Source of the DNA: Myxococcales bacterium
GTDB taxonomy: Bacteria; Myxococcota; Myxococcia; Myxococcales; JAKAPL01
NCBI GenBank assembly: GCA_021783235.1
Contig: JAJXUD010000004.1
Span: 1-64,000 of the forward strand
Direction: 5' to 3'
DNA length: 64,000 nucleotides
The notes beneath the pieces are model-generated. The model worked only from the letters and a program-made list of their open reading frames with translations. It was not told the DNA's origin and did no database searches. The position numbers and the translations under genes are program-made. Positions 1 through 64,000 of this stretch are shown here, one piece after another; position 1 is the first letter of the stretch, and every line of letters starts with the position of its first letter.

Positions 1-128
1 CCGGCGACAACATCGCGGTGGAGGTCGAGCTGATGACGCCGATCGCGATGGAGAAGGAGCTGCGCTTCGCGATTCGCGAGGGCGGCCGCACCGTCGGCGC
101 CGGCGTCGTCGCCGAGATCGTGGCTTAA
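1..128 (+). CDS. tuf: Elongation factor Tu, C-terminal fragment
   Basis: The window opens inside this gene: the reading frame from base 3 gives about 41 residues beginning [11 protein letters not shown] and ending [10 protein letters not shown] before TAA at 126-128. This is the C-terminal beta-barrel (domain 3) of EF-Tu, the GTPase that carries aminoacyl-tRNA to the ribosome. It lies 12 bp before rpsJ, the usual junction between the str and S10 gene groups. The 5' part lies outside the window, so intactness cannot be judged. Confidence 0.93.
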
Positions 129-140
129 GGGAGAGATTCA

Positions 141-449
<309 letters not shown>

Positions 450-458
450 GAGAGGGCC

Positions 459-1079
459 ATGGCGACTTTCGACGTCATCAATCTCGAGAAGCAGAAGGTC
501 GGCACGGTCGAGCTCTCGGACCGGGTGTTCGCGGCCGACGTGAACCAGCACCTCCTCTGGGAGGCCGTGAAGATGCAGCAGATCTCGCGGCGCGCCGGGA
601 CGGTGGCGGTGAAGAACCGCGGCCTCGTCTCGGGCGGCGGCAAGAAGCCCTGGAAGCAGAAGGGGACTGGCCGCGCCCGTCAGGGTTCGATCCGCGCCTC
701 CCACTGGGTGGGCGGCGGAAAGGCGATGGGGCCGAAGCAGCGCGACTACGCCTACCGTCCGCCGCTCAAGGTTCGCAAGGGCGCGCTTCGGAGCGTCCTC
801 TCGATGCGGGCCCAGGAGCAGCAGCTCTTCATCCTCGAGGGGTTCGAGGTGCCGGAGGCGAAGACGAAGCGGGCCGCCGCGGCGCTCGCGAAGCTCGGGA
901 TCGAGGCGGCGCTCGTCATCGATCTGAAGAAGAACACGGGGCTGCACCGCGCGGTGCGCAACCTGAGGATGTTCGACGTGCTGCCGCCCGAGGGGATCAA
1001 CGTCGAGGACGTGCTCCGGCGGCCCGTGCTCGTGCTCACGAAGGAGGCCGCGCAGGCGGTCGATGCGCGGCTCGCCTGA
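459..1079 (+). CDS. rplD: 50S ribosomal protein L4
   Basis: L4 binds 23S rRNA and lines the peptide exit tunnel with a long loop; in many bacteria it also feeds back on the S10 operon. The 206-residue protein shows the tunnel-loop signature [18 protein letters not shown] around residues 64-82 and the C-terminal globular fold ([17 protein letters not shown]). It starts at ATG after GGAGAGG. It directly follows rpsJ; rplC, normally between the two, is absent. Confidence 0.98.
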
Positions 1080-1106
1080 GGGCCCTGGAACGGAACGGAG
1101 AGGACG

Positions 1107-1397
1107 ATGAACCAGCTCGAAGTCATCAAGGCGCCGCTCATCACCGAGAAGCTCGACGGGCTTCGCGAGACGCAGCGGACCTACGCGTTCGAGGTCGCGG
1201 ACAAGGCGAACAAGCACGAGGTGCGCGCCGCGGTCGAGAAGCTCTTTGGCGTGCACGTCGAGGACGTCCGGACGCTCGTGATGCGGGGTAAGAACAAGCG
1301 CGTCGGCCTGCGACAGGGCAAGCAGTCGAACTGGAAGAAGGCGCTCGTGCGGCTGCGCGAGGGCGACAAGATCGAGATCTTCGAAGGAGGGGCGTAG
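1107..1397 (+). CDS. rplW: 50S ribosomal protein L23
   Basis: L23 sits at the tunnel exit and is the docking site for trigger factor and the signal recognition particle. The 96-residue product has the family opening ([21 protein letters not shown]), the central [17 protein letters not shown] and the [19 protein letters not shown] stretch. It lies between rplD and rplB with a GGAGAGG ribosome site, as in the standard S10 operon. Confidence 0.97.
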
Positions 1398-1400
1398 ACC

Positions 1401-2225
1401 ATGCCGCTCAAACACTACAAGCCTACCTCGGCGGCTCGCCGGCTGATGACGGTCTCGGATTTCGCCGAGATCACGAAGGCGAAGCCCGAGAAGAAGCTGA
1501 CGGAGGCGTACCGACGGTCGGGTGGACGCAACGTTCACGGCCACATCACGACCCGGCACATGGGCGGCGGCCACAAGCGGCGCTACCGGGTGGTCGATTT
1601 CCGGCGCGAGAAGGACGGCGTGCCGGCGAGCGTGGCCGCCATCGAGTACGATCCGAACCGCTCGGCGCGCCTCGCGCTGCTCCACTACCGGGACGGTGAG
1701 AAGCGCTACATCCTGGCGCCCGTCGGTCTCGCGGTGGGCGACGTCCTCGCCTCTGGTGAGAACGTCGACATCCGGCCGGGAAACGCGCTGCCGCTCAAGG
1801 CGATTCCCGTCGGCACGGTGCTCCACAACGTGGAGATGAAGGTCGGGCGCGGGGCGCAGATGATCCGCACCGCCGGCTCGTGGGGCCAGCTCATGGCGAA
1901 GGAGGGGAAGTACGCGCAGATTCGCCTTCCCTCGGGCGAGGTCCGCATGGTTCTTCTCGAGTGCAAGGCCACCATTGGGCAGCTCGGCAACATCGACTCC
2001 GCGGCGGTGCGCGTCGGCAAGGCTGGCCGCTCGCGCTGGCTCGGCATCCGGCCGACGGTCCGCGGTCTGGCCATGAACCCGGTGGATCACCCGCACGGTG
2101 GTGGCGAAGGCAAGAGCGGTCAGGGGAACCCCCACCCCGTGTCGCCCTGGGGCCAGAAGGCCAAGGGGCTCAAGACGCGCACCAACAAGTCCACGAACAA
2201 GTTCATCGTCAAGCGCCGCAAGTAG
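1401..2225 (+). CDS. rplB: 50S ribosomal protein L2
   Basis: L2 is a primary 23S rRNA binder next to the peptidyl transferase centre and is needed for subunit joining. The 274-residue protein is full length and has the N-terminal [12 protein letters not shown] start, the RNA-binding GGGHKRRYR segment and the invariant [10 protein letters not shown] motif near residue 230. It starts 3 bp after the rplW stop, suggesting translational coupling. Confidence 0.98.
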
Positions 2226-2240
2226 GGAAAAGAGAGACCC

Positions 2241-2558
2241 ATGTCCCGCTCGATCAAGAAGGGCCCGTTCGTCGATAAGTTTCTCGCCAAGAAGGTCGAG
2301 GCGATGAACACCCAGAACCAGAAGAAGGTCGTCAAGACCTGGTCGCGCCGTTCGACGGTGCTGCCGGAGTTCGTGGGCCACACCTTCGCGGTGCACAACG
2401 GCCGCAAGTTCGTCCCGGTCTTCGTCACGGAGAACATGGTCGGCCACAAGTTGGGCGAGTTCAGCCCGACCCGGACCTTCCACGGACACACCGCCGACAA
2501 GAAGGCCAAGGTCGGCGGCGCCCCCGCGTCGGCGGCCTCCGCGCCGGCCGGAAAGTAG
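2241..2558 (+). CDS. rpsS: 30S ribosomal protein S19 with C-terminal tail
   Basis: S19 forms a complex with S13 in the 30S head. Residues 1-90 are typical ([18 protein letters not shown], then [16 protein letters not shown]). The 105-residue length exceeds the usual 90-95 because of an Ala-rich tail ending SAASAPAGK. The last 18 coding bases through the TA of the stop are identical to the end of rpsM (S13), whose protein also ends APAGK. The ribosome site is a weak purine run. Confidence 0.97.
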
Positions 2559-2567
2559 GAGTCAGAG

Positions 2568-2918
2568 ATGATCTCGACCGCCATGTTGCGTCACCTCCGG
2601 CTCGCGCCCCGGAAAGTCCGGGTCGTCGCCGACCTCGTCCGCGGCCAGCCGGTTGGGGAGGCGTTGAGCCTCCTCCGGTTCACGCCCAAGGCCGCGGCGC
2701 GACCGCTCGCGAAGCTCCTTCGCTCGGCGGTGGCGAACGCCGAGCAGGGGGGCAAGGACGTCGACGTCGACCGGCTCGTCGTGCAGACGATTACCGTCGA
2801 CCAGGGGCCCACCCAGCGCCGCTTCATGCCGCGCGCCATGGGGCGGGCCACCCGAATCAACAAGAAGACGAGCCACGTGAAGGTCGTCCTCTCGAACCAG
2901 GCGCAGAGCCGCCGCTAG
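2568..2918 (+). CDS. rplV: 50S ribosomal protein L22
   Basis: L22 has a globular domain on the 50S surface and a beta-hairpin reaching into the exit tunnel. The 116-residue product contains the family core LRLAPRKVRVVADLVRGQPV, the helix with AKLLRSAVANAEQ and the hairpin tip PRAMGRATRINKKTSHVKVV. It is intact, 9 bp after rpsS and 9 bp before rpsC. Confidence 0.97.
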   Translation: MISTAMLRHLRLAPRKVRVVADLVRGQPVGEALSLLRFTPKAAARPLAKLLRSAVANAEQGGKDVDVDRLVVQTITVDQGPTQRRFMPRAMGRATRINKKTSHVKVVLSNQAQSRR

Positions 2919-2927
2919 GAGACGAAC

Positions 2928-3572
2928 TTGGGTCAGAAAGTCCATCCGGTCGGGCTGCGCCTCGGCATCATCAAGAGCTGGGACAGCAAGTGGTACGAGG
3001 AGAAGGCGTACGCGCGCTGGCTCCACGAGGACATCAAGCTCCGGGAGTACGTGAAGGAGAAGCTCGGGCACGCCGGGATCTCGAAGGTCGAGATCGAGCG
3101 GGCGGCGAACCGCGTGAAGGTGAACGTCCACACGGCCCGCCCAGGGATCGTGATCGGCAAGCGCGGCGCCGGCATCGAGACGGTGAAGAAGGACCTGCAG
3201 CGCTTCACGCAGAACGAGGTGTTCCTGAACATCGTCGAGGTCCGCAAGGCGGAGACCGACGCCCAGCTCGTCGCCGAGAACATCGCGACTCAGCTCGAGC
3301 GGAGAATCGCCTTCCGGCGCGCGATGAAGAAGGCGGTCTCGACGGCGCTCAAGTTCGGCGCCAAGGGCATCCGCGTCGCCTGCTCCGGCCGCCTCGGCGG
3401 GGCCGAGATGGCGCGCTACGAGTGGTATCGCGAAGGGCGCGTGCCGCTGCACACGCTTCGCGCGGACATTGACTACGGATTCGCAGAGGCAAAGACGACC
3501 TACGGCAAGATCGGCTGCAAGGTGTGGATCTTCCGGGGCGAGGTTTTGCCCCGCGCGGCCGTCCGCCGCTAG
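2928..3572 (+). CDS. rpsC: 30S ribosomal protein S3 (TTG start)
   Basis: S3 lies at the mRNA entry channel and contains a KH RNA-binding domain. The 214 residues include the N-terminal [19 protein letters not shown], the KH loop [11 protein letters not shown] around residues 73-83 and the C-terminal [10 protein letters not shown] region. No ATG fits; TTG at 2928, preceded by AGGAGACGAAC, starts exactly at the expected N-terminus. Confidence 0.97.
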
Positions 3573-3584
3573 GAGAGGACGAAG

Positions 3585-4004
3585 ATGCTTCAACCGACCC
3601 GAACGAAGTGGCGCAAGCAGCAGAAGGGACGCATGCGGGGCAAGGCCTACCGCGGCAGCGATCTCGCCTTTGGCGAGTACGGTCTGCGCGCGATGGAGTG
3701 CGGCCGGCTGACCTCACGGCAGATCGAGGCGGGCCGAATCGCGATGACCCGCTGCATCAAGCGCGGCGGCAAGGTCTGGATCCGGATCTTCCCGGACAAG
3801 CCCATCACGAAGAAGCCGGCCGAGACGCGAATGGGGCACGGCAAGGGCAACGTCGAGGAGTGGGTGGCCGTCGTCAAGCCCGGCCGGATCCTCTACGAGA
3901 TGGAGGGCGTGACCGACGAGATCGCCCGCCAGGCGCTGCGGCTCGCGGCGTTCAAGATGCCGGTGGCGACCGAGGTCGTCCACCGCTCGCAGCAGGCGGT
4001 CTGA
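3585..4004 (+). CDS. rplP: 50S ribosomal protein L16
   Basis: L16 helps organise the A-site region of the 50S subunit. The 139-residue protein matches the family throughout: [19 protein letters not shown] at the start, the [20 protein letters not shown]-like central strand and the [20 protein letters not shown] loop. It is of normal length and in its canonical place between rpsC and rpmC. Confidence 0.97.
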
Positions 4005-4013
4005 GGAGCGCAC

Positions 4014-4382
4014 ATGGCAACCGCGAATGAACTGCGACAGATGTCGGCCGAGGAGCTCGGGAGGATGGCGGGAGAGCTACGCCAGAACCTCTTCGACCTT
4101 GGGCTGAAGCACCGCACCGGGCACCTCGAGAACAGCGCGCAGCTCGGCCGCACGCGGCGCGAGCTCGCCCGCCTCTTGACCTTGGTTCGCGAGAGCGAGC
4201 TCGGGATCGGCCGCGCGGTCAAGGCGGAGGAGCCGAAGGGAGCGAAGAAGGCCGCCGCGGCGAAGAAGGGTGGCGAGTCCGAGGGCGAGGCGGAGAAGGC
4301 GGCAGGGAAGAAGCGGGGGGCGCCAAAGGCGAAGGCCGAGAAGGCGGCGGCGAAGGGCAAGGCCAAGAAGGCCAAGGAATAA
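4014..4382 (+). CDS. rpmC: 50S ribosomal protein L29 with Lys/Ala-rich extension
   Basis: L29 is a small helical-hairpin protein beside L23 at the tunnel exit. Residues 1-65 are a normal L29 (ELRQMSAEELGRMAGELRQ, then LARLLTLVRESE). The protein is 122 residues, almost twice the usual 60-70, because residues after about 70 form a Lys/Ala/Glu-rich tail (repeated KAKAEKAAAKGKAKK type). The tail is low complexity and could extend from the ribosome surface or touch rRNA; its role is unknown. Confidence 0.94.
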   Translation: MATANELRQMSAEELGRMAGELRQNLFDLGLKHRTGHLENSAQLGRTRRELARLLTLVRESELGIGRAVKAEEPKGAKKAAAAKKGGESEGEAEKAAGKKRGAPKAKAEKAAAKGKAKKAKE

Positions 4383-4391
4383 GGAGCGAAG

Positions 4392-4679
4392 ATGGCGACC
4401 GAAACCGAGCAGACGACGAGCGAGCGGGGTCGACCCAAGACCCGCGTCGGCGTCGTGACCAGCAACAAGATGCAGAAGACCGTGGTCGTGCGCGTCGAGC
4501 GGCGCGTCAAGCACGCCAAGTACGGCAAGTACCTGGTGCGCCACGTCAACTACAAGGCGCACGACGAGCAGAACGCTTGCGGAGTCGGGGACCGGGTCCG
4601 CATCGCGGAGACGCGGCCCATCTCGAAGGACAAGCGTTGGCGCGTGGTCGAGACGATCGAGAAGGCCCAGGCGGTCTGA
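4392..4679 (+). CDS. rpsQ: 30S ribosomal protein S17
   Basis: S17 is a primary 16S rRNA binder with an OB fold. The 95-residue product carries about 15 extra N-terminal residues and then the conserved [20 protein letters not shown] start, the [17 protein letters not shown] loop and the [20 protein letters not shown] core. It starts at ATG after AAGGAGCG and sits between rpmC and rplN as usual. Confidence 0.97.
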
Positions 4680-4703
4680 GGCCGAGAGAGGAACGAGACT
4701 CCC

Positions 4704-5071
<368 letters not shown>

Positions 5072-5072
<1 letters not shown>

Positions 5073-5395
5073 TGGCGGCGCACGTTCGCAAGAATGACAC
5101 GGTCCAGGTGATCGCCGGCAAAGAGCGCGGCAAGACCGGTAAGATCCTCGAGGTCGTCACGAAGACCCAGCGGGCCCGGGTCGACAAGCTCAACATCGTG
5201 AAGAAGCACCTCAAGCGGGGGCGTAGCCCGAAGGCTCCTCAGGGCGGCATCATCGACGAGCTTGGGACGATCCCGCTTTCGAACCTGATGCTGGTCTGCC
5301 CGAAGTGCCAGAAGCCCTCTCGGACGGGGCGGCGGGATCTTCCCGACGGCCGGCGCGTCCGGTATTGCAAGCGCTGCGACCAGGCGATCGAGTAG
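5072..5395 (+). CDS. rplX: 50S ribosomal protein L24, zinc-finger form
   Basis: L24 is an assembly initiator of the 50S subunit. The gene begins at the ATG overlapping the rplN stop, giving 107 residues. The KOW motif is at about residues 8-35 (DTVQVIAGKERGKTGKILEV). The C-terminal half holds two CxxC pairs (CPKC and CKRC), a zinc-ribbon arrangement found in many bacterial L24 proteins. The gene is in its standard place before rplE. Confidence 0.96.
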
Positions 5396-5404
5396 GAGAC
5401 GGAC

Positions 5405-6028
5405 ATGGCGAAGGAAGAGAAGAAGAAGCAGAAGGGCAAGGTCGAGGGCTTTGCCGTCGCCGAGGTCGCGAAGGCGCGCGGCGAGAAGTCGGCGCGCCTG
5501 CGCGAGCGGTACGCCAAGGAGATCGTCCCGGCGCTCATGAAGGAGCTCGGCTTCAAGAACGTCATGGAGGTGCCGAGGCTCCACAAGATCGTCGTGAACA
5601 TGGGACTCGGCGAGGCGATCAACAACAACAAGATCATCGAGGGCGCCCAGAACCAGCTCGCGGCCATCACGGGCCAGCGGACGGTGGTGACGCGCGCTCG
5701 CAAGTCGATCGCCAACTTCAAGCTCCGCGAGGGCCAGGCGATCGGCTGCATGGCGACCTTGCGCCGCGACCGAATGTACGAGTTCTTCGACCGGCTCGTC
5801 TCGGTGGCGTTGCCGCGGGTTCGCGACTTCAAAGGCGTGAGCCAGAAGGCGTTCGACGGCCGGGGCAACTATACGCTCGGGCTCCGCGAGCAGATCATCT
5901 TTCCGGAGATCAACTACGACCAGGTCGAGAAGATCAAAGGATTGAACATCACCTTCGTGACCACCGCGAGGAGCGACGAGGAGGGGCGCGCCCTCCTTCG
6001 TCACCTCGGCATGCCCTTCAGGAGCTGA
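5405..6028 (+). CDS. rplE: 50S ribosomal protein L5 with N-terminal extension
   Basis: L5 binds 5S rRNA and contacts P-site tRNA. From about residue 35 it is a typical L5 ([20 protein letters not shown], then [16 protein letters not shown], and [14 protein letters not shown] near the end). The 207-residue length against about 180 normally comes from a charged N-terminal extension rich in Lys and Glu. The ATG at 5405 has an AGGAGACGGAC leader; no better in-frame start lies closer to the conserved part. Confidence 0.96.
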
Positions 6029-6031
6029 TCC

Positions 6032-6217
6032 ATGGCCAAGCTGTCGAAGATCGCGCAGGCGAAGCGGAAGCCGAAGTTCAGCGCCCGCCAGTACAACCGT
6101 TGCCCACTCTGCGGCCGGCCGCGGGCGTTCCTGCGCAAGTTCCAGATGTGCCGGATCTGCTTTCGCAGCCGGGCGCTGCGCGGCGAGATCACCGGCGTGA
6201 TCAAGTCGAGCTGGTAA
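6032..6217 (+). CDS. rpsN: 30S ribosomal protein S14, zinc-binding type
   Basis: S14 is a 30S head protein. At 61 residues this is the short, zinc-binding (type Z) form, with [20 protein letters not shown] giving two CxxC pairs. The N-terminus ([20 protein letters not shown]) and C-terminus ([13 protein letters not shown]) are typical. It starts 3 bp after rplE, as in the standard spc operon. Confidence 0.97.
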
Positions 6218-6229
6218 GGAGAGACGTCC

Positions 6230-6628
6230 ATGAGCATGACCGACCCCGTCGCCGACATGTTGACCCGGATCCGGAACGCCTCCTCGGCAAAGCACGAGAA
6301 GGTGCTGATCCCGGGGAGCCGCATCAAGACCCGCATCGCCGAGGTCCTGAAGTCCGAGGGCTTCATCAAGGACTTCGTCCTGCACAAGGACGACAAGCAG
6401 GGCAGCATCACGGTGATTCTGCGCTACGGGGAGGGCCGCGAGCCGGCCATCACCGGGATCAAGCGCGAGAGCAAGCCGGGCTTGCGTCGGTACCGCCCGA
6501 ACCGCGATATTCCCCAGGTTCTCGGCGGTCTCGGCATCTCCATCCTCTCCACCTCCCAGGGCGTGATGGTGGACCGCGAAGCGCGCGCCAAGGGCGTGGG
6601 CGGCGAGGTCCTCTGCACCGTCTGGTAA
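6230..6628 (+). CDS. rpsH: 30S ribosomal protein S8
   Basis: S8 binds 16S rRNA helix 21 and in many bacteria represses the spc operon. The 132-residue product is full length: [20 protein letters not shown] at the start, the central [20 protein letters not shown], and the invariant [20 protein letters not shown] signature near the end. It is preceded by AAGGAGAGACGTCC. Confidence 0.98.
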
Positions 6629-6642
6629 AGAACGAGGCGTCA

Positions 6643-7200
6643 ATGTCCCGCATCGGCAAGCAGCCCCTCCAGATTCCCGACAAAGTGAAAGTCGCCGTCG
6701 AGGCCGGTCTCGTGCGCGTCGAAGGGCCCAAGGGGAAGTCGTCCATTCCGGTCCCTTCTCGGCTCGCGGTGGCCCTCGAGGGTAACCGCCTCGAGGTGAC
6801 CCGCGGAGACGAATCGCGCGAGTCCCGGTCGCTCCACGGTCTCACCCGCTCGCTCATTCACAACATGATCGAGGGCGTCACCCGGGGATACGAGCGGGTG
6901 CTCGAGATCAGCGGCGTCGGCTTCAAGGCCGAGGTGCGGGGTAAGGAGATCCAGTTCTCGATCGGCTTCTCACACCCGGTCCGCTTCCCGCTCCCCGAGG
7001 GCGTCAGCGCCGAGTGGCGCGAGCTCAAGGCCGGCGACAAGCAGGGAGAGGTCGTGCTGAAGAGCCACGACAAGGATCTGCTCGGCCGCACCGCAGCGAA
7101 GGTCCGCGCGCTGCGCCCTCCAGAGCCTTACAAGGGCAAGGGCATCAAGTACGCGGAGGAGACGATCCGCCGCAAGGTCGGTAAGACCGGCGCGGCCTAG
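6643..7200 (+). CDS. rplF: 50S ribosomal protein L6
   Basis: L6 sits near the factor-binding site and the sarcin-ricin loop. The gene starts at ATG 6643 (MSRIGKQPLQIPDKVKV) and encodes 185 residues. It shows the two repeated L6 domains, the GVTRGYERVLEISGVGFKAE hinge and the C-terminal PEPYKGKGIKYAEETIRRK signature. It is normal in length and position (between rpsH and rplR). Confidence 0.98.
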   Translation: MSRIGKQPLQIPDKVKVAVEAGLVRVEGPKGKSSIPVPSRLAVALEGNRLEVTRGDESRESRSLHGLTRSLIHNMIEGVTRGYERVLEISGVGFKAEVRGKEIQFSIGFSHPVRFPLPEGVSAEWRELKAGDKQGEVVLKSHDKDLLGRTAAKVRALRPPEPYKGKGIKYAEETIRRKVGKTGAA

Positions 7201-7218
7201 CCGTCAGGGAGAACGACG

Positions 7219-7587
7219 ATGATCAATGACCTCAAGCAGTCGAAGCGGGAGCGCCGCCGGGCCCACATCCGGCTGCGCGTCGTGGGATCTCCCGAGCGGC
7301 CGCGGCTCTCGGTCTACCGCTCGCTGAACCACATTTACGCCCAGGTGGTCGACGACACGACGGGGACCACGCTGGCGGCCGCCTCGAGCCTCTCCAAGGA
7401 GATCAAGGGCGGCGCAAAGGACGGGGGCGGCAAGAAGGGGACGGCGGCGCGGGTCGGCGAGGCCGTCGCGAAGCGCTGCCTCGAGAGAAAGATCGACAAG
7501 GTGGTCTTCGATCGGAACGGCTTCGACTACCACGGCCGGGTGGCCGCGGTGGCCGAGGGCGCCCGGAAGGCCGGACTGCAGTTCTAG
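7219..7587 (+). CDS. rplR: 50S ribosomal protein L18
   Basis: L18 binds 5S rRNA together with L5 and L25. The 122-residue protein contains the family core [20 protein letters not shown], the C-terminal [20 protein letters not shown] and the final RKAGLQF. It is complete, 18 bp downstream of rplF with a GGGAGAACGACG leader. Confidence 0.97.
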
Positions 7588-7621
7588 CGACGGGGCTCAA
7601 AGGGCCCACGACGGAGCGTTC

Positions 7622-8137
7622 ATGGCAAGGGATTTCAATGCGGGCGACAGCGATCTGACCGACCGCGTCGTCTACATCAACCGCGTCGCCAAGGTGGTCA
7701 AGGGTGGCCGGCGCTTCAGCTTCTCGGCGTTGATCGTCGTCGGCGACGGCAATGGACGCGTGGGCGTCGGCCTCGGCAAGGCGAATGAGGTCCCGGAGGC
7801 GATCCGCAAAGGCGGGGAGCAGGCGAAGAAGAACATCTTCGAGGTGCCGCTTTCCGGATCGACCATCCCGCACGAGGTGAAGGGGCACTTCGGCGCTGGT
7901 CACGTCCTGCTCAAGCCCGCCGGCGAGGGCACGGGCGTGATCGCGGGTGGCGCGGTGCGCGCCGTCCTCGAGGCGGTCGGGATCCGGAACATCCTCACGA
8001 AGTCGCAGGGGTCGCGCAATCCGCACAACGTGCTGCGTGCCACGGTCGACGGCCTCAAGCAGATCCGCAGCCCGGAGCACCACGCTCGGCTGCGTGGCAA
8101 GGAACTGGCCGAGATCCTCCCCGGCCGGGCCCATTAA
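7622..8137 (+). CDS. rpsE: 30S ribosomal protein S5
   Basis: S5 helps set decoding accuracy and has a double-stranded-RNA-binding-like N-terminal domain. The 171-residue product shows the [20 protein letters not shown] segment, the [17 protein letters not shown] loop and the C-terminal [20 protein letters not shown]. It starts at ATG 7622; the 34-bp spacer after rplR is among the longer gaps in this operon. Confidence 0.97.
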
Positions 8138-8150
8138 GAGGAGGCGAGAG

Positions 8151-8360
8151 ATGTCCGCGCTCAAGGTGAAGCTGACGAAGAGTTGGGCTGGCCGGCCGGA
8201 GCGGCAGCGCCGCACGGTGACCGGTCTCGGCCTCTACAAGATCGACGACGAGCGGATCCTTCCCGACACGCCCGCCGTGCTGGGGATGATCCGCCTGGTC
8301 ACACACCTGGTCTCCTGGGAGCGCGTCGAAGGCGCTGCGCCGAAGGCCCGGTCCCGTTAG
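8151..8360 (+). CDS. rpmD: 50S ribosomal protein L30
   Basis: L30 is a small 50S protein. ATG 8151 follows AGGAGGCGAG and yields 69 residues: [20 protein letters not shown], then the [22 protein letters not shown] motif region and a C-terminal strand ending VSWERVEG plus a short basic tail. It lies between rpsE and rplO, where rpmD belongs. Confidence 0.95.
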
Positions 8361-8405
8361 GAAAGTGGGCTCCCTCGTGGGGCCCGTCGAAAGGACGAAC
8401 CACCA

Positions 8406-8852
8406 ATGGCGACGAACCTGTCGAACCTGAAGGCACCCCGCGGCTCCTCGGAGAAGCGCAAGCGGGTGGGGCGCGGTCAGGGGTCGGGGCTGGGCAAGAC
8501 GGCCGGCCGCGGCGGCAAGGGCCAGAAGGCCCGCTCGGGCAACATGCACTTCGAGGGTTTCGAAGGCGGCCAGATGCCGCTGCAGCGACGCCTCCCGAAG
8601 TTCGGCTTCAAGAACCATTTTCGGAAGGAGTTCGCCCCGGTGAACGTTGAAGACCTCGTGCGGTTCGAGGCCGGCAGCGTCGTCGATCCGGAGGCCCTGG
8701 AGAAGGCGGGCCTCGTTCGCGGCGAGCGCGACGGCATCAAGATCCTTGGTGGGGGCGCGCTCGATCGGGCGTTGACGGTGCGGGCGCACCGCTTCAGCCA
8801 GTCCGCCAAGGAAAAGATCGAAAAAGCCGGAGGCAAGGCGGAGGTCATGTAA
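8406..8852 (+). CDS. rplO: 50S ribosomal protein L15
   Basis: L15 is a late-assembly 50S protein. The 148-residue product has the N-terminal Gly/Arg-rich extension typical of the family ([20 protein letters not shown]), the [15 protein letters not shown] segment and the C-terminal domain ending in [18 protein letters not shown]. The TAA stop is followed one base later by the TTG start of secY. Confidence 0.97.
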
Positions 8853-8853
8853 G

Positions 8854-10182
8854 TTGGCGGCAATTGCCAACGTTTTCAAGATTCAGGAGCTGCGGCGGCG
8901 GCTGCTCTTCACCGTCGGCATGCTGGCGGTCTACCGGATTGGCATCTTCGTCACCACCCCGGGCGTGAACCGGGAGGCGATGTCGGCGCTGATCAAGTCC
9001 GGCGGCCTCTTCGGCATGTTCAACCTCTTTTCGGGCGGCGCGCTCGAGCAGTTCTCGATCTTTGCGCTCGGGATCATGCCGTACATCTCGGCATCGATCA
9101 TCCTTCAGCTCCTCACGGTGGTCGTCCCGAGCCTCGAGAAGCTTCAGAAGGAGGGCGAGGCGGGCCGCCAGAAGATCAACCAGTACACGCGCTATGGGAA
9201 CATCCTGCTCTCGATCGCGCAGGGTTACGGCATCGCCCATTTCCTCGAGAACCCCGAGAACGCCCGCAAGGCCGCTGGCATGGCGCTCCAGATCGTGAAC
9301 CACCCGGGGATCGGCTTCGAGTTGCTGACGGTGTTGACGCTGACCGCGGGTTCGACGTTCGTGATGTGGCTCGGCGAGCAGATCACGGAGCGGGGAATCG
9401 GCAACGGCATCTCGCTCCTCATCTTCGCCGGCATCGTCGCCCGCATCCCGAGCGCCATCGCCTCGACCGTCGCGATGTATCAGCACAACCAGATCGACGA
9501 GTTCACGATCGTCGTTCTCGGCGTCGTCATGCTGGCCGTGATCGCGGCGGTGGTCTTCGCCGAGACGGGCTACCGGCGCATTCCCGTCCAGTACGCGAAG
9601 CGGGTGGAAGGTCAGAAGATGTACGGTGGCCAGTCCACGCACCTGCCGCTGAAGTTCAACACCTCGGGCGTGATGCCGCCGATCTTCGCCTCGTCGATCC
9701 TGCTCTTCCCGACGACCCTCGCGAGTTGGTTCCCGTTTCTCACGGTCTTCAGCCAGCACATGAACCGGGCTGACTGGCTGTACAACTCGCTCTACGTCGC
9801 GCTGACGATCTTCTTCACCTACTTCTACACGGCGGTGACCTTCAACCCGATCGACGTCGCCGACAACATGAAGAAGAACGGCGGCTACATTCCAGGCATT
9901 CGGCCGGGCAAGAAGACGGCGGAGTACATCGACCGCGTGCTCTCGCGAATCACCTTCGGCGCGGCGCTCTACCTCGCGGCCATCTGCGTGTTGCCGAACA
10001 TCCTGCAGAGCGGCTGGGGCATTACGAGCTTCCGCTTCGGCGGCACGGCCCTCCTCATCGTCGTCGGCGTCGCGCTCGACACCGTGCAACAGATCGAGGC
10101 CCACCTCATCACCCGGCACTACGAGGGCTTCATCACGAAGCGCGGGCCCCGCATTCGGCGTCGGGCCGCAGAGGCTGCCTAG
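8854..10182 (+). CDS. secY: Preprotein translocase subunit SecY (TTG start)
   Basis: SecY forms the protein-conducting channel of the inner membrane with SecE and SecG. The 442-residue protein has about ten membrane helices. It opens with [20 protein letters not shown] and carries the plug-region [20 protein letters not shown], the conserved [17 protein letters not shown]-like helix and the cytosolic loop [17 protein letters not shown]-like segment. No ATG fits the conserved N-terminus; TTG at 8854 does, one base after rplO. Confidence 0.97.
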
Positions 10183-10191
10183 GTCTCGGGC

Positions 10192-10836
10192 GTGAACCTG
10201 ATCTTGCTCGGGCCCCCCGGGGCGGGGAAGGGGACGCAGGCGAAGCGGCTGGTCGAGCGCTTCGGGCTCGCGCACGTCTCGACGGGCGACATCCTGCGCG
10301 CTGCCATCAAGTCGGGTAGCGAACTGGGACAGAAGGCCAAGGGCTACATGGACCGAGGCGAGCTCGTCCCGGACGACCTGGTCGTCGGCATCATCCGGGA
10401 GCGGATCGGGCAGCCGGACTGTGCGAAAGGCTTCGTGCTCGACGGCTTCCCTCGGACCGTCCCGCAGGCCGAGGCGCTCGACGGCATGCTCTCCGCGGCG
10501 AGCTGCCGCCTCGACCGGGTCGTCGCCCTCGAGGTGAGCGATCAGGCCGTGCTCGAGCGCAACACGAAGCGGCGAAGCTGCCCGACGTGTGGCGCGACCT
10601 ATCATCTCGTCAATGCGCCGCCCAAGAAGGCGGGTGTCTGCGACCGGGACGCCACTCCGCTCGTTCATCGCCCGGATGATCAGCCGGAGGCCATTCTCAA
10701 GCGGATGGAGGAGTACCGGCAGAAGACGGCTCCATTGAAAGACTTCTACCGAAAGGTCGGCCTTCTCCGGGAGATCGATGGATCGGGCGCGCAGGACGAC
10801 GTCGCGCGCGCCCTCGACCGGCAGCTCGAGGGTTGA
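10192..10836 (+). CDS. adk: Adenylate kinase (GTG start)
   Basis: Adenylate kinase converts ATP plus AMP to two ADP. The 214 residues show the P-loop GPPGAGKGTQAKRL at 7-20, the AMP-binding DGFPRTVPQAEAL segment and a long-form lid with CPTCGATYH followed by a single further Cys (GVCDRD), so only three of the four lid Cys positions are clearly Cys. The gene sits between secY and map as in many bacteria. Confidence 0.97.
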   Translation: MNLILLGPPGAGKGTQAKRLVERFGLAHVSTGDILRAAIKSGSELGQKAKGYMDRGELVPDDLVVGIIRERIGQPDCAKGFVLDGFPRTVPQAEALDGMLSAASCRLDRVVALEVSDQAVLERNTKRRSCPTCGATYHLVNAPPKKAGVCDRDATPLVHRPDDQPEAILKRMEEYRQKTAPLKDFYRKVGLLREIDGSGAQDDVARALDRQLEG

Positions 10837-10840
10837 TTCC

Positions 10841-11638
10841 GTGAGTCCGGGCGGACCCGAGCTGAAGGCGGCGGCGGAGATTGCCGTGATGGAGCGAGCG
10901 GGCCGCATCGTCTGGGAGATTCTCCAGGCGCTGCGGGAGGCAGCGGTCCCCGGCGCGACCACGCTCGAACTCGATACTCTCGCGGAGAAGCTCATCTACG
11001 AGAAGGGTGCCACCCCCGCGTTCAAGGGCTATCGGGGCTTCCCGGGCTCGGTCTGCATCTCGGTCAACGAGGAGGTCGTTCACGGCATTCCGTCGGAGCG
11101 GCGGGCGCTGAAGGAGGGGGACATCGTCTCGCTCGACTTCGGCGTCGTGGTCGGAGGCTTCTACGGCGACTCGGCCATCACTGTTCCAGTGGGCCAGGTC
11201 AGCCCCGAGGCGCAGCGGCTCGTCGACGTGACGCGCCAGGCGATGCACGACGGCATCGCTCAGATGGCTGCGGGCCGGCGGCTGCACGACATCGGCCACG
11301 CGGTGCAGGAGCGGGTCGAGCGCGCCGGCTTCTCGGTGGTGCGGGATTTTGTCGGCCACGGGATCGGCCGCAGGCTCCACGAGGAGCCCCAACTGCCGAA
11401 TTACGGCAAGGCCGGCACTGGCATGCGCCTTCGCCCGGGTCTCGTTCTGGCCATCGAGCCGATGGTCAACGCGGGTGCTCCCGACGTCGAGATCCTCCAG
11501 GACGAGTGGACGGCCGTGACGCGAGACGGCAAGCTCTCGGCCCATTTCGAGCACACCGTCGCGATTCTGGAGGATGGCCCACGCATCCTCACGCTTCCTC
11601 CAGGAATACCTCCGGGCCGCGAAGGTCTTCCGCAATGA
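10841..11638 (+). CDS. map: Methionine aminopeptidase type I (GTG start)
   Basis: MetAP removes the N-terminal methionine from nascent proteins. From the GTG at 10841, four bases after the adk stop, the protein is 265 residues. It has the pita-bread metal site: SLDFGVVVGGFYGDSAITVP (two Asp), GHGIGRRLHEEPQLPNYG (His) and AIEPMV (Glu). An in-frame ATG 63 bases upstream lies inside adk and gives a non-homologous N-terminus, so the GTG is preferred. Its TGA overlaps the following small ORF. Confidence 0.95.
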   Translation: MSPGGPELKAAAEIAVMERAGRIVWEILQALREAAVPGATTLELDTLAEKLIYEKGATPAFKGYRGFPGSVCISVNEEVVHGIPSERRALKEGDIVSLDFGVVVGGFYGDSAITVPVGQVSPEAQRLVDVTRQAMHDGIAQMAAGRRLHDIGHAVQERVERAGFSVVRDFVGHGIGRRLHEEPQLPNYGKAGTGMRLRPGLVLAIEPMVNAGAPDVEILQDEWTAVTRDGKLSAHFEHTVAILEDGPRILTLPPGIPPGREGLPQ

Positions 11639-11727
11639 TGAAGAGGAAGTGCTTGCACGGCATCCAGGCGTGTGATATTTGCCCCCGCTCCCCGGTGGTC
11701 GGGGCGCATGAGAGGTCCGTCCCATGA
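11635..11727 (+). CDS. 30-residue Cys/His peptide ORF in the infA position
   Basis: I do not recognise this ORF as a named family. It has 30 codons starting [20 protein letters not shown] overlaps the map TGA as ATGA (11635-11638), and its TGA overlaps the rpmJ ATG as ATGA (11724-11727), so it tiles exactly between the two genes. A GAAGG sits about 9 bases upstream of the ATG. Residues C6, H8, C13 and C16 form a CxH-x4-CxxC cluster that could bind zinc. In related operons infA (IF-1) lies between map and rpmJ; this peptide is far too short to be IF-1. Translation is plausible but unproven. Confidence 0.5.
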
Positions 11728-11840
11728 AGGTCCGCGCGTCGGTGAAGAAGATTTGCGACAAGTGCACGGTGATCCGGCGCAAGGGCGTGGTGCGCGTGAT
11801 CTGCTCGGCGAATCCCCGCCACAAGCAGCGGCAAGGCTAG
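11724..11840 (+). CDS. rpmJ: 50S ribosomal protein L36
   Basis: L36 is the smallest 50S protein. The 38 residues ([20 protein letters not shown] and onward) hold the zinc site C11, C14, C27 and H33. A GAGAGG ribosome site lies about 7 bases upstream, inside the preceding 30-codon ORF. It is in its usual place before rpsM. It is too short for many ORF finders but is unmistakable. Confidence 0.97.
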
Positions 11841-11849
11841 GAGCAAAAC

Positions 11850-12239
11850 GTGGCCCGAATCGCAGGAGTGGACCTTCCGCGCGAAAAGCGGATCGAGGTT
11901 TCCCTCCAGTACATCTATGGCATCGGCGAGACCACCGCGAAGAATCTGCTCGCCAAGGCGCAGGTCAACCCCGACACGCGGACGAAGGATCTCTCCGAGG
12001 ACGAGACCCGGCGGCTGCGCGACACTATCGAGCAGACGCTCAAGGTCGAAGGTGACCTGCGGCGCGAGGTCTCCATGAGCATCAAGCGGCTCATGGACCT
12101 CGGCTGCTACCGGGGCCTCCGCCACCGCAAGGGGCTGCCCGCTCGCGGCCAGCGCACCCACACCAACGCGCGCACGCGCAAGGGCCCGAAGCGCGGCATC
12201 GTCCGCCGGCCCGCGGCCGTCGCGCCGGCCGGAAAGTAA
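11850..12239 (+). CDS. rpsM: 30S ribosomal protein S13 (GTG start) with C-terminal tail
   Basis: S13 is a head protein that contacts P-site tRNA and pairs with S19. The 129 residues show [20 protein letters not shown] at the start, the helix-hairpin-helix region [11 protein letters not shown] and the C-terminal [19 protein letters not shown]. After that comes a short extra tail ending AAVAPAGK, matching the end of S19 in both protein and DNA. It starts at GTG, 9 bp after rpmJ. Confidence 0.97.
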
Positions 12240-12248
12240 GGAGCGCAC

Positions 12249-12713
12249 ATGCCCGAGAACCCCGAGAATCCGCCGGAGAAGGCCGAGAAGTCGACGGCCC
12301 CCGTGACCGCCCCGTCCGCCACGGGCGAAGAGGGCGGCAAGAAGGCGAAGAAGCGCATCAAGAAGAACGTCGTGAACGGCATCGTTCACATCCAGGCGAC
12401 CTTCAACAACACCCTCATCACCATCGCCGATCTCTCCGGCAATGTCATCGCTTGGTCGAGCGCCGGTTCGCGCGGCTTCAAGGGAAGCCGCAAGAGCACG
12501 CCGTTCGCCGCCCAGGTGGCCGCGGGCGACGCCGCCGCGAAGGGGATGGCCCACGGCCTCAAGAGCGTCACGATCCGTGTCAGCGGTCCGGGCGCCGGCC
12601 GCGAGTCCGCCCTACGCGCCATCGCCTCGTCGGGGCTCAAGATCAGCGAGATCCGCGACGTCACCCCCATTCCGCACAACGGCTGCCGGCCGCCCAAGCG
12701 ACGCCGGGTCTGA
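12249..12713 (+). CDS. rpsK: 30S ribosomal protein S11 with N-terminal extension
   Basis: S11 lies on the 30S platform beside the mRNA exit. From about residue 35 it is typical ([20 protein letters not shown], then [20 protein letters not shown] and the C-terminal [18 protein letters not shown]). The 154-residue length compares with about 130 normally because of a Pro/Glu/Lys-rich N-terminal extension. It follows AAGGAGCGCAC. Confidence 0.97.
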
Positions 12714-12731
12714 TCTTCGAAGGAGAACGCA

Positions 12732-13358
12732 TTGGCTCGCTACATCGAATCCGCCTGCCGCATCTGCCGGCGCGAAAATCTCAAGATGTACCTGAAGGGT
12801 GAGCGCTGCTACACGGACAAGTGTGCCATCGAGCGGCGGCCCTATCCGCCGGGCCAGCACGGCCAGGGCCGCACCAAGTTCTCCGAGTACGGCGTCCAGC
12901 TCCGCGAGAAGCAGAAGGTGAAGCGGATGTACGGCCTGCTCGAGGCACAATTCCGCGGCTACTATCAACGCGCCTCCGCCCAGAAGGGCAAAACCGGCGA
13001 GAACCTCCTGCAGGCGCTCGAGCTGCGGCTCGACAACGTGGTCTTTCGGCTGGGCTTTGCGGACACCCGCAACGAGAGCCGGCAGCTGGTCCGCCACGGC
13101 CACGTCATCGTGAACGGCCGGCGGGTGAACATCCCGTCGTTCTCCGTGCGCACGGGCGCGACCATCGAGGTCCGCGAGAAGAGCCGCAAGATCGTCCGCA
13201 TCAGCGAGGCGCTCGAGGCGGTCGAGCGGCGCGGCGTTCCGCCCTGGCTCGAGCTCGACAAGAAGAGCTTCAAGGGCACGGTCAAGGCCAGCCCCGCTCG
13301 CGAGGATCTGACGATGCCGATCCAGGAGCAGCTCATCGTCGAGCTCTACTCGAAGTAA
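12732..13358 (+). CDS. rpsD: 30S ribosomal protein S4, zinc-type (TTG start)
   Basis: S4 nucleates assembly of the 16S 5' domain and is a translational regulator in several bacteria. The 208-residue protein carries CRICRRE and GERCYTDKC near the N-terminus, a four-Cys zinc-type arrangement, then the S4 RNA-binding domain ([31 protein letters not shown]). It starts at TTG 12732 after AAGGAGAACGCA. Hairpins in the following rpoA leader could be a site of regulation. Confidence 0.97.
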
Positions 13359-13400
13359 TTGGCCGGCCCGGCTGTTCCATCGGGTCGACAGATCAACGCC

Positions 13401-13464
13401 CCGCACGTGGAGTGGTGCGGCCGAACCGGGGAATGGGCCCTGGGCGGTCGCGTGGATCCGCGAC
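13401..13464 (+). promoter_or_regulatory. rpoA leader with two stem-loops
   Basis: The 127-bp gap between rpsD and rpoA is the longest untranslated stretch inside this operon. It contains two exact inverted repeats: CCGCAC/GTGCGG at 13401-13406 and 13415-13420 (8-base loop), and GTCGCG/CGCGAC at 13447-13452 and 13459-13464 (6-base loop). No T-run follows, so they are not classical terminators. An RNA control element before rpoA, possibly for S4, is an inference. Confidence 0.35.
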
Positions 13465-13485
13465 GGGCGAACCGGAGAGAAGCCC

Positions 13486-14502
13486 ATGGCAGACGCGAAC
13501 GCTTCGAAGAACTGGCGCGACCTCATCAAGCCCCGCGGCATCCAGGTCGAGCCGGACAGCCTCACTGACAAGTTCGGCAAGTTCGTCGCCGAGCCACTCG
13601 AGCGCGGCTTTGGCCTCACCCTCGGCAACTCCCTGCGGCGCGTGCTGCTCTCCTCGCTCCAGGGGGCGGCCATCACCGCGGTCAAGATCGAGGGCGTGGA
13701 TCACGAGTTCACGACCATCCCCGAGGTGAGCGAGGACGTGACGGACATCGTCCTGAACCTCAAGGAATCGCTGCTGCGCATCCACACGAACGAGCCGAAG
13801 ACGCTGCGCATCGAGGCGACCGGTCCGCGCGAGGTGAAGGCGGGCGACATCATCGTCGACTCCGAGGTCGAGATTCTGAACCCGGGCCACCACATCTGCA
13901 CGCTGAGCGAGGGTGGCAAGCTGTCGCTCGAGCTTTCGGCGCGCCGCGGCCGCGGCTACGTCTCGGCCGAGAAGAACAAGATCCCCGGGGCGCCCATTGG
14001 GACCATTCCCATCGACGCGCTTTTCTCGCCCGTCCGCAAGGTGAACTACCAGGTCACGAATGCGCGCGTCGGGCAGGTCACTGACTACGACAAGCTGACC
14101 CTCGAGGTCTGGACCGACGGCAGCGTCAATCCGGCCGACGCGGTCGCCTACGCCGCCAAGATCATCAAGGAGCAGCTCTCGATCTTCGTCAACTTTGAGG
14201 AGACCGAGGAGCCGCTTCCGGTGGTGATGCCGATGTTGGATCAGAAGTTGAACGAGAACCTTTACCGCTCGGTGGACGAGCTCGAGCTCTCGGTCCGCTC
14301 GGCGAACTGCCTGCAGAACGCGAACATCAAGACCATCGGCGACCTCGTCCAGAAGACCGAGGCCGAGATGCTCCAGACCAAGAACTTCGGTCGCAAGTCG
14401 CTCAAGGAGATCCGAGAGATCCTCGCAGAGATGGGGCTCTCGCTCGGGATGAAGCTCGAGGGCTGGCCGGCTGCCAAGGGCACCGCCGAAGCGACGAAGT
14501 AG
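13486..14502 (+). CDS. rpoA: RNA polymerase alpha subunit
   Basis: Alpha nucleates polymerase assembly and contacts promoters and activators. The 338-residue protein has the N-terminal dimerisation domain (about 1-235; [20 protein letters not shown] and [18 protein letters not shown]-like segments). A linker leads to the C-terminal domain (about 260-330; [39 protein letters not shown]). It starts at ATG after GGAGAGAAGCCC. Confidence 0.98.
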
Positions 14503-14538
14503 GCCGGCGGCCGTCCGCGCCACGAGGAGAGTGAAACC

Positions 14539-15057
14539 ATGCGCCACCTGAACGCCGGCAAGCGGCTAGGCCGCACCACCGAGCATCGCCAAGCCCTCTT
14601 GATGAATCTCGTCACCGCGCTCATTCAACACGAGCGGATCCGGACGACCCTCCCGAAGGCCAAGGAGGCCCGTCGGCTCGCGGAGAAGATGATCACCCTG
14701 GCGAAGCGGGCCGGACTGCACCAGCGCCGCCTCGCCGGTCGGACCATCCGCGATCGGGAGGCGCTCCAGAAGCTCTTTGGAACCTTGGGTCCGCGCTTCG
14801 AGAAGCGCAACGGCGGATACACCCGCATCGTGAGGCTTGGCCACCGGCTCGGCGACGCCGCCGACATGGCGTTGCTCGAGTGGACCGAGCTTGCTCCGAA
14901 GGAGAGCGAGGAGACGGGCGGCGAGAAGGGCGCGAAGGCACCGGCCAAGAAGGCCGCCCCCAAGAAGGCCGCCGCGGCTGAAACGAAGAAGAAGGCCCCC
15001 CCCAAGGCAGAGAAGGCCGAGGGGAAGAAGCCGGCCGCGAAGAAGAAGAGTCCGTAG
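14539..15057 (+). CDS. rplQ: 50S ribosomal protein L17 with Lys/Ala-rich extension
   Basis: L17 lies near the tunnel exit. Residues 1-120 are a normal L17 ([20 protein letters not shown], then [19 protein letters not shown] and [20 protein letters not shown]). The 172-residue length includes about 50 extra residues rich in Lys, Ala and Pro, similar in composition to the L29 tail. It is the last gene of the ribosomal block. Confidence 0.95.
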
Positions 15058-15097
15058 GCAAGGCGCCCGAGGGAGTCTCGAGAGGGATTGCTCGCTT

Positions 15098-15124
15098 CGC
15101 TCGGAGTGACGTCACTTCCGAGCG
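15098..15124. terminator. Inverted repeat after rplQ, candidate terminator
   Basis: Between the convergent rplQ and acyl-CoA dehydrogenase genes lies a long dyad: GCTCGGA (15099-15105) pairs with TCCGAGC (15117-15123), and inside it GTGACGTCAC is itself a perfect palindrome with one bulged T. It can form about 12 base pairs on either strand. No strong T-run follows (only CCCTTTAA some bases later on the plus strand), so an intrinsic terminator is likely but not certain; a palindromic protein site is the alternative. Confidence 0.5.
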
Positions 15125-15205
15125 GAGCGTGGGATCCCTTTAATGCGCTCGGAGGGCTCTTCGGCGCGAACGGGATCGCGAGGCCGAGGAAGGGCGCGTT
15201 CGCCC

Positions 15206-16408
15206 TTAGTAGCTGCGGGGCAAGCCGAGGTCGTGCTCGGCCACGTAGTTCAAGATCATCTCCTCGCTGATCGGCGCGGTCTTGAGCAGCCGCATCGCCT
15301 CCCAGAAGTAGATGATGCCGACATCTTCGGAGAAGCCCGAGCCGCCGTGGGTCTGGATCGCCCGGTCGACGGCCTTGAGTGCCACCCGAGCCGACTGAAA
15401 TTTCGCGTAGTTGGCGGCCTGGCCCACCTCCGCGGGATCGAGGCGGTGGTCGAAAGCCCAGGCCGACTTGTAGGTGAGCAGCCGCGCAGCCTCGAGTTCG
15501 ATCGTGATCTCGGCCAAGGGGTGGGCGATGCCCTGGTAGCTGCCGATGGGCCGATCGCCGAAGACCACCCGATCCTTGGCGTAGTCGACTGCCTTCCGGA
15601 CGAGGTGGCGCCCGATGCCGCCGGCGAGCGCCGCCGCGAGGATTCGCTCGGGGTTGAGCGAGGTGAAGAGCGCCATCGCGCCCTGGTCGAGCTCGCCGAC
15701 CAGGCCGTCGGCTGGAATCTCGGCCTCGTCGAAGGCGACAGTCCACTGCCGGAAGCCCTCGATGCCGCGGGTGGGGAGCGGGGTCATCGAGATGCCCGGC
15801 CCCTTTGGGTCGACGAAGAAGATCGAGAGGCCGTAGGCCTTGGGCAGCCCCTTCGACTGGCAGTCGGCGAGGCTCGTCGTCCGGACGACGAGCAGCATCC
15901 GATCGGCCACGTCGGCGCCGGTGATGAAGGTCTTCTCGCCGGTGACGAGAAAGTGCTTCCCGTCCTGCGAGCGTTTCGCGGTCGTCCGCAGCCGAAAGCT
16001 GTTCGAGCCCGCGGTGGCCTCGGTGAGCGCGAAGCAGAGCTTCTGCCGTCCAGCCGCCACCTCGGGCAGGACGCGCCTCTTGAGCTCCTCGCTGGCATTT
16101 TGCACGAGGCAGGCCGTGTCCATGGCGGTGACGACGAGAAGGGCCGAGGCGTAGCCCTGCATCCCCATCTCCTCCATGGCGATGGCGAGCGGCAGGAGCC
16201 CTGCTCCGTTGCCGCCGTACGCCTCGGGGATCAGCGAGCCCAGGAGCCCTGCATCGGCGAATGCCTGCCAGAGCTCCTCGGGGAAGTGCTGCTCCTTCAA
16301 GATCTGCCGCTGCAGCTCGGCGCGGCGGGGGGCGAAGCCGTCCAGCATGCGCCGCGTCGCCGCACGCACCTGCTCCTCGGAGTCGGAGAACGAGAAGTCG
16401 AGCGCCAC
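15206..16408 (-). CDS. Acyl-CoA dehydrogenase, Glu254-type catalytic base
   Basis: This FAD enzyme is expected to introduce a 2,3-double bond into an acyl-CoA and pass electrons to ETF. From GTG at 16408 (ideal GGGAGG upstream; an ATG 51 bases earlier lacks homology) it has 400 residues. The FAD/substrate motif [12 protein letters not shown] is at 126-137. The C-terminus lacks the usual YEGT glutamate and instead reads [21 protein letters not shown] glutamate at 254 (NPERI) matches the alternative base position of isovaleryl- and long-chain acyl-CoA dehydrogenases. The substrate is unknown. It is divergent from the 3-hydroxyacyl-CoA dehydrogenase operon. Confidence 0.88.
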
Positions 16409-16448
16409 GCTGCCTCCCTTCCGGCCCGCTGGGCCGCAGAGCGTCCGT

Positions 16449-16478
16449 TTGACAGTCACCGGGCCAGCTTCCTATAAC
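16449..16478 (+). promoter_or_regulatory. Sigma-70 type promoter of the beta-oxidation operon
   Basis: TTGACA at 16449-16454 and TATAAC at 16473-16478 are separated by 18 bp and match the consensus at 6/6 and 5/6 positions. Transcription would start near 16485, leaving a leader of about 24 bases before the ATG at 16509. The promoter lies in the 100-bp divergent gap and points to the 16509-20496 operon. Confidence 0.75.
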
Positions 16479-16508
16479 CCGGCGGTCCTTCGAACGGGAG
16501 TCCTTCGC

Positions 16509-17357
16509 ATGGTGATCGGTCGCATGGCGGTGGTCGGAGCGGGGCAGATGGGGTCGGGCATCGCGCAGGTCGCGGCCCAGAGCGGCGTCGAGGTCACCCT
16601 CATCGACGTGGCCACGGGCGCGGTCGATGCGGGGCGGGCCCGGATCGAGAAGTCCCTGCAGAAGCTCGTCGAGAAGGGGAAGGTCCCGGCGGCGGAGTTG
16701 CCCGCGATCCTCGGTCGGCTGCGGACGGGGATGCAGGTCTCCGACGCCAAGGGCGTCGACTTCGCCGTCGAGGCCATCACCGAGAACGAGCCGCTGAAGA
16801 AGGACGTCTTCCGAGAGCTCGACCGGGTCGCGGCCCCCGCGGCAGTCCTCGCCTCCAACACGAGCTCGATTCCGATCACTCGGCTCGCCGCCGCGACCAA
16901 GCGACCGGGGCAGGTCATCGGGATGCACTTCATGAATCCGGTGCCGCTGATGGCGCTCGTGGAGGTCATCCGCGGCGCGCAGACCTCGGACGCGACCTAC
17001 GAGGCCACCGTCGATCTCGCGAAGCGAATGGGCAAGACGACGGTGCTCTCGAAGGACTTCCCGGGCTTCATCGTCAACCGGATCCTGATCCCGATGCTCA
17101 ACGAGGCCTGCTTCGCGCTCCAGGAGGGGCTCGCGACGGCCGAGGACATCGACCAGGCGATGCGGCTCGGCACGAACCAGCCGATGGGGCCGCTGCAGCT
17201 TGCGGACTTCATCGGGCTCGACACCTGCCTCGCCATTGCCGAGGTGCTGCACAAGGGGCTCGGGGACGACAAGTACCGCCCCTCGCCGCTCCTGCGGCAG
17301 TACGTCGACGCGGGCTGGCTCGGCAAGAAGACCGGCCGCGGTTTCCACAGCTACTAG
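16509..17357 (+). CDS. 3-hydroxyacyl-CoA (3-hydroxybutyryl-CoA) dehydrogenase
   Basis: The enzyme interconverts 3-hydroxyacyl-CoA and 3-ketoacyl-CoA with NAD(P). The 282 residues match short single-domain 3-hydroxybutyryl-CoA dehydrogenases in length. The nucleotide-binding GAGQMGSG is at 10-17, SNTSSIPIT near 117 and the catalytic His140 in GMHFMNPVP; the C-terminal dimer domain has [16 protein letters not shown]. It starts at ATG 16509 behind a strong promoter and is followed 12 bp later by a crotonase, so the pair can perform consecutive steps. Chain-length preference is inferred. Confidence 0.93.
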
Positions 17358-17369
17358 GAGAGGCTCTCC

Positions 17370-18152
17370 ATGCCCTTCGAGAACGTCCTCATCGAGACGC
17401 ACGACGGCGTCGCAACCCTGACCATCAACCGGCCGAAGAGCCTGAACGCGCTCAACACGGCCACGGTGGCCGAGCTCTGCCTCGCCGTCGAGCAGGTGGC
17501 CGACGACCGCTCGGTCAAGGCGCTCATCCTCACCGGCGCGGGCGACAAGGCCTTCGTGGCCGGGGCCGACATCGCCGAGATGGCCCACATGGCCTCGCCG
17601 GCGGCGCTCACCTTCAGCGAGCTCGGCCACCGGCTCGGCGACCTGCTCGAGAGCCTCCCCATCCCAACCATCGCCGCGGTCAACGGCTTCGCGCTCGGTG
17701 GTGGCTGCGAGCTCGCCATGGCCTGCGATCTCATCTACGCGAGCGAGAAGGCCCGCTTTGGCCAGCCCGAGGTGAACCTCTCGGTGATCCCGGGCTTCGG
17801 CGGCACCTCACGGCTCGCGCGCCGCGTGGGTCCCCACCGCGCCCGCGAGCTCATCTTCACGGGCGACCTCATCGACGCCGCGCACGCCGAGCGCTACGGG
17901 CTCGTGCTCGCGGTGTTGCCGCCCGAGCAGCTCCTGCCACACTGCCGCGAGGTCGCGAAGAAGATCGCCGGCAAGGGGCCGCTCGCCGTCTCGCAGGCGA
18001 AGAAGGTCCTCGCCGCCGGTGCCGACTTGCCGCTGCAGGCCGCGAACGCGCTCGAGCGGCAGGCCTTCGCGACGCTCTTCGGCTCTCGCGACCAGAAGGA
18101 GGGGATGGCGGCGTTCCTCGAGAAGCGCCCCCCCCGGTTCGAGGGCCACTGA
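17370..18152 (+). CDS. Enoyl-CoA hydratase (crotonase)
   Basis: It hydrates 2-enoyl-CoA to 3-hydroxyacyl-CoA. The 260 residues hold the oxyanion-hole segments AGADIAEM and NGFALGGGCELAMACD, with both catalytic glutamates in place (E114 in GCEL and E134 in GQPE, 20 apart as in mammalian mitochondrial crotonase). The family's IPGFGGTSRLARRVG follows. It sits between 3-hydroxyacyl-CoA dehydrogenase and two acyl-CoA dehydrogenases, consistent with a butyryl-CoA/crotonyl-CoA pathway. ATG follows AGGAGAGGCTCTCC. Confidence 0.93.
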   Translation: MPFENVLIETHDGVATLTINRPKSLNALNTATVAELCLAVEQVADDRSVKALILTGAGDKAFVAGADIAEMAHMASPAALTFSELGHRLGDLLESLPIPTIAAVNGFALGGGCELAMACDLIYASEKARFGQPEVNLSVIPGFGGTSRLARRVGPHRARELIFTGDLIDAAHAERYGLVLAVLPPEQLLPHCREVAKKIAGKGPLAVSQAKKVLAAGADLPLQAANALERQAFATLFGSRDQKEGMAAFLEKRPPRFEGH

Positions 18153-18213
18153 GAGAGGCGCTTCGGCGCCGCGTCGGTTTCACCCAACACTCGTCGAGAC
18201 ACGGGAGCCATCG

Positions 18214-19356
18214 ATGGAACTCGAGCTGAGCGAAACCCAGAGCCAGCTTCGCGACACCTGCCGCGCCTTCGCGGAGCGCGAGCTCAGGCCCAACGCCCGC
18301 GGCTGGGACGCGCGGCACGAATTCCCGCGCGAGGCGGTGAAGAAGCTCGCGGAGCTCGGCCTCCTCGGGGTGGCGATTCCCGAGAAGTGGGGCGGCGCCG
18401 ACATGGACCACGTCGCCTACGCCGTGGCCATGGAAGAGGTGAGCCGCGGCTGCGCCTCCACGGGCGTCATCATGAGCGTCAACAACTCGCTCTACTGCGA
18501 CCCGATCCAGAAGTACGGGACCGACGGCCAGAAGGAGCGCTGGCTGCGCCCCTTCGCTACCGGCGAGAAGCTCGGCTGCTTCGCGCTCACCGAGCCCGAG
18601 GCGGGGTCGGACGCGGCGGCGCAGAAGACCGTGGCGGTGAAGAAGGGCGCCCGCTACTCGATCACCGGGTCGAAGAATTTCATCACGAACGGCCCGAACG
18701 CCGACGCGGTCCTGCTCTTCGCGATGACCGACAAGGCGAAGGGGCACCGCGGAATCAGCGCCTTCGTCGTGCCGACCGACTTGCCTGGCCTCACCCGGGG
18801 CAAGCCGGACGACAAGCTCGGCATCACCGCCTCGCAGTCGTGCAGCCTCTTCTTCGACGCCTGCGAGGTGCCCGAGGAGAACCGGATCGGGCAGGAGGGA
18901 GACGGCTTCAAGGTGGCCATGTCCACGCTCGACGGCGGCCGAATCGGGATCGCCTCGCAGGCGCTCGGCATCGCCCGGGCGGCTTACGAGGAGGCGGTCG
19001 CCTACGCGAAGGACCGCAAGTCCTTCGGGGTGCCGATCGCCGAGCACCAGGCGATCCAGTTCATGCTGGCCGACATGGCGACCGAGATCGACGCGGCGCG
19101 CCTGCTCGTTTGGCGGGCGGCGAGCCTCCAGGACGCGGGCGTGCGCCACTCGACCGAGTCGGCGATGGCGAAGCTCTTCGCGAGCGAGATGGCGAGTCGG
19201 GTGGCGAACAAGGCGCTGCAGATCCACGGCGGCTACGGGTATCTGAAGGACTTCGACGCCGAGCGGCACCTGCGCGACGCGCGCATCACCGAGATCTACG
19301 AGGGGACCAGCGAGATCCAGCGGCTCGTCGTCTCGGCCTCGGTTCTCAAGGACTAG
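18214..19356 (+). CDS. Acyl-CoA dehydrogenase, short-chain (butyryl-CoA) type
   Basis: This enzyme probably oxidises butyryl-CoA or a similar short acyl-CoA to the 2-enoyl form. From ATG 18214 (after GGGAGCC) it has 380 residues. It has CFALTEPEAGSDA for flavin/substrate contact, the LDGGRIGIASQALGIA helix and the catalytic Glu363 in IYEGTSEIQR. It is followed 3 bp after its stop by a second, similar acyl-CoA dehydrogenase. No ETF gene is in the window, so the electron acceptor is encoded elsewhere. Confidence 0.92.
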   Translation: MELELSETQSQLRDTCRAFAERELRPNARGWDARHEFPREAVKKLAELGLLGVAIPEKWGGADMDHVAYAVAMEEVSRGCASTGVIMSVNNSLYCDPIQKYGTDGQKERWLRPFATGEKLGCFALTEPEAGSDAAAQKTVAVKKGARYSITGSKNFITNGPNADAVLLFAMTDKAKGHRGISAFVVPTDLPGLTRGKPDDKLGITASQSCSLFFDACEVPEENRIGQEGDGFKVAMSTLDGGRIGIASQALGIARAAYEEAVAYAKDRKSFGVPIAEHQAIQFMLADMATEIDAARLLVWRAASLQDAGVRHSTESAMAKLFASEMASRVANKALQIHGGYGYLKDFDAERHLRDARITEIYEGTSEIQRLVVSASVLKD

Positions 19357-19359
19357 GCC

Positions 19360-20496
19360 GTGGACTTTTCGCTCGACGAGACCCAGACGGCCGTCCGGGA
19401 CGCCGCGCGCCGCCTCGCGCGAGAGAAGCTCGTGCCGCGCGCGAAGGAGCTCGACCGGACAGGCGGCTTCCCCGAAGAGTCGCTGCGGGAGCTCGGAGCC
19501 CTCGGGCTCCTCGGCGTCGCCGTCCCCGAGCCGCTCGGTGGCGCCGGCGCGGGTGCGGTGGCGTACGCCGCGGCGCTCATGGAGGTGGCCGAGGCCTGCG
19601 CGTCGACCTCGGTGGCGATGGCGGTCACCAACATGGTGGCCGAGCAGATCGTCCGCTTCGGCACCGACGCGCAGAAGGAGCGCTTCGTTCGGCCGCTGGT
19701 CTCGGGCGCGGCCGTCGCCGGCGCGTTCGCGCTCTCCGAGCCCCACTGTGGCTCGGACGCGGCGGCGCTGCGCACCACGGCCGTCCGCCGTGGCGACCGC
19801 TTCGTCCTGAACGGTTCGAAGCAGTGGATCACGAGCGGCGATCGGGCCGGCGTGATCATCGTCTGGGCGCGGACCGGCGGCGAGGGGCCGCGCGGCATCA
19901 GCGCCTTCGTGGTCGAGCGCGGCACGCCCGGCCTGACCGCGGGTCGGCCCGAACACAAGATGGGGCTGCGCGGCTCCAGCACGGTGCCCCTCGTCTTCGA
20001 GGACTGCGCCGTCTCCGCGGGTCAGCTCCTCGGGGAAGAGGGGCAGGGCTTCAAGATCGCGATGAGCGCCCTCGACGGCGGCCGCATCGGCATCGGCGCC
20101 CAGGCCGTCGGGCTGATCCGCGCATGCCTCGGCGCGTCGCGCCGCTATGCGCGAGAGCGGAAGGCCTTCGGCGAGCCGATCGCCGAGCGGCAGGCCATCC
20201 GCTGGAAGCTCGCGGACATGGCGGTGGACCTCGCGGCCGCGGAGCTGCTCACGTTCCGGGCGGCGAGGCTCAAGGAGGAGGGGCGGCCGTTCACGCGCGA
20301 GGCTTCCATGGCGAAGCTCTTCTGCTCCGAGGCGTCGAACCGGGCGACGAGCCAGGCCGTGCAGATCCACGGCGGCTACGGCTACGTCGACGAATTTCCG
20401 GTCGAGCGCTACTTCCGCGACGCGCGCGTCCAGACGCTCTACGAGGGGACGAGCGAGATCCAGCGCAAGGTGATCGCGCGCGAGATCCTGAAGTAG
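19360..20496 (+). CDS. Acyl-CoA dehydrogenase, short-chain type (GTG start)
   Basis: The second of two adjacent short-chain acyl-CoA dehydrogenases has 378 residues starting at GTG 19360. It has AFALSEPHCGSDAAA, the LDGGRIGIGAQAVGLI helix and catalytic Glu362 in LYEGTSEIQR. It is similar to the preceding gene but clearly diverged, so the two may handle different short or branched acyl-CoAs. It is the last gene of the rightward operon and converges on the pilus cluster, 37 bp away. Confidence 0.92.
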   Translation: MDFSLDETQTAVRDAARRLAREKLVPRAKELDRTGGFPEESLRELGALGLLGVAVPEPLGGAGAGAVAYAAALMEVAEACASTSVAMAVTNMVAEQIVRFGTDAQKERFVRPLVSGAAVAGAFALSEPHCGSDAAALRTTAVRRGDRFVLNGSKQWITSGDRAGVIIVWARTGGEGPRGISAFVVERGTPGLTAGRPEHKMGLRGSSTVPLVFEDCAVSAGQLLGEEGQGFKIAMSALDGGRIGIGAQAVGLIRACLGASRRYARERKAFGEPIAERQAIRWKLADMAVDLAAAELLTFRAARLKEEGRPFTREASMAKLFCSEASNRATSQAVQIHGGYGYVDEFPVERYFRDARVQTLYEGTSEIQRKVIAREILK

Positions 20497-20533
20497 CCGC
20501 GGAATCAGACGTCGTCGATCGAGGTCGCGGGGC

Positions 20534-21166
20534 TCACGTCGATGGGATCTGGACGTACTCCATCGACACGACCTTGTTCTGCGGGTGCTTGCCCGTCGGG
20601 TCGTTGCCGCAGTGCCAGGAGTCGGCCGAGAGGCACTCCGCCCGCACGATGATCGTGCCGTTGCTGTCGACCCAGGGGTTGGTCTTCCCGCCGGTCGACT
20701 CGTCGATGTCGTCGACGAGGTTCACCCGGTAGAGCGAGTGGCCGGTCGAGTCGACTCGGCAGAGACCCTGTAGGCCGGTGATCGGGGTGGGGACGCCCGG
20801 AAGCGTGGCGCCGACGCCGATCTGGCAGAGGTCCTTGTTCGTGAGATCGGTCGGGTCGGTCGGGTCGGCGAGGAGCCCCTGCCCGGGGGTGGTGCTGCCG
20901 GCCGTGGCGGGGGTCGTGCCCGAGAGGATCGTCGCCGAGAGAGAGCCGCTGGGGGCGTTCTGCGCCACCCAGGCGCGGCCGAGCGAGAGCCCCTCTTCGG
21001 CGCAGTAGTCGCCGCGCTGACCGCGGCGGTAGTTGCCGCTCGCCTTGGTGACGTTGTTCATGAGGAGCATCACCATCTGGCCGAGCAGCATGAGCGCCAG
21101 GATGACCATCAGCGCCACGAGCATCGCGACGCCATGCGCGGGCCGTCTCGAATGGAACGCGTTCAC
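20534..21166 (-). CDS. pilX: PilX-like minor pilin / pilus assembly protein
   Basis: This is the last gene of the leftward pilus operon. The 210-residue protein has a short basic N-terminus, then GVAMLVALMVILALMLLGQM, a hydrophobic helix of the kind seen in PilX. The Phe-x-x-x-Glu prepilin signature is absent (Val occupies the Glu+5 position). The segment GDYCAEEGLSLGRAWV resembles the PilX helix that follows the membrane anchor. Several Cys suggest disulfides in the exported domain. Assignment relies on the operon and N-terminus. Confidence 0.75.
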   Translation of the reverse strand: MNAFHSRRPAHGVAMLVALMVILALMLLGQMVMLLMNNVTKASGNYRRGQRGDYCAEEGLSLGRAWVAQNAPSGSLSATILSGTTPATAGSTTPGQGLLADPTDPTDLTNKDLCQIGVGATLPGVPTPITGLQGLCRVDSTGHSLYRVNLVDDIDESTGGKTNPWVDSNGTIIVRAECLSADSWHCGNDPTGKHPQNKVVSMEYVQIPST

Positions 21167-21176
21167 GAGCGCCTCC

Positions 21177-22760
21177 TCACGATCCCAGGTTCCGCATGAA
21201 GATCTCCGTCGAGACCTCTCGCCACTCCGCGCCGTCGGCCGTCTGCGGCGGCAGCCAGGTGCCGCTGTTGGTCCAGCCCCACGAGACGGTCTCGGCGTTC
21301 CCCGTGACGCTGTCCTGCACGGCCGGCTGCAAGGCGAACGGCGCCCCGATGCCCGCTCCGCTGTTCTTCGCGCTCGCCTGGCGCGAGTTGGCGATGCTCC
21401 CGTGGCGCACCGTGAGGTAGATCCGGACCGATCGGAGGCTCTGCAGCGTCTGGATGTCGCCGTCGTTCGGGAAGCAGACCCCCGGAAAATAGCACGGCGG
21501 CGATTGGCAGGTCGGCTGGGTGGCGTTTCCGCAGGCGTCGTAGACGTTGCTCGCGTTGACGAGCGCGGGCTGCGTGCCCGGGGCGACGAGGAGCCCCGGG
21601 TTCCAGGGCGACTGCTGCTCGCCGCCCGACTCCACGTAGACCATCTTCCCCTGCGGGTTCTGGATGCCGAACTCCACCTGCATGTCGACGACGTCCTGGA
21701 TGAGGATGGTCGAGGAGACGACGTAGAACGGGTAGCCGGGGAGCGCCGCTCCCGCCGCGGCGGCCAGCGGGACGACCACGTTTCGGACGAGGTTCGCGGT
21801 CACGAAGGGCGGGGTGTTCGGGTTCGCGGGGTCGGCGCCGATGGGCTGGATGGCGTACTGCGTGAAGCGGGCGGGGAGCACCGGCGAGCCCACGCCGAGC
21901 GCTCCGACGGTCATGCCATGCGAGCCGGCGACGCCGCTTCCGCCAGGCAGGGTCGGCTTCACCAGGTTGTACGACCCGTTGTCCAGCGGGATGACGCCGG
22001 TCTGGTAGCAGCTCCCGCCGCTGCAGGCGCCGCCCGCCAGAGGGATCGGCGCGACCGCCGCCGGGAGCGGCGCGATCATCGGCGCGCTCACGATCGTGGA
22101 GCCCACGCCCGTGAGGAGAAAGAGCCCCCAGTTCTGCGGCGCCTGCGAGTCGAAGCCGTAGCCGTCCGTCGGCACGCTGCCGCCGACGACCAGCCCGGGA
22201 GGCGTCGTGCTCCCGCCCTGCAGGAAGTAAGGGTCGCTGTCGTCCGCCGCGAGCACCACGAGGTCGTCGGGGCAGAAGAAGGTGGACGACGTCGGCTCGA
22301 TCGCGCTTCCCGCCTGAAGCTGGTAGCCGTAGCTCATCGACGTTGCGTTGGGGCAGAGCGAGAGGTTGGAGGGGATCGCGATCCCGGCCTGCGCTCCGGC
22401 GAAGAAGAGCGGCGCGCTGGAGCGGAAGGCCGGCGGCAGGCAGACGATCCCCTGGGCGATGCCGTCGCCCGAGGGCAGCGTCGGCTGGACGAGCTGAACG
22501 GTTCCCTTGGGGCACTGGCCGCTGGCGTTCCCGGCGATGCCCGGCGCGGCCGGTCGGAGGTCGGCCGCGAGGGTCCGGATGGCCGAGCGCGTCTCGTCCG
22601 TCACCGTGGTGGTGCTCTCCTGCTGATGGACCAGGCTGAGCTGGGCGAGGTAGGCCCCCATGGCCGCGGCGGTGAGCACGGCGAGCAGGCCGCCCGCGAT
22701 CATCACCTCGAGGAGGGTGAAGCCACGCGCGTGCCCGGGGGGCTGGTTGCGGGCCGGCAT
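21177..22760 (-). CDS. pilW: PilW-like minor pilin
   Basis: The 527-residue protein begins with a prepilin leader; cleavage after G13 would leave FTLLEVMIAGGLLAVLTAA, with the required Glu at +5. PilW proteins help prime pilus assembly together with PilX, PilV and PilY1. It is longer than typical PilW (about 270-350 residues), and the extra length is an extracellular region rich in Gly, Ser and Pro with Cys-containing stretches. Its ATG overlaps the pilV stop (ATGA), showing coupled translation. Confidence 0.85.
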   Translation of the reverse strand: MPARNQPPGHARGFTLLEVMIAGGLLAVLTAAAMGAYLAQLSLVHQQESTTTVTDETRSAIRTLAADLRPAAPGIAGNASGQCPKGTVQLVQPTLPSGDGIAQGIVCLPPAFRSSAPLFFAGAQAGIAIPSNLSLCPNATSMSYGYQLQAGSAIEPTSSTFFCPDDLVVLAADDSDPYFLQGGSTTPPGLVVGGSVPTDGYGFDSQAPQNWGLFLLTGVGSTIVSAPMIAPLPAAVAPIPLAGGACSGGSCYQTGVIPLDNGSYNLVKPTLPGGSGVAGSHGMTVGALGVGSPVLPARFTQYAIQPIGADPANPNTPPFVTANLVRNVVVPLAAAAGAALPGYPFYVVSSTILIQDVVDMQVEFGIQNPQGKMVYVESGGEQQSPWNPGLLVAPGTQPALVNASNVYDACGNATQPTCQSPPCYFPGVCFPNDGDIQTLQSLRSVRIYLTVRHGSIANSRQASAKNSGAGIGAPFALQPAVQDSVTGNAETVSWGWTNSGTWLPPQTADGAEWREVSTEIFMRNLGS

Positions 22761-23449
22761 CAGTTTGCCCTCACTTCGGAGAGGTAGACGTGGTTCGAGA
22801 ACGAGAGCCCGAGCGTCTGGGCGGTGGTCGAGGCGGTGTCCACGAAGAGGCTCTGGGGCGAGCCGTTGAGAGGCGTCGCCGGCGCGAGCGGGTTCTCGGT
22901 GGGCCAGGTCACCTCGACCTGGACGTAGCAGACCGCCCCGTTGCCGCTCGAGGTGTCGGGAGAGCCCACGACGGGGGCGGTGAGCCCACAGCTTCCGGTC
23001 GGCAGGGCGAGCGCGGTCTGGCTGGCGCCGCCCTGGGAGACGACGGCGGTCGTGTTTCCGCAGCAGCTCCAGGTCCGGACGAAGTAGGCCGAGGGCATCG
23101 GAGACGCGCAGGCGATCGGCCGGTCGGCGATGACGTCGTTGCCGATGGGGTAGCAGCTCAGGGTCGTCGGGATGACCGGGGTGCCGAGGAGCGGGGCGTC
23201 GTTGTTCGTGGGGAGAGAGGTCGCCGGCAGGCTGGTCGTCAGCCCCGCGAGCGAGAGCGGGATGGCGTCGAGCTGATCGAGCGCCTGCTGAGCGAGGAAG
23301 TAGGCGACGTCCCGATCGCGGGTGCTCTGGTTCACTCTCCGCAGCCCGAGGACGAGGGCGATGCTGCCGACGAGCGCGACGACGAGCAGCATCGTCGCGA
23401 TCATCACCTCGAGCAGCGTGAAGCCTTCATTGGCAGGTCTGAGTGCCAT
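22760..23449 (-). CDS. pilV: PilV-like minor pilin
   Basis: The 229-residue prepilin has an eight-residue leader before the cleavage site at G9; the mature form begins FTLLEVMIATMLLVVALVGS with Glu at +5. The next part (RVNQSTRDRDVAYFLAQQALDQLDAIP) resembles PilV. The gene starts inside the 3' end of pilY1 (23-bp overlap) and ends overlapping pilW, so pilY1, pilV, pilW and pilX form one transcription unit. Confidence 0.87.
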   Translation of the reverse strand: MALRPANEGFTLLEVMIATMLLVVALVGSIALVLGLRRVNQSTRDRDVAYFLAQQALDQLDAIPLSLAGLTTSLPATSLPTNNDAPLLGTPVIPTTLSCYPIGNDVIADRPIACASPMPSAYFVRTWSCCGNTTAVVSQGGASQTALALPTGSCGLTAPVVGSPDTSSGNGAVCYVQVEVTWPTENPLAPATPLNGSPQSLFVDTASTTAQTLGLSFSNHVYLSEVRAN

Positions 23450-26400
23450 CGGATCCAGAGCTCCGCGCGTTGGACGACCACCAGTGCTGCATCATCGGAG
23501 GCGGCTTCACCTGGGCGATCGCCGGCGTGGCGTTCGCGGTGACGTTGTGCATGCCGGTCGTCGAGGCGCTAAAGACCTGCACCTGCCCGTTCGGTCCCTG
23601 CGGCGAGCCCACCGTCAGGGCCGCGGCCACCTTGCCGACGCCCTCGGCGAGCGTCGTCGGGAGGCCCGTGCCGCCGTCGACGCCAGCGCAGATCGAGAAC
23701 GAGCCGATGAAGCCGTCGCCACCCTGCTGCGCAACCGTGGCGCCGGTGCCGGTGAGCTGGCCGCTGCTCGCCGCGAAGTAGGCCTCCGTCCCGACGTCGA
23801 GGATCCCACCGTAGACCCGGCCCACGCAGTTTCCTGCCTGGATGGTCTCGCCCGTGCAGCTGTCGCAGGTGCCGGTGATGAGCGGCGCGCAGGCCGGGCC
23901 GCTCTGGTTCGGGAACGGCTCGTTGGCGCCGCCGTTCACGCAGGCGGTGCAGCTGCTCGTCTTGCAGTTCAAGAGGTCGTTCGCGTTCTGCGAGAGATCG
24001 AGCGCGACCACGACCGAGGCGGGCGGGGCCCAGTCGACCCCGCCGGTCACGAGCAGCACCAGCGGATCCTGCGAGGAGGGGCTGCCGCAGCCGCAGGCGC
24101 CGGGCGGGACGGACGTCGCCGGGTTCCCGAACGGCGCGCCGAGCACCGCGTTCTGCCAGGCCGTGGCCGAGAAGCTGCCGCAGCTTCCGCTCCCCGGCGA
24201 GTAGATGGCGGCTTGCTGGCCCGTCCCGGCGTAGGGGCTCTTGTAGCTGGCCATGTCGAAGATCGGGAAGTCGAAGTTCTGATCGAAGATGTAGCCGCAG
24301 CTCTGCGAGGTCTGCAGCGAGGTGAGCATGCTCGGGTCGAGGCCCCAGACGCGGCCGTCCAGCGACGGGAGGACGAGCTCCTGGGTCGGACCGGGGGAGG
24401 TGGTCTGGCCCTGCGGCGGTGGTCCCCCGCCGGCCTGGCAGCCGGGCTGCACGAGCGAGATCGGCGTCGGCGGCGCGGGGATGTCGTCGTTGCCCCAGGT
24501 TCGAGACCAGCTCCCGCCGGATCCACCGGGCAGCAGGCCGTCCTCGTAGAGCTGCGTGAAGTGGACGAGCTGGGGCTTGCCGCTCGTGGGGATGGTTCGC
24601 GGGAGGCCCGTGGCCGTGTCGAAGGCGTAGACCACCTCGCCATTGGGTCCGCAGGATCCCGGGGGATCGCTGCCCACGTGGCAGCTCGTGTTCTCGGCGA
24701 GCGAGATGGCGCGGCCGTAGCCGTCCACCGGGCCGCCCATGCCGTTCTGCCCGGCGACGTAGGTGATCGACTCGGTGATGCCGGCGCCCGGAAGCGTCCC
24801 GATGGCGGTCCCCGCGCTCTTGCCGAGGTAGTGCAAGAAGGAGGCGCAGTAGGGTTGCCCCGAGCAGAGCGGGTTCGGGAAGACCGTCGAGCCCGCGAAG
24901 CCCGGACCCTCCCTCGTCGAGTCGGCATAGGGAGTCGGTTGTCCTGGGGTCGTGTAGACGATGGACGTGCCCGAGGGGGACGGCTGCGGATCGGAGGGGT
25001 CGAGCGGATCGCCGTTTTCCCAGAGGACGATCCGCTTGCTCGCGAGCGTGCCGTCCGAGACCGCGCCTCCCTCGACCGGGAGCATCGGATCGGTGACGTC
25101 GAGCGCGAAGACGTGGTTGCCGCCCTGGCCCAAGGTCTCGGTCAGGATCGTGTGCCAGGTCTGGCCGTTGCCGTCGCCGAGGTCCGCGAGCACCGTCTTG
25201 ATCTGTGGGATGCCGTCGACGAAGAGGCTGCGCGAGCAGTCGCCGTTCGAGTGGAGGATCGGCAGGTTCTGGTTCGGCATGAAGGCCCAGATCTCCTGCC
25301 CTGCCACGTATTGCTTGCCGTTCGGGCCGATCGGATCGGTGACGACCCCGCACGCCGAGCCGTCCGGCTTGGTCTGCGGCGCATCCTCGAGGTAGACGGC
25401 GTGTAGCATGCCGTCTGCGGCGCCGAAGAAGGCCACGGTGGGGCGGCAGTAGACGTTGTAGCTGTCGCCGATCAGGGGATTGGCCGCCGGCGAGAGCGGG
25501 TTCGCCTCCGGGCGCAGGATGGCGGCGCTCGCGTGATCGATTCCGCCGAGGGAGCCCAAGCAGAGTGAGCGGAAGTTGGTCGGGGATTGAGCGTTTCCAG
25601 CGCCGCAATTGCCGTGGCTGTTGCCGGGGCCCGCGTTGCAGCTCTGGGCGCACTGGTGGGCGCAGCCGCCGCAGCCCGCCGGCGCGGGCGGCGTGCCGTC
25701 CCAGCCGGTGCACGAGGCGTTCGTGTCGACGCACTGCGCCCAGCAGTGATCGAGGCAAGCGAGCTGCGGGGTCCCAGGGCCGTAGCAGACGTCCTTGAGC
25801 AGCGGTAGACAGCCGCCGTTGGCGGTCGAGACGTCGGTGAGGAGATCCTGGACGTCGACGGTCGAGATGGTGGGCGCCACCGTCGTTCCGAACGGATCCG
25901 GCGCCACGCAGCCGGCGCAAGCGGGTGCGCCGAGGAGGCAGTTGCTGCCGTTCGGGCAGGCCACCGACCCGGCTTGACAGGAGTTCGGGAAGAGCGCGCA
26001 GGTGAGCTGGCCCAGCTTCGTGCTGTTCGGGTTGAGCCAGATCGGCTGGAGGCCGGCGCCCGACCCGATCGGCTGGTAGAGGTGGGTGAAGAGGACCCGG
26101 TCCTTCACGGCGTTCGCCGTGGTCGGCTTGGCGTTGTAGAGCATGGCATCCGTGGGCTTCTGCCAGCTCACGCTCGAGACGTCCCAGAAGTCGCACTGCT
26201 TGCCGCCGCACAACGGCGGGCTGCTCGCCGGGGGATACGAGCTGCAGCCGGTCGGGGGCGTCAGGTTCGCGTAGTCGTCGAAGTCGTCGAAGCCGGCCGT
26301 GTTCGAGCCCTGGCTGCCCGAGGAGACCTGACTCGGGCAGCAGGGGTTCGGCTGGGTGATGCAGGCCGACGCGGAGAGCGGCGAGCAGAGCTGGCCGACG

Positions 26401-29400
26401 ATGTTCTCGTTGAGCTGGCGGAGGTGGCCCTTCTCCAATGGGTAGATCCAGCGCCCCTGATCCGCCTGCGAATTGTAGATGGAGGTGTAGCGCGACAGGT
26501 CGTAGGCCTCCTGGACGAACGTCCCCTGGAGCGCGTACTGGACGCCCGCGCCGTGGTAGTCGCCGCCGTCCGGCTCCTCGAACGGGACCGTGGAGGAGCG
26601 GGCGAGCTCGGCGCTGTGCGGCGAGAAGTTGAAGTTGAACATGCCGAGCCAGATCATCCGCAGGCCGTCGGGGCGGCCGTCGAAGCTGTCGCCGCCCAGG
26701 TAGGCCACCGTTCCGACCGTCGAGCCGGTGCCGTTGGGGTAGGTGTCGCGGTTCTTCACGAAGTAGTCGCCGTGGATCGGCAGGCCGTCGCTGTCGAGCT
26801 GGCTCGAGTCCCACTGTCCCGCCGCGGTCGCCGGGTAGCCGCGCAAGAGGACCTTCGTGTCCTGCGAGTAGGCCTCGTTGCCCGAGAACTGCGACCAGCT
26901 CTCGGTCGCGCCGTAGATGCCCTTGAAGTAGAAGTCGCCGAACTGGAGGAGCGGATCCTGGAGCGAGATCCACCAGTTTCCGCCCAGCGCGGGGTCGGCT
27001 GGAGCGCCGTTCGGGATGCTCGTCGTGAACGGGGGGCCGTAGTAGACCATGTGCATCGGGTCGCCGGCGCCCTGGGTCCCCGGGCAGAAGCCGGCCGTGC
27101 AGGCGCAGTCGCCCTGACAGGCATCTTTCAGGAAGCAGGCCGGATGGCCGTTGTTGTTGTCGCAATTGCTGCCGGTCGAGTTGCCGTTGACCCCGTCGCA
27201 GAAGCAGCAGAACGGGTTCGTGGGCGAGTTGTTCGCGCCGCTTCCAGGGCACATCGACTGGCTCCCTCCACCGGTTCCCGAAGACGGGTTCTGGCCGCCG
27301 CCGCCGTTGAACTGGAGGACGGGCCGCGGGTCGGTGGCACAGAGGTTGATGGCCGCCGGGATCTGGAGGTTCGAGGCGGTCGCGCCGGCGGCCGAGCCGA
27401 CGGAGGCCGGCGACCCCACGGTCTGAACGGTTGTCCCGGCCCAGCCGACCGCGAGCTTGCCGGTCGAGAGCGGCGCGGTCTGGTTGCCGCAGAAGTTTCC
27501 CGGGTTGCCTCCGTTGGCGCCGTCGCAGACGCTCGTGGGCACGTTGATGCAGTCCAGCGGACCGTTCTGTCCGCTGCCGTTGCCGAACTGCGTCGGCTCC
27601 TGCTGCCCGAAGACGTGGGTCGCGAGGCTCGAACTCTGGAAGTAGCGGTTCGGGAAGTAGGCGTTGAGCCCCGGGTTGTCGGGGTCCCACTCCGTCATGA
27701 AGTGGGTGATGAACTGGTTGATCCCCCGCTGCGCGAGCAGCCCCTCCATCGTGTAGTCCTCGAGCGACGCCGAGCCGATGCACTCGGCGAGCAGGTTGCC
27801 GCCTTGCCAGGCGAAGGTCTGCGCGGCGTCGAGGAACATCTGGACGAGCTGGGGGCAGTACGGCTCGTGGCCGTCGGTGCCGACGACGAAGCTCGCGCAG
27901 GAGGTGTTCGGGTTGCCGCCGATGTTGTTCCAGGCGGTCCCGGTGAGGGTGGCGTACTCCGGGATGTTCAGCCCGATGCTCGTCGTCTCCGTGGCGGAGA
28001 GGGGGCAGCCCTCGTTCGTCGGGCTGCTGCAAAGGTAGCCGTCCCAGTGGGGGATCCAGAGCTCCTGGTAACGGGGAGCGCCGCAGCCGGCCGTACCGGC
28101 CGCGCTCGGTTGGAGGAGGTCGCGGATGGCGAGGGGATCGGAGGCCACGATGTCGAGCACCTGGCCGTACGGCCCGTTGCCCGAGGCGCCGGTGGTCGGG
28201 GGAACCGCCGTCGCGCCCATCGAGTTGACCGAGTCGATCTCGGCGGGGCCGAAGAAGGTCATGTCGGAGGTGAGGAGCCCCTCCGCGCAGGTGACCGGGA
28301 CCGACGAGAAGCTGTTCGAACCGCACGTCCCGGCCCCCGTCTTCGTCCCCGGGAACGGGTAGCTCGTGCCGTCGAAGAAGCAGTCGCCGGTCCCCGCTGG
28401 ATCCGAGGGCGTGTCGTTCGGGTTCCAGTTCGTCAGGTTGTTCCCCGTGAGCCAGGGGGCCGGCGGTGCATGGCAGGGGCCGAAGGTGAGGCCGGCCTCC
28501 TCGAGGTAGAGCCGGAAGGTGTTGATGTGGACGGGATCGGTCACCCCGGCGAGCGCGATGGGGGAGAAGGGGGTGTCGAGCGACTGGGCGACGTAGGCGA
28601 AGAACGAGATCTGCGCCTGGTGGACGTTGATGGTGGAGAAGGCGATGGCGTTCTGGTCGCCGTTCGCGAGCCCGGAGTCGGTGAACGGCTTCACCCCGAT
28701 GGTGCCCGCCCACGGATCCACGTAGCCGTTCGGGTTCAGCGGATCCCAGGTCGCGTAGGGGCACATGCTCGGATCGGTGCAGGGTGAGAAGAAGGCATGC
28801 GAGCCGATGTCGAGGCTGAAGGCCTGCGGCGGGTAGAACGGGATCATGTCGGTCGGTGCGTAGTCCGACCAGTGGAGCGGGTGATGGCCCGGGTTCAAGA
28901 GCCCCGGCCGGCCGGTCACGGTCCCCATGGGATCGGCGTAGTTCCCGCCGCCCGCGGCGCCCAGCGTGGCCGGGAAGCCGAAGTAGCCCGGGAAGGTCAG
29001 GTTGGGCTGGGCGAAGTACCAGGCCATCACGTCGCGGGCGAGGGCGGCGTTGCTCGCGTCGATGACGAAGGGGCCGCCGCGGTAGCTGAGGCTCGACGCG
29101 CTCCCCGCGCTGGTGCCCAAGGTGTAGGTGCCGACGGGCCCGTTGTCCTGGGGCTTGCAGCTGATGGGGATCTGCCCGGAGGGGTCGAGCGGATGGGAGG
29201 GATCGAGGCCGCAGAGGGTGCCGGGCAGCGACGGGTCGACGAGCCGGACCACGTCGCCGTTCTGGCCGCTGCAGCCGCCGAGGGTCAGATCCGGGGCGTC
29301 GACGCCGCCGTACTGAGGGCTGTCCTTCTGCGGGTTCACGATCTGGTAGACGGGCACTCCCGCCTTGAGCAAGAGGAAGAGCAGGCCGTACACGCGCCGG

Positions 29401-29711
29401 GCGCCGTTCGCGTAGATTCCGTTCGAGGCGGGGTTCTTCTGCGGGCCGCCGCCCGCCCCGCTGCCCAGGTAGCTGCCCCCGGGGGAGCTCGAGTACCAGC
29501 CGCTGCAGAGCGAGGGGCTCTGCAGCGTGTTGGCGGAGAACTCCTTCGGCGGCGTGTCCTGGGCGATGTCTGCCTGGTAGCAGTTGTCGACCGGGATGAT
29601 GAGGCTTCCGGCCGCGAACTGGGTCGGCGTGGCCGCGGCGGCCCGGAGCGCCGGAGCGACGAGCGCCAGCGCTGCGAGGGCCGCCACCGTGCGAGAGATC
29701 GAATGCCTCAC
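23427..29711 (-). CDS. pilY1: Giant PilY1-like pilus tip adhesin (GTG start)
   Basis: PilY1 sits at the tip of the type IV pilus, primes assembly with minor pilins and acts in adhesion. From GTG 29711 (AGGAGG five bases upstream) the protein has 2094 residues, nearly twice the usual 1000-1300, with a signal peptide (VAALAALALVAPALRAAAA). The C-terminal PilY1 propeller begins near residue 1420: CRPTVAFFGAADGMLHAVY, then VDGIPQIKTVLADLGDGNG and GGNHVFALDVTDP. Cys-rich inserts such as CFCDGVNGNS and CGGCAHQCAQSC stud the middle. I saw no N-terminal VWA metal motif, unlike Pseudomonas PilY1. Confidence 0.9.
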   Translation of the reverse strand: MRHSISRTVAALAALALVAPALRAAAATPTQFAAGSLIIPVDNCYQADIAQDTPPKEFSANTLQSPSLCSGWYSSSPGGSYLGSGAGGGPQKNPASNGIYANGARRVYGLLFLLLKAGVPVYQIVNPQKDSPQYGGVDAPDLTLGGCSGQNGDVVRLVDPSLPGTLCGLDPSHPLDPSGQIPISCKPQDNGPVGTYTLGTSAGSASSLSYRGGPFVIDASNAALARDVMAWYFAQPNLTFPGYFGFPATLGAAGGGNYADPMGTVTGRPGLLNPGHHPLHWSDYAPTDMIPFYPPQAFSLDIGSHAFFSPCTDPSMCPYATWDPLNPNGYVDPWAGTIGVKPFTDSGLANGDQNAIAFSTINVHQAQISFFAYVAQSLDTPFSPIALAGVTDPVHINTFRLYLEEAGLTFGPCHAPPAPWLTGNNLTNWNPNDTPSDPAGTGDCFFDGTSYPFPGTKTGAGTCGSNSFSSVPVTCAEGLLTSDMTFFGPAEIDSVNSMGATAVPPTTGASGNGPYGQVLDIVASDPLAIRDLLQPSAAGTAGCGAPRYQELWIPHWDGYLCSSPTNEGCPLSATETTSIGLNIPEYATLTGTAWNNIGGNPNTSCASFVVGTDGHEPYCPQLVQMFLDAAQTFAWQGGNLLAECIGSASLEDYTMEGLLAQRGINQFITHFMTEWDPDNPGLNAYFPNRYFQSSSLATHVFGQQEPTQFGNGSGQNGPLDCINVPTSVCDGANGGNPGNFCGNQTAPLSTGKLAVGWAGTTVQTVGSPASVGSAAGATASNLQIPAAINLCATDPRPVLQFNGGGGQNPSSGTGGGSQSMCPGSGANNSPTNPFCCFCDGVNGNSTGSNCDNNNGHPACFLKDACQGDCACTAGFCPGTQGAGDPMHMVYYGPPFTTSIPNGAPADPALGGNWWISLQDPLLQFGDFYFKGIYGATESWSQFSGNEAYSQDTKVLLRGYPATAAGQWDSSQLDSDGLPIHGDYFVKNRDTYPNGTGSTVGTVAYLGGDSFDGRPDGLRMIWLGMFNFNFSPHSAELARSSTVPFEEPDGGDYHGAGVQYALQGTFVQEAYDLSRYTSIYNSQADQGRWIYPLEKGHLRQLNENIVGQLCSPLSASACITQPNPCCPSQVSSGSQGSNTAGFDDFDDYANLTPPTGCSSYPPASSPPLCGGKQCDFWDVSSVSWQKPTDAMLYNAKPTTANAVKDRVLFTHLYQPIGSGAGLQPIWLNPNSTKLGQLTCALFPNSCQAGSVACPNGSNCLLGAPACAGCVAPDPFGTTVAPTISTVDVQDLLTDVSTANGGCLPLLKDVCYGPGTPQLACLDHCWAQCVDTNASCTGWDGTPPAPAGCGGCAHQCAQSCNAGPGNSHGNCGAGNAQSPTNFRSLCLGSLGGIDHASAAILRPEANPLSPAANPLIGDSYNVYCRPTVAFFGAADGMLHAVYLEDAPQTKPDGSACGVVTDPIGPNGKQYVAGQEIWAFMPNQNLPILHSNGDCSRSLFVDGIPQIKTVLADLGDGNGQTWHTILTETLGQGGNHVFALDVTDPMLPVEGGAVSDGTLASKRIVLWENGDPLDPSDPQPSPSGTSIVYTTPGQPTPYADSTREGPGFAGSTVFPNPLCSGQPYCASFLHYLGKSAGTAIGTLPGAGITESITYVAGQNGMGGPVDGYGRAISLAENTSCHVGSDPPGSCGPNGEVVYAFDTATGLPRTIPTSGKPQLVHFTQLYEDGLLPGGSGGSWSRTWGNDDIPAPPTPISLVQPGCQAGGGPPPQGQTTSPGPTQELVLPSLDGRVWGLDPSMLTSLQTSQSCGYIFDQNFDFPIFDMASYKSPYAGTGQQAAIYSPGSGSCGSFSATAWQNAVLGAPFGNPATSVPPGACGCGSPSSQDPLVLLVTGGVDWAPPASVVVALDLSQNANDLLNCKTSSCTACVNGGANEPFPNQSGPACAPLITGTCDSCTGETIQAGNCVGRVYGGILDVGTEAYFAASSGQLTGTGATVAQQGGDGFIGSFSICAGVDGGTGLPTTLAEGVGKVAAALTVGSPQGPNGQVQVFSASTTGMHNVTANATPAIAQVKPPPMMQHWWSSNARSSGSDGTQTCQ

Positions 29712-29741
29712 GAAGCCTCCTGGGAATACCCCCCGGCTTAA

Positions 29742-29758
29742 CGCAAGCGGCGTGCCTG
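29742..29758 (-). promoter_or_regulatory. Sigma-54 type promoter of pilY1
   Basis: Read on the minus strand, 29758 to 29742 is AGGCACG-CCGC-TTGCG preceded by C. The invariant GG and GC dinucleotides are separated by exactly 10 bases, and the sequence matches GGCACG-N4-TTGC; only the first T of the usual TGG is changed. Transcription would start near 29731, about 20 bases before the GTG. Known myxobacterial pilin control by sigma-54 makes this plausible. Confidence 0.55.
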
Positions 29759-29963
29759 GCGTCACGTCGCGGCCATCTCTGCAAGCGTCTGAAATCTCTA
29801 GCGAACGCCAGGCGGTCGCCCTTGCGTCACGCGGCGCCAGGGAGACTCTTGCGGACGACTATGCAACTGTTGCGGTCCTCGGGCCTCCCCGGGGACGGTG
29901 GCTCCCCTTGTTCGCGCCGCGCGAATGTGCGAAGGGGAGGCCGCCACCTCCGAGGACGTCCGA

Positions 29964-31775
<1,812 letters not shown>

Positions 31776-31787
31776 GAGGATCATCCG

Positions 31788-32225
31788 GTGAGCCCGACGG
31801 CCCAAAGCCCGACTGCATCGAAGAAGCCGCGCAAGCTGCGCATCCTCGTGGCCAAGCCCGGCCTCGACGGCCACGACCGCGGGGCCAAGATCATCGCCCG
31901 GGCGCTGCGCGACGCCGGCTACGAGGTCATCTACACCGGGCTGCACCAGACGCCCGAGATGATCGTGAGCGCCGCCATCCAGGAGGACGTCGACGCCATC
32001 GGCCTCTCCATCATGTCGGGCGCCCACATGACCCACTTCCCGGCGGTCCTCGAGCTGCTCGAGAAGCAGGGGGCGACGGACATCCGGCTCTTCGGCGGCG
32101 GCATCATCCCCGACGAGGACATCCCCGAGCTGAAGAAGCGGGGGGTCGCCGAGATCTTCACTCCGGGCACGCCGACCACCGCGGTGGTCGACTGGATTCA
32201 GAAGAACCTCGAGGGGAAGCGCTGA
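31788..32225 (+). CDS. icmB: B12-binding small subunit of the acyl-CoA mutase (GTG start)
   Basis: The 145-residue protein is a stand-alone cobalamin-binding domain that supplies the lower-ligand histidine. The signature DGHDRG at 27-32 (DxHxxG) includes H29. GLSIMSGAH and [13 protein letters not shown] are the other two cobalamin contacts. GTG 31788 has AGGAGG eight bases upstream and follows the large subunit by 12 bp, so the two are co-expressed and should form the holo-mutase. Confidence 0.93.
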
Positions 32226-32256
32226 TGCGAGACCGGCAGGCGGAGGGTCGTCGCTG

Positions 32257-33189
32257 ATGCTCGAGGGGCTGCCGGGACGCGCCTCGGTCTACGAGGTCGG
32301 CCCCCGCGACGGGCTGCAGAACGAGGCGGCAAGGCTCTCGATCGACCAGCGGCTCGAGCTCCTCGCGGCGCTCTGCGACGCGGGGCTCACCCGCCTCGAG
32401 GCCGGCAGCTTCGTCTCGCCCAAGTGGATCCCGCAGCTCGCCGACACCGACGAGCTGGTCCGCAGGCTCCCCGCCCGGCCGGGCGTCGTCTACTCGGCGC
32501 TCGTCCCGAACGACCAGGGGCTCGAGCGGGCCGTGGCCTCGGGGCTCCGCGAGGTCGCGGTCTTCCTCTCGGCCTCCGAGAGCCACTCGAAGAAGAACAT
32601 CAACAAGTCGATCGCGGAGGCGCTCGCCACCTTCGAGGCGCTGGTCCCGAAGGCCGTGGGGAAGGGCCTCCGGGTCCGCGGCTACGTCTCCGTGGTCTGG
32701 GGCTGCCCCTACGAGGGGAGGGTCCCGGTCGAGCGGGTCGTCGAGATCGCCGAGGCGCTCGTCCGGATGGGCGTCTACGAGGTCTCGCTCGGCGACACCA
32801 TCGGCGTCGGCACGCCGCGGCAGACCGAGGCGATCGTGCGCGCGGTCGGCGCGAAGCTCCCGCCCTCGAAGGTCGCGGTCCACCTGCACGACACGCGCGG
32901 GACCGCGCTCGCGAACGCGCTCGTGGCGCTCGGGAACGGCGTCGGCACGATCGACGCCTCGGTGGGCGGCCTCGGCGGCTGTCCCTACGCGCCGGGCGCC
33001 TCGGGGAACCTCGCCACCGAGGACCTCGTCTACCTGCTCGACGGCATGGGCGTCGAGAGCCAGCTCTCGCTGCCGAAGCTCGTGGCCGCCGCCGAGCTCG
33101 CGCAGCGGCTCGTCGGGCGCAAGCTCCCCTCCAAGGTCTTGCAGGCCGAGCTCGGCGCGCGCGAGCGGGCGAGCCGAGAGGGAGCCTGA
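32257..33189 (+). CDS. Hydroxymethylglutaryl-CoA lyase
   Basis: The enzyme cleaves HMG-CoA to acetyl-CoA and acetoacetate, the last step of leucine breakdown. The 310 residues include YEVGPRDGLQNE at 12-23 (substrate Arg/Asp), the metal-binding HLHDT at 209-213 and the catalytic loop GGLGGCPYAPGASGN with Cys242. It starts at ATG 32257, 31 bp after the mutase small subunit, and is followed 3 bp later by a methylglutaconyl-CoA hydratase-like gene. Confidence 0.95.
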   Translation: MLEGLPGRASVYEVGPRDGLQNEAARLSIDQRLELLAALCDAGLTRLEAGSFVSPKWIPQLADTDELVRRLPARPGVVYSALVPNDQGLERAVASGLREVAVFLSASESHSKKNINKSIAEALATFEALVPKAVGKGLRVRGYVSVVWGCPYEGRVPVERVVEIAEALVRMGVYEVSLGDTIGVGTPRQTEAIVRAVGAKLPPSKVAVHLHDTRGTALANALVALGNGVGTIDASVGGLGGCPYAPGASGNLATEDLVYLLDGMGVESQLSLPKLVAAAELAQRLVGRKLPSKVLQAELGARERASREGA

Positions 33190-33192
33190 GCG

Positions 33193-33972
33193 ATGGCCGA
33201 GCTGCGGATCGAAGCGGCGGCGGCGCACGTCGAGCGCTGGACCATCCTCGGCGAGGCGCGCCGCAACACGCTGACGCGCGCGCTCGTCGCGGAGCTCATC
33301 CGGGAGATCGAGCGGGTCTCGGCGCCGGGCGCCGCCCGCGCCGTCGTGCTCACCGGGGAAGGGGAGAAGGCCTTCTGCGCCGGAGCGGATCTCAAGGAGC
33401 GGCAGGGGATGGACGAGGGCGAGGTCCGCCGGTTCCTCGACGACCTGCGGCGGATGACCCGGGGGATCGAGCGGTCGCGCGCCGTCTTCGTCGCGGCGCT
33501 CGAGGGCTCGGCCTATGGCGGCGGCACCGAGCTCTCGCTCGCCTGCGACCTTCGCCTGCTGCGCGACGGGGCGACCCTGGCCCTCACCGAGACGACGCTC
33601 GCGATCATCCCCGGCGCCGGGGGCACGCAGCGGCTGCCGCGGCTCGTCGGCCCCGGGCGCGCGAAGGAGCTGATCCTGACCGGCCGGCCGCTCGGGGCGC
33701 AGGAGGCGCTCGCCTGGGGGCTCGTCGTGCGCGTGACCCCGGCGGGGCAGGCCGTCGCGCAGGCGGTCGAGCTCGCGGAGCGGATCGCGAAGAACGGCCC
33801 CGTGGCCGTCGCCGCCGCCAAGGCCGCCATCGAGGATGGGTTCGGGCTGGCGCTCGAGGCCGGCCTCGACGTCGAGCGGCGCGAGTACGAGAAGACGCTC
33901 GGCACGAAGGACCGGCTGGAGGGGCTCGCCGCCTTCAAGGAGAAGCGACCGCCGGTCTACCGGGGGGAGTGA
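33193..33972 (+). CDS. Enoyl-CoA hydratase family, methylglutaconyl-CoA hydratase-like
   Basis: The 259-residue crotonase-fold protein has AGADLKERQGM, GSAYGGGTELSLACD and LTETTLAIIPGAGGTQRLPR, the pattern of AUH/LiuC-type methylglutaconyl-CoA hydratases. Both catalytic glutamates are present (E113 and E133). Position between HMG-CoA lyase and an acyl-CoA carboxylase subunit supports hydration of 3-methylglutaconyl-CoA to HMG-CoA. A generic hydratase cannot be excluded from sequence alone. Confidence 0.88.
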   Translation: MAELRIEAAAAHVERWTILGEARRNTLTRALVAELIREIERVSAPGAARAVVLTGEGEKAFCAGADLKERQGMDEGEVRRFLDDLRRMTRGIERSRAVFVAALEGSAYGGGTELSLACDLRLLRDGATLALTETTLAIIPGAGGTQRLPRLVGPGRAKELILTGRPLGAQEALAWGLVVRVTPAGQAVAQAVELAERIAKNGPVAVAAAKAAIEDGFGLALEAGLDVERREYEKTLGTKDRLEGLAAFKEKRPPVYRGE

Positions 33973-33979
33973 CGATCAC

Positions 33980-34008
33980 TCGACGGGTGGCCCGCCCGCC
34001 GCTAGGAT
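33980..34008 (+). promoter_or_regulatory. Candidate sigma-70 promoter before the carboxyltransferase gene
   Basis: TCGACG (33980-33985) and TAGGAT (34003-34008) are separated by 17 bp; each matches the consensus at four of six positions. Transcription would start near 34015, 15 bases before the ATG at 34030, which has its own GGAGG. It lies in the short gap after the hydratase gene, so it may be an internal promoter. Confidence 0.35.
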
Positions 34009-34029
34009 GCGCGCTCTTTCGGAGGCCCG

Positions 34030-35571
34030 ATGGACGAGAAACTCTCCTTCGACGAAGCCGCGCTCGCGCTCGAGGCCCGCGTGAGGCGAGGCGGCGCCGA
34101 GCGCTACCACCAGAAGAACAGGGAGCAGGGCAAGCTCTTCGCCCGCGAGCGGATCGATCGGCTCCTCGACCCGGGCAGCTTCGTCGAGGAGGCGCTGCTC
34201 GCGAACGCGCTCGACCCCGAGCTTCCCGCGGACGGCGTCGTCACCGGGCTCGGCCGCGTCGAGGGGCGGCCCGTCGCGGTGATGGCGAACGACTCGACCG
34301 TGAAGGCCGGCTCGTGGGGCAAGCGGACCGTCGAGAAGATCCTCCGCATCCAGGAGACGGCCGCGAGGATGCGAGTGCCGCTCTTCTACCTGGTCGACTC
34401 GGCGGGGGCGCGCATCACCGACCAGGTGGAGATGTTCCCGGGCCGGCGCGGCGCGGGGCGGATCTTCTTCAACGAGGTGGGGCTGTCGGGCTCCGTGCCG
34501 CAGATCTGCCTGCTCTTCGGCCCCTCGGCGGCGGGCGGCGCCTACATTCCGGCCTTCTGCGACATCGTCGTGATGGTCGAGGGCAACGCCTCGATGTACC
34601 TCGGCTCGCCCCGCATGGCCGAGATGGTCATCGGCGAGAAGGTGACGCTCGAGGAGATGGGCGGCGCCCGGATGCACTGCTCGGTCTCGGGCTGCGGCGA
34701 CTTCCTCGTGAAGACCGAGGAGGAGGCGCTCGCCCTCGGCCGCCGCTGGCTCTCCTACTTCCCGCAGAGCTTCGCCGATGCGCCGCCGCGCACGGCGCCG
34801 CGGCCGCCGGCCCGCTCGGGCAAGAGCGTCGACGAGATCCTGCCGGCCGACCAGAACAGGCCGTTCGACATGAAGGCGCTCGTGCGCGAGCTCGTCGACG
34901 AGGGGAGCCTCGTCGAGGTCAAGGAGCTCTTCGCGGGCGAGATCCTCACCCTGCTCGCGCGCATCGACGGCCGCCCGGTGGGCATCGTCGCGAACCAGCC
35001 GAAGGTGAAGGGCGGGGTGCTCTTCGTCGAATCGGCCGACAAGGCCGCCCGCTTCATCTGGCTCTGCGACGCCTTCAACATCCCGCTCGTCTACCTCGCG
35101 GACGTGCCCGGCTTCATGATCGGCACCAAGGTGGAGCGGGCGGGCATCATCCGCGCCGGCGCCAAGATGATCCACGCGGTCTCCGAGGCCACCGTGCCGC
35201 GGATCTCGGTGGTCGTCCGCAAGGCCTACGGCGCGGGGCTCTACGCCATGAGCGGGCCGGGCTTCGCGCCCGACTGCACGCTGGCCCTGCCCCAGGCGAT
35301 GATCGCGGTGATGGGGCCCGAGGCGGCGGTGAACGCCGTCTTCTTCAACAAGATCCAGGAGAAGCCCGAGGCCGAGCGGGCCGCCTTCGTGGCCAAGCTG
35401 CGCGAGGAGTACCGGGCGGACATCGACGTGGACAAGCTCGCGAGCGAGCTCGTCGTCGACGCGGTGGTGCCGGGCAGCCGGCTGCGCGACGAGCTCGTCG
35501 CGCGGATCGCGCTCTACTCCGAGCGCTACGAGCCGCCGAAGCGCAAGAAGCGCGGCGTCACCCCGGTCTGA
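34030..35571 (+). CDS. Acyl-CoA carboxylase carboxyltransferase (beta) subunit
   Basis: This subunit moves CO2 from carboxybiotin to an acyl-CoA. The 513 residues include RERIDRLLDPGSFVEE, the oxyanion-forming segments DSAGARITDQ and FGPSAAGGAYIPAFCD in the N-terminal crotonase-like half, and DVPGFMIGTKVERAGIIRAG in the C-terminal half. HMG-CoA lyase and methylglutaconyl-CoA hydratase next to it suggest 3-methylcrotonyl-CoA; propionyl-CoA is an alternative. The biotin-carrying carboxylase partner, usually in the same operon, is not in this window. Confidence 0.9.
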   Translation: MDEKLSFDEAALALEARVRRGGAERYHQKNREQGKLFARERIDRLLDPGSFVEEALLANALDPELPADGVVTGLGRVEGRPVAVMANDSTVKAGSWGKRTVEKILRIQETAARMRVPLFYLVDSAGARITDQVEMFPGRRGAGRIFFNEVGLSGSVPQICLLFGPSAAGGAYIPAFCDIVVMVEGNASMYLGSPRMAEMVIGEKVTLEEMGGARMHCSVSGCGDFLVKTEEEALALGRRWLSYFPQSFADAPPRTAPRPPARSGKSVDEILPADQNRPFDMKALVRELVDEGSLVEVKELFAGEILTLLARIDGRPVGIVANQPKVKGGVLFVESADKAARFIWLCDAFNIPLVYLADVPGFMIGTKVERAGIIRAGAKMIHAVSEATVPRISVVVRKAYGAGLYAMSGPGFAPDCTLALPQAMIAVMGPEAAVNAVFFNKIQEKPEAERAAFVAKLREEYRADIDVDKLASELVVDAVVPGSRLRDELVARIALYSERYEPPKRKKRGVTPV

Positions 35572-35643
35572 GAGGGCGTGAACGGGGGGGCGACGGCCGC
35601 GCGGGTCGCGCGGGGCCGAGCCAGCGTCGCGAGCGGGCGAGCG

Positions 35644-35874
35644 ACGATGATCGGCGGGCCGAAGACGATGATCGGCTGGCCGAAGAAGATGATCGACGGC
35701 CGTGCCACGATGATCGGCGGGCTGGAGACGATGATCGGCGGCCGTGCCACGATGATCGACGGCTGTGCCACGATGATCGGCGGCCGTGCCACGATGATCG
35801 ACCGGCCAGTGACGATGATCGACCGGCCGGAGACGATGATCGGCCGGCCAGCGACGCTGATCGGCGGCCGCGCG
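35644..35874. repeat. 21-bp tandem repeat, 11 copies
   Basis: Eleven uninterrupted 21-bp units with consensus ACGATGATCGGCGGCCGTGC plus a final C fill 35644-35874; the fifth and seventh units are identical. Nine units contain the dyad CGATGATCG, so these sites recur every 21 bp, two DNA turns. All six frames stay open because the unit is a multiple of three, giving heptapeptides such as TMIGGRA on one strand. The array lies between convergent genes in the 407-bp gap 35572-35978, the only gap above 300 bp; nothing else was recognised there apart from two GCGATCGC palindromes just after the array. Confidence 0.93.
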
Positions 35875-35978
35875 GCGATCGCATGCACCCCGACGAGGGC
35901 GTCGGGCGGCCCCGCGTGGCTCGAAGGCGGGCCCGCGATCGCGCTGCGCGGCCGCGGGAGGGTCGACGGTCGGCGAGG

Positions 35979-36149
35979 CTACCGGAACGGCCACCAGGCG
36001 GGGCGCTGGCGGGCGGGCGGCTGGACGCCGGTCTCCCGGCAGCGGCAGCGCTCCGACTCGGGGACGCCGCGCATCACGGCGTCGACGTGGGCGCCGCAGC
36101 CGGACCAGCTGACCTTGCCGCACGAGCGGCACTTGACGCGAGAGCACAT
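35979..36149 (-). CDS. Small zinc-ribbon-like conserved protein
   Basis: This 56-residue protein starts at ATG 36149 with AGGAGA upstream. It contains CRSCGKVSWSGCGAHVDAVM followed by GVP and RCRC. Cys at 7, 10, 18, 35 and 37 plus H21 make a compact metal-binding protein likely. I recall similar small hypothetical proteins (C-x2-CGK-x-W-x-GCG-x-H) in many bacteria but cannot name a function. It is the last of a leftward group with fmdB and DUF302, and its 3' end faces the 21-bp repeat array. Confidence 0.8.
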   Translation of the reverse strand: MCSRVKCRSCGKVSWSGCGAHVDAVMRGVPESERCRCRETGVQPPARQRPAWWPFR

Positions 36150-36221
36150 GTGCTGGGTTCTCCTCTGGGTTTGGGGGGTGAAGGGTGGGAGGGACCGGCG
36201 ACCGCCGGCCGTGGCTCAGCC

Positions 36222-36428
36222 TCAGGTGAAGCGGCCCGAGCCGCCGCAACCGCCGCCGCCGCCTCCGGCCTCGGCCGAGCCGCCGAGCGCCGCCGGCGCC
36301 GACATCAGCCTTCGGACTCGCCGCTCGTCGCAGGCGGGGCAGGAGAGCTCGCCCTCCTCCTCGGGGTGGCGGATCAGCGCCTCGAACGTCCGTCCGCAGC
36401 GCTCGCATTCGAATTCACGCAGTGGCAT
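36222..36428 (-). CDS. FmdB family zinc-ribbon protein
   Basis: The 68-residue protein has the FmdB-type ribbon: MPLREFECERCGRTFEALI, then CPAC about 18 residues later, and RRLMSAPAA. It ends in a Gly-rich tail with an extra Cys (CGGSGRFT), which is also common in the family. FmdB proteins are putative regulators of unknown mechanism. ATG 36428 has GAGGAA upstream. Confidence 0.88.
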   Translation of the reverse strand: MPLREFECERCGRTFEALIRHPEEEGELSCPACDERRVRRLMSAPAALGGSAEAGGGGGGCGGSGRFT

Positions 36429-36479
36429 CCGTCTTTCCTCGTTGCCTCGTCGGTCAACAGCTCGGGTGGGTGTCGTCGG

Positions 36480-36498
36480 AGGCCCCGTCCCGGGGCCT
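36480..36498 (-). other. Perfect hairpin 12 nt after the TGA of the membrane micropeptide
   Basis: On the minus strand AGGCCCC (36498-36492), loop GGGAC and GGGGCCT (36486-36480) form a perfect 7-bp stem. It begins 12 bases after the TGA at 36513-36511, with 19 bases from the TGA to the loop. No T-run follows, so it is a poor intrinsic terminator. It could be a Rho-related or mRNA-stability element, or possibly a selenocysteine insertion element; see findings. Confidence 0.5.
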
Positions 36499-36510
36499 TT
36501 GGGGGACCGC

Positions 36511-36597
36511 TCAGGTGGGCACCCCCAGCTTGGGGAGAATCCAGACCTGGAGAACCGTCCAGACCACGAGGACGGCCAGCATCGAGAGGACGTCCAT
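36511..36597 (-). CDS. 28-residue single-pass membrane peptide
   Basis: The ATG at 36597 shares its A with the TGA of the DUF302 gene (TGATG), so it is translationally coupled. The peptide is MDVLSMLAVLVVWTVLQVWI plus LPKLGVPT: one hydrophobic helix and a short polar end. The reading frame ends at TGA and would continue for 18 more codons if TGA were recoded. It is too short for standard gene finders. Function unknown; coupling to DUF302 suggests the two act together at the membrane. Confidence 0.55.
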   Translation of the reverse strand: MDVLSMLAVLVVWTVLQVWILPKLGVPT

Positions 36598-36998
36598 CAG
36601 ATCCGCTCGATCACGCGCCGCAGCCGCTCGTCCGCTTCCTTCGCGATCGGGTCGAGCGCCGGGTTCTTCAGGGCCTCCATCATCGCCTGGGGCCTGATCG
36701 CCTGCACGACGCTGCCGCCGCCCTCGCGGGCGAAGACGGTGACGTTGCAGGGCAAGAAGAGCCCGACCCCCGGCTCGGCGGCCAGCGCGCGGTGCGCCAG
36801 CGGCGGGTTGCAGGCGCCCAGGATGACGTAGGGCTTCTCGTCGACCCCGAGCTTCTCCTTCATCGTCGCCTGGACGTCGATGCGCGTCAGCACCCCAAAC
36901 CCCTCGGTCTTGAGCGCCTCGGTGGTCCTCCGGATCGCCTCGTCCTGGGCGACGCCCGGCAGCTCGCGCGTGTAGCCATAAGGCACGTCGGTCTTCAT
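36597..36998 (-). CDS. DUF302 domain protein
   Basis: The 133-residue protein matches DUF302: GVLTRIDVQATMKEKLGVDE, then YVILGACNPPLAHRALAAEP and GLFLPCNVTVFAREGG, with two conserved Cys. The fold is thought to bind small molecules or metals and the family occurs near redox genes; the true role is unknown. ATG 36998 has GAGGAGG upstream. It starts a leftward unit with the membrane micropeptide, fmdB and a small zinc-ribbon gene. Confidence 0.88.
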   Translation of the reverse strand: MKTDVPYGYTRELPGVAQDEAIRRTTEALKTEGFGVLTRIDVQATMKEKLGVDEKPYVILGACNPPLAHRALAAEPGVGLFLPCNVTVFAREGGGSVVQAIRPQAMMEALKNPALDPIAKEADERLRRVIERI

Positions 36999-37121
36999 GT
37001 GGCCTCCTCGTTCTTCTCGTAACTTGGAGCCATGGTCGGGCGCAAAGGGTTCGCGAGGCGAGCGGGTTGACGCAGGAGCGCCCCAGGCGGGAGGATTGCC
37101 CCTCTGACCCGGGAGGCAGCC

Positions 37122-37859
37122 GTGCGCACGAAGCTCCTCGTCTCGCTTCTATGGCTCACCGCCGGCTGCTTTTCGCCGGTGAACGAGACGCCCCAGGGCT
37201 GGCTCGCCGGCCCGGGGGCCGACGGCGGGGGCGCCAGGGCCGCCGACGCGGGGGAGCGCTGCAACGCCGCTTGCCCCGTCGGCTGCGACCTGAGCCCGGA
37301 CTGCCGCGCATGCGTCCCCGAGAGCTCCAGCGCCGGGATCGGGACGGCCTGTCGGACGAACGAGGACTGCTGCATCGGCGAATGCATCCAGGGGCTCTGC
37401 ACGGCGCTCATCGAGCCGGCGACGGACGGGGGGCCCATCTGCGGCGGAGTCGGCCCGGCGGCCTTCGCCGGGAGCTGGAGCGGCACGGCGAGCGTCTCGA
37501 TGCAGTCGGGCAGCGGCAACGGCAGCAGCGGCGGGGGAGGCTCGGATCGCGAGCAGGTGACGGCCGTCGGACCGAATCGGATCGAGTTCCAGCCCTTCCT
37601 CTCCTGGCTCCTCTCCGACTGCGCGCTCACGGCATCGCTCCTCCCCGGAGGGGGCAGCGCCTCGATCTCCTCTCCTTGTCAGGGATGCCAGCCGGTGGCG
37701 CAGAGCTGCCAGGACCTCGGCGGCGCGACGTGGACGTTTCAGAGCGGCCAGGCGACCCTCGACCCGTCAACCTGCGAACTCGGCGTCACCGCCCAGGGGC
37801 TCGTCTCGGGCTCCGGCACGACCCAGTCGTTCCAGATCGACCTCCAGCTCCACCGCTAG
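37122..37859 (+). CDS. Cys-rich secreted lipoprotein (GTG start)
   Basis: The 245-residue protein has a lipoprotein signal (LLVSLLWLTAGC, lipidated Cys at 16) and a Cys-rich segment at about 48-95 (CNAACPVGCD, CRTNEDCCIGECIQGLC). The latter resembles the short Cys motifs found in myxobacterial surface lipoproteins. The C-terminal half has a Gly/Ser linker and then a beta-rich domain with paired Cys. GTG 37122 follows GGGAGGCAGCC. I do not recognise a function. Confidence 0.75.
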   Translation: MRTKLLVSLLWLTAGCFSPVNETPQGWLAGPGADGGGARAADAGERCNAACPVGCDLSPDCRACVPESSSAGIGTACRTNEDCCIGECIQGLCTALIEPATDGGPICGGVGPAAFAGSWSGTASVSMQSGSGNGSSGGGGSDREQVTAVGPNRIEFQPFLSWLLSDCALTASLLPGGGSASISSPCQGCQPVAQSCQDLGGATWTFQSGQATLDPSTCELGVTAQGLVSGSGTTQSFQIDLQLHR

Positions 37860-38037
37860 CCTCTCCGTGGGCTTGGGCGCCCCTCGCAGGGTGGGGGCGC
37901 GGGAGACGCTGCCGCACGGGCGCCAGATCGCGACCGCGCCGGGGATCTCCTGGAAGCGCTCGTCGCGCCAGCGGGTTCTGGATCCCCCTTATCTCCGGGC
38001 GGCGGCTCTGCTAGCTTCCGGCCGCGGAGGCGACACC

Positions 38038-39180
38038 ATGGACTTTACCCTTCCCGAGCACGCCCTGGCGCTCCAGCGGACGGTCCGCGACTTCTGCCAA
38101 TCCGAGGTGGGGCCGAAGGCGCGCGAGTGGGATCGCAGCGGGACCTTCCCCCGGGAGACCGTCCGCAAGCTCGGCGAGCTCGGGCTGCTCGGCCTCTCGA
38201 CCCCCGAGGAGTTCGGAGGCGCGGGCCTGGACGCCGTCTCGATGGCGACCGCGGTCGAGGAGGTGGCCCGCTTCGACGGCTCGCTCGCCCTCACGGTCGC
38301 CTCCCACAACGGCCTCTGCTCGGCCCACCTCAATCGGTTCGGCAGCGAGGAGCAGAAGCGGCGCTTCCTCCCCGCGCTCGCCACCGGCGAGAAGCTCGGG
38401 GCCTGGGGCCTCACCGAGCCGGGATCGGGATCGGACGCCGCGGGGCTGCGCACCAGCGCCGTCCGGAGGGGCGATGGCTGGCTGCTCTCGGGCGCGAAGA
38501 CCTTCATCACGCAGGGGAGCGTTGGCGAGGTCTTCGTCGTCCTCGCCTCGACGAGCCCCGAGAAGAAGCAGCGCGGCGTCACCGCGTTCGTGCTCGAGAA
38601 GGGGACGCCCGGCTTCTCCCAGCGGCCGATCCACGGCAAGCTCGGGATGCGCTCCTCGGACACGGCCGAGCTCGTCCTCGAGGACGTCGAGCTGCCCGAC
38701 TCCGCCCGGGTGGGCGAGATCGACCACGGCTTCCTCGACACGCTCCGCATCCTCGACCGGGGCCGCATCGGCATCGGCGCCCTCGCGGTGGGGCTCGGCC
38801 GCGGCGCGCTCGAGGAGGCGGCCCGCTACGCGAAGGAGCGGAAGGCCTTCGGCCAGCCGATCGCCGAGTTCCAGGCCATCCGCTGGATGCTCGCCGACAT
38901 GCGGACCGAGAACGACGCCGCCCGCCTGCTGGTGCGGCGCGCCGCCCTCCTCGCCGACCACGGCCGCCCCTTCACGCGCGAGGCCTCCATGGCGAAGCTC
39001 TTCGCCTCCGAGAGCAGCATGCGGGCCTGCGGGAAGGCCGTGCAGATCCACGGCGGCTACGGCTACACCGACGAGTTCCCGGTCGAGCGCTACCTGCGCG
39101 ACGCGAAGCTCTGCGAGATCGGCGAGGGGACGAGCGAGATCCAGCGGCTCGTCATCGCCCGAGAGCTGCTCGCCGCGTGA
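38038..39180 (+). CDS. Acyl-CoA dehydrogenase, short/branched-chain type
   Basis: It oxidises an acyl-CoA to the 2-enoyl-CoA. From ATG 38038 (GGAGG upstream) it has 380 residues: AWGLTEPGSGSDAAG, the LDRGRIGIGALAVGLG helix and the catalytic Glu363 in IGEGTSEIQR. Its TGA overlaps the GTG of the MeaB-like gene (GTGA), tying it to mutase metabolism. Isovaleryl- or isobutyryl-CoA are reasonable substrates given the leucine/valine context, but bona fide isovaleryl-CoA dehydrogenases use a glutamate at the 254 position, which is not seen here. Confidence 0.92.
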   Translation: MDFTLPEHALALQRTVRDFCQSEVGPKAREWDRSGTFPRETVRKLGELGLLGLSTPEEFGGAGLDAVSMATAVEEVARFDGSLALTVASHNGLCSAHLNRFGSEEQKRRFLPALATGEKLGAWGLTEPGSGSDAAGLRTSAVRRGDGWLLSGAKTFITQGSVGEVFVVLASTSPEKKQRGVTAFVLEKGTPGFSQRPIHGKLGMRSSDTAELVLEDVELPDSARVGEIDHGFLDTLRILDRGRIGIGALAVGLGRGALEEAARYAKERKAFGQPIAEFQAIRWMLADMRTENDAARLLVRRAALLADHGRPFTREASMAKLFASESSMRACGKAVQIHGGYGYTDEFPVERYLRDAKLCEIGEGTSEIQRLVIARELLAA

Positions 39181-40196
39181 AGCGGACGCTCGCCGAGGGG
39201 GTGGTCGCCGGGGACGTGCGCGCCGCCTCGCGGCTGATGCGCGACGTCGACGACGGGCTGCCCTCCGCCATCCCGGAGCTCCAGGCGCTCCACCGGCGCA
39301 CGGGGCGGGCGCTGGTCATCGGTCTCACCGGCTCCCCCGGCGCCGGCAAGAGCTCGCTCTGCGACCGCCTCATCGGCCTCTACCGGCGTCAGGGGAAGAC
39401 GGTCGGGGTGGTCGCGGTCGACCCGACGAGCCCGTTCTCGGGCGGCGCCATCCTCGGCGACCGGATCCGGATGCAGGAGCACGCCACCGATCCCGAGGTC
39501 TTCATCCGCTCGCTCGCGACGCGCGGCCACCTGGGCGGGCTCTCTCGGGCCGCCGCCGCCTGCGTGACCGTCATGGACGCGATGGGCAAGGACGTCGTCA
39601 TCGTCGAGACCGTCGGCGTCGGCCAGGACGAGATCGACGTGGCGGGGCTCGCCCACTGCGTCGTCGTGGTGGTGGTCCCGGGGATGGGAGACGACATCCA
39701 GGCCATCAAGGCCGGCATCCTCGAGATCGCCGACGTCTTCGCCGTCAACAAGGCCGACCGCGAGGGCGCCGACCGGACGGTGCGCGAGCTGCGCGCCATG
39801 CTCGAGCTGCGGCACGCCACCGCCGGGCCGACCGCGGCCGAGCTCCTGCACCACGGCCTCGCCGCCGCGGGCCATGGCGCCGCCTCGACGGCGCCCGCCG
39901 CCCCGGTCTGGGAGCCGCCGATCGTCAAGACCGTGGCGACGCAGGAGCAGGGGATCGACGAGCTCGCGCGGGCGATCGGCTCGCAGCTCGCCTGGCTCGA
40001 CGAGACGGGGCAGCGGCCGCTGCGCGAGGCGGCGCGCGCGAAGGCCGAGTTCCTCGCGATCCTCCGGGAGCGGCTCCTCGCCTCGGCGCTCGATCGGCTC
40101 GAGCGCGAGCGGGGCCAGCTCGACGAGGTGGCGCGCCGCATCGCCGCGCGCGAGGCGGATCCCTGGAGCCTCGCCGAGGAGCTGGTCGCGCGCTGA
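39177..40196 (+). CDS. meaB: MeaB-type GTPase chaperone of B12-dependent mutase (GTG start)
   Basis: MeaB/ArgK G proteins load adenosylcobalamin into acyl-CoA mutases and protect them from inactivation. The 339-residue protein has Walker A GSPGAGKSS at 52-60, the family block VDPTSPFSGGAILGDRIRMQ, SLATRGHLGGLSRA, the VETVGVGQDE switch and the NKAD base motif. An Ala-rich insert precedes the C-terminal dimer arm. GTG overlaps the acyl-CoA dehydrogenase stop. The likely client is the mutase encoded at 29964-32225. Confidence 0.93.
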   Translation: MKRTLAEGVVAGDVRAASRLMRDVDDGLPSAIPELQALHRRTGRALVIGLTGSPGAGKSSLCDRLIGLYRRQGKTVGVVAVDPTSPFSGGAILGDRIRMQEHATDPEVFIRSLATRGHLGGLSRAAAACVTVMDAMGKDVVIVETVGVGQDEIDVAGLAHCVVVVVVPGMGDDIQAIKAGILEIADVFAVNKADREGADRTVRELRAMLELRHATAGPTAAELLHHGLAAAGHGAASTAPAAPVWEPPIVKTVATQEQGIDELARAIGSQLAWLDETGQRPLREAARAKAEFLAILRERLLASALDRLERERGQLDEVARRIAAREADPWSLAEELVAR

Positions 40197-40338
40197 CGGG
40201 GTGGGGGAAGGGGGACGAGCCCGCCGCGCCCTGGAGCGAGGCGAGGAGACGGGCGATCCGAGGGGTCCGGTGGCGGGCCAGCCCGGGGCCCGGACTTCGA
40301 GCGAGCCCCGAGGCCGCTCGCTGCGGTAGGATGCCGGG

Positions 40339-41157
40339 GTGCCGAGCAGAGACGACGCTTCGAAGGCCGCGCCCCGCCGCCCCCCTGGCGCCCGGCCGCG
40401 GGTCCTCCTCACGAACGACGACGGCCTCTGGGCGCCGGGCATCGAGAGCCTCGGCAAGGCGCTCGATCCGCTCTGCGAGCTCTGGGTGGTGGCGCCCGAT
40501 CGAGAGCAGTCGGCGGCGAGCCACGCCATCACGCTCGCGCGGCCGCTTCGGCTCCACCCCGTCGGCGAGCGGCGCTACGCCGTCGACGGGACGCCGACCG
40601 ACTGCGTCTACCTCGCGGTGAACCACCTGTTGAAGGACAATCCACCGCTCGCCGTCTTCTCGGGGGTGAACCACGGCGCGAACCTCGCGGACGACGTCAT
40701 CTACTCCGGCACGGTCGCCGGCGCCATCGAGGGGGCGATCCTCGGCGTGCCGTTCTGCGCGGCGCTCTCCCTCGTGGGCCGCGGCCGGCTGGACTTCACC
40801 GCGGCCGCGGATTTCGGCCGGGCGATGCTCGAGCGGCTCCTCGAGACGCCCCCCGAGCGCCCCATGCTGCTGAACGTCAACGTCCCGGCCGAGCCGCGCG
40901 GGCGCGGCTTCGCGCTGACCCGCCTCGGCCGGCGGGGTTACGGCGCCTCGGTCGTGGAGAAGACCGATCCCCGGGGGCGCCCCTATTACTGGATCGGCGG
41001 TCCGGAGCAGGCCCACGCGGACCTGAAGGGCTCGGATTGCAACGCCGTCCTCGACGACGGGCTCGTCTCGGTGACCCCGCTCCACCTCGACCTGACGAGC
41101 AACGACGCCCTGGCGGCGCTCTCGAACTGGAGCTTGCCGAGGCATGAGCGGCGGTAA
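40339..41157 (+). CDS. surE: 5'/3'-nucleotidase SurE (GTG start)
   Basis: SurE is a metal-dependent nucleotidase of stationary-phase survival. The 272-residue protein has the metal-binding LLTNDDGLWAPG near 24-35, APDREQSAASHAITL, VDGTPTDCVYLAV and the SGVNHGANLADDVIYSGTVA motif. It has a Pro/Arg-rich N-terminal extension of about 20. The 3' end overlaps the next gene (LysM/M23) by 14 bp, the surE-nlpD pairing found in many proteobacteria. Confidence 0.95.
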   Translation: MPSRDDASKAAPRRPPGARPRVLLTNDDGLWAPGIESLGKALDPLCELWVVAPDREQSAASHAITLARPLRLHPVGERRYAVDGTPTDCVYLAVNHLLKDNPPLAVFSGVNHGANLADDVIYSGTVAGAIEGAILGVPFCAALSLVGRGRLDFTAAADFGRAMLERLLETPPERPMLLNVNVPAEPRGRGFALTRLGRRGYGASVVEKTDPRGRPYYWIGGPEQAHADLKGSDCNAVLDDGLVSVTPLHLDLTSNDALAALSNWSLPRHERR

Positions 41158-41866
41158 GCGCCGCTGGCGCGCCCTCGCGCTCGCCGCGGTCCTCTCGGCC
41201 GCCTGTCACCCCCGCGTCTCGACCCCCGAGCCGCCGTTCCCACTGGGGGAGGGCGAGCCGCACGCGGAGCCGGACGTCGCCGGCGTCTTCCACGTCGTGC
41301 GGCGAGGGCAGACCCTCTGGCGGATCTCCCGGGCCTACGGGATCTCCGAGGGGGCTCTCGCCGAGGCGAACGACCTGCGCAGCCCGGGCGAGCTGAGGGT
41401 GGGCGAGGTGATCTTCGTCCCTGGCGCCGAGCGGACCCTCGAGGTCCCGCCCGCGGCGGGCGCCGCCCCGGAGGCCGAGGCGCCGCTCCACCGCGCGCGC
41501 TTCGCCTGGCCCCTCCGTGGCGTCCTCGTCTCGCGCTTCGGAGAGAGGGGCGGCGAGCACCACGACGGCATCGACATCGCGGCGCCCGAGGGCGCTCCCA
41601 TCGAGGCGGCGGCCCGCGGCACGGTCATCTTCGCGGGGACCCAGCACGGCTACGGCAACCTCGCGATCGTCGACCACGGCGGGGGAGAGGCCACGGTCTA
41701 CGCGCACTGCGAGAAGCTCCTCGTCCACGTGGGAGAGGCCGTCTCGGCGGGCGAGGTCATCGCCCGGGTCGGCCGCACCGGTCGAGCCACCGGGCCGCAC
41801 CTCCACTTCGAGGTCCGGGAGCACGCGCGGCCTCGAAACCCGCTCCTCTTCCTCCCGACCGAGTGA
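41144..41866 (+). CDS. LysM and M23-peptidase-domain lipoprotein, NlpD-like
   Basis: The 240-residue protein has a lipoprotein signal (LALAAVLSAAC), one LysM domain at about 49-93 (FHVVRRGQTLWRISRAYGI, GELRVGEVIFVPG) and a C-terminal M23 domain. The M23 metal ligands appear intact: HHDGID, YAHCEKL and HLHFEVR. It is either an active cell-wall endopeptidase or an activator of amidases, as NlpD is; the intact HxxxD and HLH motifs favour possible catalysis. It overlaps surE. Confidence 0.9.
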   Translation: MSGGKRRWRALALAAVLSAACHPRVSTPEPPFPLGEGEPHAEPDVAGVFHVVRRGQTLWRISRAYGISEGALAEANDLRSPGELRVGEVIFVPGAERTLEVPPAAGAAPEAEAPLHRARFAWPLRGVLVSRFGERGGEHHDGIDIAAPEGAPIEAAARGTVIFAGTQHGYGNLAIVDHGGGEATVYAHCEKLLVHVGEAVSAGEVIARVGRTGRATGPHLHFEVREHARPRNPLLFLPTE

Positions 41867-42101
41867 ACCCCCGGCTGGAGCGCGATCGCTCGGTCTGAAA
41901 GTGCCTCCAGGTAAAATGCGAGGGCACGCCAGGTCGCTGGTCTGATGGATTGCCGACTGATACTCCAACGCCCGGAGGCTGGGTGACCGGCCTCCCGGCC
42001 GCCTTCCGTCGTTCCCCCCCCACGACGCGAGGGCGGCTGTTTTCGTCTCTGCGCCGTCCGAGGGCGTGCGGGGGCGCGGGGCCGTGTTATAAGGGCGCCC
42101 C

Positions 42102-42764
42102 TTGGAACCCGGGCTCGCCATGAAGTTCCTCGTCTATTTCGTGCCGATGATCGCGTCGCTCTCGGTCCACGAGTGCGCGCACGCCTGGGCGGCGCTGCTG
42201 CTCGGCGACGAGACGGCGCGGGAGCGCGGGCGCCTGACCTTGAACCCGCTCGCCCACGTGGATCCGTTCGGGACCATCCTGTTGCCCGCGCTCGGCATCT
42301 TCGCCACCGGCAGCGCGCTCTTCGGCTGGGCGAAGCCGACTCCGGTGAACCCCGCCCGCTTCCGGCGCGAGATCAGCGTGCGGGCGGGGATGGCCATCAC
42401 CGCGGCGGCCGGTCCCGCCTCGAACGTCGTGCTGGGCGCGCTCGCGGGCGTCGCCTTCGGCCTGTCGCGCCGCCTCTGGCCGGACGGGGCGCTCCTCGCG
42501 GAGCTGCTCTTCGCGACCATGGCCGTCAACGCGGGCCTCGCCGTCTTCAACCTGCTGCCGGTGCCGCCGCTCGACGGCGCCCGCGTCCTCGCCGGTCTCC
42601 TGCCGCCCCGTGCCGCGCTCCGCTACGCGCGCTTCACCGCCCTCGCGCCGATCGTGCTGCTCGCCTTCGTGGCCGTCCCGCAGGTGAGCAGCCTGCTCTT
42701 CCAGCCGACCGAGGGGCTCCTCGCCGTCTTTCGGGCCCTCGCCCGCACCGCCGGAGGATTCTAG
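42102..42764 (+). CDS. Site-2 protease family (M50) membrane metalloprotease
   Basis: The polytopic membrane protein has HExxH (HECAH) in the first helix region and the second metal motif NLLPVPPLDGARVL near residue 150, placing it in the YwhC-like S2P group. TTG at 42102 gives 220 residues; the ATG at 42120 would give 214 and is an equally good start. A TATAAG-like -10 lies just upstream. The stop is directly followed by the trpS ATG. Substrate unknown. Confidence 0.9.
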   Translation: MEPGLAMKFLVYFVPMIASLSVHECAHAWAALLLGDETARERGRLTLNPLAHVDPFGTILLPALGIFATGSALFGWAKPTPVNPARFRREISVRAGMAITAAAGPASNVVLGALAGVAFGLSRRLWPDGALLAELLFATMAVNAGLAVFNLLPVPPLDGARVLAGLLPPRAALRYARFTALAPIVLLAFVAVPQVSSLLFQPTEGLLAVFRALARTAGGF

Positions 42765-43781
42765 ATGGCCGAACCGAAGAAGCGCGTCCTCAGCGGCATG
42801 CGGCCCACCGGGCGGCTCCACCTCGGGAACCTCCACGGGGCCCTCGTCAACTGGGTGGCGCTGCAGCGGCGCGACGACCTCGACTGCTTCTTCTTCTCGG
42901 CGGACTGGCACGCGCTGACCACCGGCTATGCCGACACCTCGTCGATCCGGACCGACGAGCGCGAGATGATCCTCGACTGGCTCGCGGCGGGCCTCGATCC
43001 CGTCCGCTCGACGATCTTCGTCCAGTCGGCGGTGCCCGAGCACGCCGAGCTCTACCTCCTCTTCGGGATGGTGACGCCGACGCCGTGGCTCGAGCGCGTG
43101 CCGACCTACAAGGAGCAGCAGCAGGAGCTGCGCGACCGCGACCTCGGCACGCACGGCTTCCTCGGCTACCCGTTGCTCCAGGCGGCCGACATCGCCGCCT
43201 ACCGCGCCTCGCTCGTGCCCGTGGGGCAGGATCAGGTGGCCCACCTCGAGCTGACCCGCGAGGTCCTGCGCCGCTTCAACCACCTCTACGGAGAGCTCTT
43301 CCCGGAGCCACAGCCGCTCCTCACCGTGGTCCCGAAGGTCATCGGCATCGACGGTCGCAAGATGTCGAAGTCGTACGGCAACAGCCTCTGGCTCGGGGAG
43401 GAGGCGGAGTCGACGAAGAAGAAGATCATGGGCGCGACGACCGACCCGGCCCGCGTCCGGCGCCAGGACAAGGGGAACCCCGAGAACTGCGGCATCTTCT
43501 ACCTGCACCAGCTCTACTCGTCCGGGGAGCGCGTCCGGGAGGTCGACGCCGGCTGCCGGAGCGCCGGCATCGGCTGCGTGGACTGCAAGAAGTGGCTCCT
43601 CGAGGGGCTCTTGCCCGCCCAGGCCGAGCTGCGCGAGCGCCGCGCGGCCATCGCGGCGAAGCCGCGCCTCGTGCGCGAGATCGTCGAGGATGGAAACGGC
43701 CGGGCGCGGCGGGCGGCCGGCGAGACCCTCGAGAAGGTTCGCGAGGCCATGAAGCTCGGACCGCTCGACGAGGAGGGCTGA
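42765..43781 (+). CDS. trpS: Tryptophanyl-tRNA synthetase
   Basis: It charges tRNA-Trp. The 338-residue class I synthetase has GMRPTGRLHLGNLHGAL (HIGH equivalent HLGN at 19-22) and the KMSKS loop at 199-203 followed by YGN. SGERVREVDAGCRSAGIGCVDCKKWL is a C-terminal Cys-containing segment seen in some bacterial TrpRS. It begins directly after the M50 gene stop, and scpA starts one base after its own stop. Confidence 0.96.
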   Translation: MAEPKKRVLSGMRPTGRLHLGNLHGALVNWVALQRRDDLDCFFFSADWHALTTGYADTSSIRTDEREMILDWLAAGLDPVRSTIFVQSAVPEHAELYLLFGMVTPTPWLERVPTYKEQQQELRDRDLGTHGFLGYPLLQAADIAAYRASLVPVGQDQVAHLELTREVLRRFNHLYGELFPEPQPLLTVVPKVIGIDGRKMSKSYGNSLWLGEEAESTKKKIMGATTDPARVRRQDKGNPENCGIFYLHQLYSSGERVREVDAGCRSAGIGCVDCKKWLLEGLLPAQAELRERRAAIAAKPRLVREIVEDGNGRARRAAGETLEKVREAMKLGPLDEEG

Positions 43782-43782
43782 G

Positions 43783-44640
43783 GTGGCGAGGCGCAGGGAG
43801 CGGGCGAAGGGCGAGGACGAGCTCGACGAGGCGGTCTCTCCCGCCGCCGCGGCCGAGGCCTTCAAGATCGCCCTCCCGTCCTTCGAGGGGCCCCTCGACC
43901 TTCTGCTGCACCTCATTCGCGAGCACCGGCTCGACGTCTTCGACATTCCGATCGCCCTCATCACCGAGAAGTACCTCGAGTACCTCTCGCTGATGGAGGC
44001 GCTCGATCTGGACGTCGCCGCCGAGTTTCTCGTGATGGCGGCCACCCTCGCCCACATCAAGTCGCGGATGCTCCTGCCGCGCGAGGAGAGCGGCGGCCAG
44101 GAGGATCCGGCGGAGGAGGGCGAGGATCCCCGCGAGGCGCTGGTCAAGCGGCTGCTCGAGCACCAGAAGTACCGCGCCGCGGGCGAGGCGCTCGGCCAAC
44201 GAAGCCTGCTCGGCAGGGACACCTTCGCGCGCTCCGCCGCGCCAGAGCTCTTGCCCGCGGAGCCGGGCGCGCGCGAGCTCGCCGAGGTTCCCATCTTCGA
44301 TCTCATCTCGGCGTTCGCGAAGGTCCTCGCCGAGGCCAAGGTCGAGGTGTCCCACGAGGTGACCGTCGATCGGCTCTCCATCGGGGAGGCGATCGGCCGG
44401 GTCTCCGAGCGGTTGCATGCCGTGGAGAGGCTCTCGTTCCGGTCGCTCTTCGAGCCGGAGCCCGGCCGCCCGGTCGAGCGTCACAGGCTGGTGGTAACGT
44501 TTCTCGCCATCTTGGAGATGGTGAAGCTGCGGCTGCTGCGCGTCTCCCAGGCGCAGGGCGAAGACGACATCTTCCTGGCGCTCCGCGAGGGCGCCCGGGT
44601 CGAGGCGGGTGACATCGGCAATGACGACTACCGAGGGTGA
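43783..44640 (+). CDS. scpA: Segregation and condensation protein A (GTG start)
   Basis: ScpA is the kleisin that bridges the SMC dimer heads with ScpB. The 285-residue protein has the N-terminal helical domain FEGPLDLLLHLIREHRLDVF, IALITEKYLEYLSLMEALDL and LAHIKSRMLLPREE, and the C-terminal winged helix (VTFLAILEMVKLRLLRVSQA). It is longer than typical because of a Glu-rich middle. Its 3' end overlaps the 5' end of scpB by 20 bp. Confidence 0.94.
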   Translation: MARRRERAKGEDELDEAVSPAAAAEAFKIALPSFEGPLDLLLHLIREHRLDVFDIPIALITEKYLEYLSLMEALDLDVAAEFLVMAATLAHIKSRMLLPREESGGQEDPAEEGEDPREALVKRLLEHQKYRAAGEALGQRSLLGRDTFARSAAPELLPAEPGARELAEVPIFDLISAFAKVLAEAKVEVSHEVTVDRLSIGEAIGRVSERLHAVERLSFRSLFEPEPGRPVERHRLVVTFLAILEMVKLRLLRVSQAQGEDDIFLALREGARVEAGDIGNDDYRG

Positions 44641-45559
44641 GGAGACGCTGGGGATCGAGAGCGTCGAGGAAGCGGAGGCCCGCGAGGCCGCCGAGGAGGT
44701 GGCCGACCGCGAGGCCCAGGCCGCGGAGCCGCCGGTGGAGATCGTCCAGGGAGAGGAGGCCGGCGCCGAGGCTGCGCCGGAGTCGGCCGCGACCGAGCCC
44801 GAGACGCTCTCCCGACTCCTCGAGAGTCTGCTCTTCGTCTCGCCGGAGCCGATGAGCCCGAAGGCCCTCGCCGAGGCGCTCGGGGTCGAACGCGCGGACC
44901 TCGCCCCGGCGCTCGAGCGGCTGAAGGGGCGGCTCGCCGAGGGGCGAAGCGGAATCGTCGTCTGCGAGGTCGCCGGGGCCTACCAGCTGCGCAGCGCCGT
45001 CGAGAGCGCGCCGTACGTCCGGCGGCTGCTCGGGGTCAAGCCGCAGCGGTTGACCCGGGCGGCCCTCGAGACGCTCGCCTTCGTCGCCTACCGGCAGCCG
45101 GTGACGCGCGCCGAGGTCGAGGAGATCCGCGGAGTCGACTGCGGCGCCGTCCTGAAGGCGCTGCTCGAGCGCAAGCTCGTCCGGATCCTGGGCAAGAAGG
45201 AGGAGCTCGGCCGGCCGCTCCTCTACGGCACGACGCGGGAGTTCCTCGAGTTCTTCGGCCTCGATGGGCTCGGCTCGCTGCCGACCCTGCGCGAGTTCCA
45301 GGAGCTGTCCGAGGAGAATCGCTCGATCGTCGAGGAGGAGACGGGCGCGCCCGCCCCCATCCAGGGCATCGCCGACCTCGCCGACGCGGCGCTGGCCCGG
45401 CGGCTCGACGAACTCGCCCCCGAGAGCGAGGAGGCGCTCGGGGACCTCGAGGCCGCCATGGAGGAGGCCGAGGCGCGCGCCAAGCTCGTCCACGCCCAGC
45501 TGGAGCCGCAGGCGGCGGAGGCGGAGGCCGAGGCGGCCAAGGCGCCGGCGGAAGCGTAG
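44621..45559 (+). CDS. scpB: Segregation and condensation protein B
   Basis: ScpB dimers bind ScpA in the SMC complex. From ATG 44621 (a GTG 12 bases earlier is possible) it has 312 residues. A Glu/Ala-rich N-terminal extension of about 55 is followed by tandem winged helices (LESLLFVSPEPMSPKALAEA; ETLAFVAYRQPVTRAEVEEI; GRPLLYGTTREFLEFFGLDG) and a long acidic C-terminal tail. The TAG stop at 45557-45559 is in frame with, and directly followed by, the pseudouridine synthase gene. Confidence 0.93.
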   Translation: MTTTEGEETLGIESVEEAEAREAAEEVADREAQAAEPPVEIVQGEEAGAEAAPESAATEPETLSRLLESLLFVSPEPMSPKALAEALGVERADLAPALERLKGRLAEGRSGIVVCEVAGAYQLRSAVESAPYVRRLLGVKPQRLTRAALETLAFVAYRQPVTRAEVEEIRGVDCGAVLKALLERKLVRILGKKEELGRPLLYGTTREFLEFFGLDGLGSLPTLREFQELSEENRSIVEEETGAPAPIQGIADLADAALARRLDELAPESEEALGDLEAAMEEAEARAKLVHAQLEPQAAEAEAEAAKAPAEA

Positions 45560-46405
45560 CTGGCGGAGCGGCTTCACAAGCTTCTCGCCCGGGCGGGCGT
45601 CTCGTCGCGGCGCGCGGCCGAGCGGCTCATCGAGGCTGGGCGCGTCGCCGTCGACGGACGGGTCGTCCGGGAGCTCGGGACGCAGGTCGATCCAGCGACC
45701 GCGCGGGTCACGGTCGATGGTCGCGAGGTTTCGCTCGAGGCGCCAGCCCCCCGCACCTTCGTGCTCTACAAGCCCGTCTGGACGGTCACGACCTGGTCGG
45801 ATCCCCAGGGGCGCCCCACGGTGCGGGAGCTCGTCGAGGGGCTCGGAACCAGGCTCTTCCCGGTCGGGCGCCTCGACTTCGACGCGGAGGGGCTCCTCCT
45901 CGTCACGAACGACGGTCCGCTGGCGAACCGACTGATGCACCCCCGCCATGAGGTTCGGCGCAGCTACCTCGTTCGCGTCGCCGGCCGTCCCGGTCCGCTG
46001 ACCCTCGAGCGGATGCGGTCCGGGGTGACGCTCGAGGATGGCGGCGTCCGACTGCTCGAGGCGGTGATCGTCCCCCACCCGGTGGCCGAGCGGGAAGGGG
46101 ACTGTTGGCTGAGGCTCGCCCTCGCCGAGGGCCGCAACCACCTCGTGAAGCGACTCTGCGACGCCGTCGGCCACCCGGTCCGACGGCTCGTCCGCGCCGA
46201 GTACGGTGGGGTGACCCTGGGTCGCCTGCGCCCCGGCGATCGCCGCGAGCTGACGGCGGACGAGCTCGCGGCGCTGCGGGCCGAGATCGAGCAGCCCGCG
46301 AAGGGTCCGTACCCCGGTCCCCTCGACATCCCTCCGTCGTCGCTGCGGGCGCCCGCCGCGGCGAAGCGGGGCCGCTCGCGCGGATCGCGGGAGCGGGGGC
46401 CTTGA
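45560..46405 (+). CDS. RluB-type 23S rRNA pseudouridine synthase, CTG start
   Basis: The S4 domain begins with the very first codon after the scpB TAG: (L)AERLHKLLARAGVSSRRAA, then GRVAVDGRVVRELGTQVDP. The catalytic RsuA/RluB domain follows with YKPVWTVTTWSDPQG and the active-site motif FPVGRLDFDAEGLLLVTND. The 281-residue length is normal. Between the TAG and codon 68 there is no ATG, GTG or TTG in frame, so translation must begin at CTG 45560, or ScpB must be extended by stop-codon readthrough. GGAAG lies about six bases upstream of the CTG. Confidence 0.82.
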   Translation: MAERLHKLLARAGVSSRRAAERLIEAGRVAVDGRVVRELGTQVDPATARVTVDGREVSLEAPAPRTFVLYKPVWTVTTWSDPQGRPTVRELVEGLGTRLFPVGRLDFDAEGLLLVTNDGPLANRLMHPRHEVRRSYLVRVAGRPGPLTLERMRSGVTLEDGGVRLLEAVIVPHPVAEREGDCWLRLALAEGRNHLVKRLCDAVGHPVRRLVRAEYGGVTLGRLRPGDRRELTADELAALRAEIEQPAKGPYPGPLDIPPSSLRAPAAAKRGRSRGSRERGP

Positions 46406-46469
46406 CCGCGGCCACCGCTCGGAGACCTCGGGCGGGCCTCTCGAGGTTCGGCGAGCGCCTCGCCGTTCG

Positions 46470-46499
46470 TTGACCCTTCGCCGTTCGCGCGGCTAAGAT
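46470..46499 (+). promoter_or_regulatory. Candidate sigma-70 promoter of the HEAT lipoprotein gene
   Basis: TTGACC (46470-46475) and TAAGAT (46494-46499) are 18 bp apart and match the consensus at five and four of six positions. The predicted start near 46506 is within a few bases of the ATG at 46512, so the transcript would have almost no leader unless the start lies further upstream. Confidence 0.45.
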
Positions 46500-46511
46500 C
46501 GAGGCCAGCGG

Positions 46512-48620
46512 ATGCGCTTCCCCCTCTTCATCGTCGCCGTCGCGCTCTTCGTGGGCGTCGCGGGCTGCAGCCGGTCCCACGACGAGGCGCTCGCCAACCT
46601 GAGCAGCCCGGATCCGACCGTGCGCTCGCAGGCGGTCAATCGGCTTGGGCTGATCGGCGACTCGAGCGATCTGGGCGACATCGTCGCCCGCGTCTCCGAT
46701 CCCGATCCGCTCGTTCGATCCGCCGCCGCCGCCGCCCTCGGCCATTTCGACGACCGCCGGGCCGCCGATGCGCTCGGCGAGCTCGTGGCGCCCGACGGCA
46801 ACGAGGCGGTACAGGTCGTCGCCGTCCGATCGCTGGCGAGGCTCTCGGTGGAGCGCGCCCATGCGTACCTCCTCCTCGCCTACCGTCGCGACGGCTCTGC
46901 CGTCCGCGCCGCGGTCGCGGAGGAGCTCGACCGGAGGCAGGGCTCGGCGACCGAGGTCGTGCGCGCGGAGGCGAAGGCCCTCTGGGACGAGCTGTCGGCC
47001 GCCCTCACGCGTGGCGGTACGGCCGAGCGGGTCGCCGCCGCGGAGGAGCTCGGCCGCTCCGGGCGCCCCGAGGCGATCGATCGGCTGGCCGTCTACCTCG
47101 GGGCCGAGTCGCACGCGCTCGCGGCGTCTGCGGCGGAAGGCCTCGGCGAGTCCGGTCAGCCGGCGGCACGCGCTCCGCTCGAGCTGATGCTCGCCGAGGA
47201 GGATCCAGAGCTGGCGATCGCCGCCGCCCAGGCGCTCGGGGAGCTCGGCTCGCCGGCGTCGGCGGCGCCCCTCGCGAAGATCGTCTCGCGCGGCGGCCGG
47301 GTCGGGGAGGCGGCGCTCGCCGCCCTGGCCTCGCTCGGAGCGGCCGCGCGGGCCCAGCTCTGCGGCGCGGCCCTCGGGCCCGATCCCTCCCTGGCGGCGG
47401 AGGCCGCGGCCGCCGTTCACGCGCAGGGTGGGGCGTGCGACCTGGCGCCGTTCGTCGGCGCGCTCCAGCGAAGCTCCACTCAGGCGGCCGCGCTCGCCGC
47501 GCTTGCGGCGCTGGGCGGCCCGGCGCCAGAGGGGGGCGCGCGCCGGATCGGTTCGCTGCTCGAGGCTGGCCCGTCGGCCGTCCGCCCGTACGCGGCTCGT
47601 GCCGCTGGAGCGCTCGGGCTCTCCGAGCTCGCCCCCGCGCTGCAGCGCGCGGTGACCGAGGTGGGCGGGCGGCTCGCGTCGGGCCGCGCTCGCTGGATCG
47701 CGACCCCGTTGCCGAAGACATTCCAGGCGGGATTTCAGCCGGCGGACGGCGCTACCAGCAGGGACTACCGGGCCCGGGTCGACACGCTGATGTCGAAGCT
47801 CGCCGCCCACGGAATCCACGTCTCCGACGACGAGCCCGACGAGCCGCTCTTCGGCGACGAAGTCGCGGACGACCTGCGGCTCTATGGCGAGGCGGTCGCC
47901 GCTCTCGCTCGTCTCGCGGCTCCCGGCGCGGGCCCGCTCGTCGCGACGGCTGCCCACGACGGCTCGGCCGCCATCCGGGCGCTCGCCTGCGAGGCGGCCG
48001 CCGCGCTCCCCGCCCCGGCCGGGCTGGAGCCGCTCGAGGCGTTGGCGCGCGATCCCGACCTCGCCGTCCGTGCCCGCGCCCTCGGGCTCCTGCCGGCGGC
48101 GGTGGCGAAGGCGAGCCCGACGGAGCGCGCCGCCGTCCGGAAGCTGGTCGCCGACGAGCTCGCCAGCTCGGATGGCTCCGAAGACCCGGTGCTCATCGAC
48201 GTGCTCGGGGAGCTCGGCCAGGGGGAAGGGAGCGCCTCGATCGACGCTCTCACCGAGGCGCTGAACCACCCCGGGACCGCCGGAAGGGCCATCCGGGCGC
48301 TCGGCCGTTTCGGGACCGTCCAGGCCAAGGAGCTCTTGCTCGCCCGGCTGAAGCGAGGGGCAGCGGCCGGACTTCCGGAGCTCGTGCGAACGATCGCGGA
48401 GCTGAAGCTCTCCGAGGCGGCGCCTTCGATCCGGCCGCTCCTCTTCCACGCGCGGCCGTCCGTCCGGGCCGCCGCCGCCCAGGCGTCGATCCAGCTCGGT
48501 GATCCGGCCGCGGCGAAGGACGTCGCGGCGCTGCGCGAGGATTTCTACGCCTCGGTCCGCGAGGCGGCCGGCGGGCCTGCGCCGTCCGCCGCGCCGGCGC
48601 CCATGCTCGCGAAGCCTTGA
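46512..48620 (+). CDS. HEAT-repeat lipoprotein
   Basis: The 702-residue protein has a lipoprotein signal (FIVAVALFVGVAGC) and then a long array of helical HEAT/PBS-type repeats of about 30 residues (for example SSPDPTVRSQAVNRLGLIGD and SDPDPLVRSAAAAALGHFDD). A short non-repeat insert lies near residues 400-450 and the protein ends in an Ala/Pro tail. Such proteins act as envelope scaffolds; no partner can be inferred. It is followed by the cNMP-binding protein, possibly in the same unit. Confidence 0.88.
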   Translation: MRFPLFIVAVALFVGVAGCSRSHDEALANLSSPDPTVRSQAVNRLGLIGDSSDLGDIVARVSDPDPLVRSAAAAALGHFDDRRAADALGELVAPDGNEAVQVVAVRSLARLSVERAHAYLLLAYRRDGSAVRAAVAEELDRRQGSATEVVRAEAKALWDELSAALTRGGTAERVAAAEELGRSGRPEAIDRLAVYLGAESHALAASAAEGLGESGQPAARAPLELMLAEEDPELAIAAAQALGELGSPASAAPLAKIVSRGGRVGEAALAALASLGAAARAQLCGAALGPDPSLAAEAAAAVHAQGGACDLAPFVGALQRSSTQAAALAALAALGGPAPEGGARRIGSLLEAGPSAVRPYAARAAGALGLSELAPALQRAVTEVGGRLASGRARWIATPLPKTFQAGFQPADGATSRDYRARVDTLMSKLAAHGIHVSDDEPDEPLFGDEVADDLRLYGEAVAALARLAAPGAGPLVATAAHDGSAAIRALACEAAAALPAPAGLEPLEALARDPDLAVRARALGLLPAAVAKASPTERAAVRKLVADELASSDGSEDPVLIDVLGELGQGEGSASIDALTEALNHPGTAGRAIRALGRFGTVQAKELLLARLKRGAAAGLPELVRTIAELKLSEAAPSIRPLLFHARPSVRAAAAQASIQLGDPAAAKDVAALREDFYASVREAAGGPAPSAAPAPMLAKP

Positions 48621-48667
48621 GGGCCCCGAAACGGCCGGTTCACCAGCTGCGGGAGAGGGGGTCACCG

Positions 48668-50032
48668 TTGCCCAAGGACGTTCGGAAGCTGAAAGATCGC
48701 GCCGCCGAGCTCATGGCGAAGCGGCGCTTCGAGAGGGCGGCCGAGGCCTACCGAGAGCTCTGTGGCCTCGAGCCTCGCGATCTGTCGCTTCACCAGAAGC
48801 TGGCCGACGCTCTCCGCGCCGGTGGCGAGCGGGAGGAGGCGGCTCGGATCTACCAGTCGGTCGCCGACCGGTTTGCGAGGGAGGGGCTGCTGCTCAAGGC
48901 GATCGCAGTCAACAAGATCATCCTCGATCTCGATCCGACCCACACGGCGACCCAGGCGACGCTCGCCTCCCTCTACGCGCTGCGCCAGGGCCGGGTCGGC
49001 GGCTCCTCGCCACGCGAGGCGCCGCGCGCCGTCGGCGAGAACGAGGGCGCCGCCCAGCCGCCGCCCGTCCGATCCGAGGCCGACCTGCCGACCCCGGAGC
49101 TCGACCTCGACCTCGAAGCCGAGATGGCGCAGCTCGTCGCCCCTTCCGTCGGGGGGCCGCGCGCCTCGCCTCCGGCCGCGGCGCCTCGGCTTCCCGAGAC
49201 GCCGCTCTTCTCCGATCTCGAGCCGTCGGCTTTCATCCAGCTCCTCACGAGGTGCGCCCTCAGGCGGTACGAGGCCGGCGAGCTCGTCGTCCGCCAGGGA
49301 GACCCGGGGTCCTCCTTCTTCGTCCTCGGCTCCGGGAGCGTTCGCGTCTTTCGGCGCGGGGAGACGGGCGAGGTCGTCGAGCTGGCTCGGCTGGCCGAGG
49401 GGGCCTTCTTCGGAGAGATGGCGCTTCTCTCGGACGCGCCCCGGAGCGCCTCGGTGGAGGCGGCCGAGCAGGTCGAGATCCTCGAGTTCCCGGCCGCGGT
49501 TCTGCGCGAGCTCGTCACCGAGCAGCCGTCGGCCAAGCGGGCGGTCGACCGCTTCACGCGCAGCCGCCTCCTCTCGAGCATCATGGCCACCTCGCCGCTC
49601 TTCCGCCCCTTCGACTTCGAGAATCGGCGGCTGCTCATCGAGCGCTTTCGCGTGCGCGAGGTAGGCGTCGGCGAGGCCGTGCTGCGCCAGGGGGCCGAGG
49701 GCGACGGCCTCTACGTGCTCATGCAGGGTCGCCTCGAGGTGCGGCGCCGGGAGGGCGAGGATGGGGGGGGGCTCTTGCTCTCCGAGCTGCGCGAGGGCGA
49801 CGTCTTCGGAGAGATGTCTCTGCTCACGAGGTCCCCCGCCAGCGCCGACGTCATCGCCAAGGCCCAGAGCCGCGTGCTGCGCCTGCCGCGCCAGGTCTTC
49901 GAGGAGGTCATCCTCACGCATCCCCAGATCCTCGAGCTCGTTGCCCGGCTCTCCGAGGAGCGGGCGAAGACGAACGATGCGCTCCTCGGCGGCACGATCG
50001 CCTGCGACACCGAGGGGCTCATCCTCCTCTAG
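48668..50032 (+). CDS. TPR plus tandem cyclic-nucleotide-binding domain protein (TTG start)
   Basis: From TTG 48668 (GAGAGGGGG upstream) it has 454 residues. The order is TPR-like helices at about 1-105 (AELMAKRRFERAAEAYRELC), a Pro/Ala linker, and two cNMP-binding domains at about 180-290 and 300-415. The phosphate cassette of the first is intact (FGEMALLSDAPRSASVEA); the second reads FGEMSLLTRSPASADVIA and has lost the phosphate-binding Arg. There is no DNA-binding helix-turn-helix, so it is more likely a cAMP/cGMP-responsive adaptor than a CRP-type regulator. Confidence 0.88.
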   Translation: MPKDVRKLKDRAAELMAKRRFERAAEAYRELCGLEPRDLSLHQKLADALRAGGEREEAARIYQSVADRFAREGLLLKAIAVNKIILDLDPTHTATQATLASLYALRQGRVGGSSPREAPRAVGENEGAAQPPPVRSEADLPTPELDLDLEAEMAQLVAPSVGGPRASPPAAAPRLPETPLFSDLEPSAFIQLLTRCALRRYEAGELVVRQGDPGSSFFVLGSGSVRVFRRGETGEVVELARLAEGAFFGEMALLSDAPRSASVEAAEQVEILEFPAAVLRELVTEQPSAKRAVDRFTRSRLLSSIMATSPLFRPFDFENRRLLIERFRVREVGVGEAVLRQGAEGDGLYVLMQGRLEVRRREGEDGGGLLLSELREGDVFGEMSLLTRSPASADVIAKAQSRVLRLPRQVFEEVILTHPQILELVARLSEERAKTNDALLGGTIACDTEGLILL

Positions 50033-50151
50033 CCTGGCGGGCTTCGGCCGCTCGCCTCCCTACTCGCCCTCGCGAGGCGCCGTTCGCTCGCCTTCGGGAC
50101 GGCGTAACTACACTTTGATCCGCCGGACTCCTGGGGAGGTGGGTGGGGATC

Positions 50152-53109
50152 ATGGGGCAGGGACGGGGGGCGAGAGTCGCCTTGGGAATCGTCGTGGCGC
50201 TCGGCACGGCCTGCGAGAATCGCCAGGCCATCGCGGTCGCGGATGGAGAGCTCGCGGTGGATCGCCAGAAGCTCGACTTCGGCGTGGTGGAGCTGCATGC
50301 GAAGGCGATCCGTCATGTGAAGGTGGTCAACGTCGGAATGGCAGCGATGCAGCTCGTGGCCGTGGGCGCCGTCGGGCCGGACCAGGATCAGTTTCACGGC
50401 TCGGCGCTTCTCGGCCAGCAGCTCTTCAGCGACCAGGAGGCCACGGTGGACGTGGTCTACGACCCGTCCCGCACCGGCGGTGCGACGGCCCAGCTCGACG
50501 TCCTCGGGCAGGGGGCGAACCAGCAGTCCCTCGCGGTGGAGCTCTCGGGCACGGGCGTCGACGCCGAGGCCACGATCTCCCCCTCGCAGCTCGACTACGG
50601 GAAGGTCGAGGATCAATCCTCTCGAACGCGGCTCATCTCCGTCGAGAACGACTCGCTGCTCTCGACGAGGGTCATCCTGGCGGCCGCCGGGCCGGACGCC
50701 GCTCGGATCGCGGTCGAGCCGCCGCTGATCGAGCTTCCGGCAGGGGCCCGTGTCTCGGTTGGGGTCACCTGGACCCCGGCGCAGACCGGCCCCTTGAACG
50801 CGTGGCTCATTGCGCTTCCATGCCCGTGGTGTCAGGCCATGCGAATCGACCTCACCGGGCAGGGGATCCCCGACGAGCTCATCGCGGTTCCTGGTTCCTT
50901 GAATTTCGGCTCGATCCCGAAGGACTTCTCGGTTCAGCGGACCGTGATGCTCGAGAACGTGGGAGACCACGCGCTCACGGTCGAGACGATCGGCCTCGCG
51001 CCCGGCAGCTCGGGAGACTTCGCGGTGCTGCCCGGGGCGCTGCCGTTCTCCCTCCAGCCGGGTGGAAGCGCCAAGGTCGCGGTGAGCTACCTGACGACGT
51101 CGCTGCAGGCGGCCAGCGGCGCCATGCAGGTCACCTCGACCGATCCAGGCCACCCGGAGCTCCTGGTGCCGCTCACCGGCGGCGTCGGAGGCGCGCTCCT
51201 CGCGGTCGCTCCCTCTGCGGTGGACTTCGGAGTGGTGCCGCTCGGCGCGAAGCCCATGATCTCGCTCGTGCTACAGAACCAGGGGAGCCAGCAGGATCTC
51301 GTCATCTCGTCCGTTACGCTCACGGGCGCCCCCCAGTTCACGATCGACCTCGGGTCCGTCGGCGGGCCGGGCCACGCCATCACCCTCCACCCTCAGCAGC
51401 AGCAGGAACTCCCGGTCTACTTCGAGCCCACCGACACGACCCAGGTGGTCGGGCAGATTGCCATCCTCTCGAACGACCCGATCTTCCCCACGATGGACGT
51501 GGCCGTCCTCGGCGAGGCGCGGACGACCCAGCCCTGCGTCCTGCAGCTCCTGCCGCCCGCCATCGACTTCGGCTCGATCCCCGTGGGCAGCGGCGCCGTC
51601 CTCGCCTTCCATGCGGTCGACGTCGGCCCCGATGTCTGCGTCTTCCGCCACATCCGGATCGATCCCGCCTCCGACCCGGGCTTCGCGCTCCCGGGCGGGG
51701 AGGTCGATTCGTTCGTGATCGACCCGGGGGAGTTCGCGCAGGCGCAGGTCTCCTACCGGGCGGCGACGGCGGGTGGCGCGCAGGGGGCCGTGATCTTCAC
51801 GATCAACGACCCGAGCCAGCCGGACCAGCGGCTGCCCCTCACGGCGCTCGGCGACCAACCGTGCCTCACCGCCTCGCCCGCCTGGCTCGACTTCGGTCCG
51901 GTCACGCCCGGCTGTGGCGCCGGCCTCGATCTCTCGACGCAGATCACGAACGCCTGCGCCCATCCGGTCAACGTCTCGAAGATCTGGATCGGGCCGGGCA
52001 CGACGACGGACTTCGCGATCGCCGCCGCCCCGACGATCCCGCTCGCCCTCCCGGCGGGCGCCTGGGTCGACGTGACCGTTCACTACGCCGCGCAGGACGA
52101 GGGGATGCAGGCCTCGCCGCTCTTCCTCCAGGGGGACGACGTCCCGAGGCCGATCCTCGTGCCGCTCCTCGGCGAGCGGCTCGCCTCGAGCCGGCAGGTC
52201 GACGACTTCCGCCAGCAGTCGGCCGTCCGTGAAGACGTGCTCTTCGTCATGGCCAACACGGGCTCCATGCGCACCAAGCTGCCCGCGATCGTCTCGGCGG
52301 TGCCGTCATTCGCGGACAGCCTGCAGGGAAGCGGGCTCGACTACCACGTCGGAGTCACCACGACCGGTCTCTCCCCCGGGCCGGACACCCTCTGGCAGTG
52401 CCCAGGGGGCGCCGAGGGCGGAGAGGCCGGCCGGCTCTTCCCCGTCGACGGGAGCGCCCCCCGCATCCTCGACGACACGATCTCGGACCTCGCGGAGGCG
52501 CTCGAGCAGAACCTCGAGGTGGGCTACTGCCACTACTACCAGCAAGGGCTCGAGGCCATGCGGCTCGCGCTGACGCCTCCGCTCTCGACGAGCGCCAAGG
52601 CTCCCGGGACGCCGCAGCCCAACGACGGGAACCTCGGCTTCCTACGGGACGACGCCTCGCTCGCGCTGGTCTTCCTCAGCGACGACAACGACTACTCCGG
52701 GCTGCCAGAGACCGACTACCTCCAGACGATCCGTCTGCTCTCCGGCTGGGGGACGCAGCGGCGGGTCAGCGCCTCGGCGATCGTCGACGTCTCCGGCTGT
52801 CCCCAGGACACCCTGATCGGCCAGCGCTACATCGACGTCGCGAAGGCCACCGGGGGCGTCGTCTCCGATCTCTGCGCGCCGGATCTCTCGGGCGCGTTCC
52901 AGGCGCTCGGGGCGCAGGCGACGGCGCTTCAGCGCGCCTTCGTCCTCTCCACTCGGCCACAGCCCGCGACCATCCAGGTGACGGTGGATGGAGGCGCCAG
53001 CACGAACTGGTCCTACGATCCCGTACAGAACGCGGTGGTCTTTCCCTCCGGCGGCGCGCCACCCTCGGGCAGCCTCGTCGAGGTGACCTACCTGGCGATC
53101 TGCCAGTAG
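50152..53109 (+). CDS. ASH-repeat (choice-of-anchor D) lipoprotein with degenerate VWA-like end
   Basis: The 985-residue protein (GTG 50143 is an alternative start) has a lipoprotein signal ending LGTAC. At least six ASH/MSP-like beta domains follow, each opening with a LDFG-type strand (LDFGVVELHAKAIRHVKVVN, LNFGSIPKDFSVQRTVMLEN, VDFGVVPLGAKPMISLVLQN, IDFGSIPVG, LDFGPVTPG). Residues about 690-910 resemble a von Willebrand A domain, but the MIDAS Asp is replaced: MANTGSM (700-706) instead of DxSxS. Probably an outer-surface adhesin or scaffold. Confidence 0.85.
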   Translation: MGQGRGARVALGIVVALGTACENRQAIAVADGELAVDRQKLDFGVVELHAKAIRHVKVVNVGMAAMQLVAVGAVGPDQDQFHGSALLGQQLFSDQEATVDVVYDPSRTGGATAQLDVLGQGANQQSLAVELSGTGVDAEATISPSQLDYGKVEDQSSRTRLISVENDSLLSTRVILAAAGPDAARIAVEPPLIELPAGARVSVGVTWTPAQTGPLNAWLIALPCPWCQAMRIDLTGQGIPDELIAVPGSLNFGSIPKDFSVQRTVMLENVGDHALTVETIGLAPGSSGDFAVLPGALPFSLQPGGSAKVAVSYLTTSLQAASGAMQVTSTDPGHPELLVPLTGGVGGALLAVAPSAVDFGVVPLGAKPMISLVLQNQGSQQDLVISSVTLTGAPQFTIDLGSVGGPGHAITLHPQQQQELPVYFEPTDTTQVVGQIAILSNDPIFPTMDVAVLGEARTTQPCVLQLLPPAIDFGSIPVGSGAVLAFHAVDVGPDVCVFRHIRIDPASDPGFALPGGEVDSFVIDPGEFAQAQVSYRAATAGGAQGAVIFTINDPSQPDQRLPLTALGDQPCLTASPAWLDFGPVTPGCGAGLDLSTQITNACAHPVNVSKIWIGPGTTTDFAIAAAPTIPLALPAGAWVDVTVHYAAQDEGMQASPLFLQGDDVPRPILVPLLGERLASSRQVDDFRQQSAVREDVLFVMANTGSMRTKLPAIVSAVPSFADSLQGSGLDYHVGVTTTGLSPGPDTLWQCPGGAEGGEAGRLFPVDGSAPRILDDTISDLAEALEQNLEVGYCHYYQQGLEAMRLALTPPLSTSAKAPGTPQPNDGNLGFLRDDASLALVFLSDDNDYSGLPETDYLQTIRLLSGWGTQRRVSASAIVDVSGCPQDTLIGQRYIDVAKATGGVVSDLCAPDLSGAFQALGAQATALQRAFVLSTRPQPATIQVTVDGGASTNWSYDPVQNAVVFPSGGAPPSGSLVEVTYLAICQ

Positions 53110-53121
53110 ACTGCCTTCGCG

Positions 53122-53943
53122 ATGGCGCATGAACAGACCGCCCTCTACGTCGAGAGCGGCGCCGGAGGCGTCGAGGCGGTCGCCGAGCTGATCGGCCCGG
53201 TCTTCCGTCAGCAGCGCGAGAGCGACGAGACGGCGGCGGACATCGTGCTTCTCGAGCGCTCGGGCTGGACGCTCGTGCTCGGTGCCGCGGCGATCGAGGG
53301 GCGCGAGATCCTCGCCGAAGGGCTCTCGCGGGAGCTCGGGGGAAGGGCGGTCGCGCTCGACCTCTGGGGCGCCGCGCCGCGCTACTCGGTCGTCGCCCGC
53401 GCGGCGGGCAAGGCGCTGCTCGAGCGCGGCTGGCGGCCGGAAGCAGGCCCCCGCGATCCGATGCCCCGCTACCCGGACGTCGAACTCGACGCCTTCGCCG
53501 CGTTACGCAACTCGGGCGTTCCCGCCGACCTCGCCCTCGCCTGTCCCGATGCGGTCGGGACGCCCGGGGAGCCGCTCGAGGCGCTCGTGATTCGGTCGGG
53601 CGGCGAGCCTGCGCTCGAGCGGCGCGAACTCTGGCTGCCGCGGACGCCGAGCGTGGGGCCTCCCGTGCGCCTCTCCCGCCTGGAGCCCGGCGACGGGATC
53701 CACCTCGATCGCGCCCTGGAGCCGCGCGCCGTCCATGGCGTGCCGAACGCCGCTGCCTTGCGTCGGCTCCTCGACCTCGAGGCCGCCTACAGGGAGCGGG
53801 TGCTGGCCGCCGCTGGTCGTCCGCTCGACGTCCGCTTCCTCTACCGCCGCGCTTCGGGAGAACCGCTCGATCTCGCCCGCGAGGCCGAGCGGTTCGAGGC
53901 CCCGTCGCTGATCCGCCGCCTGTTCGAAGGGCGGCGCCGCTAG
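53122..53943 (+). CDS. Conserved-looking hypothetical protein
   Basis: The 273-residue soluble protein has no signal peptide or membrane segment and no motif I recognise. It is rich in Arg, Glu and Leu, with an alternating pattern suggesting alpha/beta structure (ALYVESGAGGVEAVAELIGP at the start, RLFEGRRR at the end). It starts 12 bp after the ASH lipoprotein, so the two may be co-transcribed. Codon use is like its neighbours. Confidence 0.7.
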   Translation: MAHEQTALYVESGAGGVEAVAELIGPVFRQQRESDETAADIVLLERSGWTLVLGAAAIEGREILAEGLSRELGGRAVALDLWGAAPRYSVVARAAGKALLERGWRPEAGPRDPMPRYPDVELDAFAALRNSGVPADLALACPDAVGTPGEPLEALVIRSGGEPALERRELWLPRTPSVGPPVRLSRLEPGDGIHLDRALEPRAVHGVPNAAALRRLLDLEAAYRERVLAAAGRPLDVRFLYRRASGEPLDLAREAERFEAPSLIRRLFEGRRR

Positions 53944-53991
53944 CTCCAGCGCCTGGTGGTTGGCAGACTCGGAGCGGCAGACCGCCACCCC

Positions 53992-55128
53992 TCACGGCCG
54001 CTCGGCATCCCGGGAGCGGCGAACGATCTCGGGGAGCAGCGCGAGCAGGCGGTCGATGTCCTCCACGGTGCTCTCGCGGCCGAGCGAGAAGCGGAGGGCC
54101 GACCGGGCCATGGAGGGCTCGAGTCCCATCGCGAGGAGGACGTGGGAAGGCTCGAGCGTGCCGGAGGCGCAGGCGGCGCCGCTCGAGGCGGCGATCCCCT
54201 CGAGGTCCAGGGCGATGAGCATCCCCTCGCCGGAGGCGCCGGGGAAGCAGGCGGAGACGGTGTTGGGCAGACGAGGCGCGGCCTCGCCCACGAGGAGGGC
54301 GTTCGGGATGGCCCGAAGCCCGCGCTCGAGCCGCTCGCGCAGCGCGCACTGGCGGGCGCCCTCTTCACCCTGCTCGCGCACGGCGGCCTCGAGCGCGGCG
54401 GCGAGCGCGACGATCGAGGGCACGTCTTCGGTGCCGGCCCGCCGGCCGTCCTCCTGGTGGCCGGGCCCGAGCGGCGCCAGCCGGACGCCCTCTCGAACGT
54501 AGAGCGCGCCCGCGCCCAGGCCCGCGCCGAGCTTGTGGCCGGAGATCGAGAGCAGGTCCGCGCCGAGCTCTCGCGGGCGGACGGGGACGCGGCCGGCAGC
54601 CTGGCTGGCATCGCAGTGGACCAGCACGCCGGCCGCGTGAGCGGCCTCGGCGAGCCCGGCCACCGGCTGTAGGACGCCCGTCTCGTTGTTCGCGAGCATG
54701 AGCGATGCGAGGCAGTCGCGGCGATGGAGCCCCGCGAGCTCGGGATCGGCGATCCCGAGGGCCGTCGCGGGGAAGGTGCGCGGCTCGGCCCCGGCCGCCC
54801 GCAGCGCGAGCGCGGCCCCTCCGACGGACGGGTGCTCGAGGGCGCTCGCCGCGATGCCGCGCCGCGCGGAATCCGGGCGCCCAAGGAACGCTCCCCAGAG
54901 GGCGAGGGCGTTGGATTCGCTTCCGCCCGAGGTGAAGACGATCTCGGCGGCGTGACAGCCGAGCGCGGCGGCCACCCGCTCACGGGCCTCGTCGAGCCGG
55001 TTCCGGAGGGCGCGGCCCGCCCAGTGGATCGACGAGGCGTTTCCGATCTGGGGGCAGCTCTCGCGCGCGGCGCGCGCCTCGGCGCGAAGGGGCGATGAGG
55101 CGTTGTGGTCGAGGTAGACTCGCCTCAT
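53992..55128 (-). CDS. Cysteine desulfurase, NifS/IscS family
   Basis: The PLP enzyme removes sulfur from cysteine for Fe-S cluster or thiocofactor assembly. The 378 residues include YLDHNASSPL, EHPSV (H99), the PLP lysine K199 in SISGHKLGAG and the persulfide Cys320 in SSGAACASGTLEPSHVL, whose short loop is of the NifS/IscS group. No iscU or iscR lies next to it. ATG overlaps the stop of the DHH gene (ATGA), making it the third gene of a leftward unit. Confidence 0.92.
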   Translation of the reverse strand: MRRVYLDHNASSPLRAEARAARESCPQIGNASSIHWAGRALRNRLDEARERVAAALGCHAAEIVFTSGGSESNALALWGAFLGRPDSARRGIAASALEHPSVGGAALALRAAGAEPRTFPATALGIADPELAGLHRRDCLASLMLANNETGVLQPVAGLAEAAHAAGVLVHCDASQAAGRVPVRPRELGADLLSISGHKLGAGLGAGALYVREGVRLAPLGPGHQEDGRRAGTEDVPSIVALAAALEAAVREQGEEGARQCALRERLERGLRAIPNALLVGEAAPRLPNTVSACFPGASGEGMLIALDLEGIAASSGAACASGTLEPSHVLLAMGLEPSMARSALRFSLGRESTVEDIDRLLALLPEIVRRSRDAERP

Positions 55129-56270
55129 CGGTAGGGACGCCGAGGGCCACGGCGGACCGCCCCGAGGATCGTCGTGCGGCCGGGGCCCTGGTCGAGGAGC
55201 TGCTTGCCGCGCTGCCCGCGGTGGCCGCCGAGGGCGGCGAGGAAGCGGCCGAGGATCTCTCGCCTCGCCCCGAGGCGCCGGCGGCGCTCGTGGGGAAGAG
55301 GGAGGCGGGCACCGGCCATGCTCCAGTGGCCGCCGCTCGTGCCGCCGAGCCCGGCGCAGATCTCGCGGATGAGCTGGCCGACGTGGTCGCGAGGGTCGTT
55401 CGTCCGGAGGGAGACGAAGATGTCGCCGTGGAAGCTGCCGAGCGCGAGCGACCAGCGCACGCCCTCGATGTGCAGGAAGCGCTCGGCGATCTCGGCGGTG
55501 AGGTCGGGAGCGTAGAGGGCGCCGAGGTCGGAGACGACGAGGTCGCCGTTCGGGCCACCGTAGCGCCGCGCCCGCTCGATGGCGGCGTGGAGGAGCTGAA
55601 AGTAGGCGGGCGGCAGGTCGGGGTGCTCGATTCGGCCGAGCTCGAGCTTGTCCACCCTCGGGAAGAGCCAGAGGTAGGCGTCCTCGTCCGCCCGGCAGGT
55701 CTCGCGGCCGAGATCGCGGGTGTCGGACTTGAGGCCGTAGAAGAGGGCGGTGGCGACCTGGGCGTCCGGCTCGACGCCGGAGCCGCGAAGGTAGCGGACG
55801 AGCATCGTCGAGGTGGCGCCGAATTCGCCCCCCACGTCGGCGAATGGGGCGCGGCGGCTCCCTTCGCGGAGCGGGTGGTGGTCGAGGACGATGTCGGGCC
55901 GGTGGCGGACGGGGAGGCTGTGGTTTCCGGCCTCTGGCTGGGTGTCGACGAGGCAGAGGAGGTCGTACTCGTCGAAGACCAGCCGCGAGACGGGGACGAT
56001 GGGGAGTTGGAGGACGCGGACCATCGCCTGGTTCTCGGCGCGCCCGACGATGCCGCCGTAGGCGACCCGCGCCGCGAGGCCGAACCGGCGCCGCAATAGG
56101 AAGGCGAGGCCGACCGCGGAGGCGAGCGAGTCCGGGTCGGGATTGTCGTGGGTGAGCACGAGCGGCCGCCGCTTTCCCCGGACGACCTCGGCGAGTCGCT
56201 CGAGCTTCTCGCGCAGCTCTCGGTCGGCGGGAGCCGGTGCGCGGCGGATCATGGGGGAAACGGACGCCAC
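55125..56270 (-). CDS. DHH/DHHA1 phosphoesterase, NrnA-like (GTG start)
   Basis: The 381-residue protein has the DHH metal motifs THDNPDPDSLASAVGL at 40-55, VDTQPE near 108-113 and LDHHP, plus a C-terminal DHHA1-like RNA-binding part (GGTSGGHWSMAGARL). Such proteins degrade nanoRNA or cyclic dinucleotide products. GTG 56270 starts 9 bp after the nfo stop; an ATG six codons later is also possible. It overlaps the cysteine desulfurase by ATGA. Confidence 0.9.
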   Translation of the reverse strand: MASVSPMIRRAPAPADRELREKLERLAEVVRGKRRPLVLTHDNPDPDSLASAVGLAFLLRRRFGLAARVAYGGIVGRAENQAMVRVLQLPIVPVSRLVFDEYDLLCLVDTQPEAGNHSLPVRHRPDIVLDHHPLREGSRRAPFADVGGEFGATSTMLVRYLRGSGVEPDAQVATALFYGLKSDTRDLGRETCRADEDAYLWLFPRVDKLELGRIEHPDLPPAYFQLLHAAIERARRYGGPNGDLVVSDLGALYAPDLTAEIAERFLHIEGVRWSLALGSFHGDIFVSLRTNDPRDHVGQLIREICAGLGGTSGGHWSMAGARLPLPHERRRRLGARREILGRFLAALGGHRGQRGKQLLDQGPGRTTILGAVRRGPRRPYR

Positions 56271-56279
56271 CGACCGACT

Positions 56280-57116
56280 CTAGTGGACCAGGGCGCGGAG
56301 CGCCGCGAGGTTCTCGATCTGGCTACCCTCCTCGGTCTCGAGCACAGCGGGCAGCCCGGCGAAGCGGCCGTCGTTGACGAGGGGCTCGAAGGCCTTCGCG
56401 CCCAGCTGCCCTTTGCCGATGTCCTCGTGCCGGTCCACCCGGCAGCCGAGCGGTCCCTTGCAATCGTTCAGGTGGAAGGCCCGCACCTGCTCCAGCCCCA
56501 CGAGCGTGGCAAAGCGGTCGAGCGTCTCCTCGTAGCCGCGAGGCGTGCGCAAATCGAAGCCCGAGGCGAAGAGGTGGCAAGTATCTAGGCAGACGCCCAG
56601 CCAGCCTGGCCGGCCGAGCGCGTCGAGGATTGCGGCGAGATCCTCGAAGCGGCAGCCCAGCGAGGAGCCTTGGCCGGCGGTGTTCTCGAGGAGGATGCGC
56701 GTTGGACTCCTCGGCTGGCGTCGGCGCACCTCGCCGAGTGCCTCGGCAACGAGGGCGAGGCCGCGGTCGCGAACCCCGTGCGTTCCGGGATGAACGACGA
56801 GGAGCGGGACGCCGAGCGCGTCGCAGCGCAAGAGCTCGTCCTCGAGCGCGTCGAGGCTCTTCGCCCGAATTCCGGCGTCCTCGGAGCCGAGGTTGATGAG
56901 GTAGCTCGCGTGGGAGAGCGACGGGATCCGGGCGCGCGCCGCCTCGGCGCGGAAAGCCTCGACGTCCTCCTCGGTGAGCGGCTTCGACTTCCAGCCGCGG
57001 GCGTTCTTCGTGAAGATCTGAATCGAGGCCGCGCCGTGCTCCTCGGCCCGCGCGAACGCCTTGAACAGCCCGCCGGCCACCGATTCATGCGCCCCGATCA
57101 GAATACCCTTCGCCAT
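56280..57116 (-). CDS. nfo: Endonuclease IV (AP endonuclease)
   Basis: Nfo cuts DNA 5' to abasic sites. From ATG 57116 (AAGG upstream; a TTG 36 bases earlier is less likely) it has 278 residues. It has GAHESVAGGL, SIQIFTKNARGW, SHASYLINLGS, VVHPGTH, LLENTAGQG, CLDTCHLFASGFD and HLNDCKGPLGCRVDRHEDIG, so the three-zinc site is complete. It is the first gene of a leftward unit with the DHH phosphoesterase and cysteine desulfurase. Confidence 0.95.
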   Translation of the reverse strand: MAKGILIGAHESVAGGLFKAFARAEEHGAASIQIFTKNARGWKSKPLTEEDVEAFRAEAARARIPSLSHASYLINLGSEDAGIRAKSLDALEDELLRCDALGVPLLVVHPGTHGVRDRGLALVAEALGEVRRRQPRSPTRILLENTAGQGSSLGCRFEDLAAILDALGRPGWLGVCLDTCHLFASGFDLRTPRGYEETLDRFATLVGLEQVRAFHLNDCKGPLGCRVDRHEDIGKGQLGAKAFEPLVNDGRFAGLPAVLETEEGSQIENLAALRALVH

Positions 57117-57209
57117 GAGGGCCTTCTGCCAGCGCGGCGCCCCTCCGGTCAAGCGGGAGCGTGATGCGCTCTTGCGCGCGAGCGGCTCCGTCCCCTATTC
57201 AAGCAGACC

Positions 57210-58130
57210 ATGCCTCTCGCCATCCGTGTGCGCGCGCTCGTCAAGCGCTTCGGCGACGTCGTCGCGGTCGACGGGCTCGACCTCGAGGTTCGCGACGGCG
57301 AGTGCTTTGGGCTCCTCGGCCCGAACGGCGCCGGAAAGACGACGACGCTCGAGATCCTCGAGGGGCTCCAGGAGGCGACGACCGGGGAGGTGGAACTGCT
57401 CGGCCGCGCCTGGCGGCAGCACGAGAGGGAGCTGCGGCAGCGGATCGGCGTCGCGCTCCAGGAGACCCGTCTCGAGGAGAAGCTGACGGTCGAGGAGACG
57501 CTCGCGCTGTTTCGATCCTTCTACGAGCAGGGGCCCCGCGTGGACGAGCTTCTCGCCGCGGTCGAACTGGGAGAGAAGCGGAGCGCCTGGGTCGGGCGGC
57601 TCTCCGGCGGACAGCGGCAACGGCTCGCCGTCGCCTGTGGCCTCGCGGGCGACCCGGAGCTGCTCTTTCTCGACGAGCCGACGACGGGACTCGACCCCCA
57701 GTCGCGCCGCTCCCTCTGGGACCTCGTCTCTGGCTTTCGGGCGCGCGGCCGGACGGTGCTGCTCACGACCCACTACATGGACGAGGCCGAGCGGCTCTGC
57801 GACCGGGTCGCGGTCGTCGACCACGGAAAGGTCATCGCCCTCGGCGCGCCGGCGGAGCTCGTCGCGACCCTCGGCGGTGGCCATGTCGTGGAGCTCGCGA
57901 CGGAGCCCGCCCTCGCGGCCGACGTCTTCGAGGGGCTTCCCTCGGTGAAGGCGGCCCGAGCCACGGGTGACGGCCTCACGCTGAAGGTCGACGAGCCGCA
58001 CCTCGTCCTGCCGTCTCTCCTCGAGCGCCTGTCGCAGCGGGGGGCGCGGCTCTCGCGGTTGACGACGCGCAGCGCGACGCTCGAGGACGTCTTCGTCTCC
58101 CTCACCGGAAGGCAGCTTCGAGATGCCTGA
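57210..58130 (+). CDS. ABC-2 type exporter ATPase
   Basis: This ATPase drives the permease encoded immediately after it. The 306 residues have Walker A GPNGAGKT at 37-44, signature LSGGQ at 131-135, Walker B LLFLDE at 151-156 and the switch His in LLTTHYMDEAE. The C-terminal extension ending ATLEDVFVSLTGRQLRD is typical of drug or lipid exporter ATPases of the DrrA/CcmA group. It overlaps the permease gene by 8 bp. Substrate unknown. Confidence 0.94.
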   Translation: MPLAIRVRALVKRFGDVVAVDGLDLEVRDGECFGLLGPNGAGKTTTLEILEGLQEATTGEVELLGRAWRQHERELRQRIGVALQETRLEEKLTVEETLALFRSFYEQGPRVDELLAAVELGEKRSAWVGRLSGGQRQRLAVACGLAGDPELLFLDEPTTGLDPQSRRSLWDLVSGFRARGRTVLLTTHYMDEAERLCDRVAVVDHGKVIALGAPAELVATLGGGHVVELATEPALAADVFEGLPSVKAARATGDGLTLKVDEPHLVLPSLLERLSQRGARLSRLTTRSATLEDVFVSLTGRQLRDA

Positions 58131-59148
58131 GGCCCTCTGGCAGCTGACCGTGGCGCGCTTCAGGGTCTTCCTGCGTGAGCCCTCGGCCGTCTTCTGGTCG
58201 TTCGGATTCCCCTTGCTGCTCACGGTCGCCCTCGGCGTCGCGTTCCGGACGCGGGGCGCGCCGCAGGAAGGGGTCGCCGTAGAGGCGGGGCCGGGGGCCG
58301 ATCGGCTTGCAGAGACTCTCCGCCCCTCGTTTCACGTGGCGCTCGTCACTCCCGCCGAGGCGACGAGGCGCCTCGCGAGCGGGAGCGTGGCGCTGGTGTT
58401 GGCGCTCCGGGAGGGCGCGGTGCTCTTCCGGCTCGACCCGACGCGCCCGGAGGCCCAGGCGGCGAGGCTCCAGGCGGACGATCTGCTGCAGCGGGCGGCT
58501 GGACGGCGCGATTCGTTGCGGGTGGCCGAGGAGGCCGTGGCGGCTCCGGGGGCCCGTTACGTCGACTGGCTGGTGCCTGGCCTCGTCGGCGTGCAGCTCA
58601 TGAGTGGGAGCCTCTGGGGCATCTGCTACGTCATCGTCGAGACCCGCCAGCGCAAGCTGCTCAAGCGGCTCGCCGCGACGCCGATGCGGCGCGCCCACTT
58701 CCTCCTCTCGTTCTTGCTCTCGCGGCTCGTGCTCGTCCTCATCGAGGTTCCGCTGCTTCTCGCGTTCGCGCATTTCGCCTTCGGAGTCGTCTTGCGATCG
58801 CCGTTCGCCGCGATCCTCGCGGTCTCCTTCCTCGGCGCCGCGAGCTTCTCTGGCATTGGACTCCTCTGCGGATCGCGGGCGCAGAACACCGAGACGGCGA
58901 ACGGGCTCGTGAACCTCGCCACCCTTCCGATGTTCGTGCTCTCGGGCGTCTTCTTCTCGGCGAGCCGCTTCCCGAGCTTCCTGCAGGGGCCGATCCGGCT
59001 CCTGCCGCTCACGGCGCTCAACGAGGCGCTGCGAGGCCTCGTGAACCAGGGGGTCTCGCTCGCGTCGCTCGGCGTACCGGTCGCGGTCCTGCTGGTCTGG
59101 GGCGCCGCTTCGTTCGCGCTCGCGCTGCGCTGGTTTCGCTGGAGCTGA
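58123..59148 (+). CDS. ABC-2 type permease
   Basis: The 341-residue protein has one N-terminal membrane helix, an extracytoplasmic domain of about 140 residues and then five to six helices (YVDWLVPGLVGVQLMSGSLW, ETRQRKLLKRLAATPMRRAH, the latter being the conserved coupling segment). It pairs with the preceding ATPase. The ABC-2 family includes drug, polysaccharide and lipid exporters; nothing nearby identifies the cargo. Confidence 0.92.
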   Translation: MPEALWQLTVARFRVFLREPSAVFWSFGFPLLLTVALGVAFRTRGAPQEGVAVEAGPGADRLAETLRPSFHVALVTPAEATRRLASGSVALVLALREGAVLFRLDPTRPEAQAARLQADDLLQRAAGRRDSLRVAEEAVAAPGARYVDWLVPGLVGVQLMSGSLWGICYVIVETRQRKLLKRLAATPMRRAHFLLSFLLSRLVLVLIEVPLLLAFAHFAFGVVLRSPFAAILAVSFLGAASFSGIGLLCGSRAQNTETANGLVNLATLPMFVLSGVFFSASRFPSFLQGPIRLLPLTALNEALRGLVNQGVSLASLGVPVAVLLVWGAASFALALRWFRWS

Positions 59149-59187
59149 AGGGAGAGAGGGTTGCGAGGAGCCTGGCCACGCCCTCGG

Positions 59188-60630
59188 CTAGGGTCGCGAG
59201 GGGCGCACGAGCGACGTGAAGACGCCGATGGCGGCGATGGCGGCGCAGACGTAGAAGGCCGCGTGGTAGGCGTGGAGGAACGTCCGTTCGAGCGCCGGGC
59301 GCGCCGCCTCGACCGTCCGCGAGGCGAGGATGCGTCCGGCCCTGGCTCCGCCGAGAACTCCGAAGACCGCGCCCGCGACGGCGACCGAGAGGCTCTGCCC
59401 GGCGACGCGGCCCGTGGCGAGGACCCCGGAGGCCATGCCCTGGCGATCGCGCGGCGCGGCTCCGAGCAGGGCGCTGTTGTTCGGCGGCTGGAAGAGCGCC
59501 TGGCCGATCCCGGCGCAGACGAGCACCGACTCGATGGCCCACACCGGGCTGCGTGCGTTCCAACTCCCGAGGAGCAGGAGGGCGGCCGTCGCGAAGGCGA
59601 GGCCGACCGAGCAGAGCAGGCGGGAGCCGATCCGGTCGGAGAGTGCGCCGCTGAAGGGCGAGACGACGGCGATGGTGACGGGTAGCGGCGTCAGCAGCAG
59701 CCCTGCCTGCTCGCTGGAGAAGCCGCGCAGCTCCTCGAGGTAGAACGGGCAGAGAAAACTCACCGCGAAGAGCGCGATGAACGAGAGGACGAGGCTCGCG
59801 GTGGCGGAGGCGAAGACGCGATCGCGGAACAGCGCGAGGTCGAGGAGGGGATCGAGCCGCCGTCGCTCGTGTAGGACGAACAGGACGAGAGCCGCGAGGC
59901 CGCCGCCGATGGTCAGCCAGAAGCGCCAAGAGGCGAGGTGCCAGTGGCGCAGGAGCGAGAGTCCCAGGTCGACGAGGCCGAGGCCGAGGCCGAGGAGCAG
60001 GGCCGCGATCGCGTCGAAGGGACGGTGGGCGGGTGGCTTCGTCCGGCGGAGGACGATGGCCGTGGCCAACGCTGCCAGGGCGCCGATGGGTAGGTTGACG
60101 TAGAAGATGGCGCGCCAGCTCAGCCGCGCGGTCAAAATGCCTCCGAGCGTAGGGCCGATGCTGACGCCGAGCGAGACCATGATGGCGTTGAAGCCCAGGG
60201 CGAGCCCGCGCTCCGTGGGCGGAAAGGCCTCGGTGAGCAGCGTCGGGCTGATCGCCATCAAGAGCGCGCCGCCGATCCCCTGGACGGCGCGGAAGAGCAC
60301 GAGGAGCCCGAGCGAAGGGGCCGCGCCGCAGAGCGCGGAGCCTCCGGTGAAGCCGAGGAGGCCGAGCAGCCAGAGCGGCTTGTGTCCGAGCCGATCGGCC
60401 GCGCTGCCGAAGGTGAGCAGCAGGACCGAGATGACGAGCAGGTAGGCGATGATCACCCACTCCACCGGGCCGCTGAGTGCCACGTGGAAATAGTGGGCGA
60501 TCGCGGGCATGCTGATGTTGACGATCGACGCGTCGAGCGTCGCCATGAAGACGCCCATCCCGACGATGACGGCGACCGTCCATTTGCCCGGCGGCGGCCG
60601 CTCGGGGGCCGCGATCGAACGACTGCGCAC
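59188..60630 (-). CDS. MFS drug transporter, DHA2 family (GTG start)
   Basis: The 480-residue protein has about 14 predicted helices. DHA2 motifs are clear: FMATLDASIVNISMPAIAHY (motif D1), GSAADRLGHKPLWLLGLLGF (motif A) and LFRAVQGIGGALLMAISPTL (motif B), followed by the motif C helix LGVSIGPTLGGIL. It is an EmrB-like proton-driven efflux pump. GTG 60630 has no strong ribosome site. No regulator or periplasmic adaptor lies beside it. Confidence 0.92.
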   Translation of the reverse strand: MRSRSIAAPERPPPGKWTVAVIVGMGVFMATLDASIVNISMPAIAHYFHVALSGPVEWVIIAYLLVISVLLLTFGSAADRLGHKPLWLLGLLGFTGGSALCGAAPSLGLLVLFRAVQGIGGALLMAISPTLLTEAFPPTERGLALGFNAIMVSLGVSIGPTLGGILTARLSWRAIFYVNLPIGALAALATAIVLRRTKPPAHRPFDAIAALLLGLGLGLVDLGLSLLRHWHLASWRFWLTIGGGLAALVLFVLHERRRLDPLLDLALFRDRVFASATASLVLSFIALFAVSFLCPFYLEELRGFSSEQAGLLLTPLPVTIAVVSPFSGALSDRIGSRLLCSVGLAFATAALLLLGSWNARSPVWAIESVLVCAGIGQALFQPPNNSALLGAAPRDRQGMASGVLATGRVAGQSLSVAVAGAVFGVLGGARAGRILASRTVEAARPALERTFLHAYHAAFYVCAAIAAIGVFTSLVRPSRP

Positions 60631-60751
60631 GAGAAACGCTCAGAAGCTGAGTTCCATCCCGCCGGTATAGCCCCAAGCGACGTCGGCGGGGGCGGGAATC
60701 GAGCCGAGAAGCGCGTGCCGAGCGAGCGACCTCCGGAGTATGCTGTAGAAC

Positions 60752-61198
60752 ATGAGGGCTCGGCGGCTCGAGTCGGCTTCGGACTTGCGCGACGCGGAGA
60801 CGCGGCGCGTCCGCCACCTCATTACTCTCGATGCGAGGAACGTCGTTGCCCGGCTCGAACGCCGGCTCGTCGAGATGGTGGGACTCTTCTCCCGTCTGCG
60901 AGATCGCGCACCGCTTCTCGAGGCCGTGAAGAGCTGGTTCCCGGGCGTCTCCTTCGGCCAACTCGCGCTGCTGGAGCCCGAGGAGCAGCGAGCCGTCGAC
61001 GCTTTCTACCGCGTCGTCGAAGATCTACGCTGGTACCTCGAGTACACCGAGGACATGCCGCTTCAGCTCGAGCGGACGATTGGACTGCTCTTCCGAGGGA
61101 TCGTCGAGAGCCACGCCGCGCTCGTCGGGGTCGTCGGCAGGCCGGAAGACGATGGGAAGCGGCCTCGGCGGCGAGGCAAGCGGCGCCACTCCCGGTGA
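60752..61198 (+). CDS. Hypothetical helical protein
   Basis: The 148-residue soluble protein is rich in Arg, Leu and Glu and predicted to be mostly helical (RVRHLITLDARNVVARLERR, LLEPEEQRAVDAFYRVVEDL), ending in a basic tail. I recognise no domain. It is divergent from the MFS gene and converges on the Gly/Trp-rich protein. Its ATG is at 60752, overlapping a short opposite-strand ORF. Confidence 0.65.
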   Translation: MRARRLESASDLRDAETRRVRHLITLDARNVVARLERRLVEMVGLFSRLRDRAPLLEAVKSWFPGVSFGQLALLEPEEQRAVDAFYRVVEDLRWYLEYTEDMPLQLERTIGLLFRGIVESHAALVGVVGRPEDDGKRPRRRGKRRHSR

Positions 61199-61222
61199 CC
61201 GACGCCGGCTGTCGAGGCTCTG

Positions 61223-62059
61223 CTAACGCCGCCCGCCGCCACCTCGACCGCCTCCGAAGTGCCCGCCTCCGAAGTGGCCTCCGCCGCCCCGCACGGGGCC
61301 GACATTGTGACCGCCGCGTACCGGGCCGACCCCATGGTAGCCGGCGCCGCCGCGAAAGCCTCCTCCGCGCCAGCCGCCGCCCCAACCTCCTCCGCGGCCC
61401 CAACCCCCGCCGCGCCAGCCTCCGCCCCAACCCCCGCCGCGCCAGCCTCCGCCCCAACCCCCGCCACGCCAGCCTCCGCCCCAACCTCCGCCGCGCCAGC
61501 CGCCGGCCCAGCCGCCGCGCCAACCGCCGTAGCCTCCCCGCCAGCCCCAACCCCAGGGATGATAGCCCCAGCCCCCCCAGCCCATCCCCATGCCCCAGTA
61601 GCGGTTCGGCCAAAACGCATAGTGCGCGTAGGGCCACGTCGCTCCATAGACCCAAGGGGCCACGACCCAGGACCAGCCGTAGGTGGGGTAATAGACGTAG
61701 GTGTAGGGGTAGGGCTGGTCCTGAGGGTAATAGGTGTACTGCTTGCCGGCTGGCGCCCAGACCCAGCCGTACTGCTGGGTGTAGACCCACTGACCGCCCG
61801 CCTGCCCCTGCGCCGGCCCCTCGGGGCCGGCTTGGGCCGCTCCGCCGGGTCCCTGGGCTTGGTTATCGGCCTGCGGGCCCTCGGCGGGCGGTGGAGGTTC
61901 CGCAGGAGGCTCCGGGGGGAGCTGCGCGGGCGGTGGGGTCGATGGCCTGACTTGAGCCGTCGAGGCGCCCGGAGCAGAGGCCTCTTGAGCGGCCGCTGGA
62001 ACCGCTGAGCCGGCGGCGGCCAGCAATGCGCCGAGCAATCCCGCGAGTCGGATCCTCAT
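61223..62059 (-). CDS. Secreted Gly/Trp/Arg-rich protein with 9-residue repeats
   Basis: The 278-residue protein has a signal peptide (AGLLGALLAAAGSAVPAAAQ), a Pro-rich stretch at 29-62 and an aromatic domain at about 90-150 (WVYTQQYGWVWAPAG, YPTYGWSWVVAPWVYG). From 175 on it is almost only Gly, Trp and Arg; residues 188-231 (61367-61498) repeat GGGWGGGWR. ATG 62059 follows GAGG. Proteins with this YGWxWAP-type domain occur in myxobacterial envelopes, but the function is unknown. Confidence 0.8.
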   Translation of the reverse strand: MRIRLAGLLGALLAAAGSAVPAAAQEASAPGASTAQVRPSTPPPAQLPPEPPAEPPPPAEGPQADNQAQGPGGAAQAGPEGPAQGQAGGQWVYTQQYGWVWAPAGKQYTYYPQDQPYPYTYVYYPTYGWSWVVAPWVYGATWPYAHYAFWPNRYWGMGMGWGGWGYHPWGWGWRGGYGGWRGGWAGGWRGGGWGGGWRGGGWGGGWRGGGWGGGWRGGGWGRGGGWGGGWRGGGFRGGAGYHGVGPVRGGHNVGPVRGGGGHFGGGHFGGGRGGGGRR

Positions 62060-62205
62060 GTCGACACCTCATCCATGAAACGTTCTGACCGACCGCCGTA
62101 TTCAAAGGCCATGGAGGCCGAGCGTTCGCAGTTCACCGGCCCGCAGCCGCGCTCTCCAGCGGGACGGCCTACGGCGTGATCGTAGCACGGAAGGCTGGCA
62201 GCCGA

Positions 62206-63978
62206 TCAGCGGGGCGCCTGCCTCTTGACGGGTTGCGATTCAGCGAGGCCGCTCGGAGCCGCGATGGAGCGGTCGCGATCGACGCGGACCTTTCGGCCCC
62301 GGATCGTCGTCGCGCGCAGGGCCTCGATGACCTTCGTCGCGCGAGCCGCGGGTACCTCCACGGTAGCGTGACGCTCGGAGATGGCAATCGCGCCGATCTC
62401 CTTTGGACCGAGGCCGGCCTCGTTGGCGATTGCGCCCACGAGATCGGCGGGGCGGAGGCCGGCAGTCCGCCCGAGGCCGACGAAGAGCCGCACGACCTCG
62501 GAAGGTCGGCCTGGGCCCGGGCCAGCGTGCCTCGCCTGCGGGCGCTCGGGCCTAGGTGCCGCCGCGTGAGGGCGTTCCGGTCTAGGCGCCGCGCGGGGAC
62601 GTTCGGGGCGCTGCGGTGGCCGGAAGATCGGGATCTCGGCCTCGTCGCCGGCGCGCGGTGGGTGGAGGCGCCGGTGCAGCGCGGCGACCGCGGCGGCGAG
62701 CGCCTCCTCGGGCCCTGCGGCGGAGGCGAGCTGCTCGGCCAGCGTCCGAACGCCGTCCGGGATTTCGCCGAGTCGCGCCTCCTCGAGCGCCCCGCGGGTC
62801 TCGGTGAGCCTTCGATCGCGCAGCTGCGAAAGAGAAGGCGGCTCTCCGAGCTCGATGGGCTGTCCGGTGAGCCGCTCGATGGCCTTCAGAAGCCGTAGCT
62901 CCCGCGGCTCTAGGATCGTGATGGCCTTTCCCTCGCGTCCGGCGCGGCCGGTGCGACCGATGCGGTGGACGTAGACCTCGGGCGACGAAGGGGGATCGAA
63001 GTTGATGACGTGGGAGAGGTCGCTCACGTCGAGGCCGCGAGCCGCCACGTCGGTCGCGACGACGAGCCGTAGCTGGCGCGCCTTGAGCCGGCGGACGACC
63101 TGGTCGCGCTGTTCCTGCGAGAGGCCGCCGTGGAGCTCGGCGACGTCCTGGCCGTGGCTCGCGAGCAGCTCCGCGACCCGCGCGGCCTCGAGCCGGGTTC
63201 GGCAGAAGACGAGGGCGCTCTTCGGCGCCTCCACGTCGAGCAGGCGGCCCAGGGCGATCTCCTTGGCGCCTCGAGGAACGACGATGGCGAGCTGTCGGAT
63301 TCGGGGCACCGAGCCCGGGGCCGCCTCGCGGGGCTCGACCCTGACCCGTACGGGGTCCCGCAGGTGGCGGGATGCGATGGCGGCGATGCGCGGTGGAAGG
63401 GTGGCGGAGAAGAGCGCGGTCTGCCGGTCCCCTGGGAGGGCGGCCAGGATCGCCTCGAGGTCCTCGGCGAAGCCGAGGTCGAGCATCTCGTCGGCCTCGT
63501 CGAGGACGACGGTGCGGACCCGCTCGAGGCTGAGCGTTCGACGCCGGAGGTGGTCTAGCGCGCGGCCCGGGGTCGCCACGATGACGTGGGCGCCACGGCG
63601 CAGCCGCTGGACCTGCGCGGCGAGGGGTTGCCCGCCGTAGATCGCGAGCACGGAGGCGCCGAGAATCCGCCCATAGGTGTGGATCGCCTCGGAGACCTGG
63701 AGGGCGAGCTCCCGGGTCGGTACGACGACGAGCGCGGTCGCTCCGAGCGCTCGGGTCGGTCCGGGGTCGAGGCGCTGGAGAACCGGCAGCGCGAACGCCG
63801 CCGTCTTCCCCGTTCCGGTCGCCGCCTGCGCGACCACGTCCCGGCCAGCGAGGAGCGGTGGAATCGCCGCGCGCTGGACGGGCGTCGGCTCCTCGTACCC
63901 GAGCGCGCCAAGGGACTGCAGCAGCTCGGGCCGGAGCCCGAGCTGCTGGAATCCGAGCGATTCGGTCGATGCCGGCAC
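62206..63978 (-). CDS. DEAD-box RNA helicase with DbpA-like RNA-binding domain
   Basis: The 590-residue helicase has the Q motif (GYEEPTPVQRAAIP), Walker A (AATGTGKTAA), VLDEADEMLD, SATLPPRIAAIA and HRIGRTGRAGREGKA. A Pro/Arg-rich linker at about 440-500 leads to a C-terminal DbpA/CsdA-type RNA-binding domain (RLFVGLGRTAGLRPADLVGA, VEVPAARATKVIEALRATTI). This layout fits a ribosome-assembly or cold-shock helicase. ATG 63978 is near the window edge; upstream control is not visible. Confidence 0.93.
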   Translation of the reverse strand: MPASTESLGFQQLGLRPELLQSLGALGYEEPTPVQRAAIPPLLAGRDVVAQAATGTGKTAAFALPVLQRLDPGPTRALGATALVVVPTRELALQVSEAIHTYGRILGASVLAIYGGQPLAAQVQRLRRGAHVIVATPGRALDHLRRRTLSLERVRTVVLDEADEMLDLGFAEDLEAILAALPGDRQTALFSATLPPRIAAIASRHLRDPVRVRVEPREAAPGSVPRIRQLAIVVPRGAKEIALGRLLDVEAPKSALVFCRTRLEAARVAELLASHGQDVAELHGGLSQEQRDQVVRRLKARQLRLVVATDVAARGLDVSDLSHVINFDPPSSPEVYVHRIGRTGRAGREGKAITILEPRELRLLKAIERLTGQPIELGEPPSLSQLRDRRLTETRGALEEARLGEIPDGVRTLAEQLASAAGPEEALAAAVAALHRRLHPPRAGDEAEIPIFRPPQRPERPRAAPRPERPHAAAPRPERPQARHAGPGPGRPSEVVRLFVGLGRTAGLRPADLVGAIANEAGLGPKEIGAIAISERHATVEVPAARATKVIEALRATTIRGRKVRVDRDRSIAAPSGLAESQPVKRQAPR

Positions 63979-64000
63979 GTCGATCCGGCTACGGGTGACC

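Follow-up and report, generated by a model that had tools for sequence, protein, structure and literature searches.

A 21-bp intergenic tandem array of a Myxococcales bacterium that possibly belongs to a class of non-coding, self-complementary minisatellites specific to its lineage

I propose that the array of 21-bp units described here belongs to a class of minisatellites that are specific to its lineage, non-coding, and self-complementary, that have 21 bp as their base period, and whose step would come from a duplication process. I would give this proposal as a whole an even chance of being right. The arrays in question have a common length and mostly unrelated sequences, are non-coding and self-complementary, and are absent from the sampled controls; the present array bears the marks of block duplication. 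The unit length of an intergenic tandem repeat is generally regarded as arbitrary, and no description of 21-bp-locked intergenic arrays was found in the open-access literature. If the proposal is true, a unit length tied to the helix, and neither to codons nor to a sequence motif, allows a direct test of whether repeat length is set by the duplication machinery or by DNA-binding architecture, and a conserved flank beside arrays of different sequence provides a handle on the mechanism.

Structure of the array and its surroundings

The window, which is the whole analysed stretch, comprises the first 64,000 bp of contig C22 in the genome named G000 here (4.58 Mb, 133 contigs). As shown in Table 1, the array is built of contiguous units of exactly 21 bp each. 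Tandem Repeats Finder (TRF) reports a period of 21 with 11.8 copies (35633-35879, score 232) and a 63-bp higher-order row (score 269). The best lag is 21, with an identity of 0.80 over 210 bp, while 500 shuffles reach 0.46 at most. Thus, unit alignment, TRF, and lag identity all bear out the initial annotation, in which eleven contiguous units of constant length had been described, nine of them keeping the dyad; the exceptions are units 3 and 11. The units differ from one another at up to 9 of 21 bases, and the variation lies mainly in the linker, where it takes the form of recurring subtypes. Since units 5 and 7 are identical, blocks have probably been duplicated in place, and this suggests turnover of the array.

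The left neighbour lies on the plus strand and the small genes from 35979 onward lie on the minus strand; the array site is therefore convergent, as had been annotated. The 56-aa Cys-rich protein has no match in Pfam or NCBIfam. Two further repeats were seen in the window. Ribosomal protein L29 (4041-4382) carries a repeated Lys/Ala/Glu-rich C-terminal extension made of 45-bp repeats (4219-4362), and a predicted gene without a Pfam match (61223-62059) holds a Pro/Ala-rich 27-bp coding repeat (61397-61518).

Table 1. Features at and around the array (window positions) and loci of the 26-bp flank
Feature	Position	Strand	Evidence
Acyl-CoA carboxylase carboxyltransferase (Carboxyl_trans), left neighbour	34030..35571	+	Pfam PF01039, E 5.5e-159
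Degenerate left edge, counted into the array by TRF	35633..35643	.	TRF
21-bp array, 11 units, consensus ACGATGATCGgCgGgCnnGcg	35644..35874	.	Unit comparison, TRF
CGATGATCG dyad of unit 1; recurs every 21 bp, intact in 9/11 units	35645..35653	.	
Unit 3, dyad broken (AGATGATCG)	35686..35706	.	
Units 5-7, RCGGCYGTGCC linker subtype; 5 = 7, sign of in-situ block duplication	35728..35790	.	
Units 8-10, CCGGCC linker subtype	35791..35853	.	
Unit 11, dyad broken (CGCTGATCG)	35854..35874	.	
56-aa Cys-rich small protein, right neighbour, convergent with left gene	35979..36149	-	
FmdB-family zinc ribbon protein	36222..36428	-	PF09723; TIGR02605
GGAACAGGTCAATACATCCCTGACAC flank loci	G000: L158, L160, L161, L162, L163; G003: L159		

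The dyad and its distribution

Is the dyad itself a conserved signal? A dyad as good as CGATGATCG is present in 27% of shuffled units (p 0.27), and it is nothing remarkable in itself. Dyad pairs at the spacing of the window array occur at no other place in the genome. The same search gave only isolated two-site matches, in 4 of 144 other genomes of the order, and only two records in a genome-contig collection; the dyad was thus rejected as a conserved motif. A genome search for further arrays of the same unit, which the initial annotation had suggested, returned a single place, on contig C71 (72% identity over 85 bp), and no second array of the unit. At this C71 locus, two adjacent 21-bp arrays with different units lie likewise between convergent genes. 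The 1.5 kb that follow the carboxyltransferase orthologue were scanned in 18 other genomes, and neither a 21-bp nor a 42-bp array was detected there.

It had been proposed that dyads spaced by two helical turns form a protein-binding array. The two parts of this idea fared differently. The dyad as a binding site is weakened because the genome has no other dyad pairs at this spacing, the only DNA match is the one on C71, and no array was detected at the 18 orthologous loci. The significance of the 21-bp spacing is strengthened because dozens of arrays whose sequences are unrelated have it too.

A common period among non-coding arrays

I sampled 852 kb of the own genome and about 1 Mb of relatives, calling genes with a purpose-built codon-usage model and scanning lags of 8-100 bp. 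The sample has a mild bias, as contigs C34, C47, and C89 came into it through their matches, and the ungapped detector favours indel-free arrays. In the own family (G000, G001, and G002), 22 of the 23 non-coding arrays with periods between 15 and 70 have a period of exactly 21 or 42, the exception being 15; calls outside this range have periods of 9, 12, 76, 85, and 90. The autocorrelation of the intergenic DNA of G000 has peaks at 21, 42, 63, and 84 (z about 8-10) and is flat at 20, 22, 41, and 43. Several of the arrays were confirmed by TRF.

Over all sampled genomes, the periods of 50 non-coding arrays cohere with a repeat of 10.3-10.6 bp (vector strength 0.67), in tests that treat the arrays as independent although about five unit pairs are related. 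The coding arrays of the same sample are all multiples of 3 (110/110) and lack coherence at 10.5 bp (vector strength 0.02). Other families add periods of 41 and 63. Outside the own family, the helical coherence is lower (22 arrays, p about 0.001, with the 41-bp arrays of 20+21 and two REP-like 51-bp arrays counted). When 43 arrays were compared, only about five unit pairs were clearly above the shuffled null. At the C71 locus, the unit sequence changes while the register of the lattice stays the same. The arrays occur between convergent, divergent, and co-directional gene pairs; thus, the convergent placement that had been thought to suit a boundary element is not a rule.

Extrapolation from the sample gives roughly 60-90 arrays of the class per genome. 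Two sets of controls yielded no non-coding arrays: 240 kb from G006, G008, G013, and G014, which belong to the same order, and 474 kb from other bacteria, made up of E. coli and plasmid sequence, of which the E. coli stretch was poorly gene-called and yet had no arrays of either kind. All genomes with arrays are fragmented assemblies, and some arrays lie at or near contig ends (L058:1-385, L095, L106, L110, and L111). It might be asked whether the arrays are an artefact of assembly, such as a k-mer loop of 21. I regard this as very improbable: the units carry many point differences, periods of 41, 42, and 63 occur too, the class is present in several genera and families, and the equally fragmented G006 and G014 are free of arrays in 60 kb each. 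Rather, the arrays at contig ends are probably places where assembly breaks, so that their length and number come out too low, and more arrays may exist than were counted.

In L111 and L117, both of G001, and in L154:8270-8740 (G004), the left and right halves of the array carry one motif in opposite orientation, which makes the array as a whole a large inverted repeat on the 21-bp lattice.

Coding capacity, folding, and transcription

All frames of the window array had been described as open, and a heptapeptide repeat, TMIGGRA or IIVARPP on the other strand, had been considered. In fact, one plus-strand frame, reading CGA TGA TCG, has a TGA in every unit and 12 stops in all. The other five of the six frames are open through the array, which is what speaks for translation. 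The variation has no codon-phase bias (p 0.77), the gene caller places no gene at the array, the translated repeat has no family match of note, and the 41-bp periods of class members would break the frame. The heptapeptide was rejected on these grounds, and a coding function is scarcely credible. A concentration of variation in one codon position (p<0.05) was found in only two of the tested arrays, one of which, L095, shares part of its length with a weak gene call.

Since plain shuffles overstate the folding of arrays, a null was used that permutes unit columns and keeps the repeat structure. It does not preserve dinucleotides, so that absolute z values are approximate and the comparison between classes is what counts. 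Under this null, the mean z is -1.94 for 35 non-coding arrays and +0.26 for coding arrays (p 1e-9). Ordinary intergenic DNA is itself partly self-complementary (mean z -1.21), and the arrays differ from it with only p 0.009.

Once transcribed, the arrays might form rod-like folds by which convergent transcripts are terminated or protected. The position of the window array between convergent genes would fit such a role, and the array folds better than plain shuffles (z -3.8), but this excess falls to z -1.6 when the repeat structure is kept in the null. Moreover, many arrays lie between divergent genes, and neither a terminator- or promoter-like site nor an Rfam match was found, so that a terminator, a promoter, and an Rfam RNA were each rejected. 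Such RNA rods seem to me distinctly improbable.

Flanking sequences and mobile elements

I found that a 26-bp sequence, GGAACAGGTCAATACATCCCTGACAC, occurs in five copies in the genome (with at most 1 mismatch) and that 5/5 copies lie directly beside 21- or 42-bp arrays. These five arrays have at least four different units, those of L079 and L086 being related. A copy with 3 mismatches in G003, which belongs to another family, also adjoins a 42-bp array; a search of further genomes gave no copy of the flank. A second flank of about 150 bp (87% identical) is shared by L065:3855-3990 and L095:681-840, on contigs C71 and C34 of the own genome, next to arrays with unrelated units.

The 26-bp flank may be a leader or the end of a mobile element. 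An insertion-sequence end was rejected as its source; a 42-base query gave only an 18-base plasmid match. It is conceivable that the arrays are composites linked to mobile elements, in which an array is nucleated or captured by a short conserved end, here the 26-bp flank, in the way of REP/BIME elements or HUH transposon ends. The regular abutment of the flank on arrays of mostly different units, its recurrence in another family, and the second flank common to the C71 and C34 arrays are consistent with this. However, most arrays lack the 26-bp flank, the window array has neither flank, and no transposase was recognised beside the flanks. The search for Y1 (RAYT) transposases in the genome gave one weak match to PF01797 (E 5e-5), and similar matches, few in number, are present in genomes where no arrays were seen. 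A RAYT/REP explanation was set aside as unlikely, since the Y1 matches in the sampled genomes show no correspondence with arrays, and the mobile-element reading in its general form is improbable in my estimate.

A dispersed REP-like palindrome, CCCGGACACTNACGTGTCCGGCTCC, was seen in G010 (L139, L141, L142, L171, L174, and L175), often in opposed pairs about 50 bp apart, as in REPINs. The two 51-bp arrays of G010 are tandem copies of this palindrome and were set apart as a separate class.

Source of the two-turn step

How would arrays of unrelated sequence come to share a step? Each array would arise where local intergenic DNA is duplicated in tandem, two helical turns at a time, and would then grow and homogenise in place by slippage or unequal exchange. 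Such growth from local DNA would make the unit sequence private to the locus and the step length common. The most likely determinant of the step would be the duplication machinery or the pairing of self-complementary segments along the helix, and not recognition of CGATGATCG by a protein. Against this account, neither an enzyme nor a mechanism that duplicates DNA in steps of 21 bp was identified, and ordinary intergenic DNA is itself partly self-complementary. The conserved 26-bp flank at five arrays (and at one in another family), whose units are mostly different, is not readily explained by neutral duplication.

Alternatively, a nucleoid protein, a topoisomerase, or a partition-like protein might bind one face of the helix every two turns, selection keeping the spacing while the sequence drifts. 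The clustering of periods at whole helical turns agrees with this, as does the register held across the change of unit at the C71 locus; the 41-bp arrays (20+21) break the multiple-of-three rule and keep the phase. A purine signal at 10.5 bp (z 3.1) points the same way, but it is one of 30 tests. No A+T periodicity of the kind that suggests bending was detected in the arrays, and curved DNA from phased A+T was rejected accordingly. The arrays also have no motif in common, are found whatever the orientation of the adjacent genes, and lack conservation at orthologous loci. I take selection by such a protein to be possible but rather unlikely. The duplication process is favoured as the source of the step, at about half of the total probability, because there is no common motif or A+T phase and no conservation by locus.

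A broader and unlikely idea is that the arrays form a class of chromosomal elements in which only the two-turn lattice and the self-complementarity are conserved, some with the 26-bp sequence as a leader-like boundary, and that they are formed or maintained by a dedicated system which reads the helical spacing and not the sequence.

Comparison with known repeat systems

The window array, analysed in one genome of its species, works like the bacterial minisatellites (VNTRs) and is best filed with them. With its head-to-tail units (11 x 21 bp, TRF score 232), it shares with minisatellites the short non-coding units, the locus-private sequence, and the signs of in-situ block duplication. It differs in that one unit length (21 and its multiples) is common to nearly all non-coding arrays of the lineage and that these are self-complementary. 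Coding tandem repeats are a poor model, as the array has no codon-phase pattern and no gene around it.

The tandem repeats of Borg elements are found genome-wide, in coding and intergenic positions, with units mostly unique to each locus (PMC9879509). The arrays of the present lineage are likewise genome-wide and locus-private. However, Borg repeats are perfect and A-rich, and just 14-38% of their intergenic unit lengths are divisible by three (PMC9879509), while the arrays studied here are diverged, as seen in the units of the window array, G+C-rich, and locked to 21/42.

REP, BIME, and REPIN sequences with their RAYTs are also extragenic, bear palindromes, and are sometimes in tandem. In contrast to the present units, which are mostly private to a locus, REPs come as one family, or a few families, of high-copy sequences; the window unit is not dispersed, occurring at one place apart from the single partial match on C71. 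In CRISPR arrays, unique spacers would be expected, whereas here the whole 21-bp unit repeats and the linkers fall into few recurring subtypes. Iterons, too, are tandem units of about two helical turns. Arrays of the iteron or parS type keep one recognised sequence, while those of this lineage vary in sequence from array to array; the window unit was found to form no further array in its own genome or in the 144 other genomes of the order, apart from the isolated two-site matches. By the features tested, the window array is not a REP/BIME, CRISPR, or iteron array.
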